DNA from: Fimbriiglobus ruber
GTDB lineage: Bacteria > Planctomycetota > Planctomycetia > Gemmatales > Gemmataceae
Assembly: GCF_002197845.1 (NCBI RefSeq)
Contig: NZ_NIDE01000001.1
Location: 248,001 to 312,000, forward strand
DNA: 64,000 bases
Direction of reading: 5' to 3'
Shown here: in pieces, positions 1 to 64,000 of the stretch
Layout: the number at the start of each line of letters is the position of its first letter
Position numbering within the stretch: the first letter of the stretch is position 1
Notes under the pieces: model-generated
What the model was told of the DNA's origin: nothing
Seen by the model: only the letters and a program-made list of their open reading frames with translations
The model's database searches: none
Position numbers and translations under genes: made by a program

Positions 1-410
1 CGGGCCGCGGGCACGCCGGTCTAACCTCTTGGTTGAGAAGTATATCGGTATCCGGCGGGGAGGGCTGTATGAGAAATGCCGACATCCCGGCCATCCCGCC
101 CGGGTTACCCAACCTATTTTGCCGCCGGTGCGGACTCGGTCATGAGTCGGAACCGGGCTTTTTGTAGTATAGCGAGTGCCGGCGTGTTGATAATTGGTTG
201 TGCGCGGTCGTGTCCGCGACCCCGCCGGAGTGCGGTCGGGCGCGTTGAATACGCTGAACCGAGTGTTACGATAAACCGCGACCCGCGAGCGCCGGCCGGA
301 TTTTGCACCGATTCAGAATTTGAGCGGCCCGGTTTGCCCCCTCACCGTGCCATACAGAGTACGGGACACGATCACCCGCGATTGATCGGCGGTCGCCCGA
401 GTGACACCCG
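1..410. other. Non-coding start of window
   Basis: No convincing gene is visible here. Open frames on both strands have low-complexity, arginine-rich translations typical of chance frames in GC-rich DNA. A gene ending before base 1 could supply the first bases. No clear Shine-Dalgarno, promoter or terminator was found. Confidence 0.5.
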
Positions 411-1454
411 ATGCTGAATGGGTCACGCACCCGGTATCGAGTTGACAGGCCGTTGGCCCGGGCGTTGTTGCCTGCCGACGCGGGCTTTTACATCGCCGTC
501 GGATCGGGTGGTTCGGTCGAAGAGTCCGTCACGGCACCGTTTTACGACAGCGGTTGGTCGGGTATCAACGTCGAAGCCCAGGAAGAACCCTTCCAACGGC
601 TCACCGCCGCCCGCCCGCGGGACTGCAACCTTCCCGTGGTCCTGGCTGAGAAGTCCGGGACGTGTACGCTTTACGCCGCCCCGACCCGCGTGGGATGGGC
701 AACCGCCAGCGCGGTGGTCGCGGCCGACCTGGCCGCCAGCGGCATTACGGTTTACCCGCGCGAGGTGCGCGCGGCAACTCTGGCCGAAGTCTGTGCTGAG
801 TACGTTCGCGGGGAGATTTCGTTCCTGAAGATCGACGCGAGCGGAGAAGAACGGGGCGTCTTACTCGGCGGCGACTTTCGGACGTGGCGCCCGCGGGTCG
901 TTCTATTCGAGGGCACCCGACACGTGAGTTCGGCTCCCAATTTCGAACTGTGGGAAGACGTGCTTTTGGACAGCGATTACCAATTCGCGACGCGGGACGG
1001 AACAGACCGGTATTACGTCCGGGCTGAAGACGAGGCGCTGATTCCGGCCCTGCAAGTCCCGGCCGACGCCCTCCAGGCGCGTGAGTATCAATCCCGGCTC
1101 CTGGCCGCCGAAGCGGAAGCCGCGGACTCCCGGCGGATGTTGGCCGCGTTACAGGCTCAGGTCGTGACAGCGGGTCGTGAGATCGAGGCACTGCGGGCGA
1201 AACTCGCTGACCAAACCCGCGAGTCTGCATCGGTCCGCGAACAGCGGGACGCGGCCCTGGAAACCGCCGGGCGTGTCCAGGCCGAGATCGAGGCGCTAAA
1301 AACAGAGGCCGCAGTTCGGACGGGCGACCGGGAAGCCCTCCTGGCCGCCCACGCCGCCCTCCGCGGTCAGTTCGAGGCGGTTCGGGCCCGCCTGACAAAC
1401 TTCCGAAAAGCCTTCACCCCGCCGAATCCGCCCATCGATAAACGAACCGGCTGA
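411..1454 (+). CDS. Divergent FkbM-like methyltransferase with C-terminal coiled coil
   Basis: A 347-residue protein. Residues about 24-170 follow the FkbM methyltransferase pattern: a first strand and glycine loop at 26-34 (FYIAVGSGG), the stretch FYDSGWSGINVEA, and FLKIDASGEE at 138-147, which matches the usual FLKIDVEGAE motif. FkbM enzymes methylate sugar or amide oxygens in polysaccharides and natural products using S-adenosylmethionine. The aspartate normally found in the DVGA motif is alanine here (A29), so SAM binding may be weakened. Residues about 225-335 are rich in Ala, Glu, Arg and Gln with heptad spacing and look like a long coiled coil. No signal peptide is seen, so the protein is probably cytoplasmic. 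The start is uncertain because no good ribosome site precedes ATG 411. The assignment is by motif only. Confidence 0.7.
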   Translation: MLNGSRTRYRVDRPLARALLPADAGFYIAVGSGGSVEESVTAPFYDSGWSGINVEAQEEPFQRLTAARPRDCNLPVVLAEKSGTCTLYAAPTRVGWATASAVVAADLAASGITVYPREVRAATLAEVCAEYVRGEISFLKIDASGEERGVLLGGDFRTWRPRVVLFEGTRHVSSAPNFELWEDVLLDSDYQFATRDGTDRYYVRAEDEALIPALQVPADALQAREYQSRLLAAEAEAADSRRMLAALQAQVVTAGREIEALRAKLADQTRESASVREQRDAALETAGRVQAEIEALKTEAAVRTGDREALLAAHAALRGQFEAVRARLTNFRKAFTPPNPPIDKRTG

Positions 1455-1555
1455 TGTTGTCGCAAACCTGCATCAATGTCGCGCGGTAGCGCGAAGCCGA
1501 TCTTCACGCCGGATGAAGTACGAGCCTCGGAATCGGCTACAATGCCGACCTCTCC

Positions 1556-1562
1556 AGGAGGG
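1556..1562 (+). promoter_or_regulatory. Shine-Dalgarno that fixes the start of the giant cytochrome gene
   Basis: The sequence AGGAGGG lies seven bases before ATG 1570, and the protein then begins with a signal peptide. An in-frame ATG at 1513 has no such site and would put 19 polar residues ahead of the signal peptide. Confidence 0.7.
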
Positions 1563-1569
1563 CTCGTCG

Positions 1570-4500
1570 ATGCACCCCACCCGCACTCTTCCGCGTGGTC
1601 TATTTCTCGCCGTGATCGGCTTGCTGTTCGCCATCGCACTTCCTCGCGCGGTCCGCGCGGCCGACCCACCCACGCCGGCGCCCTTCGCCCGTGACAACCT
1701 CGTCGCCTGGTGCATCGTTCCGTTCGATGCGAAGAAGCGGTCGCCGGAAGACCGCGTGGCGATGCTCGCGCGGCTCGGGTTCAAAAAGTACGCCTACGAC
1801 TGGCGAGCCGAACACCTGCCGACCTTCGACCGCGAACTCGTCGCCCTTCAAAAACACGGAATCGAACTCACCGCAGTCTGGTTCCCGGCGAGCCTGGACA
1901 AAGACGCCCAGGTGTTGCTCGACGGGCTCAAAAAACACGGCATCAAGGCGCAGCTGTGGGTGTCGATGAACGGCGGCAGCATCGCGGCGTCGCCCGAGGA
2001 ACAGAAGAAGCGGGTCGCAGCTCACGCGGCTGCCATCCGACCAATCGCCGAGGCGGCGGCCAAGATCGGCTGCACGGTCGCTCTATACAACCACGGCGGT
2101 TGGTTCGGGGAGCCGGAAAACCAACTCGCAATTCTCGATGCCGTCAACCTTGCGAACGTCGGCATCGTTTACAACCTGCACCACGGCCACGATCACCTCG
2201 ACCGGTTCCCGGCCCTGCTCGCCAAAATGAAGCCGCGCCTCCTTGCCCTGAACCTGAACGGCATGGCGGCCGACGGCGAGCGCAAGGGGAAGAAGATCCT
2301 CCCGCTGGGCCAAGGGGAATTCGACTTGTTGCTTTTGAAGGCGATCCGCGCAAGCGGGTGGACGGGGCCCGTCGGCATCCTGGGGCACACGAACGACGAC
2401 GCCGAGGAGCGGTTGAAAGACAACCTGGACGGCCTCGCCTGGCTACTCCCGCAACTCGACGGCAAGCCCGCCGGCCCCAAGCCCGCGCCGCGCACAATGG
2501 CTGCGGCGCCCGCGAAGCCGACCTCCGGGTGGCTGGCCGAGGGCAAAGTGGAATACCGCAACCCGCCCATCACGGTCGAATGCAAGGTCCGGCCTTTCAG
2601 CAAGACCGGGTACAACATCCTGGTCGCGTGCGATACCAAGGCGTCTGCCGCGCACTGGGAATTGTTCACCATGCCCGGCAGCGGCCACCTGACCGCCTAC
2701 CTCCCCGGCTCGACCCCGGACCACGTCAACACAACGACAGATATCGTCGACGGAAACTGGCACACCGTCGCGATGCAGTACGAGGCGAGCCGCGTCCGGT
2801 TGTTCGTGGACGGCAAGTCGGTCGCCGATCAAGCGATCACCCGGGGGCGGGGGGCGGCAGTCCCCGGCAAAATCGCGTTCGGCAGACTAGTCGAAGGTGG
2901 CATCGGCTACGACGGCGCACTTAACTGGGTCCGGCTGTCGAAGGGGGTCGTTGCGCCGACGGGTAAAGATCCAGTGGCCGGCGAGCCCGTCATCGGCCTC
3001 TGGACCTTCACCCCGCCCGACAAGGTGGCTGATGACCTCTCCCCGCTCAAGAATACGGCCAAAGCCGAGGCCGGTCCGCTGTACCCGTCGCCCCCGGCGG
3101 GCGCGCCGCTCCATGCCGACTCACCCCTGAAAGTGGAACTCATCCACCGGTCGGTCGACGACGCGTACATGGCGGTGAAGGCCGACGGTACCGGGAGACT
3201 GTTCGTCGGCGGGCGGGAGGCGGTGTTCGTGTTCGAGCCGGACGGCCGCGGCGGCTTCCACCCACGGAAAGAGTTGCTCAAGTTCCCCCAAGACTCCATC
3301 ATCATCGGTCTCGAATACCGCGGCGACGACCTCTACGTCCTGACCGTGAACGCGCTTTACCTCGTCCCCAACGGGCGGACGGCGCGCGAGGGATTGAAGC
3401 CCAGGCGATTGCTCTGGGGGTTGCCCCAGGATCTACACGTCAGCTTTCACTGCCTCGCGTGGGGACCGCAGGGCGACCTGTACCTCGACCACGGCGACCC
3501 GCTCCTCAACTACGGCGACTGGTCGCGGCCCGACCACTGGGGCCACTGGACGCTCTACTGTCAACCCGAGGGTACCAAAGTCTCGTATACCGGCGCGGGT
3601 GCCGTTCTCCGCGTGCGGCCAGACGGGACCGACGTGCGGGTGGTGGCCGGCGGGCTGCGCGGGCCGGTCGGGCTGACGTTCGACCGAAATTACGAACTTT
3701 TCACCAACGACAACGACCACGAGAGCATGGCCGACCGGTACGCCCCGGCCCGGCTGCTGCACGTCACCCCGCAGGCCGACTTCGGCTGGCCGCGCGGGTG
3801 GATGGCCTCGAAGTCGCCGCACCAGTCGGACCTCCTGGAGCCGGTCAACTCGACTATGGGTCGTGGCGTCCCTTGCGACATGGCCTATTACGACGAGCCG
3901 CTCATTCCTGCCCTGCGCGGGAATCTGATCCTTTGCCGGTGGGACCGTGCCGCGGTGACACGATTCCCACTCCGCGCCCGCGGCGCAACCTACGCAGCCG
4001 AGGAAATCCCCTTCCTTACGGGCGAGCCCGGCACACGGCCGACTGGTATTACGGCGGATCGAACGGGGCGTATCTTCGTTACTTCACACTACCTCGGCGG
4101 CAACGTCGTCACGCCGCACTGCGTCTCAGATCTCATAATGGTCACGCGCGACGGCGTTCCGATCCCGATGGCCGACGAGACGGCGGCGAAGACGGAGGAC
4201 TTGTGGACGACGCTGTCGGCGCCGTCCGGCGAAGTACGACGGCGGGCGCATACGGAACTCCTTCGTCGCGGCGGTGCCGCGCTCGCGGAAGCGGGACGCC
4301 GTCTGGCGAATGCCGCCGAAAACGACCCTGCGATGATCCACCTGCCTTGGCTGCTCGCGGCGAGCGAAGGCCCGGAGGCCACGACGCCCCTTGCTCGTGT
4401 CGCCCGGGAACACGCGCGACCAGAAGTGCGACTTCAGGCGGTTCGGGCGTTGGCCGAACTCCCCGCGTCCGGAATCGCGCGGGAACTTTTCGTCGCCGCC

Positions 4501-6033
4501 CTCGCGGACACCTCGGACCCGATCAAACTCGTGGCCCTCGCGTGGTTTTTTGCCGCGCCCGAAGCGCCGCCGGTCGATGCGGTCGCCCGGTTCGCGGCGA
4601 GCCACGATCCCTACCTGCGCCAGACGGCCGCCATTCTCCTGGCCCGCCGCGCGACGCCCACGGAGATCGCGAAGCTCTCCGCCTCGGGCGATGCCCCGAC
4701 CCGGCTCGTAGCGGTCCTCGCGGCCGGCATACGCCTGACGGTCCCGCCCGCCAACGCCCCCGCGCCGAAGAGTGTTCCTCTGCACTACCCGGCCGGCAAC
4801 GCATTCTTCCACCGCGCCCTCCGGTTCGCGGACGCGGCGGAACCGGTCGACCTCGCCGCCCTTGGTCCGATCGGGAGCTACACGATTGCCCAGAAGTGGA
4901 AAGCCACACCAGCGGACGCGGACGAGACCGTGCTGTTCGAACTCCTCTCGCGGGCGCTCAACGATACCTCGGCACCGGTCAAAGCCCAGGCTGCATATTA
5001 TCTGGGCCTGCTCCGCGACCCGCGGACCGAACCCGGCGTCGACCGCGTCACCCGCGAACTCAACGGTGGCGGCCTGGATGCACTTGCGCCGATTTTCGTT
5101 GGCGCGGCGTGGCTGGTCGGGCCGTTTCCGGACGGCGCGCTTGGCGCCGCAACCGAACACCCGCTTCAGCGCGGACCGATCGACCTTGCCGCCATGTACC
5201 CGGCCGGATCGGGCACGGTCGCGTGGCGGAAGATCGAAGCAGTGGACGGGGCTTACCAGTGGCCGGTATCGACCGCGGCATCCACGTTCGTCTACTTCCG
5301 CGTGCAGAGCCGGTCGCGTCAGCCGGCGTTGTTGACCGCGACAACCAAGGGGGTTCGCGTCTGGCACAACGGGCGCCCGGTTGAGATACCAACGACCGGC
5401 GGGATTTTGCTCGATCTCCAGCCGGGGAGTAACGACGTGCTCGTCCGCGCGAGTGAAGGTCCTCTGGTGCTAGCGGTTCGGGCCAAGGAACGTGTCACGC
5501 CACAAGCCCCGGAAAAAGCCGACGGTACACTCCTCGCCGACCGACTGAAATCCGGCGGCGCGGCGATCGGCCGAGAATTCCTGGACGTGGACTGGATCAA
5601 AGAGGCGAAAACCGGCGACGCCGAGCGCGGGCGGAAGCTATTCGGGTCACTCGGTTGCGCGAAGTGCCACGCCATTACCCCGGACCAGGCGGGCGGCGGC
5701 GCCCCGAGTCTGGCGGATGCGGGGCGCCGGTTCACGGCGACGTACCTCGTCGAATCGATCCTGACGCCCGACAAACAAGTGGCCCAAGAATTCCGTGCGT
5801 CAAAGGTCGTCACCGTCGACGGCCAAGTCCTGACTGGCCTGGTCGTGCGTGAATCGCCGACCGAAGTGGAACTGCTCCTGCCCGATACCTCCCGGCGGAT
5901 CATCAAGACGGCGGACGTGGAGGAGCGAAAGGCCAGCCCGTCTTCGCCGATGCCGGCCGGTCTGGTCCGCACGCCGGCCGAACTTCGCGACTTGCTGACG
6001 TATCTCTCGTCCGACCGCCCCGCGCCGCCGTAA
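1570..6033 (+). CDS. Giant secreted PVC-type multidomain protein: TIM barrel, LamG, propeller, HEAT, haem-binding
   Basis: A 1487-residue protein with a signal peptide (residues 1-29, cut after AVRA). Domains in order: a sugar-phosphate isomerase/epimerase-like barrel (about 35-290); a LamG/concanavalin-like domain (about 320-485); a PVC-type membrane-bound dehydrogenase beta-propeller (about 520-870); HEAT-like helical repeats (about 875-1170); a beta-rich PA14-like stretch (about 1175-1320); and a C-terminal planctomycete haem-binding domain with CAKCH at 1363-1367, where His1367 would be an axial ligand. The final part (GLVVRESPTEVELL, then MPAGL) is typical of that haem domain. The family is thought to oxidise sugars or related substrates outside the cytoplasm and pass electrons to a c-type cytochrome; the substrate here is unknown. 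The start is chosen on the Shine-Dalgarno and the signal peptide. The N-terminal barrel plus LamG ahead of the dehydrogenase is an unusually long arrangement. Confidence 0.88.
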   Translation: MHPTRTLPRGLFLAVIGLLFAIALPRAVRAADPPTPAPFARDNLVAWCIVPFDAKKRSPEDRVAMLARLGFKKYAYDWRAEHLPTFDRELVALQKHGIELTAVWFPASLDKDAQVLLDGLKKHGIKAQLWVSMNGGSIAASPEEQKKRVAAHAAAIRPIAEAAAKIGCTVALYNHGGWFGEPENQLAILDAVNLANVGIVYNLHHGHDHLDRFPALLAKMKPRLLALNLNGMAADGERKGKKILPLGQGEFDLLLLKAIRASGWTGPVGILGHTNDDAEERLKDNLDGLAWLLPQLDGKPAGPKPAPRTMAAAPAKPTSGWLAEGKVEYRNPPITVECKVRPFSKTGYNILVACDTKASAAHWELFTMPGSGHLTAYLPGSTPDHVNTTTDIVDGNWHTVAMQYEASRVRLFVDGKSVADQAITRGRGAAVPGKIAFGRLVEGGIGYDGALNWVRLSKGVVAPTGKDPVAGEPVIGLWTFTPPDKVADDLSPLKNTAKAEAGPLYPSPPAGAPLHADSPLKVELIHRSVDDAYMAVKADGTGRLFVGGREAVFVFEPDGRGGFHPRKELLKFPQDSIIIGLEYRGDDLYVLTVNALYLVPNGRTAREGLKPRRLLWGLPQDLHVSFHCLAWGPQGDLYLDHGDPLLNYGDWSRPDHWGHWTLYCQPEGTKVSYTGAGAVLRVRPDGTDVRVVAGGLRGPVGLTFDRNYELFTNDNDHESMADRYAPARLLHVTPQADFGWPRGWMASKSPHQSDLLEPVNSTMGRGVPCDMAYYDEPLIPALRGNLILCRWDRAAVTRFPLRARGATYAAEEIPFLTGEPGTRPTGITADRTGRIFVTSHYLGGNVVTPHCVSDLIMVTRDGVPIPMADETAAKTEDLWTTLSAPSGEVRRRAHTELLRRGGAALAEAGRRLANAAENDPAMIHLPWLLAASEGPEATTPLARVAREHARPEVRLQAVRALAELPASGIARELFVAALADTSDPIKLVALAWFFAAPEAPPVDAVARFAASHDPYLRQTAAILLARRATPTEIAKLSASGDAPTRLVAVLAAGIRLTVPPANAPAPKSVPLHYPAGNAFFHRALRFADAAEPVDLAALGPIGSYTIAQKWKATPADADETVLFELLSRALNDTSAPVKAQAAYYLGLLRDPRTEPGVDRVTRELNGGGLDALAPIFVGAAWLVGPFPDGALGAATEHPLQRGPIDLAAMYPAGSGTVAWRKIEAVDGAYQWPVSTAASTFVYFRVQSRSRQPALLTATTKGVRVWHNGRPVEIPTTGGILLDLQPGSNDVLVRASEGPLVLAVRAKERVTPQAPEKADGTLLADRLKSGGAAIGREFLDVDWIKEAKTGDAERGRKLFGSLGCAKCHAITPDQAGGGAPSLADAGRRFTATYLVESILTPDKQVAQEFRASKVVTVDGQVLTGLVVRESPTEVELLLPDTSRRIIKTADVEERKASPSSPMPAGLVRTPAELRDLLTYLSSDRPAPP

Positions 6034-6242
6034 AATGTTGGTGAAGGCTGAGAAAATCTGCCAAGAGCCTTCTCTGCCGTGCGATGACGTTTATCCGAAA
6101 AAACGGTGACGCCCCCGCCCGGCTTGCGGTATGATCGCGTTTGTCGCGTGTTCAACGACCGGTGATTCGCCCGCGTGTCGCGCGACCTTATGAGCCGGTG
6201 ATGCCGGTTGACTCGGCCGTGTCGCCGGCCGGACGATCGCTT

Positions 6243-6266
6243 CTTCAATTGCTTGAAGTTTTTTTT
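6243..6266 (+). terminator. Rho-independent terminator candidate
   Basis: A six-base-pair stem (6243-6248 with 6253-6258, loop TTGC) is followed directly by eight T. The stem is short and AT-rich, so termination may be partial. It lies 210 bases behind the giant cytochrome gene and 178 bases before the EF-G gene, so it could end the first transcript or act as a leader attenuator of the second. Confidence 0.45.
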
Positions 6267-6430
6267 CGGCCTTGGTTTGGGCGGTGCCCAGTCCACAGGC
6301 GGCGACTCCTTCGACGCACACGACCTGACTGCCTCCCCAAGCAGCCTTGTGCCGCTCGCGCCACCGAGCCACCACCTCCCTCTCGGCACCGTTCCGGGGT
6401 CGTCACCCCGGCCGGGCCGCCTATTCCCCC

Positions 6431-6437
6431 AGGGAGG
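6431..6437 (+). promoter_or_regulatory. Shine-Dalgarno that supports a GTG start for the EF-G paralogue
   Basis: AGGGAGG lies six bases before GTG 6444. The reading frame is open further upstream, but this site together with the EF-G N-terminus (VENVRDIALVGH) fixes the start. Confidence 0.7.
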
Positions 6438-6443
6438 TTTGCC

Positions 6444-8585
6444 GTGAGCCGACATCTCGTTGAAAACGTCCGCGATATTGCGCTCGTCGGGCACCGCGCC
6501 GCGGGCAAGACGAGCCTGGCCGATGCCCTGCTGTACGAGGCGCACGCCGTCGAACTGCTCGGGAGCGTGGACGCCGGAACGTCCGTCGCCGACACCGACG
6601 AGGACGAGCAGAAACACCACTTCTCGATCGACACCCACGTCCTCCACGCCGAACACGGCGGCAAATACCTACACATTCTGGACGCCCCCGGCACCCCGGA
6701 CTTCATCGGGGCCGCCCTCGAAGCGCTCACCGCCGTCGAGACGGCCGTGATCGTCGTGTCCGCCGCGTCCGGGATCGAGGCCAACACCCGGCGGATGTTC
6801 AAGGAGGCCACCGACCGCGGTCTCAGCCGGGTGGTCGTCATCAACAAGTTGGACGCGGACAACGTCGACCTACCCGGCCTGATCGCCGCCATCCGCGAGT
6901 CGTTCGGCCCACAGTGCGTGCCGTTCAACGTGCCGAACCGGCTGGGCGCCGGCTTCTCCGAAGTGGTCTGCGTTCTTAACCAGGCGGCGGCCGTCCCCCG
7001 CGGGTACCCGATCGACCCGCGAGCGGTCCGTGCCCAACTGATCGACGCCGTCGTCGAGGCCGACGAGACACTGACCGAGAAGTTTCTCACCGATGGGGCT
7101 GTGAGCTCGGCCGAACTCGAAGCCGCCATCCCGAAGGCGCTGGCCGCCGGCACCCTGGTCCCGATCTTTTGCATGTCCGCGAAGAAGGACAAGGGCGTCC
7201 GGGAACTGCTCGACGCGCTCAGCCGCTACGGGCTCTCCCCGGGCTACGCCAAACGGCGGTTGGCCGGGATGACGGTCGGGAGTAACGGCAGTGCCAAACC
7301 GGTCGAGCCGACCGAGGCGTCGGAGTTCCTCGGTCAAGTCTTCAAGGTGGTGAACGATCGGTACGTGGGGCACCTGAGTTTTGTCCGGGTGCTGGCAGGG
7401 CGGTTGACTCCGAACCACCAGATTTACGACATCAACACCGGCAAATCGGTGCGGATCGGCCACCTGCTCGAAGTCCAGGGCAAGACTCACGTGCAGGTAC
7501 CGGAGGCCGGCCCCGGAGACATCGTCGCCGTCGCGAAGGTGGACGGCCTGCACGTGGGCGACACGATCGCGTACCGCCCGGACGCGACGATGCTGCCGGC
7601 GATCCCGTTCCCGACGCCGATGTTCGGGCTGGCGATCGGACCGAAGAACCGCGGGGACGAAACGAAGATCGCGGCCGGCCTGCACAAAATCGCCGAGGAA
7701 GACCCGACGCTGAAAATCGCCCACGACCCGCAGACGCACGAACTGGTCATCTCCGGCGTCGGCCAGTTGCACCTGGACGTGGTGCAAGAACGTCTCAAGC
7801 ACCGGTTCGACGTGGACGTGGTGGCGACCGAGCCGAAGATCCCGTTCCACGAAACCGTCACGACCAAAGGCGGCGCCGACCACCGGCACAAGAAGCAGAC
7901 CGGCGGCCGCGGGCAGTTCGCCGAGGTCCACCTCCGCGTCTACCCGCTCGACCGGGACATTAAATCGAAGGAAGACCTCGAAGAGCGGTTCGCCAACAAG
8001 GCGAACTTCGAGAAACTTCGGGCCGTCCACTACGACCCGGCGCTCAACTTCGCGTTCATCGACCACGTGGTCGGCGGGACGATCCCGAACCAGTACCTGC
8101 CAGCTGTCGAGAAAGGCTGTCGAGAGGTAATGGAGCGGGGCGCGCTGGCCGGGTACCGGATGCAGGATATCGCGGTCGAAGTGTTTTTCGGCAAGGAGCA
8201 CCCGGTCGACAGCTCTGAGGCCGCGTTCAAGACCGCCGGACGGATCGCGTTCAAGAAGGCGATTCTCACGGCCCGGCCGGTCCTTTTGGAGCCGGTCGTG
8301 AAACTCGAGATCACGGTTCCCGGCAAATACACCGGGGCCATTCTCGGCGACCTCCCGACGAAGCGGGCGCAGGTCGAGAACCAGGACTCACTGCCGGGCG
8401 ACCTCAACGTGATCTCGGCGCGGGCGCCGCTGTCCGAAGTGGCCCGGTACGCCGCTCACCTCGGCGGGCTCACTCAGGGACAGGGATCGTTCTCGATGGA
8501 GTTGAGCCACTACGACCCGGTCCCGGCGACCTTGCAGGCGTCGGTCGTGGCAAAGGCCGGGTCACAGAAAGACGAAGACGAGTGA
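6444..8585 (+). CDS. EF-G paralogue (translational GTPase, EF-G2-like)
   Basis: A 713-residue protein of normal EF-G length with all five EF-G domains. The GTPase domain has the P-loop GHRAAGKT at 16-23, DAPG at 80-83 and NKLD at 134-137. Domain IV contains the conserved stretch HRHKKQTGGRGQFAEV, and the C-terminus has the domain V pattern KYTGAILGDLPTKRA. The switch I region reads DEDEQKHHFSI, so the usual RGITI threonine is Ser61; this is more like the EF-G2 branch than the main elongation factor. Canonical EF-G moves tRNA and mRNA through the ribosome with GTP, but the role of EF-G2-type paralogues is poorly known. There is no neighbouring rpsL, rpsG or tuf, which also argues against the primary fusA. 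A hairpin lies 12 bases after the stop. The GTG start rests on the Shine-Dalgarno. Confidence 0.9.
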   Translation: MSRHLVENVRDIALVGHRAAGKTSLADALLYEAHAVELLGSVDAGTSVADTDEDEQKHHFSIDTHVLHAEHGGKYLHILDAPGTPDFIGAALEALTAVETAVIVVSAASGIEANTRRMFKEATDRGLSRVVVINKLDADNVDLPGLIAAIRESFGPQCVPFNVPNRLGAGFSEVVCVLNQAAAVPRGYPIDPRAVRAQLIDAVVEADETLTEKFLTDGAVSSAELEAAIPKALAAGTLVPIFCMSAKKDKGVRELLDALSRYGLSPGYAKRRLAGMTVGSNGSAKPVEPTEASEFLGQVFKVVNDRYVGHLSFVRVLAGRLTPNHQIYDINTGKSVRIGHLLEVQGKTHVQVPEAGPGDIVAVAKVDGLHVGDTIAYRPDATMLPAIPFPTPMFGLAIGPKNRGDETKIAAGLHKIAEEDPTLKIAHDPQTHELVISGVGQLHLDVVQERLKHRFDVDVVATEPKIPFHETVTTKGGADHRHKKQTGGRGQFAEVHLRVYPLDRDIKSKEDLEERFANKANFEKLRAVHYDPALNFAFIDHVVGGTIPNQYLPAVEKGCREVMERGALAGYRMQDIAVEVFFGKEHPVDSSEAAFKTAGRIAFKKAILTARPVLLEPVVKLEITVPGKYTGAILGDLPTKRAQVENQDSLPGDLNVISARAPLSEVARYAAHLGGLTQGQGSFSMELSHYDPVPATLQASVVAKAGSQKDEDE

Positions 8586-8597
8586 CGAGAAATGGCG

Positions 8598-8623
8598 ACG
8601 CCCGGGACGAATGTCCCGGGCGT
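8598..8623 (+). terminator. Hairpin terminator with GAAT loop after the EF-G paralogue
   Basis: A perfect 11-base-pair stem (8598-8608 with 8613-8623) is closed by the four-base loop GAAT. No T run follows, so it may block transcription through structure alone or stabilise the mRNA end. It sits between convergent genes and could serve both strands. Confidence 0.6.
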
Positions 8624-8667
8624 ATATGTGACCAGCGCCAAGTCTCCCCGGCCGTCGATTGATTGAC

Positions 8668-9663
8668 CTACCAGGCGTCCGATCCGATCGTCTCCCCGCC
8701 GCTGCGGGTAATCAGACCGGCGACCGTGAGCGGCGTGGTCGAACTCTTCAGGAAGGCGATCGACCCGTCGGCCCGGGCCACGTTCACGCCGCCGGTGTGG
8801 AACGAATACATGGCCTCGTAATTCGCCGCGTTAATCGAATTACACCCGGATTTGGGTGTCGCGGTCGTCCCGTACCCGACGAGGTTGTACGCCGTGTTGT
8901 AGTCCGCCCACGCGGCGTTCAACTGCCAGCCGTTCGATCCCGGGGTATTCGGCATGATTGGCTGCCCGTTGAAGTAAACCTGCTGGCGCCCCGCCGTTTC
9001 CACAAAGAACAGTGTGTTGCTCGTCCCGTCGGTAATTTGCACGAGCGTGAGTTGCTGGTTCTTTGCCCCGAACGCGCCACTGTCCGAGTTCACGGTCACG
9101 GAAGGGGCGCACGCGGTTTGAAACGAGGAATCGATCCCGCGGATCGCGTTGTAATCGGTTATACCCAAGTTCATCGGGCCCTGGTTCGGCAGGCCCATGG
9201 AAACGAAATAGGAGGAGTAGTCCGCGTACCGGTCGGGAGCGGAAGGGCAAGCATAGACGGAAATCTTGGTCCCACCCCCGGCCGACGTTCCGTACGGCGG
9301 GGGAAGGTTGACCGGGTCGGCCACGGAGTGGTTGATGTTGAGGATGTTGAGCAGATTCCCCTGTTCGATGTAAGGGGCGATGACCGCGAGTACGTTCGAT
9401 CCCTGGGTTTGCGGCCCGTAAGGGTTCGGGGTCGGGGCCACCGTGAAGTCGAACCCCCACGACGGCAGTTTGCTGTTCGTGTCGTGGAAGTTGTGCGTGG
9501 CGAGGGCGATTTGCTTGAGGTTATTGCTGCACTTGGCCCGGGCGGCCGCTTCCCGGACCTTCTGGACTGCCGGCAACAGTAGTCCGATCAGAATCGCGAT
9601 GATCGCGATTACGACCAACAATTCGATTAGCGTAAACCCACGTCGACGGTGTAAACGACACAT
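8668..9663 (-). CDS. DUF1559 prepilin-like protein
   Basis: A 331-residue protein with a textbook type IV prepilin start: [13 protein letters not shown] followed by a hydrophobic helix (residues 8-35), then [20 protein letters not shown]. This would be cut after the glycine and methylated by a prepilin peptidase. The rest matches the planctomycete DUF1559 family, with the C-terminal histidine-aspartate motif seen as [13 protein letters not shown]. These proteins look like type II secretion pseudopilins, are hugely expanded in planctomycetes, and have no proven role. The start is clear. It is transcribed towards the EF-G gene, with a long upstream gap that should hold its promoter. Confidence 0.93.
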
Positions 9664-10057
9664 AAAACCCCTCGGCTAGGAGATGTCACCGAATCGGGGG
9701 CAAAACAGATGGGAAATAGAAACACGAACCCCCTGCCAAGAGCATACCCAAATCTTCGTCTGCAAAGCAAGTGTCCGCTCGCAAAATCCGAAACGCCGTC
9801 ATTCTGTTGATGTTACGCGCGGATTTTTTCGGGCAATATCGCCGGCAGTGGGTGGCGCAGAAATCACGACGCCGTAATTTTTGGTTACATAAAAGAATAT
9901 TATAATCTACTATAATATTACATAAATAGACGTTAACTTGTTTTATCATATAGTAGTCTGTAGCACAGCGAGAAGAGTTTTGGGCAATTTGACGAGTCTA
10001 GAACTGACGGGCAAGAACGCGTACACTGGCTTCGAAGTCGTACCCCGGAGCCCGTTT
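9664..10057. other. Divergent intergenic region with AT island
   Basis: This 394-base gap separates the DUF1559 gene (minus strand) from the RNase toxin gene (plus strand). Bases about 9875-9965 are strikingly AT-rich against the GC-rich surroundings and include a perfect inverted repeat at 9896-9919. No protein is convincing here. The promoters of both genes probably lie in it. Confidence 0.6.
9896..9919. repeat. AT-rich inverted repeat upstream of the toxin operon
   Basis: Arms AATATTATA (9896-9904) and TATAATATT (9911-9919) are perfect inverted copies around a six-base spacer. The site is about 140 bases before the toxin start. It could be an operator or a promoter element for the RNase/barstar operon, but that is inference from position. 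Confidence 0.55.
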
Positions 10058-11179
10058 ATGATGCGCTTTGTTCCGGCCTTGCTCGGCCTCCTCGTCGGCG
10101 CGGTCGCGGCGCGGGCCGAGGTCGTGTCCCGACCGATCGAATACAAGCACGGCGCCGCCGCGCTGGAGGGGTTGCTCGTTTACGATTCGGCCGGACCCGC
10201 CAAACGGCCGGGCGTACTCCTGGCTCACGAGCAAGGCGCGAGCGGCCCCGCGGCGCGGGCCAAGGCCGGGCAACTCGCCCGCTTCGGGTACGTCGTGCTG
10301 TCCGCCGACCTGTACGGAAAGGGCGTCGTCCCCAAAGACGCGACCGACGCCTCGTCCAAATTGGGGCTGACGGGCAAGGACCGCACCCTGGTCCGCGAGC
10401 GGACGGCGGTCGCCCTCGCGGTTCTCGACAAAATCCCCCAGGTGGACCCGAAGCGGGTGGCGGCCGTCGGGTACGGGGTCGGCGGAACGGCGGTGCTGGA
10501 ATTGGCCCGCGCGAAGGCCGGACTGGAAGGGGTCGTGTGCGTCCACGGTGACCTGACCCCGACCGGGGATGACGGCAAGAGCGTCGGGGCAGCCCTCCTG
10601 GTCATCGTCGGGGCCGACGACCCGAAAATCCCCCTGACTCAGGTGGCTGCCTTCGAAGACGAGATGCGCAAGGGCGGGGTGGATTGGCAACTGGTTCGGT
10701 ACGGCGGGGTCGTGGGCGACTTCACCAACCCGCGGGCCGGTCGCGACCTCAAGGCGGGTCGCGCCTACGACCCGGACGCCGACCAGCGTGCGGGCGACGC
10801 GATCCGCACGTTCTTGACCGAGACCTTCGCGCCGGCCGCGAAGACGGCGGCCCAACCGCCGCCGAAAGGCCCGGCACCGGCTCCGAAACCCGCACCGGGC
10901 GGCGTGAAGGGGGTGCCGGACAAGGCGACGAAGGTTCTGGAATATGTGGACAAGCACGGGGAGGCGATGGAGGGGTACGAAGGTGGCCGGACCTTCGGCA
11001 ACTTCGAGCGGCACCTCCGCGCGACGGACGACAAGGGCGCGCGGATCAAGTACCGTGAATGGGACGTGAACCCGCTCCGGCCGGGCGTCAACCGCGGGGT
11101 CGAGCGTCTCATCACGGGGTCGGACGGGGCGGCGTACTACACCGACGACCACTACGCCACCTTCAAAAAAATTCGCTAA
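10058..11179 (+). CDS. Secreted barnase-like RNase fused to a dead dienelactone-hydrolase domain (putative toxin)
   Basis: A 373-residue protein. Residues 1-20 are a signal peptide. Residues about 21-265 align with planctomycete dienelactone hydrolases, but the nucleophile in the GYCxGG motif is Gly140 (GYGVGG) and the catalytic His position is Gly220 (YGGVVGDF); only Asp188 remains, so this domain should be inactive. A Pro/Ala linker follows (about 268-292). Residues about 295-373 are a barnase/RNase N1-type domain ending DDHYATFKKIR. All three barnase catalytic residues are present: Glu334 (YREWDVN), Arg350 (VERLITG) and His365, with spacing close to barnase 73/87/102. Such enzymes cut single-stranded RNA. 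The barstar gene starts 12 bases after the stop, so they form an operon. I infer an exported RNase toxin whose hydrolase fold serves as scaffold or targeting module. ATG 10058 (or 10061) was chosen for the signal peptide and GGAG site. Confidence 0.88.
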   Translation: MMRFVPALLGLLVGAVAARAEVVSRPIEYKHGAAALEGLLVYDSAGPAKRPGVLLAHEQGASGPAARAKAGQLARFGYVVLSADLYGKGVVPKDATDASSKLGLTGKDRTLVRERTAVALAVLDKIPQVDPKRVAAVGYGVGGTAVLELARAKAGLEGVVCVHGDLTPTGDDGKSVGAALLVIVGADDPKIPLTQVAAFEDEMRKGGVDWQLVRYGGVVGDFTNPRAGRDLKAGRAYDPDADQRAGDAIRTFLTETFAPAAKTAAQPPPKGPAPAPKPAPGGVKGVPDKATKVLEYVDKHGEAMEGYEGGRTFGNFERHLRATDDKGARIKYREWDVNPLRPGVNRGVERLITGSDGAAYYTDDHYATFKKIR

Positions 11180-11191
11180 CGGGAGTCTGCC

Positions 11192-11524
11192 ATGCTGATC
11201 CGGATCGACGCCAGGCGGCTGACCGACGCCGCGGGTTTGCACGCTACACTCAGCGAAGTGTTGGGATTCCCGGCCGGGTACGGGAAGAACCTGGACGCCC
11301 TGGTCGATTGCCTGACGCACCTGGACGACCCCAAGGCCGGCATGACGAAAGTCCACGTCCTCCCCGGCCAGGTCGCCCTGTTAGTCATCGACCACTTGAC
11401 GGGCAAAAGCGCCAAAGAAGCCGCGCAGGTGACCGCCCTTCTGGATGCGGTCGCGTTCGTGAACTGGCGGCGACTGGAGAAGGGCCAGCCCCCGGTGTTG
11501 GCCGTGGCTTACGATCACGGGTAA
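11192..11524 (+). CDS. Barstar-family RNase inhibitor (immunity protein)
   Basis: A 110-residue protein, close to the usual barstar size (about 90). Residues 29-41 read GYGKNLDALVDCL, the central barstar helix. Asp35 and Asp39, which plug the barnase active site in the Bacillus pair, are present at exactly the same positions; Trp38 of barstar is valine here. There is no signal peptide, so it stays in the cytoplasm and would protect the cell from RNase that folds before export. It follows the toxin by 12 bases and is probably translated from the same mRNA. The next gene starts 25 bases further on, so the operon may continue. The family call is firm; the pairing with the upstream RNase is inferred from adjacency and from the known barnase/barstar partnership. 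Confidence 0.92.
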   Translation: MLIRIDARRLTDAAGLHATLSEVLGFPAGYGKNLDALVDCLTHLDDPKAGMTKVHVLPGQVALLVIDHLTGKSAKEAAQVTALLDAVAFVNWRRLEKGQPPVLAVAYDHG

Positions 11525-11549
11525 TTCGGGGCGACGACCGGAGGATGCA

Positions 11550-12629
11550 ATGATTCGGTCCCCACTCTCAAAATCTCTGTTGGTCATGTCGACGGTCGCC
11601 GCTCTCGCCGGTTTCAACCACCTAGCGGCGGCCGACACACCGCGTCCGGACCGGAAGGTGATCGCGGAGAGCGTTGACAAACTGGCGCGACTGAGACCCG
11701 GCCCCGAAGAGGATCGGGCCATCGCCGACCTCGTCCGCAACGGGGTTGCCGCGGTGGAAGAGATCAGCCGCCAGTTGGCGACCGAGCCCGTGGATTTCGG
11801 GCGAGTCCACAGGTCGGTCATTGTCCTGAAAGGCGTAAACTCCGAAAAATCGCGAACACTCTTGCGTCGCATCGCGCTGGGCGAGATGACGGGGGGAAAT
11901 CCCAACCTGGAAGCCTGGGCGGCCCAGGCGTTGATCGCTTGCGACGGAAGCGAGGTCTGGAAGCTGTTGGCGTCGTCCAAGCCGCAAGTTCTGACGACCG
12001 CCCTGAACGCCGTGGGCGAACAGCCGCTGAATCAGGAGCGGGCGGGCATGCTCGTGGACCGCATGAAACACGAGGACGTTCTCGTCAGTGGTCTCTCGGC
12101 CAAGGTTCTGGCCGGGGCGGCGACCGGGCGACTCTCCGACGAAGCTGCCGCGGGCATCTGCCGGTCGCTGGCGGCCGTATCGACCCGGCCCGAGGCGAAG
12201 GTCGTCCAGCCGGACAACCGCAAAGTGGGCACGGCGGTTACGCCCGCGGATACGTATTACGGCTATTACATCCCGGCTCTGGTCTCCCTCCGCGTCGACA
12301 ACGCCGCCCTGCGAGAGTTGGCGAAAGGACTAACCGGGCGGGCGCAAGACGCGGTGACGGTGGCCCTGGCCTGGCGGGGCGATGCGACGGTCCGCCCGGA
12401 CGTTCTCAAGATCGCGCTCAACATGGAAGCGGGGATGTTTCGCATGTGGGCGGTCCACGGCTTGCGAACGGTCGGCACACGTGACGACCTTCCCCTTCTG
12501 CGAAAATTACGTGAGTCCGACCCGCTTGCCGTCGAAGGCGGGATGCAGTGTCTCGGCCCGCCGGGGCCGCGCTTTGTGGTACGCGACGCGGCGAAGGATG
12601 CCATCAGCGCGATCGAAAACCGGAAGTAA
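11550..12629 (+). CDS. Secreted HEAT-like repeat protein of unknown function
   Basis: A 359-residue protein with a signal peptide (residues 1-28, cut near LAAA). The mature part is almost all helical and repeats short paired helices with patterns such as LEAWAAQALIA and VLVSGLSAKVLAGAAT, as in HEAT or armadillo proteins. Near residue 235 a small tyrosine-rich loop (DTYYGYY) interrupts the repeats. No catalytic motif was found. GGAGG at 11540-11544 supports the ATG. It lies 25 bases behind the barstar gene on the same strand and may share its transcript. HEAT-like proteins usually bind other proteins; whether this one works with the toxin pair is unknown. Confidence 0.75.
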   Translation: MIRSPLSKSLLVMSTVAALAGFNHLAAADTPRPDRKVIAESVDKLARLRPGPEEDRAIADLVRNGVAAVEEISRQLATEPVDFGRVHRSVIVLKGVNSEKSRTLLRRIALGEMTGGNPNLEAWAAQALIACDGSEVWKLLASSKPQVLTTALNAVGEQPLNQERAGMLVDRMKHEDVLVSGLSAKVLAGAATGRLSDEAAAGICRSLAAVSTRPEAKVVQPDNRKVGTAVTPADTYYGYYIPALVSLRVDNAALRELAKGLTGRAQDAVTVALAWRGDATVRPDVLKIALNMEAGMFRMWAVHGLRTVGTRDDLPLLRKLRESDPLAVEGGMQCLGPPGPRFVVRDAAKDAISAIENRK

Positions 12630-12647
12630 GGATCGACCGAAAGAGAA

Positions 12648-12687
12648 GTGCCGGGAACTCCCCTTCGCACTCAGACTAACCCGGCAC
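12648..12687 (+). terminator. Weak hairpin terminator candidate
   Basis: Arms GTGCCGGG (12648-12655) and CCCGGCAC (12680-12687) pair perfectly across a 24-base loop, 18 bases after the HEAT-like gene. There is no T run. It may end the toxin/barstar/HEAT transcript. Confidence 0.35.
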
Positions 12688-12917
12688 ATAGGGTGGCGGG
12701 CCGCCGACTCACGAAATCCAGGTTCGAGGGGGTTTTTGCGCTTTTCGCACCTTACAGCGCGTTTTCCGACAGTGGACGGGCCAGGACACCCATGCATGGA
12801 CAATTGTCGGCTCGGTAGACCGCGTTATGTCGTCGAGCATTGACTTGCACGCACGGACCGAGGCCTATTTTTTCGCCGTCGTGCGCAAGAATTGACCGAA
12901 TGATGCTGATTACTCGC

Positions 12918-13127
12918 CTATCGGTTTGCGACGGTGCCAGAGGTCGGTATCCCGATCGACAGCCCGATTGCCGTTAATCCTTTTTCGATCCGATCGAGGT
13001 GGACGAGCCGGACAGCTCGCTCCCCGCTCACCAGGACGCCCAGAGTCACCTGATCCGGGGCCAGGGAAATGCCTTCGACGGGCCTGGGGAAGGAGAGGCG
13101 GACGAGGACTTCAAATCCGTCCGCCAC
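12918..13127 (-). CDS. Short hypothetical protein or C-terminal gene remnant
   Basis: A 69-codon frame whose translation looks protein-like, with alternating hydrophobic residues and high third-position GC (for example VLVRLSFPRPVEGISLAPDQ). I do not recognise it. It has no convincing ribosome site and could be the end of a decayed beta-rich protein. It lies just downstream of a frameshifted gene on the same strand, so the area may be gene debris. Confidence 0.25.
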   Translation of the reverse strand: MADGFEVLVRLSFPRPVEGISLAPDQVTLGVLVSGERAVRLVHLDRIEKGLTAIGLSIGIPTSGTVANR

Positions 13128-13144
13128 ACGACGTAAGGGGGGGG

Positions 13145-13992
13145 TTACCGCGGCAGCCCTTGTAGCTCTGGGAAGTATTCTTGCAGTTTGACATTAGTGG
13201 ACTCTCTCGCTTGCTTAGTCCGTTCTTTGAACTGATTCCCTTTCTCCTTAACCTCTTCGTGCCGCTTTCTCACTTTCGCTTCACTCTCGACCAGATCGGC
13301 TTGGCCGAACGAGACGCCCGAATCGGTTCGTGCGTCTCGAATATCTGAGAGCCTTTCACTGAAGATCGCCAAACTTCCCGGATTGGCCAAGATCTCCCCG
13401 CGGCCTACACCGGACAGGCGAAAAAGTCGCGGGTGAAAACCATCGACAAACGCCGCCCAGTGTTTCCATAAACGAAGATCTTTGCCGAGGCGACCGTAGA
13501 AGTGTGAAAGCGTTACGCGGAACCTATGTGACGGTTCTTCCTCGCCGTTATAAACATGGTACATGATATCGTAACTGGGCATTCTTTTCCTTCCAACCCA
13601 GAAGCCCAATGAGATCTCCAAGAGACCGCAGCCTTGGCGGTATCGTCCCAAAAAGAATAGAGCAGGGGCGTAGTCAGATGCCATCCATCTTCCTCCGACC
13701 ACTGCCTTCTTGCGAGGTCGAACCGTTGGCCGAAGGCGATCTTTTCGCGAAGTCGAAGTTGCCTCCAAGCCGTTTTGTAAGCTTTCAAATCGCACAATGA
13801 ATCAATTTCAAAGGAGAACGTAAACAAGCCCTTTTTGGCTCCGGGGCCGCGAGCGGCATACCGTCGAATCGTTCGGCAGGCGGACACCGCGCGCGAGTAC
13901 AACCGATTCATCTGTAGGCGACACAAGTATAGCTGATAAAGCTTTTCGGCGTCTTCCTGTGCCCGCCAAAGATCGGGGATCGGCTCTGTCAT
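13145..13992 (-). pseudogene. Unknown protein gene broken by one frameshift
   Basis: Two overlapping minus-strand frames together make about 282 codons. The first starts at 13992 (TEPIPDLWRAQEDAEKLY) and reads well to about YSFWDDTA. The second continues sensibly from about LLEISLGFWVG to HFYGRLGKDLRLWKHW and ends in a charged, probably coiled-coil tail (RKRHEEVKEKGNQFKERTKQ). The switch lies somewhere near 13600-13700. Total length is two bases over a multiple of three, as expected for a single indel. It is visibly poorer in GC than its neighbours, which suggests transfer from another genome. I do not recognise the family. It could be a true pseudogene, a sequencing error or programmed frameshifting. 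Confidence 0.55.
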
Positions 13993-14057
13993 CGAAGCGA
14001 TCTCCGCTGCCTAACGGTTAGAATCAAACTCCCACCCTTTCGGACCAACGCATTCGC

Positions 14058-16223
14058 TCAATGCTGAAACAGAAACTCGTCATGGTTCAGCAGCGCGTAC
14101 AGCACATCCTCCAACACACTCTGTCCCCCCTTCGCCCCCGCGGAGGCGAGCCGTTTGCCCACGACCTCCCGCTCGGCCACCGACGGCGGGCGGGAGAGGG
14201 TCGCCAGGAATAGCTCTTCGAGAATATCCACATCAGGTTTGCCGGACTTGACCAGGGTCGCCACCCGGCCGGTCGCGGCGCGGACCTTGGCGTCGAACGC
14301 CCGGCCGCCGACGAGGTGGAGGGCTTGGCCGAGCGTCGTGTCGCCGCCGCGCTCGCACTCGCACGCCATCGCCCGTGCCGGCCGGCCGAAGGCTTCCAGG
14401 AAGGGGTGCTTGTACTCGCCGTCGGGCAGCGACGACGCGGCGGCGCCGGCCGGTTGGCCGGGGTACTTCTCCGGTACGCCGGTCGCGTCCGCGATCGCGT
14501 CGAGAAGTTGCTCCGCGCCCAACCGGCGGACCGGGTAGCGCGAGAAATAGCGGTCGTCGTCGACGTTCGTGGGCGTCGGGGCGGACGAGAGCTGATACGT
14601 CCGCGAGGTCATGACGAGGCGGATCAGGTGCTTGCGGTCGTAGCCGCCGCGGACGAACTCGGCCGCCAGCGCGTCGAGCAGGGCCGGGTGGCTCGGCGGG
14701 TTGGTCACGCGGACGTCGTCGACCGGGTCGACGATGCCGCGGCCGAACAGGTGATACCAGATCCGGTTGACGGCCGCCCGCGCGAAGAACGGGTTGTCCG
14801 GGGCCGTCAGCCACTCGGCGAAAGCAGCCCGGCGGTCCTTGCCCGGTGGGATCGTCGGGACCGCACCGCCCAGGAACTTCGGGGCCATCACCTGGTCGGT
14901 CCGCGGGTGCGAGACCTCGCCGGTGCGGGTCACGTAGACGGTTTCTTCCTTGTCGTAAATCTGCAGGAAAAACGGGCCGTTGCGGTATTCGATCCGCTCG
15001 AAAAACGCGGCGAGGCTGTAGTAGTCGTCCTGCGTCCAGCGCTCGCCCGGGTGGTTGTGACACTTCGCACAGCCGATGCGGACACCGAGGAACAGCTGCG
15101 ACACCTCTTCGGCCCGGAGCCGCGGGTCGCGGAGCCGGCGGTAGAAGCCGACGGGCGGGTTCGAGTAGTTCCCGCCAGTCGCCGTCAGGATGCGGCGGAC
15201 GAACTCATCCTCCGGCACGTTCGCGGCCACCTGCTCGTGAATCCACTGGTGATACTTCACCGCCCCGATCTTGCCGACGAATCGCTGGTTCACGCCGAGT
15301 CGGTCGGCCCACTTCTGCGCCCACCAGTCGGCGAACTCGTCGCGGGCGAGGAGTTCCGTCACGAGCCGGTCGCGCTTGTCCGGCGAGTGGTCCGCGAGAA
15401 ACGCCCGCACGCGGTCCGGCGTCGGCAGGCGGCCGATCGCGTCCAGGTGTGCGCGGCGGACGAACTCCTCGTCGGTGCAGAGGCCGGACGGCTCGACGCG
15501 GAGTTCCTTCAGCTTGGCGAAGACGTGGGTGTCGATGAAGTTGCTTTCCGGCGGGTTCGGCCAGCGGAAGCCGGGGGCCGGGTCGCGGAAGGCGATCACG
15601 GCCGTCGCCATCAGCCCCATGTACTCGGCCGCGACGGCCGCCTCGCCGTGCTTCCGCTTGCGGATGGCGGAATCGGTCACCCCGGCGATCGTCTCGTCGC
15701 TCACCGAGAACCGCGTCAGCGCGGTCACGTCGACGGGCGGGCCGTTCGGGAAGTACGCCGTCACGCGGAGGGCTTGCTCGGTGACGGGTTCGTCGAGAAT
15801 CACGTGGGCCGGCGTCACCTCGACGCGGATCGGCGGGGCGGCCGTGTCGTCGCGCGCGCCCTGGCTGACCCATTCGCGGATGACGCGGGCGAGTTCGCCG
15901 TCGGCGTCGAAGCGCTTGCCGCCTTCGTGGGTCGCCATGCCGGTGGCTTTCGCCAGGACGAGGCTCGCGGCCGGGGAAAGCCGGTCGATCCGCCGGCCCT
16001 CGTGTTCGCGGGCGAGTGATTTGTAATCGAGGCTCGGGTCGTACCCGCGAAGGCTGAGCCGGAAGCCGTTTTTCCCGGTCGGCGTGCCGTGGCAGGCGCC
16101 GGCGTTGCAACCCGCCTTCGTCAACGCCGGCACCACCGCGCGGCGAAAGCTTACCGGCTCGGCGGCCGGGGCTGTGCCGGCACCGACGATCAGCAAGCCG
16201 ATCAGAACGTGAAGCGGTCGCAT
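14058..16223 (-). CDS. DUF1549/DUF1553 planctomycete cytochrome-like protein
   Basis: A 721-residue protein with a signal peptide (residues 1-21). A haem-like motif CNAGACH (residues 39-45, four residues between the cysteines) and the planctomycete stretch NGFRLSLRGYDP follow. DUF1549 comes next, with RRAHLDAIGRLPT and CAKCHNHP starting at Cys385. DUF1553 forms the C-terminal part (NRIWYHLFGRGIVDPVDD) and ends in LLNHDEFLFQH. The family is abundant in planctomycetes, sits outside the cytoplasm and almost always pairs with a DUF1501 gene, here the divergent gene at 16469. A role in breaking down sulfated or complex polysaccharides is often proposed but not shown. The start is set at the ATG that opens the signal peptide; longer in-frame starts add only proline- and arginine-rich residues. 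Confidence 0.92.
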   Translation of the reverse strand: MRPLHVLIGLLIVGAGTAPAAEPVSFRRAVVPALTKAGCNAGACHGTPTGKNGFRLSLRGYDPSLDYKSLAREHEGRRIDRLSPAASLVLAKATGMATHEGGKRFDADGELARVIREWVSQGARDDTAAPPIRVEVTPAHVILDEPVTEQALRVTAYFPNGPPVDVTALTRFSVSDETIAGVTDSAIRKRKHGEAAVAAEYMGLMATAVIAFRDPAPGFRWPNPPESNFIDTHVFAKLKELRVEPSGLCTDEEFVRRAHLDAIGRLPTPDRVRAFLADHSPDKRDRLVTELLARDEFADWWAQKWADRLGVNQRFVGKIGAVKYHQWIHEQVAANVPEDEFVRRILTATGGNYSNPPVGFYRRLRDPRLRAEEVSQLFLGVRIGCAKCHNHPGERWTQDDYYSLAAFFERIEYRNGPFFLQIYDKEETVYVTRTGEVSHPRTDQVMAPKFLGGAVPTIPPGKDRRAAFAEWLTAPDNPFFARAAVNRIWYHLFGRGIVDPVDDVRVTNPPSHPALLDALAAEFVRGGYDRKHLIRLVMTSRTYQLSSAPTPTNVDDDRYFSRYPVRRLGAEQLLDAIADATGVPEKYPGQPAGAAASSLPDGEYKHPFLEAFGRPARAMACECERGGDTTLGQALHLVGGRAFDAKVRAATGRVATLVKSGKPDVDILEELFLATLSRPPSVAEREVVGKRLASAGAKGGQSVLEDVLYALLNHDEFLFQH

Positions 16224-16468
16224 AAGGACACCCGAAAGCCGCCGGCGACAGCGCGGGGAGAACGACGCCGACGGATATTCAATTGGTGCGGGTTGGCGGG
16301 ACGATCGAGGCGGTGGGAACAATCCAACGGAGGTTGATGACAAGTTTACTCACCATTTCCCCGCTTGTCACGAGCCGTCTCGCCTGACCATAATACTTTC
16401 TCTCCACCGACGTTCCCGCCGCTATCGCGCTTCCTGCCTTAATACTCCCCCGCACTGGGGCCTGTCGT

Positions 16469-17845
16469 ATGTCTGATCCGCACGCCGCCTGTCCGGACTA
16501 CCGTCGCTCCGCCGTGTCGCGCCGGTCGATGCTGAAGATCGGGGCCGCCGGGCTCGCCGGTCTTTCGCTCCCGGGTTTGTTGAAGGCCGAGAAGAGCGCG
16601 AAGGTGGCCGGGCGTCAGGCGACGGCCAAGAGCGTCATCCTGCTGTTCCAGTTCGGCGGGGCCAGCCACCTCGACTCGTTCGACCCCAAGCCGACCGGCC
16701 CGGCCGAGATTCGTGGCGAATTCAAGACGATCCCGACCAAGGTTCCCGGATACCTTGTCACCGAACATCTGCCGAAGCTAGCCACCCGGGCGGACAAATA
16801 CGCGGTCGTTCGCAGCGTCCGGCACAGCAAGGGCTCGCACAACTCCGGAGCCTACTACTCGCTCGTCGGCCGCGAACCGCTGATCGACATCGTCACCGCG
16901 AACGCCTCGGCCACCGACTTCCCCCACCCCGGGTCGATCGTCGACCACCTGACGGCCGACAGTCACCGGACGGTGCCGGCGTCGGTCGCGCTGCCGTGGA
17001 TGATCGCCGACGGGCCGTTCCGCACGCCGGGTGAGTTCGCGGGCTTTCTCGGCAAGATGCACGACCCCCTCTGGGCAATCGGCGACCCGAACAGCCCCAG
17101 CTTCAACGTCTCGGAACTCGTCCTGCCCGACGGCATCGACGTGAAACGGGTGGCCGACCGGACCGCGATCCGGGACGATCTGGCCCGCCTGAGCCGCCTC
17201 GCCGACCGGGCCGACGCGGTGAAGGGGATGCACGACTATCAGGCCCGGGCGGTCGACCTGCTCACGTCGCCGCAGACGCGGCAGGCGTTCGCCATCAACG
17301 AGGAGTCGGCAGCACTCCGCGACCGCTACGGCCGCAACACTTACGGCCAGTCGTGTCTCGTCGCCCGCCGGCTCGTCGAGGCCGGGGTGCGGTTCGTGAC
17401 GGTCTACTACTCGCCCGGGATCATCGGGTGGGACACGCACAAGGACAATTTCTCCACACTGAAAAACAGCCGCCTGCCGCACACGGACGCGGCCCTCTCG
17501 GCCCTCCTCGACGACCTGACCGACCGCGGCCTGATCGACGACACGCTCGTCTACTGGACCGGCGATTTCGGCCGGACGCCGAAGATCAATAAGGACGCCG
17601 GCCGCGACCACTGGCCGGCGTGTCAAAGCGTCGTCATGTTCGGCGGCGGCGTCCGTGGCGGCTTGCAGTACGGCACGTCGGACACGCGTGGCGCGTACCC
17701 GCGGGACAACCCGCTCCGCCCGGACGACATCACGGCCACCATTTTCCACGCCCTCGGGCTCGACCCGGCGACCGAGATCCGCGACCAGCTCCGCCGGCCG
17801 ATGCCGATCTCCGCGGGCCATCCGATCAAGGCGCTGTTCGGTTGA
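16469..17845 (+). CDS. DUF1501 (sulfatase-like) exported protein
   Basis: A 458-residue protein. The N-terminus has a twin-arginine-like signal (SRRSMLKIGAAGLAGLSLPG). The mature protein has family motifs such as LLFQFGGASHLDSFDPK, SKGSHNSGAYYS, WDTHKDNF and GDFGRTPKINKDAGRDHWP, which place it in the DUF1501 branch of the alkaline-phosphatase/sulfatase superfamily. Its residues resemble the metal site of that superfamily, but no activity is proven. It is divergent from the DUF1549 partner, with 245 bases between the two starts, so they may share a control region. It ends 18 bases from the convergent PBP4 gene. Confidence 0.93.
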   Translation: MSDPHAACPDYRRSAVSRRSMLKIGAAGLAGLSLPGLLKAEKSAKVAGRQATAKSVILLFQFGGASHLDSFDPKPTGPAEIRGEFKTIPTKVPGYLVTEHLPKLATRADKYAVVRSVRHSKGSHNSGAYYSLVGREPLIDIVTANASATDFPHPGSIVDHLTADSHRTVPASVALPWMIADGPFRTPGEFAGFLGKMHDPLWAIGDPNSPSFNVSELVLPDGIDVKRVADRTAIRDDLARLSRLADRADAVKGMHDYQARAVDLLTSPQTRQAFAINEESAALRDRYGRNTYGQSCLVARRLVEAGVRFVTVYYSPGIIGWDTHKDNFSTLKNSRLPHTDAALSALLDDLTDRGLIDDTLVYWTGDFGRTPKINKDAGRDHWPACQSVVMFGGGVRGGLQYGTSDTRGAYPRDNPLRPDDITATIFHALGLDPATEIRDQLRRPMPISAGHPIKALFG

Positions 17846-17863
17846 CCCGCTAGTTTCGTTGAC

Positions 17864-19450
17864 CTACTTCACGTTCTCATAAAGAATCTCGCAGAGCTTG
17901 CCGAGTGTCTTCCCCTCCCGGCTCGGGCTGGCGCCGGGCGGTAGGGGCACGTCGTTGATGAACATCGCGAAGACCAGGTCACGGCCGGCCGTGGTCGTCA
18001 TCACGCCGGCCAGCGCCTTGCTGGTCAGGAATGAGCGGCCATTCGCGGAGTCGTCCCAGAACAGCGTGCCGGTCTTCGCGAACACCTTCCCGCGGGCCGG
18101 ACTGTTTTCCGGAACCGAGGTGGCCAGGGTGCCGTCGACGCCGAGGATTGGCAGCGCCTCGCGGTAGGCTTCCCATTCAGGTCGTTTCTTCATGAGCCGG
18201 AGGAGTTGCACCGTGGCAGCCGGGGTGACGTGGTCGGCGTTGGCGCCGCCCGCCCCGCCGCCGAACGAGATCCCGGACACGTCGAGGCCGAGTTCCTTCA
18301 AAATCCGCCCCTCTTCCCGCAACCCGGCCTCCAGCGTCGATTGACCGTTCTTGACGCCCACCAGACAGGGGAGCGTGCTGGCGTACAGGTTGTGGCTCAC
18401 TTTGAGCGTGACCTTGATCGCCTCTTTCAGCGGCGGTGATCTGAACGTGGCGACGGTGGTGAGATTCTTGTACCCGTCCTTCTTGTCCGGCAGCCGCGCG
18501 AACTGGGCCGCACCGGGCGGTTGGACGACCGGCGCGGTGACGCGGACTCCAGCCCGCTTCAACGCCTCCACAAACAGCGTGCGGGCCAGGTCGGCCGGCC
18601 GCTCCACCGGAACCACGCGGACGATCGGCTTGCTGTCGGCCGGGATACTACCACGCAGGAAGAGGTCGCGCGCGTTCTCCGGCGCGACGAACCGCGCGGC
18701 CGAAGCAGGCGGCCCAGTGATCACGTCGAAATCGGTGCGGAAGTAGACCGTCGCGGGCCGGACCTTCACGATCGCCGGACTACCGGGCGTGGGGCCGGGT
18801 TCGACCAAGAGGTCGATGGCGTTGTCGTTGACGAGGACCGGGCTGATGGTCCCCGGCCCGCTCCCCGTCCCCTTGGCGGACTCGAACAAGCGGTCGTCGA
18901 CCCACACGCCGCCGGTGACGACGTTGATCCCGACGTCGTGGATCTGCTTCGCGAGCGCGTCGAACGCGGTGAGCGGGTCGGTGTCGGTCAGTTTGTAATC
19001 GGTCGAGGTGCCGCTCGCGTAAGTGTGATCGCTGTTTTGGAAGACGACCTTCCCGTGCTTGTCCGTGCGGCTGCCGAACGTGAGGTCGCCTTTCGCGACG
19101 AGGATGAGGTCGCCCCGCAGGACGCCGTTGCCCTCGATTTCGCCCCGCCGGTAGACGGGCGTTTCAAACTTGTGGTCCGGCCCGAATGCGATGATGGCCG
19201 CAGCGCAGGTGAAGAGCTTGGTGACGGACGCCGGGGCGAACATCCGGTCGGCGTTCCGGGCGTAAACCGGGTCGCCCGTCTTCGCGTCGGCGACGAGTAC
19301 GCCCCAGTGGCCCTGTTTGTAGTCCGGGCCGTCCATCACCGCTTCGAGCTTTTTCGCGACCGCGTCGTCCGCCCGGGCCGCGGGAGTCGCGAGCGATCCT
19401 CCTGCCGACACGAGTGCCACGACCGCCCACCCACGTAACCGCCCGCTCAT
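17864..19450 (-). CDS. dacB: D-alanyl-D-alanine carboxypeptidase/endopeptidase (PBP4 type)
   Basis: A 528-residue protein of PBP4 size with a signal peptide (residues 1-27). The three active-site motifs of penicillin-binding proteins are all present: SVTK with Ser75 and Lys78, SHNLYAS as the SxN motif, and AKTGT as the KTG motif. PBP4 enzymes trim D-alanine from peptidoglycan stem peptides and cut cross-links in the periplasm. This fits the view that planctomycetes, or at least this one, make or remodel peptidoglycan. The long insert between the first two motifs is normal for the S13 peptidase family. The gene stands alone, convergent with the DUF1501 gene. Confidence 0.94.
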   Translation of the reverse strand: MSGRLRGWAVVALVSAGGSLATPAARADDAVAKKLEAVMDGPDYKQGHWGVLVADAKTGDPVYARNADRMFAPASVTKLFTCAAAIIAFGPDHKFETPVYRRGEIEGNGVLRGDLILVAKGDLTFGSRTDKHGKVVFQNSDHTYASGTSTDYKLTDTDPLTAFDALAKQIHDVGINVVTGGVWVDDRLFESAKGTGSGPGTISPVLVNDNAIDLLVEPGPTPGSPAIVKVRPATVYFRTDFDVITGPPASAARFVAPENARDLFLRGSIPADSKPIVRVVPVERPADLARTLFVEALKRAGVRVTAPVVQPPGAAQFARLPDKKDGYKNLTTVATFRSPPLKEAIKVTLKVSHNLYASTLPCLVGVKNGQSTLEAGLREEGRILKELGLDVSGISFGGGAGGANADHVTPAATVQLLRLMKKRPEWEAYREALPILGVDGTLATSVPENSPARGKVFAKTGTLFWDDSANGRSFLTSKALAGVMTTTAGRDLVFAMFINDVPLPPGASPSREGKTLGKLCEILYENVK

Positions 19451-19683
19451 GCGTCACCGCTGTTGAGTATGACGAGGTTCGAGACCGGAGAGGGCCGGAT
19501 TGTAACCGGGCGGGTGGGTCGATGTCAGCCCCCAGCGAACCGGCGACGGTTCGCCTCTCGAATGAGTATTTCGAGAAAATTCAACAAATCGACCGACACT
19601 GATCGCTTGCGGCAGGGTTAAGGGTATAAACTGCTGGTATCCCCGCCGAATTTTCCCGCCAGTACGCTCTTCTAGAGTCTCCC

Positions 19684-20997
19684 ATGCCTTCGGTCGATCG
19701 CCGCTCGTTCCTTGGAACCACGGTCCGGGGTCTCGCTGCCGCCATAGCTGCCGGGCCAACGTTGCTCGGTCGTGCAAACGCCGGCTTCACGGATTTCTCG
19801 TTCCTCCCGGACACTCTCTTCTTGACTTGGCAGCGCGACCCGACCACGACCATGACAGTCCAGTGGGTCGGCCACGCGGGCGAACACCCCGACATCTTCT
19901 TCTCGGCCGTTCAGTCCCCATTAGCTCGATTCGGGCCGGGTGGCGGCTCGGCCGTCTGGTCCGCCGCGCACACGACCGCCCGGCCGTTCCCCTATACCGA
20001 CCTGCTCGTGTTCCGGGCCGAACTGACCGGTCTCACGCCCGGCACCGAATACCAATTCCGCATCGGGTCGCACGCCGAGAATTATCGGTTCCGGACGATG
20101 CCGACGAAGGCGACGAACGGCCTATCCTTCGTGTCCGGCGGCGATTGCGGCGTCAACTCGCACGCGGCGGCCGTGAACGTCTTGGCGGCCCGACAAGACC
20201 CGCACTTCGCCGTCATTGGCGGCGACCTCGCCTACGACAACGGCATCTCCCCGCAGGCCGTCCTCGGGTTCCTCCGCAATTACAGCCGATACATGGTCGA
20301 CTCGGCGGGCCGGCTCATCCCGATGCTCGCTTGCATCGGGAACCACGAGGTTATCGGCGGGTACGCGAAGTCGCGGGAGGCGGCCCCGCTGTTCCTCTCC
20401 CTGTTCGACGGGCTGTTCCGCGACCACACGTTCGCCACCCTCGACTTCGGCGATTACCTGAGTCTGGTCCTGCTCGACTCCGGCCACGTCGCCCCGATCG
20501 GCGGCGAGCAAGCCGACTGGTTGGGTAAGTCGTTGAAGGACCGGGCCGAGCGGCCGCACGTCTTCGCCGTGAACCACGTCCCGGCGTACCCGTCGTACCG
20601 GCCGGCGGATTCGACCGGAGCCGGGAACCGGCAGTTCTGGGTACCTCAGTTCGAGCAACACAACGTCGACATCGTTCTGGAACACCACGACCATACATTC
20701 AAGCGGACCCACCCGCTGCGAGGCGGCCACGTCCACCCGGACGGGGTGTTGTACCTCGGCGACGGCTCGTGGGGGCAGATCCGGGCGGTCAACGGCCCCG
20801 AGTCCCGGCCGTACCTCGCGGCCACCGGCCAGGCGTACCACGTCTCGCTCCACCGACTCGAAGGCAACCACCGTTACCACATGGCCCTGGACGAGTCGGG
20901 CAAGATCGTCGACGTTTGCTCGTCCACGAAGCGGCCGATGCACAGGCGGCCGGGCGGCTATCGGCACGCAATCGCCTCGCGGCCGCGGCCGAACTGA
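19684..20997 (+). CDS. Exported purple-acid-phosphatase-like metallophosphoesterase
   Basis: A 437-residue protein with a Tat-type signal (DRRSFLGTTVRGLAAAIAAG). An N-terminal fibronectin-like domain (about 40-135, ending in LTGLTPGTEYQFRIGS) is followed by a calcineurin-like phosphoesterase domain. Metal-binding motifs appear in the expected order: SGGDCG, GGDLAYDNG, GNHE, VNHVPAY and EHHDHTFKR. This arrangement matches purple acid phosphatases and related phosphodiesterases, which use two metal ions. The substrate is unknown. A role in phosphate scavenging outside the cytoplasm is an inference from the family and the signal. It is monocistronic as far as can be seen; a hairpin follows at 21036-21057. 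Confidence 0.92.
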   Translation: MPSVDRRSFLGTTVRGLAAAIAAGPTLLGRANAGFTDFSFLPDTLFLTWQRDPTTTMTVQWVGHAGEHPDIFFSAVQSPLARFGPGGGSAVWSAAHTTARPFPYTDLLVFRAELTGLTPGTEYQFRIGSHAENYRFRTMPTKATNGLSFVSGGDCGVNSHAAAVNVLAARQDPHFAVIGGDLAYDNGISPQAVLGFLRNYSRYMVDSAGRLIPMLACIGNHEVIGGYAKSREAAPLFLSLFDGLFRDHTFATLDFGDYLSLVLLDSGHVAPIGGEQADWLGKSLKDRAERPHVFAVNHVPAYPSYRPADSTGAGNRQFWVPQFEQHNVDIVLEHHDHTFKRTHPLRGGHVHPDGVLYLGDGSWGQIRAVNGPESRPYLAATGQAYHVSLHRLEGNHRYHMALDESGKIVDVCSSTKRPMHRRPGGYRHAIASRPRPN

Positions 20998-21035
20998 TAG
21001 CCAGACAGAGTTCTGATTGATCTGCCACTTCTCCG

Positions 21036-21057
21036 CGGCTCCGGTTTACCGGGGCCG
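21036..21057 (+). terminator. Hairpin terminator candidate
   Basis: A ten-base-pair stem with one G-U pair (21036-21045 with 21048-21057) lies 38 bases after the phosphatase gene. There is no T run. Confidence 0.4.
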
Positions 21058-21185
21058 TCGGTATTTCTGCCCCGACTCTCACATCCCGACCCGGGTTTCC
21101 AGCGGTGTTCCCTTTTCGGCTACGGCCGACCCCGGAAGCGATACGATGAGGAGTTGATGTTTCTCCGTGCCACATCCGGACTCCG

Positions 21186-22322
21186 ATGACTTACGCGCTC
21201 AGCACGATCTGGTTTGAACGGCAGCGGTTCCTGCCGGCCGTTCTGGCCGTGTCGTTCAGTGCGGTCCTGATCGCGGTGCAGGCTGGACTGATGATCGGGC
21301 TGGTGTCGATGATGTCGGTCCCGGTCGACCGCACCCGGGCGGACGTGTGGGTCGGATACCCCGGCGTGCGGAGCGTCGACCTCGGGCGGCCGATCCCCGC
21401 GCGGTGGACCAGCCGGATCGAGGCCCAGCCGGAAGTCGAGCGGGTCGAACCCTGCACCATCGGGTTTTCCCTCTGGACCAACGTATCTACTCGGGACGCG
21501 CCAGCCACGCCGGAAGTCATCACCGTCGTCGGTTCCCGGCTCGAACCCGACTCACTCGGGGCCTGTGAGTTTCTGCACAACGACCCGACGCTCATGGCCA
21601 AGTTGACCGAGCCATTCACGGTCGCCGTGGACGAGTCGGACCTGGGCCGGCTCGGCATCCGCGGCGTCGGGGGGCAGGCCGAAGCGTTCGGGCGGCGGGT
21701 CCGCGTGGTGGGCATCGTCCGCGGGTATCAGAGCCTCGGCGGGCCGTACGTATTCTGCTCGAACGAGACAGCCAGGGCCATGCTCCGCGAGCCGCCGGGG
21801 GGCGTCACGTACCTGCTCGCGAAGTGCCGTCCCGGAACCGACCCGGAAGTGGTCGTCAAGCGGCTCGAAAAGTACTCCCAGCTGACCGCGTTCACTGCGG
21901 ACGACCTGTCGGCGCGGTCGCGCAAATATTGGCTGTTCACGACCAAGGCCGGGATCGCCGTGGGGTTCACGGCCCTGCTCGGGTTACTCGTCGGAGCCGT
22001 GGTCACGAGCCAAACCCTCTACGCGGCGACGGCCGCCAGCCAGCGCGAGTTCGCCACGCTACGGGCAATGGGCATTCCGCGGTGGCGGCTCAAGATGACG
22101 GTCGTGGAGCAATCGCTCTGGGTCGGGATCTTCGGGGTGATCCTCGCGCTGCCGCTTTCCATACTCCTGGCCTCGGCCGCGGAATCACTGGGTACGCAGG
22201 TCCGCCTCCACCCGCTCGTACTCCTGGCCTCGGCCGCGATTACATTGGTTATGGCCCTCGCGTCTGGACTGGCGGCGCTGCGGTCATTCCAGGGGGTCGA
22301 TCCGGCACACAATATTCGGTAA
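21186..22322 (+). CDS. ABC transporter permease, FtsX/DevC type
   Basis: A 378-residue membrane protein. One N-terminal membrane segment (about 17-42) is followed by a large outer domain (about 45-250) and three C-terminal membrane segments (about 258-285, 310-335 and 345-368). This is the FtsX/MacB/DevC permease layout. The helix after the second segment (ASQREFATLRAMGIPRWRLK) is the usual coupling helix that contacts the ATPase. Such permeases drive export of lipids, glycolipids or peptides together with an ATPase and a membrane-fusion protein. A membrane-fusion gene lies about 0.9 kb downstream, but no ATPase is adjacent; a fitting one is at 55790. The start is supported by the first membrane segment. 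Confidence 0.88.
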   Translation: MTYALSTIWFERQRFLPAVLAVSFSAVLIAVQAGLMIGLVSMMSVPVDRTRADVWVGYPGVRSVDLGRPIPARWTSRIEAQPEVERVEPCTIGFSLWTNVSTRDAPATPEVITVVGSRLEPDSLGACEFLHNDPTLMAKLTEPFTVAVDESDLGRLGIRGVGGQAEAFGRRVRVVGIVRGYQSLGGPYVFCSNETARAMLREPPGGVTYLLAKCRPGTDPEVVVKRLEKYSQLTAFTADDLSARSRKYWLFTTKAGIAVGFTALLGLLVGAVVTSQTLYAATAASQREFATLRAMGIPRWRLKMTVVEQSLWVGIFGVILALPLSILLASAAESLGTQVRLHPLVLLASAAITLVMALASGLAALRSFQGVDPAHNIR

Positions 22323-22343
22323 GCGGGAGGGAGTGCCGATCCC

Positions 22344-22694
22344 ATGACGTTCGAGGAAGCGATTCCCGAGCTATTCGGCGTGATTTCACGATACGGGGCG
22401 CGTCCGGATGTCCCTATTGAGGCGGCGGAGTTCTTCACCGGGTTAGTCACCCACTTTGAAGACCCTGCCACTCTTCGTCGGCATCTGGAGGCGGAGGCTG
22501 CCGGTTGGTTCCGTAGTCTACGCGGTCAACCGGACTGGATTCAGGACGCGGAGTGGCCGTGGAGCAATGGACGACCAATGGTGTTTGTCGGCAGCATCGA
22601 TGCTCCGTCGGGCACCTTCCACGACGAAGCCAGATTCTACGTGTTCTGGTCGCCAGAAACCGGAACTCGGGAGTGCGTTGTTCAAGTGGCCTAA
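22344..22694 (+). CDS. Small hypothetical acidic protein
   Basis: A 116-residue soluble protein, acidic and rich in aromatic residues (WIQDAEWPWSNGRPMVFVG, then ARFYVFWSPETG). No signal or membrane segment is seen. It begins 21 bases after the ABC permease and has a GGAGGG-like site upstream, so it is likely cotranscribed. I do not recognise the family. The compact alpha/beta look and the many tryptophans resemble small immunity-type (SMI1/KNR4-like) proteins, but this is only an impression. Confidence 0.55.
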   Translation: MTFEEAIPELFGVISRYGARPDVPIEAAEFFTGLVTHFEDPATLRRHLEAEAAGWFRSLRGQPDWIQDAEWPWSNGRPMVFVGSIDAPSGTFHDEARFYVFWSPETGTRECVVQVA

Positions 22695-22773
22695 GTTGCA
22701 TCCGCCTCACCAGGGATTGCAGCATCCGGTTGTATTCGCGACAGAAGAAGTGCGTTTCGGCGAAAGAAAGCGT

Positions 22774-22980
22774 CTACCGATGAGCGCGGGCATCGACGGG
22801 CTGCCCGTTCATGTAGGATGAGTCGTTTCTGGTATCAATGGCCTGTTCCCCCGTACCGATCCGGTCGGTGTCGACTGTATAGGCCGGTCCGCCCCACGGA
22901 CCTAAATTGATGGAGCTGCAGCCCAGGCTGCAACCCGCGACGAGAAAGAGTACCGCAAACCCGAAGGGGCATCGTTTCAT
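22774..22980 (-). CDS. Small lipoprotein
   Basis: A 68-residue protein with a lipoprotein signal: KR at the start, a hydrophobic stretch and cysteines at LVAGC and SLGC, either of which could be the lipid-modified residue. The mature part is short, polar and without known domain (for example NLGPWGGPAYTVDTDRIG). It is on the strand opposite to the ABC genes. It is probably anchored in a membrane; function unknown. Confidence 0.6.
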   Translation of the reverse strand: MKRCPFGFAVLFLVAGCSLGCSSINLGPWGGPAYTVDTDRIGTGEQAIDTRNDSSYMNGQPVDARAHR

Positions 22981-23236
22981 GACAGGCTGCCTTCAGCTTA
23001 CGAGCGCAAGAATGCTGGCTCTCTATAACAGGTGCCCATAATCGTGCAATCGCAATCAGGAATTTTGGAGTGAACGCGAGCAGTTGAGTCGCAGTGTACT
23101 GAACAAACTGTGCCAGCCACGGCTTGGTGTCTGTGCTGGTATTCTCCGACTCTATGTAATGGTGTTCGATCGGGCCCGAGGTGGTGGTAGACGGCTCGTT
23201 TGCAGGCGAGCCGCCCGAGGTACAGGAACCGAACTC

Positions 23237-24340
23237 ATGTCCGACGGAACCCGGCCCGCCCGCTTTCTCACCTTGCTCGTCATCCTGCTCCTACTGGGAT
23301 CGATCGGCGGGGTCGCGTGGTGGCTCAAACGACCCGCGGCGCCGGCCGCGGACGCCCACCCGGTCGAAGACCCAGACGTGTTCTGTTCCGGCCGCGTCGA
23401 TGCCGCCGGGCAGGTCGTCGCACTCGAGCCCGGGCAGGCCGGGCGCGTGACCGAAGTACTCGTGGCCGAGGGGGACTCGGTCGTCAAAGGTCAGGACATC
23501 CTCCGGCTCGACGCGGCCACGGCGGACGCCCGGGTCGCCCAGGCGGAGGCCGCGGTCGAAGGCGCTCAGGTCGATTTGGACTCGGCGCTGCGGGACAAAG
23601 AGCGGGTGCCGAAACAACTCGAAGCCCGGGCCACGCTCGTGGCCGCGGCCGGGGCGCGGGTCGAAGCCGCGCGGAAGGCGCTGCAACAGCGGCGGGAACA
23701 GCAACAACTCACCCCGCTCGGGCGGGCCGAAGGGGAAGCCCTTGACGCCCAGGTCCGCGAACTGGAACTGCTCGAAGCGGCCGAACGTGAACAACTGGAA
23801 GACTTAAAAAAAATCGACCCGGAGCTGCGAGTCCGGGCCGCCCGGGCTAGACTCAAGGCTGCCGGGGCGGACCGGTTGCTGGCGGCCAAAGCCCGGGCCG
23901 AGTGCGTTCTGGCTGCGCCGATGGACGGCGTCGTCCTCCGCCTCCAGGCGACGCCCGGGGGCATCGTGTCGCCGGGTTCCCCGTTCCCGGCCGTGACGTT
24001 CGCCCCGGCCGGCCCGCTGGTGATCCGGGCCGAGGTGGACCAGGAATCGCTCGGGCGGGTCGCCAAGGGGATGCGGGCCGAGGCGCAGGACGAGAACCGC
24101 CCGGACGGGCCGGTCTGGGCCGGGCACGTGCGCAACGTCTCGCGGTGGGTCGCCCCGCGGCGGACGCAGGTGCTGGAACCGGGGGAAATCAGCGACGTCC
24201 GCACGGTCGAGTGCGTGATCGAACTCGATCCGGCGCCGGCCGGCCGGGGGGAAGCACTCGTGATCGGCCAGCGGATGCGGGTACGGATCGTTCGCCCCGC
24301 GGCCGGGGCGGGGCCGGTGCCGCCCAAGTCCGCGCGTTGA
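23237..24340 (+). CDS. HlyD-family membrane-fusion (periplasmic adaptor) protein
   Basis: A 367-residue protein with one N-terminal membrane helix (about 10-32). It has the split biotinyl-lipoyl-like domain of adaptor proteins: VVALEPGQAGRVTEVLVAEGDSV near residues 58-80 and ECVLAAPMDGVVLRL near 222-236. A long alpha-helical hairpin rich in Ala, Glu, Arg and Gln lies between. A beta-barrel domain follows (LVIRAEVDQESLGRVAKGM). Such proteins bridge an inner-membrane transporter to the outer membrane. With the FtsX-like permease upstream it resembles DevB/DevC exporters. The start is the ATG just before the membrane helix; upstream in-frame codons give no protein-like sequence. Confidence 0.88.
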   Translation: MSDGTRPARFLTLLVILLLLGSIGGVAWWLKRPAAPAADAHPVEDPDVFCSGRVDAAGQVVALEPGQAGRVTEVLVAEGDSVVKGQDILRLDAATADARVAQAEAAVEGAQVDLDSALRDKERVPKQLEARATLVAAAGARVEAARKALQQRREQQQLTPLGRAEGEALDAQVRELELLEAAEREQLEDLKKIDPELRVRAARARLKAAGADRLLAAKARAECVLAAPMDGVVLRLQATPGGIVSPGSPFPAVTFAPAGPLVIRAEVDQESLGRVAKGMRAEAQDENRPDGPVWAGHVRNVSRWVAPRRTQVLEPGEISDVRTVECVIELDPAPAGRGEALVIGQRMRVRIVRPAAGAGPVPPKSAR

Positions 24341-24448
24341 AGCGCCGGCCCCGACCCCTTACAATAGCCCGAGTTTGTGTCTGTGTAGTTTCTCTCCCTG
24401 GCCTCCGCCGGATGACCGGCCGGCCCGGGCGCAAACGAGGTTCTAACG

Positions 24449-24784
24449 GTGCAGGTCAAAGTCTCAGCCCGACACGGGCACCTGAGCGGCGAACACCAGG
24501 CGGAGATCTCGGCGCGGGCGGAGAAGCTCCTTCACTATTTCGACCGCCTCACGTTTATCGAGGTCACCGTCGACCTCCAACACGAGGCGAAGAAGGTGGT
24601 CGAAATCATCGCGACGGCCGAACACAAGCACGAATTCATCGGCCACGCGGACGGCGCGGACGTGCTGGTCGCCCTCGGCGCGGCGGTCGATAAGGTCGTC
24701 CACCAGATCAAGCACTATAAAGAACGGCTCCAGGACCACCGCCGCGACCCGTCGCACGGTGGTCACAACGGGATCAAGCCGTAA
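24449..24784 (+). CDS. hpf: Ribosome hibernation promoting factor (short form)
   Basis: A 111-residue protein matching the S30AE/HPF family: MQVKVSARHGHLS at the start, a basic helix and the pattern FIEVTVDLQHEAKKVVEIIATA. The length is that of the short form (HPF/YfiA), without the C-terminal dimerisation domain of long HPF. Such proteins bind the small ribosomal subunit in slow-growing cells and block tRNA and mRNA sites. It starts with GTG, with GAGG at 24437-24440. The ptsN gene follows after 47 bases, and this hpf-ptsN order is the same as in the proteobacterial rpoN operon. Confidence 0.9.
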   Translation: MQVKVSARHGHLSGEHQAEISARAEKLLHYFDRLTFIEVTVDLQHEAKKVVEIIATAEHKHEFIGHADGADVLVALGAAVDKVVHQIKHYKERLQDHRRDPSHGGHNGIKP

Positions 24785-24831
24785 ACCCGGGTCTGACCGC
24801 CGCGGGGCCGCCCCGCCCGCCGGAGTGCCCC

Positions 24832-25344
24832 ATGAGCACCATCGCCCCAGACCCGTCGCGGAGAGGAGTGGTCGGCATGCGGATGTCCCATTTTGTCGTG
24901 CGGGACGCGATTCTACCCGCGCTCGCCGCGACCACGAAGGACGGCGTGATCCGGGAGATGGTCCACGGCCTCCAGGCGGCCGGGCAGTTCCCGCACACGG
25001 ACGTCGAGGACATCGTCCGGGCCATCCTCCGCCGCGAGCAACTCGGGTCGACCGGGATCGGGCGGCACATCGCGATCCCCCACTCCCGGCACGCCTCCGT
25101 CTCCCAGCTGGTCGGCAGCATCGGCGTGTCCAAGGCCGGCGTGCCGTTCGACAGCATCGACGGCGAGCCGGTGAACGTGTTCGTACTCCTGATCTCGCCG
25201 CAGGACCGCCCGGGGGACCACCTGCGGGCGCTGGAAAACGTGGTCCAGACGATGCGGGACGACGAGTTCGTCAAGGCCCTGCGGGCGGCCGAGACCCGGG
25301 ACCAGATTTGGGCACTCATCGACGGCGCGAAGCCGTCCTGGTGA
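24832..25344 (+). CDS. ptsN: PTS EIIA-Ntr-type phosphocarrier
   Basis: A 170-residue EIIA domain of the fructose/nitrogen family. The phosphorylated histidine is His84 in IAIPHSRH, preceded by the typical STGIGRHIAIPH run. The C-terminal half has VFVLLISPQDRPGDHLRAL, close to family members. No EIIB or EIIC domain is attached or encoded nearby, so the protein is more likely regulatory than part of sugar uptake. In proteobacteria its phosphorylation state controls potassium transport and other targets. It is part of a tight plus-strand run hpf-ptsN-ptsH-ptsI. About 15 extra residues precede the domain; an alternative ATG inside them is possible. Confidence 0.92.
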   Translation: MSTIAPDPSRRGVVGMRMSHFVVRDAILPALAATTKDGVIREMVHGLQAAGQFPHTDVEDIVRAILRREQLGSTGIGRHIAIPHSRHASVSQLVGSIGVSKAGVPFDSIDGEPVNVFVLLISPQDRPGDHLRALENVVQTMRDDEFVKALRAAETRDQIWALIDGAKPSW

Positions 25345-25407
25345 ACTCCCGCGATCTCAACGGTTGAGCGGCCGACGTGCGTGAAACCGACCGGGGGCAA
25401 CTTGGGC

Positions 25408-25689
25408 ATGGTGGTAAACGTGCCACTACGGAGAACGGTAACGGTCGCGAACCCGGCCGGGCTGCACATGCGGCCGGCCACCGCGTTCGCCCAGTGCGCC
25501 CGCGGGTATCGGGCCGCCGTCACCGTTTGGAACGGGACCAAGCGGGCGGACGGGAAAAGTTCGCTGGACCTGATCCTGCTCGTGGCGCTGCCCGGCGACG
25601 TGCTGGTCGTCGAAGCCGACGGGGACGACGCGCCCGACGCCCTCAACCGGCTCGCCGACCTGCTCGCGGACCCGGGCGACGGGTTTTGA
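25408..25689 (+). CDS. ptsH: HPr phosphocarrier protein
   Basis: A 93-residue HPr. The phosphorylated histidine is His20 in NPAGLHMRPA. The regulatory serine region reads GKSSLDLI, so a Ser46-like residue is present, but no HPr kinase gene is seen in the window. HPr takes phosphate from Enzyme I and passes it to EIIA proteins. The start could also be GTG 25381, which adds nine residues; ATG 25408 gives the more usual length. It lies between ptsN and ptsI, with an AT-rich inverted repeat downstream. Confidence 0.92.
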   Translation: MVVNVPLRRTVTVANPAGLHMRPATAFAQCARGYRAAVTVWNGTKRADGKSSLDLILLVALPGDVLVVEADGDDAPDALNRLADLLADPGDGF

Positions 25690-25703
25690 CCAAAACCGTT
25701 AAA

Positions 25704-25742
25704 AGTGAAAAATCGTAAGTCTTTCATTTTTAACTTTTCACT
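25704..25742. repeat. AT-rich inverted repeat between ptsH and ptsI
   Basis: Arms AGTGAAAA (25704-25711) and TTTTCACT (25735-25742) flank a 23-base AT-rich loop, within a short AT island between two very GC-rich genes. The repeat ends 12 bases before the ptsI start. It could modulate ptsI translation or transcription. Confidence 0.45.
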
Positions 25743-25754
25743 GTTAGCGGTGGC

Positions 25755-27509
25755 ATGGAAACCAGACGCGGGATCGCTGTCTCTCCCGGGGTCGCCATTG
25801 GCCCGGCCCTGGTGCTCGACACCGAGGGGGTGGTCATCTCCCACCGGACCGTCCCCCAGGAGCAGACGGAAGCCGAGGTCGTCCGGGTCGGGGCCGCCTT
25901 GGCCGCCGCCGCCGACGACGCACGGGACCGCGAACGAGACATCACCGACCGGCTTGGGCAGAGTGTCGGGGCGATCTTCCACGGGCACGCTTTTCTGTAC
26001 GAAGACCCGGGCCTGCGGCGGGACATCGAGGCGCTCATCCGAACCCAGCGGTACTCGGCCGAGTACGCCGCCAGCAAGGCCGTCCGGGGGCTGATCCGCC
26101 GGTTCGACGAGATGCCGGCCGACGGCCCGATGGCCCGCCTCAAGGCCGACTTCCTGGACCTGGAAAAGCAGGTTCTGGGCAAGCTGATGGGCGCGCCCGC
26201 GACCAACGGCCCGATCCCGCTGGCCGGGGACGCGGTCATCATTCTGGCCGGGGATCTTACCCCGAGCGAGACGGCCCAACTCGACCCGCAAATCGTCCAC
26301 GCCTTCGCCACCGAGAGCGGCGGGCCGACCAGTCACACCGCGATAATGGCGGGCGCCCTCGAGATCCCGGCCGTGGTCGGGATCGGCCGATTCTTGTCCG
26401 ACGTATCCATCGGGGATACCGTGATCGTCGACGGCACCCGCGGGTTGCTCATCCTGGACCCGGACGAGGCTACCCTCGAACGGTACACGGCCGCGCGGGC
26501 CGCTCAGGAGGCCGGCGGACAAGCCGACAACCTGCGGGACGTCGCCCCGGTCACCCGGTGCGGGACTCGCGTTTTGCTGCTTGGTAACATCGAGTTTCCG
26601 CACGAGGCACCGCACTGCCTCGACCGCGGGGCCGAAGGCGTCGGCCTCTACCGGACGGAATTCCTGTACGTCAACAAGACGGCCGACCCGACCGAGGCCG
26701 AACACTACGAGGCCTACAAGTCGGTCCTCACCGCGCTCGGGCCGGACCGGCCGGTCGTGATCCGGACCCTCGACATCGGGGCGGACAAATTTTCGGCCGT
26801 GTCCGGCCTGCTGTCCGCCGAGAAAAACCCGTTTCTGGGCCTGCGGAGCGTCCGCCTCTGCCTGAAAAATCTGGTCCTGTTCAAGACCCAACTCCGGGCG
26901 ATTCTCCGGGCCAGCGTGTACGGCGACGCCCGCCTCATGTTCCCGATGGTCTCGACCGTCATGGAACTGCGGCAGTGCAAGAGTTTGCTGGCGGAGGTGA
27001 AGGAGGATCTGGAGGAAGCCAGAATCCCCTTCAAACCGGACCTCCCGATCGGTACTATGATTGAGGTGCCGTCCGCCGCCCTGATCGCGGACGTACTCGC
27101 CCGGGAAGTCGATTTCTTCTCGATCGGGACGAACGACCTCGTTCAATACACCCTGGCCGCCGACCGGAACAACGAAAACGTTGCCGGTCTTTACAACCCG
27201 GCCGACCCGGCGGTCCTTCGCCTGATGAAGATGGTGTGCGACGCGGCCGCGACGGAAAACATCACGGTCAACGTCTGCGGGGAAATGAGCGGGGAGCCGT
27301 TGTACGTCCCCCTGCTGATCGGGCTCGGCATCCGCCAGCTGAGCGCCACCCCGAGGAAGATTCCGGAGCTGAAGCGGACGATCCGCAACCTGACGGTGGC
27401 GGACGCGGAGCGGATCGCCCGAGAATCGATGCGGATGGAGACCGCCCGCGAGGTCACGACGTACCTGCGCGAACAACTGCGACGCATCCTCCCCGATGCG
27501 GCCGACTGA
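25755..27509 (+). CDS. ptsI: Phosphoenolpyruvate-protein phosphotransferase (PTS Enzyme I)
   Basis: A 584-residue Enzyme I, the normal length. The phosphorylated histidine is His194 in GGPTSHTAIMAG. The PEP-binding domain has FPMVSTVMELRQCK, the EVPSAALIADVLAREVDFFSIG stretch and the catalytic cysteine Cys508 in NVCGEMSG. It moves phosphate from PEP to HPr in the cytoplasm. With HPr and EIIA but no EIIB/EIIC in sight, the whole set looks like a signalling PTS. Enzyme I-Ntr normally carries an N-terminal GAF domain; this one does not, so it looks like the sugar-type enzyme. It follows ptsH by 65 bases. Confidence 0.95.
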   Translation: METRRGIAVSPGVAIGPALVLDTEGVVISHRTVPQEQTEAEVVRVGAALAAAADDARDRERDITDRLGQSVGAIFHGHAFLYEDPGLRRDIEALIRTQRYSAEYAASKAVRGLIRRFDEMPADGPMARLKADFLDLEKQVLGKLMGAPATNGPIPLAGDAVIILAGDLTPSETAQLDPQIVHAFATESGGPTSHTAIMAGALEIPAVVGIGRFLSDVSIGDTVIVDGTRGLLILDPDEATLERYTAARAAQEAGGQADNLRDVAPVTRCGTRVLLLGNIEFPHEAPHCLDRGAEGVGLYRTEFLYVNKTADPTEAEHYEAYKSVLTALGPDRPVVIRTLDIGADKFSAVSGLLSAEKNPFLGLRSVRLCLKNLVLFKTQLRAILRASVYGDARLMFPMVSTVMELRQCKSLLAEVKEDLEEARIPFKPDLPIGTMIEVPSAALIADVLAREVDFFSIGTNDLVQYTLAADRNNENVAGLYNPADPAVLRLMKMVCDAAATENITVNVCGEMSGEPLYVPLLIGLGIRQLSATPRKIPELKRTIRNLTVADAERIARESMRMETAREVTTYLREQLRRILPDAAD

Positions 27510-27748
27510 CCGGAGAGGCGCCGGGCGAATGCCCCGCCCCGGTTCGGCGGTCCGCGAGCGGGTCGAGACGACGAGGTTCCCTCACCGGCCCCGTGCCCCC
27601 GATTTTCGGGGGCCGGCGGTTCCCGGTCAGCCCCTTCCGTCCGGCCCCTCCCGCACCGGGGGCAACCGACGTGAGGAGGACAGCCGGTCCGGCCACCACC
27701 CGACGCTTCGCGCCGAGGTTCGTTGCCGCCCGCGTCCCGGGCCAACCC

Positions 27749-28540
27749 ATGCTCGCTGAACCCAGCGGCGAAAAAATTCGCCTCCGCTTCCGCAAAGACG
27801 GCACGCTGCGCCTGCTCAGCCACCTCGACCTGATGCGGTGCGCGGAGCGGATGCTTCGCCGGGCCGAGGTGCCGTTCAAGTCGACCGCCGGCTTCCACCC
27901 GACCCCCCGTCTCGTCTTCGCCCTCTCCCTCCCGCTCGGCGTCGTCGGCGCGAACGAAGTCGTTGAAATCGAACTCACCAGCCCGCTGACTGCCGAAGAC
28001 GTCCGCGGGCGGCTGAACCGCCAGGCGCCGCCCGGGCTCGTCTTCACGGCCGCCCGAACGGTCGACATGAAGGCGTCCGCCGTCCCCCGCCGGGCCGTCT
28101 ATTTTCTACCACTCCCTCCGGACCGGGCGGCCTCCCTCCCCCCGGTCGTCGCCGAATTACTCGCGCGGGACAAAATCTGGGCCGACCGGATTCGGCCGAA
28201 GCCCCGCCGCGTGAACGTCAAGCCGTACATCCGCGCGGCCACGGTCCGCCCGGACGGCCTCGTACTCGACCTGTGGGTTACCGGCACCGGCGGCGCGAAA
28301 GCCGACGAGATCGCCCGGCTACTCGGCCTGGGCGACGTCCTCGACGCCGGCGCGGTCGTGGAGCGCACCGACCTGGAGATACACGACGAGACACCACCGG
28401 CGGACGACGCGCCGCCGGCCGGGCCGCCCGAAACGGCCCCCCTGGAACACGCCCCGGCTCCGGCCGCAGGCGAGGAAGACGACCCCGCGGTCGGAGCCGC
28501 CACTTGGGGCATGTCCCCGAACGGCCCGGTCGTGGAGTGA
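27749..28540 (+). CDS. DUF2344 (TIGR03936) protein next to RNase E/G
   Basis: A 263-residue protein. The N-terminal two-thirds match the DUF2344 family: IRLRFRKDGTLRLLSHLDLMR, then RAEVPFKSTAGFHPTPRLVFALSLPLG. In many bacteria this domain is fused to or placed beside a radical SAM protein, and often sits beside rng, as here. Its function is unproven; links to tRNA or ribosome modification have been suggested from its neighbours. No radical SAM domain is present in this gene or next to it. The C-terminal about 50 residues are acidic and proline-rich, probably disordered. ATG 27749 was chosen because upstream in-frame residues do not match the family. Confidence 0.85.
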   Translation: MLAEPSGEKIRLRFRKDGTLRLLSHLDLMRCAERMLRRAEVPFKSTAGFHPTPRLVFALSLPLGVVGANEVVEIELTSPLTAEDVRGRLNRQAPPGLVFTAARTVDMKASAVPRRAVYFLPLPPDRAASLPPVVAELLARDKIWADRIRPKPRRVNVKPYIRAATVRPDGLVLDLWVTGTGGAKADEIARLLGLGDVLDAGAVVERTDLEIHDETPPADDAPPAGPPETAPLEHAPAPAAGEEDDPAVGAATWGMSPNGPVVE

Positions 28541-28653
28541 AAAAACATCCCATCGCCAGTCCCGCCGACCCGGCGGGACGTGCCCGGCGAGCGGGGAACC
28601 CGAAATCCGTGCCGGCGGAAGCCGGCACCCACACGAGCTTGAAAAGGACCGCG

Positions 28654-31614
28654 ATGAAAAAAGAGATGCTGATAAACGTCCTCCAACCGGAGGAGTGCCG
28701 GATCGCCATCGTCGAAGACGGCGTGTTGGAAGAGTTGTACGTCGAGCGGGCGAGCCAGGAGAGCTACGTCGGCAACATCTACAAGGGCCGGATCGTCAAC
28801 ATCGAGCCGAGCATCCAGGCGGTGTTCGTCGACTTCGGGATCGGGCGGAACGGCTTCCTGCACGTGTCGGACGTCGACCCGATCTATTACAAGCACCTCC
28901 TCCCGAAAGATGTCCAGGCCGAGATGGAGGAGGACGAGAACGGCGGCGGCCGCCCGCGCGGTCGCGGTGGCGATCGGGGGGGCGACCGACGTGGTGGGGG
29001 CCGCGGAGCACCGCGGGGCGGGGAGCGCCGGGATCGTGACGGCGAGCGCGGGCCGCGCCCGGTGCGGGTGGCCGAACCGGAATCGGTCGTGTCCGCGCCG
29101 CTCGAACGACCCGAACCCGAGACACCCAAATTCGCTGACGAGTTCGCGGACGACGACGGCTTCGGCTCGTTCGCCGAAGGGATCGACGACGCGATCGTCG
29201 CGCCACCGCCGCCGCGCGAACAGCCGGCGCCGCGGCCCGAGCCCGAAGCCCGGGCGCCGCGACCCGAAGTCCGGGCGCCGCGACCGGCACCGACCCGCCC
29301 CCAATCGCCGCCGCCCGTTCCGGCCGCGGTCGACGAGGAAGGTGATTTCGGCGCCGGCGTACTATTTGACGATGAGACGCCGGCCGAAGTGACGGCTCAC
29401 GAACACAAGCCCGCCGCCGGAATCCCCCCGACGCCCGAAGTGATCGCGCCACCGTCGGCGAAACACCCGGCCGAGACCGAGTCCGACGACAACGGCTGGC
29501 CCGACGTCGAAACGATCGGTGAACTCGCGCGGGTCGTGGTACCGGCGGTCGAAAAAGAGCCGACGCCGGCCGCGCCACCCGAAGCCGAGGAACCGGCCGA
29601 ATCGACCGCGGTGGAAGCCGAAAAGCCGGCGGCCGAGCCGAAGGCCAAGGGTCGGCCGCGAAAGAGCACGAAGGCAAAGGCCAAAGCCGACGAACCAGCC
29701 GAGGAACTGGCCGACGAAGCCAAGGAACCGGAAGCCAAAGCGAAGACCAAGGGCAAGCGGCCCCGGAAGCGAGCCGAGGGCGACGCCCCGGCGGACGGTG
29801 ATGCCCCGACCGATCTCTTACCGACAGACGAGAAGCCCCGGCCGATGGGCGGGGCCGAACGGCGGTCCACCGCCGACGACGACGAGCCCGAGATCAAGCC
29901 GTTCTTCGATTCGGGCGCGGACGACTTCGATGTCGACGCCCCGAACGACCGGTTCGGGCGGGCCGGCGGCGGCGATGAGGCCGAGGGAGAAGAGGCGTTC
30001 GGGTTCGAGGAGGGCGGGGACGATGAGCCGGCCGAGCCGGTGGTGGCCCGCGGGGGTAAAGAGGCCGAAGTCGCCGGGCGCGAAGACGACGCGCCGATGA
30101 GCCAGGCCGAGTTCGACGAGGAGTTCGCCCCCCGACCCACCCGCAAGTTCAACGACGAAGACGAGGGCGACGAGGATTCGCCCGGTGGCCGCGGTCGCGG
30201 GCGCGGCCGGGCCCGGCCGCCGGCGCGCCGCGGGCCCGGCGGGCCGGGTGGCGGTCCCGGCGGCAGCCGGAGCGGTCCCCGCGACCGCGGGTTCCCGCGG
30301 CCCCCGATCCAGGAGATCTTCAAGCGCGGGCAGGAAGTCATCGTCCAGGTCATCAAGGAAGGGATCGGCACCAAGGGGCCGACCCTGAGTACGTTCATCA
30401 GCATCGCCGGCCGGTACCTGGTGCTGATGCCGAGCCTGAACCGGGTCGGCGTGTCGCGGAAGATCGAGGACTTCGACGCCCGCAAGCGGCTCCGCGAGAT
30501 CATGACCAAGCTGAACCCGCCCAAGGGCGTCGGGTTCATCGTCCGGACGGCCGCCACCGACCGGAACGAGAAGGAACTCCAAAACGACCTCGCGTACCTG
30601 CTGCGGCTGTGGCAGGTGGTCGCCCGGCGGATCAAGAAGATGCCGGCCCCGGTCGAGATCTACCGCGAGTCCGACATGATCACCCGGACGATCCGGGACA
30701 TCTTCACGAACGACATCGACACGATCTGGGTGGACGAGCCGACCGCGTTCGCCCACGCGTCCGAGTTCCTGCAGATCGTCATGCCCCGGTTCGCCGACCG
30801 CATCCGGTACTTCGCCGAAACCGAGCCGCTGTTCAACAAGCACCGGGTCGACGACGAGATCGCGAAGATCAACCAGAAGCGGATCGACCTCCCGCAGGGC
30901 GGGTCGATCATCATCGAGCAGACCGAGGCGCTGGTGGCCATCGACGTGAACAGCGGGAACTTCCGGGCGGACAACAACGCCGAGGAGACCGCGTACCAGA
31001 TGAACCTGATCGCGGCCCGCGAGATCGCCCGCCAGCTCCGCCTCCGCGACCTCGGCGGGGTGATCGTCAACGACTTCATCGACATGCGGAGCGAGTCCCA
31101 CCGGCGGAACGTCGAGAACGCCTTGCGGACGGCCCTGGAGCGGGACCGGGCGCGGACCAAGATCCTCCGCATCTCGCAGTTCGGCATCATCGAGATGACC
31201 CGCCAGCGGATCCAGCCGTCTCTGAAGAAGCGGATCTTCAACGACTGTCCGCACTGCAAGGGGACCGGGTACGTCAAAACGAACGAGACGATGAGCATCG
31301 AGGTGATGCGGCTACTCCAGCTCGCCGCCCACCGGGCCCAGGCGATCACGTCGGTCGTCCTGACGGTCCACACCGAAGTCGCGTTCTACCTCCTGAACCG
31401 CAAGCGCAAGGAAATCGCCGCGCTCGAGGAGAAGGCCAAGATGGAGGTGCAGATTAACGGCCAGAACGGGGTGTCGCCGGACCTGCTGGAGTGCCGGTGC
31501 CTCGACAGTAACGGGAACGAGGTCCGCCTCGTTTCGAGCCCCCCGCCCCGGCTCTTCCGCGGTCCGCAACAGCGTGAATTCCCGGACCGTCGCCAGCCGC
31601 GAAAGCTGGACTGA
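28654..31614 (+). CDS. rng: Ribonuclease E/G with giant disordered insert in the S1 domain
   Basis: A 986-residue protein against roughly 490-520 for RNase G. The first 85 residues are the start of the RNase E/G S1 domain (SYVGNIYKGRIVNIEPSIQA). Residues about 90-550 are low-complexity, very rich in Glu, Asp, Pro, Ala, Arg and Gly, with an RG-rich start and end. The S1 domain then resumes at 551 (IFKRGQEVIVQV). The catalytic domain is complete: metal-binding Asp764 (AIDVNSGN) and Asp807 (NDFIDM) keep the 43-residue spacing of E. coli Asp303/Asp346. Zinc-link cysteines 865 and 868 lie in CPHCKGTG. It cuts single-stranded RNA in mRNA decay and rRNA/tRNA processing. E. coli RNase E carries its disordered scaffold at the C-terminus; here it sits inside S1. 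ATG 28654 matches the family start. Confidence 0.93.
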   Translation: MKKEMLINVLQPEECRIAIVEDGVLEELYVERASQESYVGNIYKGRIVNIEPSIQAVFVDFGIGRNGFLHVSDVDPIYYKHLLPKDVQAEMEEDENGGGRPRGRGGDRGGDRRGGGRGAPRGGERRDRDGERGPRPVRVAEPESVVSAPLERPEPETPKFADEFADDDGFGSFAEGIDDAIVAPPPPREQPAPRPEPEARAPRPEVRAPRPAPTRPQSPPPVPAAVDEEGDFGAGVLFDDETPAEVTAHEHKPAAGIPPTPEVIAPPSAKHPAETESDDNGWPDVETIGELARVVVPAVEKEPTPAAPPEAEEPAESTAVEAEKPAAEPKAKGRPRKSTKAKAKADEPAEELADEAKEPEAKAKTKGKRPRKRAEGDAPADGDAPTDLLPTDEKPRPMGGAERRSTADDDEPEIKPFFDSGADDFDVDAPNDRFGRAGGGDEAEGEEAFGFEEGGDDEPAEPVVARGGKEAEVAGREDDAPMSQAEFDEEFAPRPTRKFNDEDEGDEDSPGGRGRGRGRARPPARRGPGGPGGGPGGSRSGPRDRGFPRPPIQEIFKRGQEVIVQVIKEGIGTKGPTLSTFISIAGRYLVLMPSLNRVGVSRKIEDFDARKRLREIMTKLNPPKGVGFIVRTAATDRNEKELQNDLAYLLRLWQVVARRIKKMPAPVEIYRESDMITRTIRDIFTNDIDTIWVDEPTAFAHASEFLQIVMPRFADRIRYFAETEPLFNKHRVDDEIAKINQKRIDLPQGGSIIIEQTEALVAIDVNSGNFRADNNAEETAYQMNLIAAREIARQLRLRDLGGVIVNDFIDMRSESHRRNVENALRTALERDRARTKILRISQFGIIEMTRQRIQPSLKKRIFNDCPHCKGTGYVKTNETMSIEVMRLLQLAAHRAQAITSVVLTVHTEVAFYLLNRKRKEIAALEEKAKMEVQINGQNGVSPDLLECRCLDSNGNEVRLVSSPPPRLFRGPQQREFPDRRQPRKLD

Positions 31615-31633
31615 GCGAACACGATAACCTAAA

Positions 31634-31683
31634 CCGCGGGGGCGGCGGGATCGGGCGAATGCCCGGGTCCGCCGCCCCCGCGG
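31634..31683 (+). terminator. Strong hairpin terminator after RNase E/G
   Basis: A perfect 15-base-pair GC stem (31634-31648 with 31669-31683) encloses a second stem, CGGGC/GCCCG, with loop GAAT. It begins 20 bases after the RNase E/G stop. No T run follows. Confidence 0.65.
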
Positions 31684-31845
31684 CGTTGGTCGCGGTCCAG
31701 AGTTCACCGACGCGGTGGGTGGGGTTGTGCGTTGTGCCAGGGGAGGCCCAGGGCTGATGGCTCAAAGTTCCGGGGAAGTTTGGGTCTTGACATAGAATGT
31801 GGAGGTGTTCTTCAGGCGTGACGTATCTCCCGGAGTAATCAGGAG

Positions 31846-32960
31846 ATGGTACAGCCTGTGTTCGACCGGGCGGCGGCGTTACAGGAGTTGAGTCGGTGTT
31901 CCCTCGGGCACCGGGCGCGGACCGCACGGCTGGTGCGGATGGCCCACTTGTTGTCCGCTGAAGCGGCCGGGCGTTCACTCCCGGATCCTCACCCGGGCCG
32001 ACTACGACGCCGGGTTGAACCTCATGAACCAGCCGACGGTGACCCAGTCCGCCGTCCTCGGGCCCACTACCAGGCCACCCGGGAGCGGATGGAGCGGTGC
32101 CCGGGGGTCGCGCTGATCATTTCGGATACGACCGAACTGGATGACTCGGGCCTGCGGGTCGCGTGCCTCGGGCCGATCGGGAATGGGGGCGGGCGGGGGT
32201 TCGAGTGCCATAACTCGGTCGCCATCCACCTCGACACCGGCGATCTCCTCGGGCTGACATCCCAGATCCTCCACGTCCGCGAGACGGACGCTCAGATCCA
32301 AGCCGCCCGGGCGGCGACGGGGTCCAAGGGGGGTCCAAGGGGTCCGGCCGCGGGGGCCGTCGATCGGACGAAACGGCGGCCGAGCGGCGGGCCCGGGCGA
32401 GCCGGGAGTCGCGGCTGTGGGTCCGGGGGTGCGAGGCGCTCGGGCCGGTGCCCCCGGGGAAGGTGTGGGTCGACGTGTGCGATCGGACGGCCGACACGTT
32501 CGAGTTCCTCCAGTGCATGGGTCGGGCGGACCGCCGGCACGTCGTCCGGTCGAAGCACAATCGGACCCTGGCCGGGGACGACGCGGGGGCGTTGTCCGTA
32601 GTCGGCGGCGGGGACGAATCCCCGCGGTTGCTGCACGACGCCCTCCGATCGCGACCGGAGGTGCGGACGTAGGAGGTCACGGCCCGGACGAACCACGGGC
32701 AGACGGCTCGGACGGCGGCGGTGCGGATGGCCTGGATGCCGGTCCGCCTCCGGTCCGCCTCCGGGCTCCTCAGGTCCACAAGGGCGACCACGACGACACC
32801 CCGGTCGACGCCTGGGCGATCCGGGTGTGGGAGCCGGAGCCCCCGCCCGGGGCGACCGACCCGCTCGAGTGGTTGCTGCCGGTCCAGCGGGTGTACATCC
32901 CTAAGCGGACGGGAGGTTGCGGCCGTTGGGGATTCCGACGATCCGCGATCGAGTGGCTCA
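31846..32960 (+). pseudogene. Decayed IS4-family (Tn5-like) transposase
   Basis: Several plus-strand frames together rebuild parts of one transposase. An N-terminal piece near 31890-31950 (RCSLGHRARTARLVRM) is followed in another frame by ADYDAGLNLMNQPTVTQSAVLG. A third piece includes ERCPGVALIISDTTELD, DSGL, CLGPIGNG and NSVAIHLDTGDLLG, where the DTTE aspartate fits the first catalytic residue. WVDVCDRTADTFEFL follows at about 32465. The last piece is DAWAIRVWEPEPPPGATDPLEWLL. These match the IS4/IS50 group. At least four frameshifts, one in-frame stop near 32670 and the missing C-terminal catalytic region show it is dead. A short tandem duplication at about 32319-32345 marks one break. No terminal inverted repeats were found by eye. 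Borders are approximate. Confidence 0.8.
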
Positions 32961-32975
32961 GCCGGTGTGACGAGG

Positions 32976-33001
32976 GGCGAGCGATGCTTCCATCGCTCGC
33001 C
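32976..33001 (-). terminator. Hairpin terminator after the EF-hand gene
   Basis: A perfect 11-base-pair stem (32976-32986 with 32991-33001) with a four-base loop that reads GAAG on the minus strand, 34 bases past the EF-hand gene stop. It probably ends the minus-strand cluster. Confidence 0.55.
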
Positions 33002-33035
33002 TACTCTACTGAACTCTGTGGCTAGAGGTTTGTTC

Positions 33036-34613
33036 TTATTTCCGGCCCGGTGCCTTGTTCGCCTCGTCCGTGTCGATCAACCCGTCGCCGTCGGTATCCA
33101 GTTTGTCGAACACGTTGGGCGGGCCGGTGAACTCCCGTCGCGACACATCACCGTCGCCGTTCCGGTCCATTGCGCGGAACCAGGATGGGCCGCCGCGGAG
33201 GTCGGTTCCGAATGACTCCGGGTAGCCGCGGCTGGCTGCGGCCAGGAGCGATCGCGGGAGCTTGTTTCTGTCCAGGGCTCCGTCCGTCAGGCAACCGACG
33301 GCCTGGAGGTTCTTCCACGCGCGGCGGAGTTCCCGGACCGACAATGCCCCGTCGTGGTTGGTATCCAACAACTCGAACAATCCGGTGCCGCCGTCGAGGA
33401 CTGTTAGCAGAACCTGGCCCGACGAGATCTGGTCCTGGAGGTCGAGCCAGGCGTCGAGTTCTTTTCGGTCGAGTTTCTTGTCGCCATCGCGGTCGGCCAG
33501 CGGCGTGAGCCACGACAGGCTGCCGCGCCGCGGGCGGGTGATTTCCATCCCGTCGCCGTCGTCGGCCGCGCTGGTCAACAATGCCGTCATCTGCCGGCGG
33601 GCGGTCGCAGTCGCCTCCGGCATCTTGCCGGCCGTTGCCCAGCCCTCGAAGCGCAAACGCTGGCCGGCAAAAACGAAGCGGTCCACACCCGTTTTCGGCC
33701 CGTTCAGCCGGACGATCCACCGGCCGTCAGGCTCCTGGTCACGCCATGCAGTCAGTTCCGCGGCTGTGAGTTTTCCGTCGTGATCGGCATCGAGCCGGGC
33801 GAATGTGGCCGTGTCGAAACCAGCTTCCGCGGCCGTGAGGTGGCCATCACCGTCGCGGTCCAACCGGCCGACGACGGTTGCGGCCCAATGAACATCGCCG
33901 GCATCGGTGGGCAGCAAGATCATTGGCACCTTGGCCAGCGCCTCGGGAATCGGCCTGTCGGCCGACGGCGGCGTAAGTAGAGTCGTCCCGGCGGCCCCAG
34001 GGTAAACGGCTTTCGGAACGAGTTCGCCGACGCCGATCAGTTCGTCGTCGTTCTTGTCCAGTTTTTTCAATACGTCGGCAGCGGCCAGCCATTCCTTCTC
34101 GGTGACTTTGCCGTCGCCGTTCGTGTCCAGGTGCTTGAGGAGCGCGTCCGTCAGTTCCGCGCTCACGGGCAACCGGCCGACTCCGATGTGGGCATTCCCG
34201 GCACCGGCCCTCCGGTAGAAACGGGCCAGTTCGGCAGGCGTAACCTTGCCGTCGCTGTCACCGTCCAGATCGGCGAACGCGGGCGACGCCCCGACCGGGG
34301 GCGTAAACCCGCTGCTCATCGCGTGGCGGAGGGCGATGGTGGACGGCAAAAGGGCTGCTTCCGTGGTATCGAGAACACCGTCCGCGTTCCGATCGAAGTA
34401 GGCGTGCAGACGGGCAAACGTCTGGTCCCAGATCGCGGAAACAGGTTTGCCGTCGACCTCGACGCGGATTTGCACGCGGGCCGCTTTGCCGTCCCCGAAC
34501 AGGACGAGTTCCAGCGGGGCTGTGGACCGCGGCGACGGCGCGGTAAGCGGGGCCGCGGCGGACACACGTTCCGCCGCGGCGAGGATCGTGACGATGGCGA
34601 GCAGGCGGGTCAC
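33036..34613 (-). CDS. Secreted protein with about ten EF-hand motifs
   Basis: A 525-residue protein that starts with GTG and a signal peptide (TRLLAIVTILAAAERVSAAA). It carries about ten EF-hand-type calcium loops in a row, among them DRNADGVLDTTE, DLDGDSDGKVTPAE, DTNGDGKVTEKE, DRDGDGHLTAAE, DADHDGKLTAAE, DTNHDGALSVRE, DRNGDGDVSRRE and DTDGDGLIDTDE. Most keep Asp at loop positions 1, 3 and 5, glycine at 6 and Glu at 12, so they should bind calcium. The GTG start overlaps the TGA of the upstream DUF1501 gene by four bases (GTGA at 34613-34610), which indicates coupled translation. I infer an extracellular calcium-binding partner of the DUF1501/DUF1549 pair. Confidence 0.88.
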   Translation of the reverse strand: MTRLLAIVTILAAAERVSAAAPLTAPSPRSTAPLELVLFGDGKAARVQIRVEVDGKPVSAIWDQTFARLHAYFDRNADGVLDTTEAALLPSTIALRHAMSSGFTPPVGASPAFADLDGDSDGKVTPAELARFYRRAGAGNAHIGVGRLPVSAELTDALLKHLDTNGDGKVTEKEWLAAADVLKKLDKNDDELIGVGELVPKAVYPGAAGTTLLTPPSADRPIPEALAKVPMILLPTDAGDVHWAATVVGRLDRDGDGHLTAAEAGFDTATFARLDADHDGKLTAAELTAWRDQEPDGRWIVRLNGPKTGVDRFVFAGQRLRFEGWATAGKMPEATATARRQMTALLTSAADDGDGMEITRPRRGSLSWLTPLADRDGDKKLDRKELDAWLDLQDQISSGQVLLTVLDGGTGLFELLDTNHDGALSVRELRRAWKNLQAVGCLTDGALDRNKLPRSLLAAASRGYPESFGTDLRGGPSWFRAMDRNGDGDVSRREFTGPPNVFDKLDTDGDGLIDTDEANKAPGRK

Positions 34614-35923
34614 AGGATCTCCTTGATCGGCTTGGCGGCCGGGTCGGCGATCCGGATGGGCCGGCTCACGTTCGACATGTTCTGTTTCATCGGATCGATG
34701 CCGACGGCCTTGACCACGGTGGCGATCAGGTCCGGCGTCCGCGTCGGGTCGCCGTCGACCGCCATGCCGTCCTTGGTGGTCTTCCCAACCACCTGCCCGC
34801 CCTTGATCCCGCCCCCGGCCATGACGGCCGCCCACGACGCGGGCCAGTGGTCGCGACCGGTGTTCCCGTTGATCTTCGGCGTGCGCCCGAATTCGCCCTG
34901 GCAGACGACGAGCGTGTCTTGAAGCAGCCCGCGCTCCTTGAGATCGGTCAAGAGGGCGGAGAACGCCGCGTCGAGGTTGCCGCAGAGCCGTTCGACGGAA
35001 GTGAAGTTGTTCTGGTGCGTGTCCCAGCCGTCCAGCGTCACCTCGACGAACGAGACTCCCCGCTCGACCAGCCGACGGGCGAGCAAACACCCCTGGCCGA
35101 ACGTGGTGCGGCCGTAGGTGTCGCGAAGGGTATCCTTCTCGTCTTCGAGGCGGAAGGCGGCGGCCGCTTCCGGTCGCATGAGCCGGACGGCCCGGTCGGT
35201 GGCCGCTTTCAGGGTGTCCGCGACCGGGCTACCGCGGCCCGATTCAAAATCCCTTTCCAGCCCCGAGAGCAGATCGAGCCGTTTCGTCTGGCTCGCGGCA
35301 GACACGTCGGCCGGGAGGCTCAAGTCCGGCACCTTGAGATCGTCGGCTCCCATAGCCGGTCCGGGACGACCCCGACCGCCTCCGACGACGAGCGGCGAGA
35401 ACCGCGGCCCGAGGAAGCCGCCCCCGATCGCGGCCTCGCCCCCGTTCGCCCGGCCGCCGATGCTGACGAAGCCGGGCAGGTCGGTGTCCGGGTCGGCGAA
35501 TTCGTGGGAGACCAACGACCCGATGGCCGGGAACTGGATCGCGCCCTGGGGAGCATACCCGGTCAGGCTAACGAACCGTGCCCGGCCGTGATCTCCTTCC
35601 TTGGTCGCCATGGAGCGGACGATCGCCATCTCCTTCATCTGTTTGGCGACCTTCGGCAAGTGTTCACCGATGCGAACGCCGGGGACGGCCGTGGCGATTT
35701 CCTTGAACGGGCCGCCGTTCTCGTGGCCGGGCTTGAGATCCCACAAGTCGATGGTCGCGGGACCGCCGTTCAGCCACAGAAGGATGACGGACTTGTGCCG
35801 CTTCGGAGCCCCGGCGGTGTTGGCCGCCAGGGCTTGCAGCCAACCCGACTGCGAGACTCCAACAGCCCCGACGGCCGCCAGGCGCAGCCAGTCACGGCGG
35901 GACAGACGGAATGAACCGGACAT
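34610..35923 (-). CDS. DUF1501 exported protein
   Basis: A 437-residue protein with a Tat-type signal (LSRRDWLRLAAVGAVGVSQSG). Family motifs are present: ILLWLNGGPATIDLWDLKPG, ATKEGDHGRARF, GWDTHQNNF and GEFGRTPKINGNTGRDHWPA. The fold belongs to the alkaline-phosphatase/sulfatase superfamily, but no catalysis is proven. The gene lies between the DUF1549/DUF1553 gene (19-base gap) and the EF-hand gene (four-base overlap). The start ATG at 35923 has GAGGAAG upstream; longer starts add only low-complexity residues ahead of the signal. The three genes look like one operon. Confidence 0.93.
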   Translation of the reverse strand: MSGSFRLSRRDWLRLAAVGAVGVSQSGWLQALAANTAGAPKRHKSVILLWLNGGPATIDLWDLKPGHENGGPFKEIATAVPGVRIGEHLPKVAKQMKEMAIVRSMATKEGDHGRARFVSLTGYAPQGAIQFPAIGSLVSHEFADPDTDLPGFVSIGGRANGGEAAIGGGFLGPRFSPLVVGGGRGRPGPAMGADDLKVPDLSLPADVSAASQTKRLDLLSGLERDFESGRGSPVADTLKAATDRAVRLMRPEAAAAFRLEDEKDTLRDTYGRTTFGQGCLLARRLVERGVSFVEVTLDGWDTHQNNFTSVERLCGNLDAAFSALLTDLKERGLLQDTLVVCQGEFGRTPKINGNTGRDHWPASWAAVMAGGGIKGGQVVGKTTKDGMAVDGDPTRTPDLIATVVKAVGIDPMKQNMSNVSRPIRIADPAAKPIKEIL

Positions 35924-35942
35924 GCGGACTTCCTCTCGGGGA

Positions 35943-37496
35943 TTAGTGGTTGGTGTTGAATTCGGTGCTGTTGAGGAGAGCCCAGAACACGTCGGCCAGC
36001 GCCCGGTTGGTGTCACCGTTCTTGCTCTCGACATGGGCGATCATGGTCGCCGCTTCTTTCGTCGTCGGCTTGCGGCCCAAGACGGCGACAAACAGCGTTT
36101 CGATCTTGCCCGCGGTATCGAGGAACGGGGCGTCGGTCGCGCCGGCGAGGGTCGGGCTCTTCGCGGGGTTTGTCAGGTCGCTCGTGAGTCGCCCGTTCAT
36201 CATCGACAGGGCTTGAACGATCGACCGCTCGGCCGAAACCGACCACTCAATGTGGAATTGAGCGGCAAACCGTTTGCGGGCGTCGAGCCCCTGGCCGTGG
36301 CCCGTGTCGTCCCGCTCGGGAGGCAGGCCGGCGGCGGTCCGCAGGCTGTCGTACAGTTGCTCGCCGGTGAGCCCGCGCACCGGCATCTTGGCGAAGTATT
36401 GCGGGTCGGTCGTCCCGCCTTCCGGCAGCGTGGCCGAGAGTTGGTAGATCTTGGCCTGGGCCAATGCCCGGGTCAGGTACTTGAGGTCGTAACCGCTGGC
36501 CACGAAGGCGTTGGCCAACTCCCCGAGCAGTTCCGCGTGTCGGCCGGTGCTGCCGGTCTCGCCGCTGAGGTCGTCGAGCGGTTCGACAAGAGCAGTACCG
36601 TACATCTGGGCCCAGAGGCGGTTGACCACGTTCCGGGCGAAGTACGGGTTGTCCTTGCCCGTGACCCAACCGGCCAGGAGTTGACGGCCGGTGTCGGCCG
36701 CGAGGGCGTCGGGCCATTTGACCGGCGTGCCGTCGATGATCTCCGCCGAGACCATCCGCTTGGTATTCGGGATGGAGAGTTGGGGCGCGGCCGTCATCCC
36801 CTTCTTCCCGGTATTCGACGAGATGAAGAACGCGGCCGTCTGCCAGAACTGGTCGCGGGTCCAGCGGGCGAACGGGTGGTCGTGGCACTGGGCGCAGTCG
36901 AGGTTGACGCCGAGGAAGGCCCGCGTCGCGTTGGCCGCGAGGTTTTCGGGTTTGTTCTCGCTGGCGGCGAAGAACGACGCCGGCGTGACCGCCCCGCGGC
37001 GGGCGGCCGACGGAATGTCCCCGGCCACGGGAGCGGTCAGAAGTTCCCGCACCAGGCGATCGTAAGGCGTGTTTTCCTGCAACCGGACCGCTACCCACGC
37101 CTCGAACTCGTCCGCGAGCCGGGCGAACTCGGGGGTGTCGGCCTGGGGCACCCAGGTCCGCCGCCAGGTCGTCGCCATGTGACGGGTGTGGCCGCCGGAA
37201 TCGATCAGGCGGTCAATCAGCTTGATCCGCTTGTCCGGCGACTTGTCGGCCAGGAAGGCATGCGTTTCCGCAACGGTCGGTACGCGGCCGATGAGGTCGA
37301 GGGATGCCCGGCGGAGGAACGTGCCGTCGTCCGCCGGGGCTGCGGCGCGGACACCAGCCTTCTCCCATTCGGTTGCAAACCGTTGGTCGATGCGGGCGGC
37401 CAACGCGGCCGGATTCGGCGGGTCGCCTGCGGCAGCCGTCATCGGGACGGCCAACGCGGCAGCTAACAAAAGCAGAAATCGCTGACACGGTCTCAT
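35943..37496 (-). CDS. DUF1549/DUF1553 cytochrome-like protein
   Basis: A 517-residue protein with a signal peptide (residues 1-23). DUF1549 shows FLRRASLDLIGRVPTV at about 61-76 and the haem-like CAQCHDHPFARW. DUF1553 shows NRLWAQMYGTALVEPLDDLS and ends LLNSTEFNTNH. It is shorter than the 721-residue copy at 14058 because it lacks the N-terminal CNxGACH cytochrome part. It is the first gene of a likely operon with DUF1501 and the EF-hand protein. The repeated pairing is known for planctomycetes; the substrate is unknown. Confidence 0.93.
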   Translation of the reverse strand: MRPCQRFLLLLAAALAVPMTAAAGDPPNPAALAARIDQRFATEWEKAGVRAAAPADDGTFLRRASLDLIGRVPTVAETHAFLADKSPDKRIKLIDRLIDSGGHTRHMATTWRRTWVPQADTPEFARLADEFEAWVAVRLQENTPYDRLVRELLTAPVAGDIPSAARRGAVTPASFFAASENKPENLAANATRAFLGVNLDCAQCHDHPFARWTRDQFWQTAAFFISSNTGKKGMTAAPQLSIPNTKRMVSAEIIDGTPVKWPDALAADTGRQLLAGWVTGKDNPYFARNVVNRLWAQMYGTALVEPLDDLSGETGSTGRHAELLGELANAFVASGYDLKYLTRALAQAKIYQLSATLPEGGTTDPQYFAKMPVRGLTGEQLYDSLRTAAGLPPERDDTGHGQGLDARKRFAAQFHIEWSVSAERSIVQALSMMNGRLTSDLTNPAKSPTLAGATDAPFLDTAGKIETLFVAVLGRKPTTKEAATMIAHVESKNGDTNRALADVFWALLNSTEFNTNH

Positions 37497-37546
37497 GGCG
37501 TTGGCAGTCTCCTGGGCACCGGATGTCGGCGGAGTGAATCGGACTG

Positions 37547-38536
37547 TTAGAAGTCGTCTAGAGCGAGTACGCGCCCGTCGTCGCGCAAGGTCAACAGGGC
37601 GAACGTCAAGCCGTCGAGCTTGTCACCGACGAACCGAACTGAACCGTCGCACATCAGGATGTTGGCTCCGTTTGCGTGGAACCCGTAGATGCCAAACTGG
37701 TTGTTGCAGTTCACCGAGCAGTCGGTGGCGTCGCCGTGGGCCGGCGTGTTGCCGTCCGACCGGGCCGCGGGGCCGAACGCGATCGAGCCGTACCCGGCCC
37801 ACATCCCGCGGGCGTTCGAGGTCATGCCGAAGAGGTCGTCCTTGCCTTGTTGCTTCCCGTTCCGCCAGGTCTGGGGCCGGCCGGCTTGTTCGATCAACAG
37901 GAGCGTGCAGCCAAGGCCGTCGGTGATCTTGGCAAGCGGCAGGTAGACGTCGTCGGTCATAGCCTGCCGCTGGTTCGAGATCATCTGGTCGACCAAACCG
38001 GTGTTTAAGCCGTAACCGCCGCGCGGCAGGAGAAGTCCATTCGACGTGATGTAATCGTTCACGCCGCCGTTCACGGTCAGGAGGCTGTCTTTATCCGGAT
38101 TCTCGGACTTGCCCGAGGCTTGAGATTTCATCGTCAAGGTGCGGTTCGGCGGGGAGGCCGGGCAGACGAAGGCTTTCACTTGCGTCTCGACGGCCGCCTT
38201 GTTGCCCGGGTCGTAACAGTCGAGTTTGAAGCTGTAGCTTTTTGCCAGATCGGCCTCACCGATGTGCGGGAGGAGGTACGGCCCCCAGCCGCCCTTGGTG
38301 CCGCTCTGGAAGCCCGTCCGCCGGGGCGGGAAGCCGCCGTTGGCTTTCTCGAATTCGAGGCAGCCTTGACCGAGTTTCCGCAGGTTCTCCTGGCACTGAG
38401 CCCGGGCGGCGTCCGCCCGCGCGGCTTGCACGACCGGGAGGACGAAGCCGACGACCAGACCGAGCATGCCGACGACGATCGCTAATTCGACCCGACTAAA
38501 TCCGGCCCGGAAGCAGGGTGCCATTTCCGTCCGCAT
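37547..38536 (-). CDS. DUF1559 prepilin-like protein
   Basis: A 329-residue protein. The prepilin motif is atypical: AGFSRVELAIVVGMLGLVVG, with the glycine and the Glu at +5 kept but Thr-Leu-Ile replaced by Ser-Arg-Val. The central and C-terminal parts fit DUF1559, including GFHANGANILMCDGSVRF as the His-Asp-Gly motif near the end. Six or more cysteines suggest disulfides. It lies upstream of the DUF1549 gene on the same strand with a 50-base gap, so it could be the leading gene of the operon. The pseudopilin role is inferred from the N-terminus. Confidence 0.9.
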   Translation of the reverse strand: MRTEMAPCFRAGFSRVELAIVVGMLGLVVGFVLPVVQAARADAARAQCQENLRKLGQGCLEFEKANGGFPPRRTGFQSGTKGGWGPYLLPHIGEADLAKSYSFKLDCYDPGNKAAVETQVKAFVCPASPPNRTLTMKSQASGKSENPDKDSLLTVNGGVNDYITSNGLLLPRGGYGLNTGLVDQMISNQRQAMTDDVYLPLAKITDGLGCTLLLIEQAGRPQTWRNGKQQGKDDLFGMTSNARGMWAGYGSIAFGPAARSDGNTPAHGDATDCSVNCNNQFGIYGFHANGANILMCDGSVRFVGDKLDGLTFALLTLRDDGRVLALDDF

Positions 38537-38568
38537 CGTTCGCTCCTGATGTCGAAGGTTCGGAGTGT

Positions 38569-38829
38569 TCAGATTCGATGGTTAGTTGAGCCGGAACGGT
38601 TCGAGGTCGTTGCCACCGTCCTGTAAGTGGACGGGAACCCGCCGTACACGCCCTCGTAGTTGTGGAACGCGAGGCCGATCTGTTTCATATTGTTCTGACA
38701 ACTCGTCCGCGCGGCGGCCTCGCGAATCTTCTGCACGGCGGGCAGAAGGAGCCCGATCAGGATTGCGATGATGGCGATCACGACCAGCAATTCGATCAGC
38801 GTGAAGCCGCGGCGGGCGTGTCGACTCAT
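38569..38829 (-). pseudogene. Truncated DUF1559 prepilin-like gene
   Basis: An 86-codon frame with a perfect prepilin start ([20 protein letters not shown]) and the family continuation [20 protein letters not shown], then [16 protein letters not shown]. It stops after only 86 residues, where the family needs about 300, and the next gene begins 33 bases later. Everything after the first fourth of the gene is missing, so this is a deletion remnant. It could still make a short pilin-like peptide. Confidence 0.75.
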
Positions 38830-39130
38830 GGTGTCGGTCCAGGTGTGGGTCGCAGTTGTTGGCAGCTACTATCGTCCGGCCACGGGAGTCTCCCGCGTCT
38901 TGTGACTGACGAGCTAAAAGCGAAATCAGTGCCGAGTTCACTGGCAGGAAGATTTGCGGGCTTTTCAGCAGAAGTTTGAGCGAAATGAGGGTTCTATCCG
39001 GCGCGGATTGATCAAGGCGTGTCCGGTCGTGGTCAGGAAGTGGCCAGGCAAATCGATCCCGTACAATATCCATCCGGCTGCATAGATTGGCTCCGGGCTG
39101 CACGTCCCGCGAGCTTTCAGGAGGTCCGTC
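38830..39130. other. Intergenic region between divergent genes
   Basis: About 300 bases between the truncated prepilin (minus) and the GlcG-like gene (plus). No protein or strong hairpin is visible. A GGAGG-type ribosome site (39120-39124) precedes the GlcG-like start. Promoters for both directions are expected here. Confidence 0.4.
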
Positions 39131-39676
39131 ATGTCGTTTCGGTTCGCGGTCGCTACCTGTCTCGTCGCCTTTGTTGCAACCGGGTCAGTCCGCGGCGATG
39201 ATAAGCCGGTGCCCACCGGTCTCGTATCCAAAAATCGTGTCCAACTCAATCTGGCGGGTGCAGAACTGATCGTGGCCGCGGCCAAGGAGAAGGCGGCGGC
39301 GAGCGGTTGGAAGATGAACGTCGCCGTGGTGGACGATGGCGGGCATCTCCTCGCGTTCGCCCGGATGGACGGTGCCCGCCCCGCGAGCGTTGCCACGGCG
39401 ATGACCAAGGCGGCCTCCGCGGCGACGTTCCGGCAGGAGACGGGGCCGCTGCCGCCGAAGGGCGAGCCCGACTTACTCCTGAACCTCAGCCTGCAAAACG
39501 CGGCCGCCGCGAACGGCGGCAAACTCACATCCCTCAAGGGCGGCATCCCCATCGTGATCGACGGCCAGGTGGTCGGGGCCGTCGGCGTGGCCGGTGGGAA
39601 CGGCGAGCAGGATACCGAGGTCGCGAAAGCTGGAGCCGAAGCGTTGCTGACAGCGGTTGGTGCCAAGAAGCCGTAG
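39131..39676 (+). CDS. Exported GlcG/HbpS-like protein
   Basis: A 181-residue protein with a signal peptide (residues 1-22). The rest matches the GlcG/HbpS (DUF336) fold: LAGAELIVAAAKEKAAASGW, then VAVVDDGGHLLAFARMDGARPAS and GGIPIVIDGQVVGAVGVAGG. Some members bind haem or cobalamin or assist diol metabolism, but most have no known function. It is exported, which favours a haem- or redox-related role outside the cytoplasm; this is inference. The ATG follows AGGAGG closely. Confidence 0.9.
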   Translation: MSFRFAVATCLVAFVATGSVRGDDKPVPTGLVSKNRVQLNLAGAELIVAAAKEKAAASGWKMNVAVVDDGGHLLAFARMDGARPASVATAMTKAASAATFRQETGPLPPKGEPDLLLNLSLQNAAAANGGKLTSLKGGIPIVIDGQVVGAVGVAGGNGEQDTEVAKAGAEALLTAVGAKKP

Positions 39677-39730
39677 GTGGTTGGCCCGTTGTGCATCGAA
39701 GCCGCAAACGAACATTATCCAGGTACATGA

Positions 39731-40102
39731 ATGGACGCGCCGCCGGAAGATCCACGGGTTCGGTTCGCCGCGGAGCGAACACTCCTCGCCTGGGTCAGAA
39801 CCGGGCTGGCGATGATGGGCTTCGGCTTTGTCGTCGCGCGGTTCGGGCTGTTTCTGAAAGAATTATCGCCGGCTGCCGGTCAACCAGTCGGGCCGACCGG
39901 TCCGTCGATGGCCATCGGCGTCGTGTTTATCCTGATCGGCGTAATTGTCTGTCTGCTCTCGTGGTGGGAATACCGGACCGTCCTTCGCCGGATCGACCGC
40001 CGGGAACCGTACCAGCCGCCGATCATTTCGCTCGGCTCGATCATTGCACTCGCTCTGGCCGCACTCGGAGTCGCGATGGTGGCTTACCTGATTCAGCTGT
40101 GA
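39731..40102 (+). CDS. DUF202 (YidH-like) membrane protein
   Basis: A 123-residue protein with the DUF202 pattern: FAAERTLLAWVRTGLAMMGFGF near residues 12-33, then two more membrane segments at about 59-80 and 98-120. Members are small inner-membrane proteins of unknown function. The conserved ERTLLAWVR is complete. It lies 54 bases after the GlcG-like gene and may be cotranscribed. Confidence 0.9.
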   Translation: MDAPPEDPRVRFAAERTLLAWVRTGLAMMGFGFVVARFGLFLKELSPAAGQPVGPTGPSMAIGVVFILIGVIVCLLSWWEYRTVLRRIDRREPYQPPIISLGSIIALALAALGVAMVAYLIQL

Positions 40103-40380
40103 AGGATGAGCATTTCGGCGCAACTTGATAAGATCGAGAAGATGACGCTAATGGTTACCGTGGCACAAATTCTCCATCGTGCTACTGGCGAATTCTTCTG
40201 CCCGACCTGATGCGTGTCGGGAAGTTTACGAGAAGATTTCGTCACGCGTGTGAACCTGTTTCGTAGCCGTGTCGTCAATTCGGTTCGGCCAACTGTCTGT
40301 TGGGCTGTTAGTGAGCCCGGGTGGTCGGGTATTCCTCTCTGTGACCGTGTACGTCCGTTTCTATCGGAGGACAGCCACGA

Positions 40381-41826
40381 ATGGCTTCCACTTCCAACGA
40401 CTCTCGACCTAAATCCTCGCCCGGTTCTGGTTTAACCCGAGCCGAGTTGAGTATCATCCTTCTCCTCGCGGCCGTAAACTTTACCCACATTGTTGACTTC
40501 GTGATCATCATGCCGCTCGGCGACCGGCTGATGCGCGAACTCGACATTTCCCCGAGCCAGTTTTCTTGGATCGTTTCCACTTACGGCATCGCGGCGTGCG
40601 TTGCCAGTATTTTGGCCAGTTCCATCGTGGACCGATTCGACCGAAAAACAGTTCTCTTGACGAGCTACGCCGGCTTTTGCGTCAGCACACTACTCTGCGG
40701 GCTCTCGCCGAACTATGTGATGGTCGTGGCCGAGGCCATTCGGTCTCTCGACGCGAGTAACCTTCTCAACGGACGAGCCCCGAACTACGAACTCTTGCTC
40801 GTGGCGCGAGGATTGGCCGGGATGTTCGGCGGGTTGGCGGCCGGGGCTATCATGGCCGTGATCGGGGACACGTTCGCGCCCGAGCGGCGCGGGCGGGCGA
40901 CGGGCGCGATTATGTCCGCGTTCGCCGTGGCTTCGATTTTCGGCCTGCCGATCGGATTGATCCTGGCGAACGAGTACGGTCGCGGGGCTCCGTTTATCAC
41001 CCTCGCGGTCGCCGGCGCGGCGGTCTGGTTCCTCGTTTGGTTCCGCTTGCCTAGCATGCGCGGGCACATGGCCGGCGGCTATCCGCGTCCCACGCGAGAG
41101 TTCCTTTTGGTGGCCCTGAACCCGAACCACGTCAAAGCCTTCGCGTGTACTCTGGCGATGGTCCTCGGGACGTTCACGATCATTCCGTTTCTCGCGCCGT
41201 ACATGACCGCCAACGCGGGGCGGCGGGAAAGCGATTTGCCTTACATCTATGGCGTGGCTGGCGTTTGCACCCTGGTGAGCATGAACGTGATCGGCTGGCT
41301 CGCGGACCGGATCGGCAAGCCGCCGGTCTTTTATGCGATGGCCAGCATGTCGGTGGTGATGACCCTGGTCGTGACGAACCTGCCGCCCGTCCCGCTCTAT
41401 GGGGCGATCGTCGTCGCGAGCCTGTTCATGGTGAGTGCGTCCGGTCGGATGGTGCCGGCGCAGGCCACGATTATCGGGTGCGCGAAACCCCACGAGCGCG
41501 GGGCGTTCGTCAGCCAGAACACGGCCGTCCAGCACTTCGCGACCGGCTTGGCGCCGTTGATTAGCGGCTTAATCATGGGCCACGGTGAGGATAAAAGCCT
41601 TACCGGCTACCCGATCGTTGGCCTGGTCGCGGCGTGCTTCGGGATCGCGTCGCTGGCCCTTTTCAGTCTGCTGAAGCCGGCTCCCGGTCCGCAGTCCGTA
41701 TCGCAGACTCCTTCGGCTGCCGAAGGGGAGCAGACTAAAAGCGCGCAGACCGATGGCGGATCAACCAAGAGCGGGCCGACCGAAGGCACGCAAACGGTGG
41801 AAGCGGAGCCCGTGGCCGCGGCCTGA
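40381..41826 (+). CDS. MFS transporter
   Basis: A 481-residue protein with twelve predicted membrane segments between about residues 20 and 440. The loop between segments 2 and 3 has DRFDRKTVLLTSYAGF, a variant of the MFS signature. Loop 10-11 has KPHERGAFVSQNTAVQH. This places it in the drug:proton antiporter branch, close to arabinose-efflux-like permeases. Its substrate is unknown. The C-terminal about 45 residues are a Gln/Thr/Glu/Pro-rich soluble tail with SAQTDGG-type repeats, likely disordered. A strong terminator follows directly. The start is preceded by GGAGG. Confidence 0.9.
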   Translation: MASTSNDSRPKSSPGSGLTRAELSIILLLAAVNFTHIVDFVIIMPLGDRLMRELDISPSQFSWIVSTYGIAACVASILASSIVDRFDRKTVLLTSYAGFCVSTLLCGLSPNYVMVVAEAIRSLDASNLLNGRAPNYELLLVARGLAGMFGGLAAGAIMAVIGDTFAPERRGRATGAIMSAFAVASIFGLPIGLILANEYGRGAPFITLAVAGAAVWFLVWFRLPSMRGHMAGGYPRPTREFLLVALNPNHVKAFACTLAMVLGTFTIIPFLAPYMTANAGRRESDLPYIYGVAGVCTLVSMNVIGWLADRIGKPPVFYAMASMSVVMTLVVTNLPPVPLYGAIVVASLFMVSASGRMVPAQATIIGCAKPHERGAFVSQNTAVQHFATGLAPLISGLIMGHGEDKSLTGYPIVGLVAACFGIASLALFSLLKPAPGPQSVSQTPSAAEGEQTKSAQTDGGSTKSGPTEGTQTVEAEPVAAA

Positions 41827-41830
41827 CAAA

Positions 41831-41868
41831 ACACCGGAGCCCGCGGCCAAAACCGCGGGCTCCGGTGT
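41831..41868 (+). terminator. Strong hairpin terminator after the MFS gene
   Basis: A perfect 16-base-pair stem (41831-41846 with 41853-41868), loop CCAAAA. It lies between convergent genes, so it can serve the glycoside hydrolase gene on the minus strand as well. Confidence 0.75.
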
Positions 41869-41889
41869 TAAACTTCCTGTCTGTACAAT

Positions 41890-44800
41890 TCACTCGGCGA
41901 TCGGGCAGCGGAAATAGAGTTCACCCTGCCGCTTCCCGCCCTGTCCCTTCAGGGTCACAGTCAGGTCCGCCTCGCGAACGGCACTCGTTGCGGGTGGTGT
42001 TAAAACGAAGCGCACTGCGGACCGGCTGCTGTTCGTCGCCTGATCCGTCTCCTTTTTCACGCCCCACGACGGCGGCACGATCAAATCCACGTCGCCAGCG
42101 GTCTTGCCATCGAGCGTGACCGTGAGCGTCGTCGGCGCTCGTCGGGCTATCATCTGGGGTGGCGTGTCGAGCGAGACGGCCGGCTTGCCCAGTTCCTTCG
42201 CCAGTTGCTTTTCCCCGCCATCGTAAAGCAGCAGGAGCGGGTCTTCGGTGACGCCCAGGGTGACGCCCGATTTATTAGCGTCGAGCGTCCGCCGGCTGCC
42301 GTCGGCCCGCACGATCCGCACCTGCTCGACCCCCGGCAGTGGTATGAACACGTCCTGGCGGCCCTTGTCCTTCCACAGCACCTGGAGCGCGCGGCCGTCG
42401 CGGTCGCGGAAATAGAAGGCGTGGACGCCGTCAGGGTAAAGCCGTTCCTCGACGAACTTCTTGATCGAGATGGCGTTCACCGTGTTGTAGTACGCCACGG
42501 CGTCGAGCCGGGGGCAGTAACGGTTGTACCGGCAGTCGAAGACGTTGTGCGAGTCGCCGGAACTGCCATAAGACTTGGCGTCCGCGTCCGGGTAAATCAG
42601 CCCGAACCACGACGCGCTCGCCCCGCCGGCGGCGAAGAAGGTGGCAAACTTCTTGGTCAGATCGACAGCTACCGTGTGGCGGGGCAGACCCTGGCTGTTT
42701 AACCCGAGTTCCGTCGACCAGATCGGCTTGACCTGGCCGTACTTCTTCATGAGTTCGTGATACTCCCCAATCGTCCTGCGGATGTCCGCGGGCGTCTCGT
42801 AAATGTGGAAGTCGTAGGCGTCGCACCACTGGCCGTAGCCGGCCTTGAAGTACTCCTCGTTCGGCTCGACGGACGTCGCGACGACGGTCACCTGCGGGGC
42901 GACCTTCTTGATCTCTTCGTACACGATCTTGTACGCTGCCACGTTCGCCTGGACTCGCTCGCCCGTTCCGTGCGGTTCGTTGCCGAGGTTCACGATCAGC
43001 GGGCGGTACTTGCCGTACTTTTCGACGAAGTTGCGGACGCCCTGGCGGAGGGCTTTCTCGTCGTAATCCTTCTTGCCACTCTCGATCGTGGCGATCGGGG
43101 TGCCCGTGAGGACGCCCATGCCGAGCTTTTCGCAAAGCTCGATGTTGGGTGCCTCCGGCGGGTATGGCGGCTTGGCCGACCACCCGCCCCAGACGCCGCA
43201 GGTGCGGATGCCGAGGCGGTCCGTGAGTTGGAAGTATTCGGTGAAGCGGTTGTCCCAGTTCCGGCTGGTGAACGGCACCTCTTCGGGCTTGAACTTCTTG
43301 GTCTCGGCTTCCGGCAGGATCGCCAACGAGGTGAAGTTCCGGAACGGTTCGCCGCCTTCCAGCGGGATCGCCGCGTGCAGCTCGTAGTACCGGCCGACTT
43401 CCAGCGCCAAGGGTCCGAGGTCGATGGTCGCCTCGTAGGCGAGTCGGTTGTCCTTCTTGCCTGCCCGCTGCAAGGTCGCGGTCGCGGGGCGAGATTGCTC
43501 GGCCCCCCAGTAGTCCCGGACTTCCCAGGTCATCGCCAGTTGTTCGTCGCGGAGCGGCTTGGTCGCCTCGACGGTCACGTTGACCCGCCGCGGGTCGTCG
43601 GGAAAAAGTAAATTACCGAGTCGGGCCGTGGAGAAGAGGAGCCGCGAGATCCGGTCGTCTTTGCGCGGGGCCGGGGCGAGGTAAGCGGCCGAGAGGTCGT
43701 CGAGCCAGAAGCGGCCATGCGTTTTGTCGAGTCGGACCTGGAAGCGGGCGGCAGTTACGCCCTTGGGCAGGTCGACCTGCTTCTTGATCGGCTGCCAGTC
43801 CCGCTTCCCAAACTGTTCGGCCAGGGTGATGCGTTCGACGACTTTCCCCGCGGCGTCGAGGGCTTCCAGGTCGACCGCGCCGCGGTACGAGTTGTCCGAA
43901 GAATTCAGGTCGGCTTTGCACGCGAGACTGATGGCCCACCGCCCCGGCGCGACGGCGAAGGTCGGGCTGGTGACGGTACAGGGGCGGTCGATCTCTTCGA
44001 GCGACCGGGTGAGGACCAGCGAACGGCTGCCCTGGGCGGCGGTGCCCGAATCGATGGCGACGTTCCCTTGCGTCGCCCAGCCCTCGGGCAACTTGGTCAG
44101 CCCCTCGAAATCGGCCTTGAACGCGGCTGGCTGGGCGAAGACGGGCAACAGGCACTCGGCCCGCATGTCCGCGAGGAGGACGGTCGGTTGCTTCGTTTTC
44201 TCGTCCGACTTATCGGACACCGAAAGGGCGATCTGGGACAGCGGCCCGTGCCACTTCCCGTCGTTGGCCCCGCCCCAGTGTTCGCCACCGGCGATCTCGG
44301 TCGGCTTGATCGTCAGGTCGTGCCACTGACCGTCCGCGGTGATGGGCCGCGGCGCCTGGTGCGTCTGGCCGCTCCCGTCCACGAGTTGAACCCCGATGCG
44401 CGTTGCGTTGTCCGACTTCACCTTCATCCGGACGGCCGCCACGTCTTTGACATCCAGTTCGCGGAGGTTCTTGACGGCTGCCACGTAGGCACCGCCCTTG
44501 GTGAAGTCGCCAGCGAGCTTGAGGCACGACTGGCCCGCGGCAGGTTGGTCCTTGACGACGGTGAACGAGCCCTTGGCACCCGGGAACTCTTCCCCGCGGG
44601 TGAACCGCCAATCGTGTTCGCCGTCCAAGACTTCGTCCAGGCGGACGACTGTGGTGACTTCGGCCCCGGGCACTTCTTTCGGGCGCGGGAGGATGGCAAT
44701 GTCGTTGAGCCAGAGGGTGCGGACCTTGGTCGGCCCGTTGTTGCCCAGCAGGAGGTAGAGCCCGGTCGCGGGCCCGTGCCACTGACCGTCCTTGGCTCCG

Positions 44801-45282
44801 CCCCAGTATTCGTACTTCGAGACCATGGTGATCGCGTCGGCTTGCCCGCGGCGGGCGAAGAAGCGTTCGAGCGGGAGAACGACCCGCTGCCAGTCGTCCT
44901 TCGCTTCGAGCTTTAAATTGATCTGGTGCGTCTGGCCGCTGGCGTCGTTCAAGCGGACCGTGAATTGCTCCCCGCCCGAACTGCGGACCCAAAACGACAA
45001 TTCGCGGACGTCAATGTTGTCGATCTTGCGGCCGGCCTGGACGTAGTTGCCGCCCTTGGTGAAATCGCCGACGAGCTTGAGGCTGTCCCGCCCGGCCAAT
45101 TTTGCCGCCGGGGCGACCGACAAGGAGCCGGTCGCCCCGGGGAACTCGGCACCGTTGTTAAAGCTCCAGGCGTCCTTCGGAGTCATCAGGGAGACCGGCT
45201 GCTGCCCCCACGCCGGGGGACAAACGAGCAAGGCGGCCAGCAAGCCCAGGGCGCGGGCCGACCACGGGAGAGACGCGGCCAT
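41890..45282 (-). CDS. Large secreted clan-A glycoside hydrolase with repeated binding-like modules
   Basis: A 1130-residue protein with a signal peptide (residues 1-26). Two beta-rich modules near residues 38-195 and 215-375 are clear duplicates: both carry EFPGA.GS, a KL.GDFTKGG.YV stretch, DGSGQTH or DASGQTH, and a YWGG/HWGGA.DG.WHGP end. A third carbohydrate-binding-like module spans about 390-545 (FWLDDLSAAYLAP). A linker with beta strands follows. The catalytic barrel runs from about 640 to 960: Glu769 in NLGNEP fits the clan GH-A acid/base and Glu858 in STELGLN fits the nucleophile. The exact GH family is not certain (GH39- or GH5-like). It should cut a polysaccharide outside the cytoplasm. 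A strong hairpin lies 38-71 bases upstream of the start. Confidence 0.85.
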   Translation of the reverse strand: MAASLPWSARALGLLAALLVCPPAWGQQPVSLMTPKDAWSFNNGAEFPGATGSLSVAPAAKLAGRDSLKLVGDFTKGGNYVQAGRKIDNIDVRELSFWVRSSGGEQFTVRLNDASGQTHQINLKLEAKDDWQRVVLPLERFFARRGQADAITMVSKYEYWGGAKDGQWHGPATGLYLLLGNNGPTKVRTLWLNDIAILPRPKEVPGAEVTTVVRLDEVLDGEHDWRFTRGEEFPGAKGSFTVVKDQPAAGQSCLKLAGDFTKGGAYVAAVKNLRELDVKDVAAVRMKVKSDNATRIGVQLVDGSGQTHQAPRPITADGQWHDLTIKPTEIAGGEHWGGANDGKWHGPLSQIALSVSDKSDEKTKQPTVLLADMRAECLLPVFAQPAAFKADFEGLTKLPEGWATQGNVAIDSGTAAQGSRSLVLTRSLEEIDRPCTVTSPTFAVAPGRWAISLACKADLNSSDNSYRGAVDLEALDAAGKVVERITLAEQFGKRDWQPIKKQVDLPKGVTAARFQVRLDKTHGRFWLDDLSAAYLAPAPRKDDRISRLLFSTARLGNLLFPDDPRRVNVTVEATKPLRDEQLAMTWEVRDYWGAEQSRPATATLQRAGKKDNRLAYEATIDLGPLALEVGRYYELHAAIPLEGGEPFRNFTSLAILPEAETKKFKPEEVPFTSRNWDNRFTEYFQLTDRLGIRTCGVWGGWSAKPPYPPEAPNIELCEKLGMGVLTGTPIATIESGKKDYDEKALRQGVRNFVEKYGKYRPLIVNLGNEPHGTGERVQANVAAYKIVYEEIKKVAPQVTVVATSVEPNEEYFKAGYGQWCDAYDFHIYETPADIRRTIGEYHELMKKYGQVKPIWSTELGLNSQGLPRHTVAVDLTKKFATFFAAGGASASWFGLIYPDADAKSYGSSGDSHNVFDCRYNRYCPRLDAVAYYNTVNAISIKKFVEERLYPDGVHAFYFRDRDGRALQVLWKDKGRQDVFIPLPGVEQVRIVRADGSRRTLDANKSGVTLGVTEDPLLLLYDGGEKQLAKELGKPAVSLDTPPQMIARRAPTTLTVTLDGKTAGDVDLIVPPSWGVKKETDQATNSSRSAVRFVLTPPATSAVREADLTVTLKGQGGKRQGELYFRCPIAE

Positions 45283-45319
45283 GAGGGAGAGTACCTCGAA
45301 TCAAGCAAACGGGGCGGGA

Positions 45320-45353
45320 CGGTCGGAAGCGGCGAACCCGCCGCTTCCGACCG
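45320..45353 (-). terminator. Strong hairpin between the Uma2 and glycoside hydrolase genes
   Basis: A perfect 15-base-pair stem (45320-45334 with 45339-45353) with a four-base loop. It could end the thiolase/Uma2 transcript about 220 bases past its stop, or shape the 5-prime end of the hydrolase mRNA. Confidence 0.6.
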
Positions 45354-45572
45354 CGGGGTAGGTGTTAGGGGAGATTATCGAGAGACGTGGTTAGGGCAAG
45401 CGAAACGTGCGACTCCGGTTGGCTGAGCGGTTGGAATTGTGTCGCCGGAGACCGAGGTGATTTTTTGCATTTTTTGCGCGACAAGTGCCCTTTTTCTCGA
45501 CAAGTATCAACGAGTACGAACATAGAGTCGGGTTATATCTGGATGTTGGCGGGCTCGTAATTGTGTCCGGAA

Positions 45573-46283
45573 TCACCGCTTGCTCGATCGCCCACGCCGT
45601 AGGTCTTCCAGTTCTCGCCGAAGACGTTCGACTTCCGCCTCGGCCCGCTGTCGCGCACCCGTTTCTCGATCCCGGGCGGCCGCTAAATCCTTTTCGCGTT
45701 CTTCCGGTGTCGGGAGCCAGGAATCGGTTTCGGGATTCCACAACCGTAAGGCTTTGCCGTCGCGCTCCAGGTGTAAACCGAGAACCTTACTCGGCAGTCG
45801 ATTGTTGACCGGTTTCACGGAACGAAACTCGGCTTTGACCCGCCGGAATCCTTGCATCGACGGTGTCAGGTAGTCTTCATAGGGGTCGAACAGGAAGTAT
45901 TCGGTAACCCCAAATTTATCCCGGTAAAGCTCGAACTTCTTACGCGTATCTTCGGCCCGCGTCGTTTTCGACGTGAGTTCGATCACGACGTCTGGGCCTT
46001 TCCCTTCCTCCCACATCAGGTAATTCGGCCGCATCACCTTCGGCACGCCCTTGACGACAAAACAATCGGGCGCGAGGTGCCGCCGCTTGTTGCCCTCTTC
46101 GTAGAAAATCAGCAGATTCCCAGACACATAGATGTCCGGGTCTGCCGCATATCGACATTTTAATACGTCGATAATAATCAGCATCAATTCGCGGTGCCAA
46201 TCCGTCTCGGCCATGGGGCGCCCGTCCGAGGTGGGATAGTCGTTGAGTTCCATCCGCTGAAAGTCAGCTTTTCGCAGCATCAT
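45573..46283 (-). CDS. Uma2-family (DUF820) endonuclease-like protein
   Basis: A 236-residue protein. The core has the PD-(D/E)XK-like pattern of Uma2 proteins: DWHRELMLIIIDVLK, LAPDCFVVKG and GPDVVIELTSKTTRAEDTRKK, where the Asp and the Glu..Lys would form the metal site. YFLFDPYEDYL follows, and the last about 50 residues form a charged coiled coil (REKDLAAARDRETGARQRAE). This family is greatly expanded in planctomycetes and cyanobacteria; no biological role is established. The ATG overlaps the thiolase TGA by four bases (ATGA), so the two are translationally coupled. The in-frame open stretch further upstream is the shadow of the thiolase gene. Confidence 0.9.
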   Translation of the reverse strand: MMLRKADFQRMELNDYPTSDGRPMAETDWHRELMLIIIDVLKCRYAADPDIYVSGNLLIFYEEGNKRRHLAPDCFVVKGVPKVMRPNYLMWEEGKGPDVVIELTSKTTRAEDTRKKFELYRDKFGVTEYFLFDPYEDYLTPSMQGFRRVKAEFRSVKPVNNRLPSKVLGLHLERDGKALRLWNPETDSWLPTPEEREKDLAAARDRETGARQRAEAEVERLRRELEDLRRGRSSKR

Positions 46284-47458
46284 GACACCCTCTCCACGAC
46301 CATCGCCACGGCGTTCCCGCCACCGAGGCAGAGGCTCGCGAGGCCGTGGCGTAACCCGCGGCGGTGGAGCGCGTGAACCAAGGTGGTCAGCACCCGCGCG
46401 CCGCTCGCCCCGATCGGATGGCCGATCGCGATGGCGCCGCCGTTGACGTTCACTTTGGCCTCGTCCAGCCCGAGCTGCCCTTCGCACGCGAGCATCTGGG
46501 CGGCGAACGCCTCGTTGATCTCGAACAGGTCGATGTCAGCCAAGCTCAGTTTCGCTTTTTCGCATACCATTTTCACGGCCGACACCGGCGCAATGAACAA
46601 ATCCTTTGGTGCCACGCCACTGGCCGCATACGCCACGATCCGGGCGAGCGGCTTCGCCCTGAGCCGTTCAGCCGCCCGCGCCGACGCGACCACGACCGCG
46701 GCCGCCCCGTCGCTCAGCTGTGAGGCGTTTCCCGCCGTCACGGTGCCATCCGGCTTGAACGCGGGCCGGAGCTTGGCCAACCCCTCGGGCGTACTTTCGG
46801 AACGAATCCCCTCGTCGCGGGTAACGGTCTGAGCTTTCGCACCGCTGCCGACCGTGACCGGCACCACCTCGGCCGCGAAATCCCCCCGCTCCCACGCGGC
46901 GGCCGCCCGGCGGTGGCTCTGGGCGGCGAAGCGGTCCTGGTCCGCCCGGCCCACGCCGCACTGGGCCGCGGTGTGTTCGGCCGCGTCGCCCATCGGCCAG
47001 TTCTCGATCGCGCACCAGAGCCCGTCGTGAACCAGTGCGTCGACCGCCTTCTGGTCGCCGTACTTGAAACCCGTCCGGGCGTTCGGCAGTAGGTAAGGAG
47101 CCCGGCTCATGCTCTCCATGCCGCCGGCCACGATCACGTCCGCGTCGCCGGCGCGGATCGCCTGGGCGGCGAGCATCACGGCCTTGAGCCCGGAGCCGCA
47201 GACCTTGTTCACCGTGACCGCGGGGATCGTGTCCGGCAGTCCCGCGAGCAAGGCCGCCTGCCGCGCCGGTGCTTGGCCGACGCCGGCTTGCACGACATGT
47301 CCGAAGATGACTTCGTTCACGTCCGTCGGCCGCACGCCCGCGCGGGCCACCGCTTCCGCGATCGCGACGGCGCCGAGCCGCGGGGCGGGGAGGTACGAGA
47401 GGCCGCCGAGGAATTTGCCGACCGGCGTGCGGACGGCCGAGAGGATGAGCGCGTCCAT
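46280..47458 (-). CDS. Acetyl-CoA C-acetyltransferase (thiolase)
   Basis: A 392-residue thiolase, the usual length. The nucleophilic cysteine is Cys87 in NKVCGSGLKAV. The C-terminal motifs are complete: NVNGGAIAIGHPIGASGAR with the catalytic histidine and CLGGGNA with Cys377. It joins two acetyl-CoA units to acetoacetyl-CoA, or runs the reverse reaction in fatty-acid breakdown. No beta-oxidation or PHB genes are adjacent, so direction and pathway are open. It is followed by the Uma2 gene with a four-base overlap, and it is divergent from the ABC ATPase gene at 47563. Confidence 0.95.
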   Translation of the reverse strand: MDALILSAVRTPVGKFLGGLSYLPAPRLGAVAIAEAVARAGVRPTDVNEVIFGHVVQAGVGQAPARQAALLAGLPDTIPAVTVNKVCGSGLKAVMLAAQAIRAGDADVIVAGGMESMSRAPYLLPNARTGFKYGDQKAVDALVHDGLWCAIENWPMGDAAEHTAAQCGVGRADQDRFAAQSHRRAAAAWERGDFAAEVVPVTVGSGAKAQTVTRDEGIRSESTPEGLAKLRPAFKPDGTVTAGNASQLSDGAAAVVVASARAAERLRAKPLARIVAYAASGVAPKDLFIAPVSAVKMVCEKAKLSLADIDLFEINEAFAAQMLACEGQLGLDEAKVNVNGGAIAIGHPIGASGARVLTTLVHALHRRGLRHGLASLCLGGGNAVAMVVERVS

Positions 47459-47562
47459 AATGCGGGAACCCGAATTATTGGGAAGAGGGCGACCAGTTTG
47501 TAATCATTCTATCGTCGCGGTCGCGCCGCCGAGCAACCCCGCCGTCTCCGCCAGGGTCTGGA

Positions 47563-48438
47563 ATGCCGCCGATACTCGTCACCGAAAAGCTGACCAAAAA
47601 CTACAATTCCTTTCGCGCCCTCGACGAACTTACCCTGTCGGTCGCGCCGGGCGAGGTCGTCGGCCTACTCGGGCCGAACGGCTCCGGTAAGACGACCGCC
47701 CTGCGGAGTGTTCTCGGCTTCATCCGGCCGACGAGCGGGCAGGCACTGGTCGCGGGATTCGACTGCTGGGCGGACAGCGTCGAGGTTCGCAAGCGGGTGG
47801 CGTACCTGCCGGGCGAGCTGCGACTGTACGAGAACATGACCGGCCGTCAGCTGGTGCGCTTTCTCGGCAAGTTACGCGGCGAAGAATACGGCCCCGAGAT
47901 CGACGCGCTCGCCAAGCGGCTCGACATCGACCCGGACCGCCCCCTCACACAGATGTCGTCCGGGATGAAGCGGAAGGTTGCGCTCCTCGCGGTCCTGCTG
48001 CCAAAACTGCCGCTCATCATCCTGGACGAACCGACCAACACGCTCGACCCGACCATGCGGGACGAACTACTCGCGCAAATCAAGCTCGCGAAAGCTGGCG
48101 GCAAGGCTGTTCTCTTCTCGTCCCACGTTCTTCACGAAGTCGAAGCGGTGTGCGACCGCGTGGTCTTCCTGCGACGCGGCCAACTCGTTCATGTTCAGGA
48201 CATGGCCGAGCTGCGCGTAGGCCGGCACGTGACCGCCCGTCTGACCGGCCCCGCGCCAACTGCCGGACCGGACGGCAAACCGCTGCCGGATGACGCGGTC
48301 GCCGACCAAAGACTGACGTTGGACTACCGCGGCGAGTTACCCGAGTTGCTGGCGTGGCTCGCGCAGCAGCCGGTCGACGACCTCAAAATCGAACCGCTCG
48401 GGCTGACGCCGATTTACAAGAAGTGGTTCGAGGGGTGA
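47563..48438 (+). CDS. ABC transporter ATP-binding protein (ABC-2 type)
   Basis: A 291-residue ATPase. Walker A is GLLGPNGSGKTT with Lys43, the signature is QMSSGMKRKVALL, Walker B is PLIILDEPTNTLDP, and the switch histidine lies in LFSSHVLHEVEAV. The C-terminal about 75 residues form the extra domain of ABC-2-type exporter subunits (CcmA/NatA-like). The family works with an ABC-2 membrane permease, which is normally the next gene. Here the next plus-strand coding sequence is a sensor kinase, with a transposase remnant immediately behind the ATPase. The permease may be lost or encoded elsewhere. It is divergent from the thiolase gene. Confidence 0.9.
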   Translation: MPPILVTEKLTKNYNSFRALDELTLSVAPGEVVGLLGPNGSGKTTALRSVLGFIRPTSGQALVAGFDCWADSVEVRKRVAYLPGELRLYENMTGRQLVRFLGKLRGEEYGPEIDALAKRLDIDPDRPLTQMSSGMKRKVALLAVLLPKLPLIILDEPTNTLDPTMRDELLAQIKLAKAGGKAVLFSSHVLHEVEAVCDRVVFLRRGQLVHVQDMAELRVGRHVTARLTGPAPTAGPDGKPLPDDAVADQRLTLDYRGELPELLAWLAQQPVDDLKIEPLGLTPIYKKWFEG

Positions 48439-48439
48439 G

Positions 48440-48675
48440 CCGGGTCCCCGTTCCGGGCGGCCGGTTGTACAGTTCTCTCAACCGCTGGCAGACGGTATTG
48501 ACGGTCTGCCCGAGAACCGCGGCCAGGGCCACGGCGACCGCGGTCGATCCACTGGCGTGAGCCAGAACCATTCCGAACTCCACTCGGCCACGGTGGCCGC
48601 CTGGTGCTTCGGGAGGTCCGGGACGTGGGTAGCGACCCATTCCGTCCAGGTGTACAGTTGGGTGGAGCGAGGCAT
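48440..48675 (-). pseudogene. Transposase N-terminal fragment (IS4-like)
   Basis: A short minus-strand remnant. It begins with MPRSTQLYTWTEWVATHVPD and continues LPKHQAATVAEWS in one frame. After a frameshift it reads FGMVLAHASGSTAVAVALAAVLG and VNTVCQRLRELYN in another. This resembles the start of transposases common in Gemmata-like genomes (a helical N-terminal domain with a WSFGMVLA-type motif). The rest of the element is missing; the fragment runs into the end of the ABC ATPase gene. The family name is from memory of similar proteins. Confidence 0.6.
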
Positions 48676-48875
48676 GGGCAACTCCCGAAGTGGTTGCGTG
48701 GTAACAACCAGCATACGCGAGTCCCAGGCCTTGCTCTCATTATGCCCATGCCTGACCTGCCCCTGAAAGGGGGCCGAGGGTGAGGTCGCGACCCCACTTT
48801 GCCGAGGCCCGTGGCCTAACGCAATGGGTCCAAACCCGGAATCCCGGCTCCGTCCTACTTAAACGATCCTCCCAC

Positions 48876-50266
48876 ATGTTCTGGCGCCTGTTTCTGACAT
48901 TCCTGATCCTCGTCACCTCGGCCGTGTTCACGGTCGGGCTGATGGTGTTGCAGCGCGAGTCCGGGCGGTTCTGGGACCAGGCCAAGGACATCGTTACGGC
49001 GGGCACGATCGTCGTCCTGGCGTCCGTTCCGGTGGCGTATTTCGTCGCCCGCAGGTTCACGCGCCCGCTCGGCGAACTGATGGACGGGGCGCGGCGGGTG
49101 GCGGACGGCGACTTCTACCACAAGATCCGGGCCGCCGGGGGCGGGAGATCACGGCGCTGGCCCAAACCTTCAACACGATGACCGACCGGTTGGCCGAGTC
49201 GTTCGCCCAGGTCGACCGCGACCGCAAGCAGTTGCGGACGATTCTGTCCGGCATGGTCGAAGGGGTGGTCGCGCTCGACAACGAGATGCGGGTTCTGTTC
49301 GCGAACGAACGGGCCACCCAGTTGCTGGAGAGTGCCCAGGACCAGATCGTGGGGCGCAAGCTGTGGGAAGTGACCCGCCAGCGCGCCGTCCAACAGGCCG
49401 CGGAGAAGGCACTCGCGGGCGCCGGCCCGTACCGCGAGGAACTCGACTGGACGGGCGCCGCGGACAAGAGCATGGTCGTGTACGCGTCCCGGCTCCCCGG
49501 GCCGAACTCGCCCGGGGCCGTCATGGTCCTCCACGACATCACCGAGATCCGCCGCCTGGAGCGGCTCCGCCAGGACTTCGTGGCGAACGTCTCCCACGAA
49601 CTCAAAACGCCACTCGCCAACATCAAGTCGAGCGTCGAAGTTCTTCTGGACGGGGCGGCCGAAGACCCGGTCACGCGGAGCATGTTCCTGTCCGAGATCG
49701 ATATTCAAGCCGAGCGCCTCAACGCGCTCGTCGCCGACCTGCTCAGCCTGGCGCGGATCGAATCGGGGACGGCGATCCTCGAGTTCGAGGCGGTCGCCGT
49801 GGAAGACGCGGTCCACGCCTGTCTGGACCGTCACCGGACGCGGGCCGAGGTCAAGGGGTTGTCCCTCAGCGGCGTCGCGCTCGGCGGCTGTCCGCCGACC
49901 CTCGCCGTCTGGGCCGACGAAGAAGCGCTCGCCCAGATTCTGGACAACCTCGTGGACAACGCGATCAAATACACCCCGCGGGCCGGGCGCGTGACCGTTC
50001 GGTGGGAGGCGACCGCGGAGCAGGTCTCCGTCGAAGTCGACGACACCGGAATCGGCATCCCGGAGCGGGACGTGCCCCGCGTGTTCGAGCGGTTCTACCG
50101 GGTGGATAAGGCGCGGAGCCGGGAAATGGGCGGGACCGGCCTCGGGCTCGCGATCGTGAAGCACATGGCCCAGACGATGAACGGCAGCGTCCGGGTGGCG
50201 GCCAGCGAGGTCAACAAGGGGACGACGTTCCGCGTCTGTTTACCCCGGGCCGCCGACGGGAAATGA
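48876..50266 (+). pseudogene. PhoR-like sensor histidine kinase with one frameshift
   Basis: Two plus-strand frames form one kinase. The first (48876 to about 49140) has two membrane helices (residues about 2-23 and 45-63) and the start of a HAMP domain (RPLGELMDGARRVADGDF). The second (from about 49140) continues the HAMP end (EITALAQTFNTMTDRL), then a PAS domain (ILSGMVEGVVALDNEMRVLFAN), the phosphorylated histidine in NVSHELKTPLANIKSS, and a complete ATPase domain (DNLVDNAIKYTP, DDTGIGIP, GGTGLGLAIVKH). The break is at a run of five G (49137-49141); one more G would restore the frame. It may be a true mutation, a sequencing slip, or slippage during expression. This is the layout of PhoR. 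No response regulator gene is adjacent. ATG 48876 is chosen for the first membrane helix. Confidence 0.85.
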
Positions 50267-50303
50267 GTCGCGGCGGCCCACCGCCCGCCCGGCGAGATTT
50301 CAC

Positions 50304-51803
50304 CTACTCTTCGACCACCTTGACCGTCGTTCTACGCCACAACTCCTCGATCAACTTGTCGTACTCGGCCTTGTTCAGCTGCGTGGCGATTCTCGCGCGG
50401 ATCTCGTCCTGGAGTTTCTTGTCGAGCGGGCGGACGCCGGCGACCTGCCGGTCGACCACTTTGACGATGTGGAAGCCGTTCGGGGTGGGAACGAGGTCGC
50501 TGATCTGACCGGCCGTGGTCGCGAATACGATCGGCTCGAGCTGGGGCGGGGAGATTTGACCCCGTTGGTTGCCGATCCCCTCACCGTCGCGGAGTTTACT
50601 GTCTCCAAACCCGAATTTCTTGACCAGTTCGACGAAATCGGTCCCGTCCTTGGCTTGTTTCGCCAGCCAGTCCGCATACTTGCGTGCGTCGTCCGCGTTG
50701 TTGAACCGGTGGACGCTCACGAACAGGTCGAGCCATTTCACGTTGTCCTCGATCTTGAACTCTTCCTGGTGCTGGTCGTAGTAGGTCGCGATCTGCGCCT
50801 TGGTGACGCCCTTGGCCTTTTCTTTATCTTTGAAGAACTGCCCGAGGTAAATGTTCAGCATCGCGTTCCTTTCGAGCTGGCGCACGATGCCCTTGTACGA
50901 CAGCCCCTGGGCTTTCAAGATCTCGGCGAACGCGGCCTCGGAGATGTTCCCCTTTTCCTTGCGGTACGACATGAGCTGTTTCGCCGCGGTCTTTTGGGTC
51001 TCGGCGTTGAGTTCGTCCAGCACCTTGGGCTTCTGCTTCTTAATTTTGGCGACGAAGTCGGTCAGGATCAGTTCCCGCTCGATCAGATTCCGCAACTCTT
51101 TACGGAACAGCTCCCGTTCCTTGACGTCGCGCTCGACGGGGTTCGTCATGCGGCCGATTTCGGACATTTCGGGCTGTTGGCGCATCATCTGGAAGACTTC
51201 GTCGTCCGTGATCACGACGTCCGACCCGATCAGCGCGCAGACGCGAACTTGGGTCGTGGCCTGATCCGGGTTCAGGGCGTTGAGCCCCGAACCGGGCTTG
51301 GTCGTCGCGATACTTGTCGCGGACGCAGCGACGACAGTCTGAGTGGGCGTTCCGTTCGCCGGCGCGGGGCTCGGAGCTGGGGCTTCGGCCGTGGGTGCTG
51401 CCTGTACAACGACCGGTCCGACAGGTCCGGCAGGCGCGACCGGCCCGGCGGGTCCGACCGGTCCGGCAGGCGCAGCCGGCCCCGAAGAGTCCGGCGACTG
51501 GGAGCGGGCGCTGGCGAGAGAGCTGGGCGCGTTCGCGACGGAATTTGAAGCCGCGGCTGGTGCCGGCGCGCTCGCGACGGTCGCGGGGGCGGCCGGCGCG
51601 CGGGGGGCGTCCGCGGCAATCGGGACGCTCGCGAGGGTGGCGGCCGGCGGTTGGGGCGTATTCGGGCCCAGGTCGGTCTTAAGGCTGAACGGCTTGGAAA
51701 CGGTGGGCAACGAACACCCGACCACAGCGCAGGCTACGGGTGCGGCGAGGCCGCCGCACAACGCCCGGCGGATGAAACGAGTGGCGCGAAAGGCGGTGTC
51801 CAT
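50304..51803 (-). CDS. Parvulin-type peptidyl-prolyl isomerase lipoprotein (SurA/PrsA-like)
   Basis: A 499-residue protein. The N-terminus has a lipoprotein signal with the cysteine in ACAVVGCS, near residue 30. Residues about 50-165 are Ala/Pro/Ser-rich, including a run of GP-type triplets (GPVGPAGPVAPAGP). A SurA-like helical chaperone domain follows (RKELRNLIERELILTDFV). The parvulin domain lies in the last 130 residues (QISPPQLEPIVFATTAGQISDLVPTPNGFHIVKV). It probably helps exported proteins fold. The gene lies between the kinase and mfd, transcribed from the minus strand with a 54-base gap after mfd. Confidence 0.9.
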   Translation of the reverse strand: MDTAFRATRFIRRALCGGLAAPVACAVVGCSLPTVSKPFSLKTDLGPNTPQPPAATLASVPIAADAPRAPAAPATVASAPAPAAASNSVANAPSSLASARSQSPDSSGPAAPAGPVGPAGPVAPAGPVGPVVVQAAPTAEAPAPSPAPANGTPTQTVVAASATSIATTKPGSGLNALNPDQATTQVRVCALIGSDVVITDDEVFQMMRQQPEMSEIGRMTNPVERDVKERELFRKELRNLIERELILTDFVAKIKKQKPKVLDELNAETQKTAAKQLMSYRKEKGNISEAAFAEILKAQGLSYKGIVRQLERNAMLNIYLGQFFKDKEKAKGVTKAQIATYYDQHQEEFKIEDNVKWLDLFVSVHRFNNADDARKYADWLAKQAKDGTDFVELVKKFGFGDSKLRDGEGIGNQRGQISPPQLEPIVFATTAGQISDLVPTPNGFHIVKVVDRQVAGVRPLDKKLQDEIRARIATQLNKAEYDKLIEELWRRTTVKVVEE

Positions 51804-51857
51804 ACCCGATCCCGTCCCTGGGAACGTGTCTTCAGCGAGTGTCGATAATCAAACGGC

Positions 51858-54800
51858 TTATACCGTGCCGGAGCCCGGGTTCAAGACCATTTTCAATAAA
51901 CGGTACGCGGCCTCCGGCGGATCTTCTTCGGGCTTCAATCGTAGGTAAAGGCTTTTCTCGTCAACGACTTTCAGCCGACCGCCGCTGACCTTGGCGAGTT
52001 GGTCCGCTTTGTCCCGGCTACGGTAGGAGAAAACCAGATCCCGGCCGTCGCGGTGGACGCCGGACACTTGCCAGCGGACGCACAGGAGGCGAATCTCGGT
52101 CGCCCGGAGCAACCACTCGGCCGGCTCCGGCGGCGGGCCGTACCGGTCGCGGAGTTCGCGGCGGAAGTCCTCCAGCTTGCGCGGGTCGCGCAAACGGGCC
52201 AGTCTGCGGTAGACTTCGATCCTGAGCTTTTGCCCCGGCACGTAATCCCGCGGGAGGAAAGCCGGCCACGGCAGGTCGACGTTCACCTCGACGGCCGCGC
52301 GCGGGGGCTGCTGCTTGAGCTGGCGGATGGCGTTTTCGAGTAGCTGGCAATACAGCTCGTACCCGATGGACGCGATGTGCCCGCTCTGCTCGCCGCCGAG
52401 AATGTTTCCCGCGCCACGGATTTCCAGGTCGCGCATCGCGATCTTGAACCCGGCCCCGAGTTCGGTGAACTCCTCGATCGCCTTGAGGCGCTTTTGCGCG
52501 TGCGGGGTAATCATCTTGTGCGCGTCGACGATCAGGTACGCGTAAGCGCGGGTGCGGGTCCGGCCGACCCGCCCGCGGAGCTGGTGTAGGTCGGCGAGGC
52601 CGTACATGTCGCCCTGGTCGATGAACATGGTGTTCGCGTTCGGGATGTCCAGCCCACTCTCGATGATCGTGGTAGCCACCAGGATGTCGGCCTCTTTGCG
52701 GACGAAGGTCACCATCGCCTTTTCCAGATCGTGCTCGTTCATCTGCCCGTGCCCGATAACGATCTTCGCCTCGGGAACAATGAAGGCGATCTTGTCCGCG
52801 ATCTCGCGAATATCGGACACCCGGTTGTGAACGAAGTAAACTTGGCCGCCGCGGTTCATTTCGCGGAGGATCGCGTGGCGAAGGAGCTGATCGTCCCACC
52901 GAATGATGCGCGTTTCGACCGGCACGCGGTCGGGCGGCGGGGTCTCCAGGTTCGAGATTTCACGGATGCCGAGCAGCGCGGAGTGGAGTGTTCGGGGAAT
53001 CGGGGTCGCGGTCATGGTCAGGACGTGGACGGTCGTCCGGAGCCGCTTGAGTTTTTCTTTGTGCTCGACGCCGAACCGCTGTTCCTCGTCGACGACGACC
53101 AGCCCCAAATCCTTGAATTTGACGTCGTTGCTGACGATGCGGTGTGTCCCGATGACGACGTCGACCTCGCCGGCCGCGACTCGCTTCAGGATCGCTTTCT
53201 GTTGGGCCGGCGGTTTAAACCGACTCACCACCTCGACCACGAACGGATACTCGGCCAGTCTCTGGGAGAACGTCCGGTAGTGCTGTTCCGCGAGGATCGT
53301 GGTCGGAACCAGGACGGCGACCTGCTTGCCGTTGTCGATCACCTTGAAGGCCGCCCGGACGGCCACCTCCGTCTTCCCGTACCCGACGTCGCCGCAGAGC
53401 AGGCGGTCCATCGGCTTGGGCTTTTCCAGGTCCGTGCGGATCTCGTTGATCGCGGCGAGCTGGTCCGGCGTTTCCTGGTACGGGAACGAGGCTTCGAATT
53501 CCCGCTGCCAGTCCGAGTCCGCCGGGAACGAAAACCCGGGGATGGCCGCGCGGACGGCCTGGATCTGGATCATCTCGGCGGCCATGTCCCGGACCGCCTC
53601 GGACACGCGGTCTTTCTTCCGCCCCCACGCGGTCCCGCCGAGCTTCGACAACTCCGGTTGCGTCTGCGCCCCGCCCACGTACTTCTGCACGAGGTCGATC
53701 CGCGTCGCCGGGACGTACATGAACACGCCGTCGCGGAATTCGAGAATGAGCTGCTCTTCCTGGGCCTGAGAAGCCGACACCGAGTCGAGCGCGTCGTCGT
53801 CGGACGGGTTCGTGTTTGAGGAACTTGGTTCTCCCCGCGCCCCCTTGTCGAGCATCGTCATGCCGCGGAACCGGGCGATTCCGTGGGCGACGTGAACGAC
53901 GTAATCCCCGTCGTTCAGTTCGAGGAAGCTGTCGATGGCCCGGCCTTCGACCCGCCGGGACGCGGCGCCGGCGGCCGGCGTGGTTTTCACCCCGGGCGGC
54001 AGCAAGTCGCGGTGGAAGAGTTCGTGGCTACCGAGAACCACGACCCCGCCGCCGACGAGCCGGAAGCCCGCACGGACGTGCCCCGTGACCAACCCGAGTC
54101 GGCCGCTACCGGCGAGCCGGCCGGCCTTGAGAACCTCCGTCAGCCGATGGCACTCGGCCTCGGTCTGGCAGGCGATCAGGACGCGATCGCTTTGCGCGAC
54201 GGCGTCGAGTTCGTCGCGAACCCGCTGCACGTTTCCGCTGAAACGCTCGACCGATTCGACGCGGAGGTGGACCGACGTTTCGACGGACGGGCGCGGGAGG
54301 GCGGAAATGGTGACGGTCGGGTGTCGCATCAACTGAGCGAACGCGCCTTCCGTGGAAAAGAGCCCGCTCCGGTCGCCGACACGGTCGAAGAAGTGCCGGC
54401 CCTGCTCCTTGAGATCTTCGGGCTCCACTAAAAGGACGGCAGTTTTCGGCGGGAAGTAATCGGTCAGAAACCCCGCGGACGTACCTCGCGGGCCTGGCGC
54501 ACTTTCGCCGACGCCCAGCACCACGATTTCGGACATGGTTCCCAAACTGCGCTGGGACTGCGAGGAGAAGGTGCGGATCGATTCGAGTTCGTCGCCGAAG
54601 AATTCTAGCCGGACCGGGTCGGTGGCGTCAGGCGGGTAAAGGTCGATGATGCCGCCGCGGCGGCCGAACTCCCCCGGGTATTCGACCGCCTCGACACGTT
54701 TATACCCGCGGCCCGCGAGCCACGAGATGAACTCGTCCGGGTCGAGTGTCGTCCCGGCCCGGAGCGTTCGCCCGCTGGCGCGGAGATCTTCCCGGGGAGG

Positions 54801-55229
54801 GACCGGCTGAATCAAGGCGGCGAACGAGGCGAGGACGAGTTTCGGCGGGCTCGCGCCGAGGAGGAGTTGGAGCAGGCGGAGGCGCTGGCCCGTCTCGTCC
54901 GCGATCCGGCCGCGAATCGTCGGCGGCGGCCACGTTTCGAACGCGGGGAAAAGGGAAGGGGACTTGCCGAGAAAACTCGCGAGGTCTTCCGCCCACGGCC
55001 CGACGTCGGCCGGCCCGGGCACGACGACGAGTAGGGAGCCGTCGAGGTCGGTCGCGAGGGCGGCGGCCGCGGCCGCCGCGGACGAGCCCCAGGCTCCGTC
55101 GATCGTCCCACTTTGCCCGTTGGCGAGGGCGGCGCGCAATATCCCCCATCCCTCCACACCGCGAATGGCCTGGGGAAGGTCTGTCAGTGCGAACTCGTGC
55201 CCGGTTGTCGTACCCGACGCCGTCGCCAT
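51858..55229 (-). CDS. mfd: Transcription-repair coupling factor Mfd
   Basis: A 1123-residue protein, the normal Mfd length. The N-terminal UvrB-like part has RGGIIDLYPPDATDPVRLEFFGDE. The RNA-polymerase-interaction domain has FLELNDGDYVVHVAHGIARFRG. The helicase motor has Walker A GDVGYGKTEVA with Lys619, the DEEQ box in VVVDEEQRFGVEHKEKLK, TATPIPRTLH, and a complete RecG-like motor and TRCF C-terminal domain (AYRLLKM at the end). Mfd removes stalled RNA polymerase from damaged DNA and recruits UvrA. The gene is divergent from an ABC ATPase gene, with 560 bases between them. Confidence 0.97.
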   Translation of the reverse strand: MATASGTTTGHEFALTDLPQAIRGVEGWGILRAALANGQSGTIDGAWGSSAAAAAAALATDLDGSLLVVVPGPADVGPWAEDLASFLGKSPSLFPAFETWPPPTIRGRIADETGQRLRLLQLLLGASPPKLVLASFAALIQPVPPREDLRASGRTLRAGTTLDPDEFISWLAGRGYKRVEAVEYPGEFGRRGGIIDLYPPDATDPVRLEFFGDELESIRTFSSQSQRSLGTMSEIVVLGVGESAPGPRGTSAGFLTDYFPPKTAVLLVEPEDLKEQGRHFFDRVGDRSGLFSTEGAFAQLMRHPTVTISALPRPSVETSVHLRVESVERFSGNVQRVRDELDAVAQSDRVLIACQTEAECHRLTEVLKAGRLAGSGRLGLVTGHVRAGFRLVGGGVVVLGSHELFHRDLLPPGVKTTPAAGAASRRVEGRAIDSFLELNDGDYVVHVAHGIARFRGMTMLDKGARGEPSSSNTNPSDDDALDSVSASQAQEEQLILEFRDGVFMYVPATRIDLVQKYVGGAQTQPELSKLGGTAWGRKKDRVSEAVRDMAAEMIQIQAVRAAIPGFSFPADSDWQREFEASFPYQETPDQLAAINEIRTDLEKPKPMDRLLCGDVGYGKTEVAVRAAFKVIDNGKQVAVLVPTTILAEQHYRTFSQRLAEYPFVVEVVSRFKPPAQQKAILKRVAAGEVDVVIGTHRIVSNDVKFKDLGLVVVDEEQRFGVEHKEKLKRLRTTVHVLTMTATPIPRTLHSALLGIREISNLETPPPDRVPVETRIIRWDDQLLRHAILREMNRGGQVYFVHNRVSDIREIADKIAFIVPEAKIVIGHGQMNEHDLEKAMVTFVRKEADILVATTIIESGLDIPNANTMFIDQGDMYGLADLHQLRGRVGRTRTRAYAYLIVDAHKMITPHAQKRLKAIEEFTELGAGFKIAMRDLEIRGAGNILGGEQSGHIASIGYELYCQLLENAIRQLKQQPPRAAVEVNVDLPWPAFLPRDYVPGQKLRIEVYRRLARLRDPRKLEDFRRELRDRYGPPPEPAEWLLRATEIRLLCVRWQVSGVHRDGRDLVFSYRSRDKADQLAKVSGGRLKVVDEKSLYLRLKPEEDPPEAAYRLLKMVLNPGSGTV

Positions 55230-55789
55230 CCGTACCCCGCTAGTCGGCTCCTACCGACACACGGACTTGTGCCGTTAATGCATGGAACGCGGAAGGCGTG
55301 GGGAAGGATCGCTGGAAAGCGCTTTTCCCCGATCGGTCCCGCGTAACCCGGCCGGCAACGAGACTAGCCCGAATCGTTTGAATTTATACTATTACTAGAC
55401 ACGGTTTCACCGCTACCCCCAGTTTCGCAACCGCGGCCGACTATCCGCGGATGTTTTACTGGACATTTATGTGAATCCTGGTAGTCTGCGAGGAATTTTG
55501 CAGTACGGTAATTTGCGAGGTTTTGTGAATCTGCCGAAAAGATTTGCACCGCGGGGTTTCTGCCAGCATGTTGTCTGAGGCTCGTTGATGTTGCCTCTGC
55601 CGCGCAAATTTTGAGATCGTGTTCGTTCTGTGGTGGTAACGCGATCAGTGCAACAGGCACCCGGGGACAAAAGAAGGAGCCCGTATCGGTTTTATCGATA
55701 TTCCCGCCAGAATTCGAATCGGATTGGCTAATCCGTTCGTCTAACTCATCCCGGGTGACAGAGTCCGAGCAACCTAGAGGAATTCATCG
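55230..55789. other. Long intergenic region between mfd and the ABC ATPase
   Basis: 560 bases without a convincing gene. A two-helix hairpin with a GGAA tetraloop (helices 55300-55305/55325-55330 and 55310-55313/55318-55321) lies about 70 bases upstream of the mfd start and may sit in its mRNA leader. Bases about 55370-55600 are less GC-rich than the flanks and should include promoters. AGAGG at 55776-55780 is the ribosome site of the ATPase gene. Confidence 0.4.
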
Positions 55790-56698
55790 ATGGCGCATTT
55801 GTCCCGGTTCCTTTCCCCACTTACGCGGTTCCGCGGATTGTTTTCTCGCAAGCCCGCGCGAGCGAACGATGCCCGTTCGGCGGTTCCCGCGATCCGGAAA
55901 GCCACCGGGCCGACCCTGGAGGCCACGGGGTTGCTGCGCTCGTTCGGTTCGGGCTCGGAAAAAACCTTCGCCCTGCAAAACGTCTCAATAGAACTGCGGT
56001 CGGGCGAATTGAACCTACTGATGGGTCCGAGCGGGAGCGGGAAGTCGACGTTACTCGCCGTCATTTCCGCGCTGCTTCGCCCGGACGCCGGCCATGTTCG
56101 GGCGATGGGACAGGACATCTGGCGGATGAACGAGACGGAACTCGAACGGTTCCGCCTGCGGCACTGCAGCTACATCTTTCAAGGCTACAACTTGTTCCCG
56201 GCTCTGACGGCCCGCCAGCAGCTCGAAGTCGTCCTCCAGTGGGGCGAAGGAGCCGGGCGGACCGAGGCGCGGAAACGGGCTGATCGGGTCCTCGGCCAAC
56301 TCGGGCTGGCCAACAAGGCTCACTTGCGGCCCGCGAGTATGTCCGGCGGCGAGAAACAGCGGGTGGCGATTGCCCGAGCTCTGGTGAAGAACCCGTCGTT
56401 CGTCTTCGCCGACGAGCCGACCTCGGCTCTGGATTGGGACAACGGCCAACAGGTCATCGGCTTACTGAACGAGATCTCCCGGGAACGGGGCGCGACCGTG
56501 TTGGTCGTCACCCACGATCACCGACTCGTACCGTTCGCGGACCGCGTGTTTGAAATGTCCGACGGGCGTCTTCAACTCGACGCACCTGCCGCGCCGGACA
56601 CGGGTGTCTTTTACCCGGACCAAACGCTCATTGACATCTGCCCGCCCCACGAACCGCGACTCCGTCTCCGCGAACCGGTCTACGTTAATACGCACTGA
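55790..56698 (+). CDS. ABC transporter ATPase, LolD/DevA/MacB type
   Basis: A 302-residue ATPase. Walker A is LLMGPSGSGKSTLL, the signature is MSGGEKQRVAIARAL, Walker B is FVFADEPTSALDWD, and the switch histidine lies in VLVVTHDHRL. The domain is most like LolD/DevA/MacB, the partners of FtsX-like permeases. About 40 extra residues precede the domain (FLSPLTRFRGLFSRKPARAN), and about 30 follow it. No permease is adjacent; the FtsX/DevC permease at 21186 with the fusion protein at 23237 would complete an exporter. This link is an inference. A strong hairpin terminator follows. Confidence 0.9.
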   Translation: MAHLSRFLSPLTRFRGLFSRKPARANDARSAVPAIRKATGPTLEATGLLRSFGSGSEKTFALQNVSIELRSGELNLLMGPSGSGKSTLLAVISALLRPDAGHVRAMGQDIWRMNETELERFRLRHCSYIFQGYNLFPALTARQQLEVVLQWGEGAGRTEARKRADRVLGQLGLANKAHLRPASMSGGEKQRVAIARALVKNPSFVFADEPTSALDWDNGQQVIGLLNEISRERGATVLVVTHDHRLVPFADRVFEMSDGRLQLDAPAAPDTGVFYPDQTLIDICPPHEPRLRLREPVYVNTH

Positions 56699-56719
56699 AA
56701 CCAGTTGCTGGTCGTTCTC

Positions 56720-56756
56720 GATTTCCGGCCCGGAGCATTGCTCCGGGCCGGAAATC
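56720..56756. terminator. Bidirectional hairpin terminator
   Basis: A perfect 18-base inverted repeat (56720-56737 with 56739-56756) lies between the convergent ATPase and dehydratase genes. Its centre leaves a single unpaired T, so the real loop is made of the inner bases. Confidence 0.75.
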
Positions 56757-56775
56757 GCGGGCTTCGTGATACCTC

Positions 56776-57750
56776 TCACCAGTACAGCTTGTCTAACGTC
56801 ACGTTCCCGCCGCACAGCACGACGCCGACTTTGTTCACGTCTTTGAGCGACCGGAACTCGTCCGATAGCACCACGGCCACCCCGACGGCCGCGCTCGGCT
56901 CGATCACCAGTTTCATCCGCTCCCAGACGAGCCGCATTGCTCGCCGAATTTGCTCCTCGTCGACAGTCATGACCCGATCGACCTGATCGCGGATGATCGG
57001 CCACGTCAGCTGACCGAGGCTGGTGAGCAAGCCGTCGGCGATGCTATTCGGGGCGGTTTGCGGCACCCATGATCCGTTCGCCTTCGACCGCGCCGCGTCG
57101 TCCGCCCCGAGCGGTTCCGCGCCGATGACTCGGATGCCAGGTTTGACGCCCCTGACGGCGATGCAGCACCCCGCCAGCAGGCCGCCGCCGCCGACGGGGA
57201 CGATCAGTGTGTCGAGGTCGGGAAAGTCTTCCAGCAGTTCGAGGGCCGTTGTCCCCTGACCGGCCATGACGTCGGCGTGGTCGAACGGCGGGATCAGCGT
57301 GCCGCCCGTCCGCTCGGCGATGGCGGCGGCTGTCTGCTCGCGGGCCGCGAGCGTCGGCTCGCATTCGGTCAGGCGACCGCCGTAGCCGATGACCGCCTGT
57401 TTCTTCACGGTGGCTGCGGTCCGCGGCATGACGATCTCGGCGGGGATGCCGCGGACCCGGGCCGCGAGCGCGAGGGCTTGCGCGTGGTTCCCGCTACTGT
57501 GCGTGACGACGCCGCGGGCAGCCGTCGCGGCGTCGAGTTTGCGGACCGCGTTCGTCGCCCCGCGGTACTTGAATGCCCCGGTCTTCTGAAGGTTCTCGCA
57601 CTTGAAGACCACCGACCGGCCGGTCAGCCCGTCGATCGTTTCGGACGACATCACGGGCGTTCGATGTACGATGCCGGCAATGCGTTCGGCCGCGGCCCGA
57701 ACGTCGGCGAGGGAAATGGCGTAAGGCGTCGAGAATTCGCTGTCGGTCAT
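56776..57750 (-). CDS. PLP-dependent threonine/serine dehydratase family protein
   Basis: A 324-residue protein, the length of catabolic threonine dehydratase or serine racemase, without the regulatory ACT domain of biosynthetic IlvA. The PLP lysine is Lys61 in KTGAFKYRGA. SSGNHAQALA binds the substrate carboxylate. VGGGGLLAG is the phosphate-binding glycine loop. It should deaminate threonine or serine to the keto acid, or racemise serine; the exact substrate cannot be told. No isoleucine genes are nearby. It is convergent with the ABC ATPase, with the hairpin between. Confidence 0.92.
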   Translation of the reverse strand: MTDSEFSTPYAISLADVRAAAERIAGIVHRTPVMSSETIDGLTGRSVVFKCENLQKTGAFKYRGATNAVRKLDAATAARGVVTHSSGNHAQALALAARVRGIPAEIVMPRTAATVKKQAVIGYGGRLTECEPTLAAREQTAAAIAERTGGTLIPPFDHADVMAGQGTTALELLEDFPDLDTLIVPVGGGGLLAGCCIAVRGVKPGIRVIGAEPLGADDAARSKANGSWVPQTAPNSIADGLLTSLGQLTWPIIRDQVDRVMTVDEEQIRRAMRLVWERMKLVIEPSAAVGVAVVLSDEFRSLKDVNKVGVVLCGGNVTLDKLYW

Positions 57751-57830
57751 GTCGCACCGCCGAGGGAAACGATCGTATCACTCAACTCTTTTTATCGTGA
57801 CGCGCGCCAGCGCCACACGGAGCTTCGCAG

Positions 57831-58997
57831 TTACTCGAATTCATTCGTCCAGGCTTCCGTCCCGTATTTCGTGTTCACCAACTGTTCCGCGGCCGCCATT
57901 TCGTCTTCCGTCACCACGTCCACTTCGCCTCCGTAGGTCGAGCGGAACCAACCATATAGGTGGTTCGCAATCGCTTCTCGTGGGAGCGACGTTTGCCGCA
58001 CGAGCGGGCTGACCCGCTTCGCCGCGCTGCGGGTGCCCCGGTAGCGAATTTTCTCGCGGCCGACGCGGAGGACGCTGGCCATGTCACTTTCGTTCATCTC
58101 GTAGGCGAGGGTAGTGTGGTGCAAGACGATTCCCTTGCGGCGGGCCTGGGCCGCGCCGCCGATCTTGCCGTCGGCGCACGCGATGTCGTTCACGTCGACA
58201 TAGTGGGCGTCGACGCCGATCGCTCGCAACGCGAGGACCACCCACGCGTCGCACACCTCGTAGCTCTGGCGGATGGTCAACCCCTGGACCGCGGACTCGG
58301 GAAGGTAAAGCGAATAGGTCAGGGCGCCGCGCGGTTCCACGAACATCGTGCCACCGCCAGTCATACGGCGGACGATCTCGAGTCCGGCTGCCGTGGCAGC
58401 AGCCCGATCCACTTCGTTCGCCAGTGACTGTGTGCGCCCGATGACGATCGCGGGAGTGGACCATTGCCAGAAGCGTAGAGTCGGGGCACGCAGGCCGCTG
58501 GCGACCCGGTCCACGAGAACTTCGTCGAGCGCGACGTTCAGTGAGGGGGGCAATGCGGCTTCGGGGATGAGACGCCAGGGTAACTCTTTCCAGCGGGCGG
58601 TCAGGTGGTCGATTTCGGTCGTAGAGAAAGCACCGACGCGGCGGCCGTCCGAACGAGTATGATGTTCTGCTGAACGATCAACAGCCCGGCGCACGGCAGC
58701 CGCGATACCTTCCGGGGTGGTGCCGAGCAGGTCGACCCCGAACGCGACGGCCGCTCTCACACGCGCGGCGACCGCCGCCACCGGCATGTCGGAGGGCGCG
58801 CCGGTTAGCCCCTCGGCGATCGCCTGAAGTGTGGGCTCGGTCGCCGAAGCGGGGGACACGGTAAACGTCCCGCCCACGCGCACGTCCGCCAGCACGCCGT
58901 CCTGAATTTCGAGTGTAACCTGGGTCAAAATACCGTCCGGGTTCGTCCACTCGCCGTGTCGCACGCCCAGGCTTTCAATGCTGTCGTCGGAGGTCAT
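57831..58997 (-). CDS. lplA: Lipoate-protein ligase with the accessory domain at the N-terminus
   Basis: A 388-residue protein. Residues about 12-112 look like the lipoate ligase C-terminal (accessory) domain: GILTQVTLEIQDGVLADVRV and PTLQAIAEGLTGAP. The catalytic LplA domain follows: RFWQWSTPAIVIGRTQ, the lipoate-binding RRMTGGGTMFVEP and the lysine-containing GKIGGAAQARRKG. The usual order in LplA is catalytic then accessory, so the domains appear swapped. The enzyme activates lipoate with ATP and attaches it to 2-oxoacid dehydrogenases or GcvH. The start overlaps the upstream membrane-protein stop by four bases (ATGA). Whether it ligates lipoate or octanoate is not clear. Confidence 0.87.
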   Translation of the reverse strand: MTSDDSIESLGVRHGEWTNPDGILTQVTLEIQDGVLADVRVGGTFTVSPASATEPTLQAIAEGLTGAPSDMPVAAVAARVRAAVAFGVDLLGTTPEGIAAAVRRAVDRSAEHHTRSDGRRVGAFSTTEIDHLTARWKELPWRLIPEAALPPSLNVALDEVLVDRVASGLRAPTLRFWQWSTPAIVIGRTQSLANEVDRAAATAAGLEIVRRMTGGGTMFVEPRGALTYSLYLPESAVQGLTIRQSYEVCDAWVVLALRAIGVDAHYVDVNDIACADGKIGGAAQARRKGIVLHHTTLAYEMNESDMASVLRVGREKIRYRGTRSAAKRVSPLVRQTSLPREAIANHLYGWFRSTYGGEVDVVTEDEMAAAEQLVNTKYGTEAWTNEFE

Positions 58998-59368
58998 TCC
59001 GTCTCCGCATCAGACCGCAGAGCGGCAAATGAAGATTCCAATTTTAGCCTGTTCTGATATTTCGTATCCATATACAAGCTGGCGACACTGATGACCTTCG
59101 TCATCACGCCCGCGGCAAACGTGGCGATAAAAAACAGGGTGAAATCGAACGTAGCGATGCGTGTGAAGAGTACCAGCATGCCGGCAGCTAGAAGCGCCAT
59201 GTTGAAGGCAGAGCACGTATTCATCGCCTTGGAGAATAGTTGCAACGAGCGCTGTTCCTGGTCTTTCCACGCCTGCCAGGTGCCCCAGCCGCGCATCGCC
59301 GCCTTGATGAAAAAAAGCAAAAAAAGCATTGACTGCAAAACGATTATCACAATTATCTTGGCGTCCAT
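58994..59368 (-). CDS. Small membrane protein, unknown function
   Basis: A 124-residue protein with three likely membrane segments (about 4-20, 48-65 and 71-92). The middle loop is charged (QAWKDQEQRSLQLFSKAMN). I do not recognise the family. ATG 59368 was chosen for the first membrane helix; the in-frame stretch upstream is arginine-rich and not protein-like. Its stop codon overlaps the lplA start by four bases, so the two are probably cotranslated. It is moderately AT-rich compared with its neighbours. Confidence 0.6.
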   Translation of the reverse strand: MDAKIIVIIVLQSMLFLLFFIKAAMRGWGTWQAWKDQEQRSLQLFSKAMNTCSAFNMALLAAGMLVLFTRIATFDFTLFFIATFAAGVMTKVISVASLYMDTKYQNRLKLESSFAALRSDAETE

Positions 59369-59394
59369 TATTATCTCTTGCGTTCCATCGAGCG

Positions 59395-60084
59395 TTATCC
59401 CACGGACAGCGAACGGCCGTTGTCTTTTGCTCCCAGCCCGAGCAGGAACGGTGCGGCTCGCGCGGCCCAGGCGTCGGCCGTGGGGTAGTTGCCGGCGGAA
59501 TCGGCCCAGCACTGGCGGAGCATTTCCGTGTCGATGACGCCGGGGTTCAGCGGGATCGTGGCCATCCCCCGCGGAAGCTCTTGGGCCAGCGCGAGCGTCA
59601 TCCCCTCGACCGCGTACTTAGTCGCGCAATACGGGGCGACCTCTGGCGACGTGCTTCGCCCCCACCCGCTCGACAGGTTCACGATCACACCCGATCGTCG
59701 GGCGACCATCGCGGGCACGAACGCCCGGATGACGTTCGCTACGCCCTTCACGTTGACATCCACGAGCGCATCGAACTCGGCCGCGGGAACGTCCCAGAGC
59801 GGGGCCGGGTGGTTCATGAGAGCGGCGTTGTTGATCAGGAGATCGGGCGGCCCGTGCTTCGCCAGCACGCGCTTGGCCCACGCCGCCACTGCGGCCCCGT
59901 CGCTCACATCCACGCTTGAGAAGTCGTGTGGTGGCGCGAAAGCTTGAGAGAGTTCTTCGACCTGAACCGTTCCGCGACCGCAGCCAACGACCGTATGCCC
60001 GGCTGCGGCGAACCGCGCGACGAGCGCACGACCGAGGCCGCGCGTCGCGCCGGTGAGGACGATGATTTGGGGAGCCGTATTCAT
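59395..60084 (-). CDS. SDR-family NAD(P)-dependent oxidoreductase
   Basis: A 229-residue protein, slightly shorter than the usual 250. The cofactor loop is TGATRGLGRA at residues 11-20, followed by NNAA. The catalytic serine is in NLSSGWG and Tyr/Lys in YCATK. The basic residue after the first glycine (R15) and the CGRG loop favour NADP, but this is uncertain. The substrate is unknown. It lies upstream of the small membrane protein and lplA on the same strand, with a 26-base gap, so they could be one operon. ATG 60084 matches the usual SDR start. Confidence 0.92.
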   Translation of the reverse strand: MNTAPQIIVLTGATRGLGRALVARFAAAGHTVVGCGRGTVQVEELSQAFAPPHDFSSVDVSDGAAVAAWAKRVLAKHGPPDLLINNAALMNHPAPLWDVPAAEFDALVDVNVKGVANVIRAFVPAMVARRSGVIVNLSSGWGRSTSPEVAPYCATKYAVEGMTLALAQELPRGMATIPLNPGVIDTEMLRQCWADSAGNYPTADAWAARAAPFLLGLGAKDNGRSLSVG

Positions 60085-60177
60085 GTCGTCTATTCTCCCG
60101 GTCGGATCGATGCTGGACAAGTGCCGGCGGCGGGCGGATACTGACCCGACGTTTCGCTCGCCACCGAGGAACCTCTC

Positions 60178-60957
60178 ATGCGTCCCCGCTTCGCACTCGC
60201 GGCGCTGACACTGGCCGCCGGATTATCCACCTTCGCTCTGGCCGCCCCGCGGCTCGAACTGCCCGCCCCCGAGAAATTCGACAACACCGGCTTCGTGCCG
60301 ATCTTCGACGGCAAGACGCTCGACGGCTGGACGGTGTCGACCAAGACCGGGCACAGCGGGGCGAGCAAGCACAAGTCCGGCGGGAAGTGGGTGGTCGAGA
60401 ACGGGGCGATCGTTGGCAGCCAGGACATCCCCGGCAACGGCGGGATCGTCATCACCGAAAAACAGTACGGCGATTTTGAAGTCGCTCTCGAAATGAACAA
60501 CGACTTCGGCCCCGACAGTGGCCTCTTCTTGCGCTGCACGGACACCGGCAAGTGTTACCAGGCGATGATCGACTACCACGCGAACGGCAACCTGATGGGC
60601 ATTTACGGCGAAGGAATCGGCGGCAAGCCGCACGTCCGCAACTTCGATTTCGCGGCCAAGGTGACAGACATCATTGTGCCGAGCAAGCAGGGGCCGAGCG
60701 ACTTCAAGTGCCCGGTTTCGCCCGCCGATTGGCCGCAATTCTGGAAGGCCGGCGAGTGGAACGAACTCCGCGCGCGGATCGTCGGCAACCCGCCCGAAAT
60801 CACGACCTGGATCAAAGGCGTCAAGTTCATGCAATATAAGGACACCGAGAAGCGTCTGAGTGACACGGGCGGCATCGCGCTGCAGGTCCACGGCGGCGGG
60901 GACTACACGAAGCAGTTCGTGCGTTACCGAAACATCCGGGTCAAAGAACTGAAGTGA
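60178..60957 (+). CDS. Secreted DUF1080 protein (3-keto-disaccharide hydrolase fold)
   Basis: A 259-residue protein with a signal peptide (residues 1-22). The family pattern is clear: FVPIFDGKTLDGWTV, WVVENGAIVG, YGDFEVALEMN, DSGLFLRC, WNELRARIVG and a closing GGIALQVHGGG stretch. The fold is a concanavalin-like beta sandwich, and some members act on 3-keto-glycosides. It is one of many copies typical of planctomycetes. A membrane protein follows after ten bases and is likely cotranscribed. Confidence 0.93.
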   Translation: MRPRFALAALTLAAGLSTFALAAPRLELPAPEKFDNTGFVPIFDGKTLDGWTVSTKTGHSGASKHKSGGKWVVENGAIVGSQDIPGNGGIVITEKQYGDFEVALEMNNDFGPDSGLFLRCTDTGKCYQAMIDYHANGNLMGIYGEGIGGKPHVRNFDFAAKVTDIIVPSKQGPSDFKCPVSPADWPQFWKAGEWNELRARIVGNPPEITTWIKGVKFMQYKDTEKRLSDTGGIALQVHGGGDYTKQFVRYRNIRVKELK

Positions 60958-60967
60958 GTCGCCCGTT

Positions 60968-61603
60968 ATGGAACCGCTTTCGTGGTATCGGATCGCCGCC
61001 CCGGTGTCGGTCTACATCGCGTTACTGATTTACGCGGCGGTCCGCCCGAACATCCGCTCGAAGGCGGTCGTGTTCGGGGCGACCGCGATGGCGGTCTACG
61101 GCGGTGCGCAGGACCAGATCAGCGCCCGGCTATGCCCCGAGTACTTCACCGTCCTCCACAACCCCATCCCGGGCCTGACCGACCCGACGTTACTGGCGCT
61201 GGCCTGGGGCTTCCTGGGGGCGATGGGTGGCGGCGTGGCTGTGGGGTACGCGGCCGCGCTGGCCGCCACGCTCGGGCCTCGGCCCCAGCTTACCTTTCGC
61301 GAACTGATCAAGCCGATTCTGTTTCTCATCGCAACCGTCGGCACCGCCAGCGCGGTGACGGGCGGCAGCGTCTACATCTCCGCCGAACAATTCGACATTC
61401 GCGTCGATCCTTTCTTGGATCGCTACATTCCCGTCGAGCGACAACGGGGTGCGTTCGTTGTCGCGTGCTACCACTTGGTCGCCTATGTGACTGCGATCAT
61501 CGGCAGTGTCGTAATGTGCGTCTGGATCGGCTTCGAGCGGGCGCGGCGTGCGGGAGTTGGGGGAGCCACGGCGCCACTTCCGCCCGATGTTCGCCCGGTA
61601 TGA
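60968..61603 (+). CDS. Membrane protein of unknown function
   Basis: A 211-residue protein with about four or five membrane segments (about 10-30, 34-50, 72-95, 112-130 and 165-185). The first cytoplasmic loop has YGGAQDQISARLCPEYFTV, a motif I recall from hypothetical planctomycete proteins but cannot name. It starts ten bases after the DUF1080 gene. No catalytic motif is evident. Confidence 0.75.
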   Translation: MEPLSWYRIAAPVSVYIALLIYAAVRPNIRSKAVVFGATAMAVYGGAQDQISARLCPEYFTVLHNPIPGLTDPTLLALAWGFLGAMGGGVAVGYAAALAATLGPRPQLTFRELIKPILFLIATVGTASAVTGGSVYISAEQFDIRVDPFLDRYIPVERQRGAFVVACYHLVAYVTAIIGSVVMCVWIGFERARRAGVGGATAPLPPDVRPV

Positions 61604-61652
61604 ATTAATAGACGTATCAGACAAAATAAAATCCGCTTGACCATCAAAACTT

Positions 61653-62420
61653 CTATATCCACCCCTCGAACGGGGGATCAACTAGTAAACACCCGGGGAG
61701 TTGCCCGAACCAAACACGTCCGGCAGTCTCAAAGTTGAGACCGTAGTGCTTCTCAAACCGTGCAGGGAGTGTTTCCAGTGTGACACGTTTGTCCTGGTAG
61801 AACGCACGGTAGTGATGCCATCCTGATCGGCGGAGTAGAAACCCGGTGAAACTCCCGACCAGGATGTAATACCAGTAACGGTCTGGATCGCCTGCATCCG
61901 GAAAAGGACCAAGAAGACCGGCCAGAGCTTGTTTAGCGGAATCATATCGACGCCCAACAAAGCCATCGACCGGGCGACCGCCGCACGTTCGCTGAGCCCA
62001 AACCGCTAATCCCTCCTGGAGTAGCTTCGGGGCGTTGGGGTTCCACCAGCCGGCGAAGATGTGAGCCAGTTCGTGAGGGATCATTTCTTCGTACTCTTTC
62101 CTGGCGTGCACTGCGATCAGCCAGTCGCGCCAACTTGCGAAGCCCCCCACCGGTTCGCCGTAAACTTCCGCGAGGTTCTCGGCCGAACGAAACAGGTAGA
62201 CAGGCAGAGGGGCGGGAAGCAACCAGTGGGCCCGAAGTCGGCGGTCGAATCGCTGCTCCAGCACGCCAATTTCGAGTTCCAGCGTCTGCAGGACCAGGGC
62301 AACGTCGAGAGGGTCAACTGCGGGGTCGTAACGCAAAAGGAATTGTCGCCCCAGCACCGCACGAAACGAACGAGTCGCGTTTGCCAATTTCGCCAACAGA
62401 CGTATTTGGGATCGGCCCAT
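61653..62420 (-). CDS. Gluzincin-like (peptidase MA type) protein
   Basis: A 255-residue protein with a zinc-peptidase motif HELAH (His116, Glu117, His120) and a possible third ligand Glu136 in LLQEGLAVW, sixteen residues later. This is the pattern of the MA clan. It has no signal peptide that I can see. The N-terminal 110 residues resemble the fold that precedes the active site in peptidase MA-like proteins (PLPVYLFRSAENL). It lies 16 bases after the DUF1501 gene on the same strand, so it could belong to that operon. Activity is inferred only from the motif. Confidence 0.75.
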   Translation of the reverse strand: MGRSQIRLLAKLANATRSFRAVLGRQFLLRYDPAVDPLDVALVLQTLELEIGVLEQRFDRRLRAHWLLPAPLPVYLFRSAENLAEVYGEPVGGFASWRDWLIAVHARKEYEEMIPHELAHIFAGWWNPNAPKLLQEGLAVWAQRTCGGRPVDGFVGRRYDSAKQALAGLLGPFPDAGDPDRYWYYILVGSFTGFLLRRSGWHHYRAFYQDKRVTLETLPARFEKHYGLNFETAGRVWFGQLPGCLLVDPPFEGWI

Positions 62421-62436
62421 TATGGGGTCTCACGCG

Positions 62437-63849
62437 TTAAGCCAAGATCCCTTTGATCACGTGCCCGTGGACGTTCGTGAGTCGGCGCTGGGTGCCGTTG
62501 TGGTAATAGGTCAGCTTTTCGTGGTCGATGCCGAATAAGTGCAGCACGGTGGCGTGGAAGTCGTACCACGGGACAGGGTTCTCCACCGCCTTCCAGCCGA
62601 CTTCGTCCGTCGCCCCGTATGCGATTCCGGGCTTGAGGCCCGCGCCGGCGAGCCAGCAAGAGAAGCCGTAGCGGTTGTGGTCCCGGCCGGGGCCGACTGT
62701 GCCGGCCGCGGACTGCGTGAACGGCGTCCGGCCGAACTCGGTCGTGAAGAGGACGAGCGTGTCGTCGAGCATCCCCCGCCGCTTCAGGTCGCTGACGAGG
62801 GCGGCGACCGGTTGGTCGATCCGGGCTGCCTCGGCCGTGTGGTTCTGCTTGACGTTTTCGTGGGCGTCCCAGTTTACCCGCGGGTTGCCGCCGAGCGCGC
62901 CGCCCGAGTAAATCTGGACGAACCGCACCCCGCGCTCCAACATCCGGCGGGCGAGCAGACACCGCCGACCGCAGTCAGCCGTTTCCGTGCGGTCGACGCC
63001 GTACATCGCTTTGGTCTCGGCCGATTCGCCGGACAGGTCGGCGAGTTTGGGCACCGCGAGCTGCATCCTGGCAGCCAGTTCGTAGCTCCGCGCCCGCGCC
63101 GAGAGATCGGCCTCGCCGCCGGACCGCTCGAAATGGCGTTCGTTGATCTGCTTCAAAAAGGCTCGTGACGCGGCCTCCTCGCTTTCGGCCACCGGCTTGG
63201 CCGGGAACAAGTCGCGAACGGGCTCGGGTCCGGAGCGGAACGCGACGCCCTGGTGCTTCGCCGGCAAGAAGCCGCCGGTCCAGTTCGACGACCCGCCGCC
63301 CGGCTCGCCGCGACCGTCGGGCAGAACGACGTAGGCCGGCAATTCGTCGGTCTCGCTTCCCAAACCGTAAGCGAGCCAGCTTCCCATCGAGGGGTATCCA
63401 TTGATCTGGAACCCGGTATTCAACACGAACAGGCCCGGTGTGTGGTTCGCTGTGTCAGCGACCATCGACCGGATCACAGTGAGGTTGTCCGCGTTTTCCG
63501 CAATGTGGGGGAAGAGGTCGGACATCACCAGCCCGGACTTCCCGCGCGGCTTGAATTCCCAGTCCGCCTTCCGCAGTGAACCGACCTGGCCGAAGAAGAT
63601 GTCCGGCGGCGAATCCATTTTCAACGACTGACCGTGTCGCCGCTCCAGGAACGGCTTGTAGTCGAGCGAGTCGAGGTGGCTCAACCCGCCGACGAGCGTG
63701 ATCTGCACCGCCCGCTTGGCCTTCGCGGGAAAATGCGTTCCCGCCCGGAGCGCGCCGTCGCGGCCGAGGAGATGAATCAGGGCCGTGGCCCCGAGCCCGC
63801 GCGCGGACCAAGACAGGAACCCGCGGCGATCGGAGAGTGGGAGTTCCAT
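62437..63849 (-). CDS. DUF1501 exported protein
   Basis: A 470-residue protein with a Tat-type signal (DRRGFLSWSARGLGATALIHLLG). Family motifs include ITLVGGLSHLDSLDYKPFLE, FQINGYPSMGSWLAYGLG, NWDAHENVKQNH and FTTEFGRTPFTQSAAGTVGPG. It belongs to the longer subgroup often annotated as a sulfatase. It follows the DUF1549/DUF1553 gene whose end lies at 63904, with 54 bases between, and is followed by the peptidase-like gene after 16 bases. Role and substrate are unknown. Confidence 0.93.
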   Translation of the reverse strand: MELPLSDRRGFLSWSARGLGATALIHLLGRDGALRAGTHFPAKAKRAVQITLVGGLSHLDSLDYKPFLERRHGQSLKMDSPPDIFFGQVGSLRKADWEFKPRGKSGLVMSDLFPHIAENADNLTVIRSMVADTANHTPGLFVLNTGFQINGYPSMGSWLAYGLGSETDELPAYVVLPDGRGEPGGGSSNWTGGFLPAKHQGVAFRSGPEPVRDLFPAKPVAESEEAASRAFLKQINERHFERSGGEADLSARARSYELAARMQLAVPKLADLSGESAETKAMYGVDRTETADCGRRCLLARRMLERGVRFVQIYSGGALGGNPRVNWDAHENVKQNHTAEAARIDQPVAALVSDLKRRGMLDDTLVLFTTEFGRTPFTQSAAGTVGPGRDHNRYGFSCWLAGAGLKPGIAYGATDEVGWKAVENPVPWYDFHATVLHLFGIDHEKLTYYHNGTQRRLTNVHGHVIKGILA

Positions 63850-63903
63850 GGCGGCCGGCCTCGTGCAATCGACGGGGAAGGATCTCTTGTCACCGCGTCA
63901 AAG

Positions 63904-64000
63904 TCATTCCACGATCACGAATTCGTTCGCGTTCAATAACGCGCGGCAGAGCGCCCTCAGCCCGTGCTTTTCAACCAAAGCCCGGGCGGCCGCGGTTTCG
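63904..64000 (-). CDS. C-terminal end of a DUF1553 (DUF1549-type) protein, cut by the window edge
   Basis: Only the last 31 codons are in the window. They read ETAAARALVEKHGLRALCRA and then LLNANEFVIVE before a TGA at 63906-63904. This is the usual end of DUF1553 proteins (LLN.NEF). It lies 54 bases before the DUF1501 gene on the same strand, as expected for the planctomycete pair. Confidence 0.75.
   Translation of the reverse strand, partial: ETAAARALVEKHGLRALCRALLNANEFVIVE

Follow-up and report, generated by a model that had tools for sequence, protein, structure and literature searches.

The S1 domain of the RNase E/G of Fimbriiglobus ruber is interrupted by a disordered insert of about 468 amino acid residues, and we consider this insert to be a degradosome-type docking platform that is looped out of the S1 domain instead of being placed at the C-terminus (probability roughly 0.6). 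A survey of RNase E/G proteins lists the planctomycete members at 509-588 amino acids and predicts from their size that they lack degradosomes (PMC3071783); the whole family Gemmataceae contradicts that listing. In the literature we found no described degradosome for the planctomycete phylum and no paper on a planctomycete S1 insert. If our reading is right, the scaffold lies in the RNA-entry domain and not at the C-terminus; the same enzyme can then carry a disordered docking platform at another place, with likely partners that can still be guessed from sequence.

The gene and its surroundings

The gene was found in a window of 64,000 nucleotides (the whole stretch of DNA that was analysed) and is present in a single copy in the host genome (12.36 Mb, 20 contigs). 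Its closest named relatives are from Gemmataceae/Gemmatales bacteria. The gene and the main parts of its product are as follows.

28654..31614 (stop included), + strand: RNase E/G (Rne/Rng family), 986 aa (TIGR00757, PF10150)
28654..28893, + strand: RNase H-like N-terminal strands and first half of S1, residues 1-80 (alignments to E. coli RNase E and 4OXP)
28894..30297, + strand: disordered insert in S1, residues 81-548 (alignments, pLDDT, family-wide presence)
30298..30402, + strand: second half of S1, residues 549-583 (alignment to E. coli RNase E from residue 86)
30400..31476, + strand: 5'-sensor, catalytic core, Zn-link and small domain (PF10150 at 583-852, PF20833 at 865-941)

The protein scored 496 bits against TIGR00757 (cut-off 326) and 334 bits against PF10150 (cut-off 25.5). 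It belongs to the Rne/Rng family by these curated cut-offs, both of which are exceeded, and by its catalytic carboxylates and Zn-link cysteines (D764, D807, D810, C865, and C868), which are invariant in the alignment. A fold search gave RNase E for the core; the model superposed poorly overall on E. coli RNase E, which is uninformative about the placement of the two S1 halves given how much of the chain is disordered. The start was assigned to ATG 28654, which has an AAGGA-like site upstream, and GTG 28273, the start in the list of open reading frames, was rejected as too early.

The frame immediately upstream (27236-28540) presumably encodes a DUF2344/radical-SAM-associated protein, which it resembles; such proteins are frequent neighbours of rne/rng genes. 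A PTS phosphotransferase-like gene (25755-27509) precedes this frame. Downstream of the RNase E gene, the minus strand at 33036-35090 encodes a large protein in which EF-hand-like DxDGDG repeats are numerous.

Site, size, and disorder of the insert

Residues 3-79 correspond residue by residue to residues 2-78 of E. coli RNase E, and residue 548 corresponds to E. coli residue 86; about 468 residues stand in place of 7. In E. coli RNase E the S1 domain spans residues 36-118 (PMC4245959), and therefore S1 is still open where the insert starts. In the Caulobacter S1 structure 4OXP, chain residues 100 and 164 correspond to our residues 80 and 549, with an insert of about 63 residues at the same site. 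These two alignments rule out that S1 is complete before the insert. The original prediction, made from the sequence of the window, had described an S1 domain split by about 460 disordered residues, and it was correct in this; the position that it gave, 28910-30305 (residues 86-550), is right to about five residues at the N-terminal end, as S1 breaks after about residue 80 and resumes at 548-550.

The disorder was assessed with an AlphaFold2 model computed from a 35-sequence alignment. Values of pLDDT exceeded 90 over most of the stretches 1-80 and 551-960 and stayed under 50 almost throughout residues 104-543, with one helix at 484-491 as the exception. The insert is rich in P, E, A, G, R, and D; its middle is acidic, its ends are RG-rich, and it contains Lys/Ala/Pro blocks, three features that had already been read from the translation. 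Only 68 residues follow the catalytic core (median 68, range 31-123 in 50 relatives), so that the S1 insert is the sole long disordered region of this RNase E, which has no C-terminal scaffold. Scaffold-like disorder thus lies inside S1 and not at the C-terminus, as had been proposed.

An assembly or frameshift artefact was excluded, since the insert is present in 65 independently assembled relatives and is conserved at the protein level. Tandem-repeat expansion was rejected as the source of the insert; only short imperfect repeats were seen.

Distribution of the insert among lineages

We measured the length of the insert as the number of residues from the conserved 'GFLH' to 'GQEV', and compared it among planctomycetes and proteobacteria. 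The distance was 251-795 residues (median 418) in all 66 Gemmataceae genes, including that of F. ruber (487); sister families within the class gave 43-100, and other planctomycetes mostly 24-81. Six further planctomycete families (f23, f26, f33, f43, f49, and f84) have unrelated S1 inserts of 119-326 residues; representatives with 194-326 residues lack the Gemmataceae motifs described below. The RNase E of f26 also has a long C-terminal extension, with about 630 residues from the restart of S1 to the end. Values of 654 and 794 were found in two Isosphaeraceae-like RNase E genes; alphaproteobacteria gave 71-334, and gamma- and betaproteobacteria 25-31.

The long S1 insert is therefore family-wide in Gemmataceae and, judging from these lengths, appears to have arisen more than once. 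An origin in a common planctomycete ancestor is unsupported, as the loops of the other families are short or hold unrelated insert sequence. The sister families have no long insert and none of the motifs tested is shared with the alphaproteobacterial inserts, which points to a probable separate origin of the Gemmataceae insert and the inserts of the alphaproteobacterial and plant kind.

Conserved islands within the insert

Across genera, most of the insert cannot be aligned. Distinct islands nevertheless emerged when 9-residue windows were scanned without bias against shuffled relatives: RG blocks at 102-123 and 511-519, DVDAPNDRF at 426-434, DEPEIKPFF at 410-418, MGGAERRST at 398-406, and DFGAGVLFD at 231-239. 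Three of these form the conserved block pattern 'MxGAERR[ST]...EPEIKPFF...PNDRF'. The features of the insert are listed below.

28942..29052, + strand: N-terminal RG/RD-rich block, residues 97-133 (among the top conserved islands)
29158..29190, + strand: FGAG-like motif copy 1, GFGSFAEGIDD, residues 169-179 (motif scan)
29338..29373, + strand: FGAG motif copy 2, EGDFGAGVLFDD, residues 229-240 (conserved island; common to helicase, NYN, Rho, and SpoVG)
29641..29781, + strand: Lys/Arg-rich blocks KAKGRPRKSTKAKAK and KGKRPRKRAEG, residues 330-376 (direct reading)
29833..29868, + strand: SAERRT-type motif KPRPMGGAERRS, residues 394-405 (counts versus shuffles; island)
29884..29955, + strand: EPEIKPFF ... 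DAPNDRF block, residues 411-434 (PNDRF counts, alignment, islands)
30103..30126, + strand: short predicted helix, QAEFDEEF, residues 484-491 (AlphaFold2 mean pLDDT 75 for residues 481-490; weak island at 484-492)
30187..30276, + strand: C-terminal RG-rich block, residues 512-541 (conserved island)
FGAG-motif peptide, wild type: VDEEGDFGAGVLFDDE

Motifs were counted with regular expressions and compared with composition-matched shuffles. The SAERRT-type motif occurs in 53 of the 66 family inserts (0.01 in shuffles) and PNDRF in 28 (0 in shuffles), and F-x-x-G-[LIVM] occurs 77 times in 37 of the 66 (1.8 in shuffles). As the shuffles ignore kinship, the better argument for conservation is the contrast with the unalignable remainder of the insert. 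The FGAG-bearing inserts contain one to four copies, with one or two copies in 21 of the 37; the other 29 of the 66 have no FGAG-type motif. None of the three motifs was found in 15 alphaproteobacterial inserts. At both insert ends, counts exceed those of the shuffles (RG, 699 versus 413; RD, 890 versus 483; RGG, 468 versus 184), and Arg makes up on average 20% of the first 60 residues and 24% of the last 70 residues in the family. The search for linear motifs common to relatives, which had been suggested as a check, thus yielded the SAERRT, PNDRF, and FGAG islands. We considered PNDRF as a form of the P. aeruginosa NDPR motif (PNPase site) and rejected this, because the sequences agree in only a few letters.

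The FGAG tag in other proteins of the host

A DNA pattern for [DE][DE]xF[GA]AG[LIVM], in strict spellings only, was run over the host genome. It gave four matches, versus none for the reversed control pattern, and three of the four were in frame, in a Ski2-like helicase, an NYN-domain protein, and Rho. Looser patterns added the RNase E site itself and SpoVG; with these, the reversed control also gave some matches. The other matches of the looser patterns lie in apparently folded domains or non-coding frames, as judged from the translations. The carriers outside RNase E are as follows.

Ski2-like helicase: FGAG at the last residues, EEEDAFGAGVLD followed by stop; DEAD and Helicase_C, partial DUF3516 (Pfam)
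NYN-domain protein: FGAG at the last residues, SDDEFGAGLDL followed by stop; NYN (Pfam)
Rho: FGAG in a disordered N-terminal extension, VVDEDVFGAGVIEE; Rho (Pfam)
SpoVG: FGAG at the C-terminus, TGDEFGAGIL followed by stop (looser patterns); SpoVG (Pfam)

All five host proteins in which these scans placed FGAG in a disordered segment (RNase E, Ski2-like helicase, NYN, Rho, and SpoVG) are RNA-related. Of 28 matches in seven further genomes, 15 fell in the same five protein families, and one more was in a Rho-N-terminus-like frame that ends early; the other 12 were in single unrelated or non-coding frames, none of which recurred. A literature search found nothing relevant on the FGAG motif.

Most Gemmataceae genomes examined have three Rho-like proteins, at least one of which bears the FGAG tag in a long disordered extension at its N-terminus; a Rho-like locus of the host lies at C4:925646-926794. 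The Gemmataceae SpoVG (host C17:654199-654621) contains a zinc-ribbon-like CxxC...CxxC in the middle of the protein, with a weak DZR match, and its gene is directly downstream of an ispE-like gene.

Retention, loss, and exchange of the tag

Orthologues from 30 chosen genomes carry the tag in 21/30 SpoVG, 15/20 Ski2-like helicase, 10/27 NYN, and 10/30 Rho proteins. The NYN tag was found in 10 of 15 genomes with the RNase E tag and in 0 of 12 without it (Fisher 0.0004, uncorrected for kinship). In the tree of the catalytic domain, almost all genomes without the RNase E tag fall in one supported clade. The losses in RNase E and NYN are thus largely on one branch and represent mainly one co-loss; the Fisher value should not be taken at face value, and the co-occurrence rests on few independent events.

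In the 15-genome clade in which the tag is nearly lost, 14 of the 15 RNase E proteins have DD(D)[LI][LFSV]F[SPT][RK] (0.7 in shuffles), versus 0/15 elsewhere. This replacement motif (e.g. 'DDLLF[ST][RK]') also occurs in 4/12 NYN tails and 3/15 Rho extensions of the clade. In some genomes, NYN tails ending in DDADIRF or DDDIPF resemble the acidic C-terminal tip of single-strand DNA-binding protein.

SpoVG retains the tag where RNase E has lost it. The tag can therefore serve without RNase E, and RNase E may be just one client among others of a hub that the tag serves. FG[SNA]G[LI] is found at the SpoVG C-terminus in 12 of 14 members of another family (f95), which we infer to be Isosphaeraceae. 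The long inserts of the two Isosphaeraceae-like RNase E genes contain FG[AE]GL, and at the depth of Isosphaeraceae the tag and the long insert seem to travel together.

Possible functions of the insert

As a docking platform, the insert would work through its conserved islands. FGAG would be a docking tag bound by one common putative receptor, which would gather RNase E, the Ski2-like helicase, the NYN protein, Rho, and SpoVG, and the multiple copies in RNase E would make the insert a multivalent scaffold. The RG-rich ends would bind RNA beside the S1 entry, and the RNase E-specific SAERRT/PFF/PNDRF block may bind a further partner. Against this reading, the motifs are short, their joint loss amounts to few independent events, SpoVG retains the tag where RNase E has lost it, and many of the inserts have one or two FGAG copies or none. 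Each step is plausible in view of precedents in Caulobacter, R. capsulatus, P. aeruginosa, and Listeria. An S1/5'-sensor fragment of Caulobacter RNase E that carries the insert binds RhlB (PMC4245959), Arg-rich motifs of P. aeruginosa RNase E bind RNA (PMC11964227), and in Listeria SpoVG is an RNA-binding protein with a genetic link to RNase J1 (PMC4959528). The original prediction that partners may bind at the RNA-entry domain thus gains indirect support, from the conserved motifs common to RNA proteins and by analogy with RhlB.

The more specific proposal is that Gemmatales and Isosphaerales use an undescribed motif code, written acidic-F-G-A-G-[VIL] in general and DD-[LI]-x-F-[ST]-[RK] in one clade that has exchanged it. 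Through a common receptor, this code would join RNase E, the Ski2-like helicase, the NYN protein, Rho, and SpoVG in a single assembly for RNA decay and termination, scaffolded by the S1 insert. We give this proposal an even chance. The shared tag predicts candidate complex members (the helicase, the NYN protein, Rho, and SpoVG) and suggests an undescribed way to assemble the RNA-decay machinery; if true, a tag-based complex would connect RNA decay with transcription termination.

The insert may instead be mainly RNA-binding and condensate-forming, like the disordered C-terminal region in the BR-bodies of Caulobacter: the RG ends would bind RNA, the acidic, basic, and FG composition would lead to phase separation, and the motifs would be weak stickers without a dedicated receptor. 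The RG, RD, and RGG steps far above shuffles at both ends, the acidic middle, and the RG blocks as the strongest conserved islands fit this. However, stickers need not be kept at the exact C-terminal tip in the helicase, NYN, and SpoVG, and would not have to give way in parallel to another motif in RNase E, NYN, and Rho; we regard this explanation as rather unlikely.

An autoregulatory lid, as proposed for Caulobacter, would fold over the RNA channel of S1 and the 5'-sensor and act as an acidic RNA mimic until displaced by a partner or RNA. The site is the same as in 4OXP, whose insert helices occupy the RNA channel (PMC4245959), and the acidic middle and the one predicted helix with acidic residues (484-491) agree with such a role, whereas the AlphaFold2 model has no long confident structure in the insert. 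A lid of this type is unlikely here; it is compatible with docking and the two are not exclusive.

FGAG could also be another shared signal, for example a degradation or localisation tag, in which case the five proteins would share a fate and not a complex. That three of the five proteins carry it near the C-terminus is as expected for such a signal, but the tag sits within the chain in RNase E and Rho and is repeated in the former, and the disordered-segment carriers in the host genome are all RNA-related; the explanation is quite improbable. Neutral growth of a tolerated loop with low-complexity sequence, aided by high GC, is disfavoured and very improbable: the unrelated inserts at the same place in several other planctomycete families and the threefold length variation within Gemmataceae speak for it, but every Gemmataceae gene measured has an insert, never shorter than 251 residues, and its motif islands persist over deep divergence with varied synonymous codons.

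Comparison with known systems

S1 inserts at this site have been published for alphaproteobacteria (Caulobacter) and for plants (PMC4245959). Therefore the position is not new, contrary to what the original prediction had implied. The insert of Caulobacter and other alphaproteobacteria shares with ours the S1 site, the charged composition, and the predicted disorder. It differs in length, which is 50-150 residues as published and 71-334 in those sampled here, versus 251-795 in Gemmataceae and about 468 in F. ruber, or about three times the published maximum. Unlike Gemmataceae RNase E, Caulobacter RNase E also keeps a C-terminal scaffold. The plant chloroplast RNase E has an S1 insert too, which is needed for full activity in Arabidopsis according to the work cited in PMC4245959.

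The C-terminal scaffolds of E. coli and P. aeruginosa resemble the Gemmataceae insert in being disordered and in having Arg-rich stretches, which bind RNA there, and short motifs, which bind partners there (PMC11964227). In contrast to these enzymes, Gemmataceae RNase E has no C-terminal scaffold, and the motif sequences are unrelated.

RNase E of Rhodobacter capsulatus forms a degradosome with two DEAD-box helicases and Rho, which co-purify with it (work cited in PMC3071783). Rho and RNA helicases are likewise among the candidate partners in Gemmataceae, but the helicase here is Ski2-like with a partial DUF3516, not DEAD-box. To our knowledge, no shared tag is known for the R. capsulatus degradosome. 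Compared with these systems, the size, lineage, and content of the Gemmataceae insert are new, and the shared FGAG tag is what may be of a new kind.
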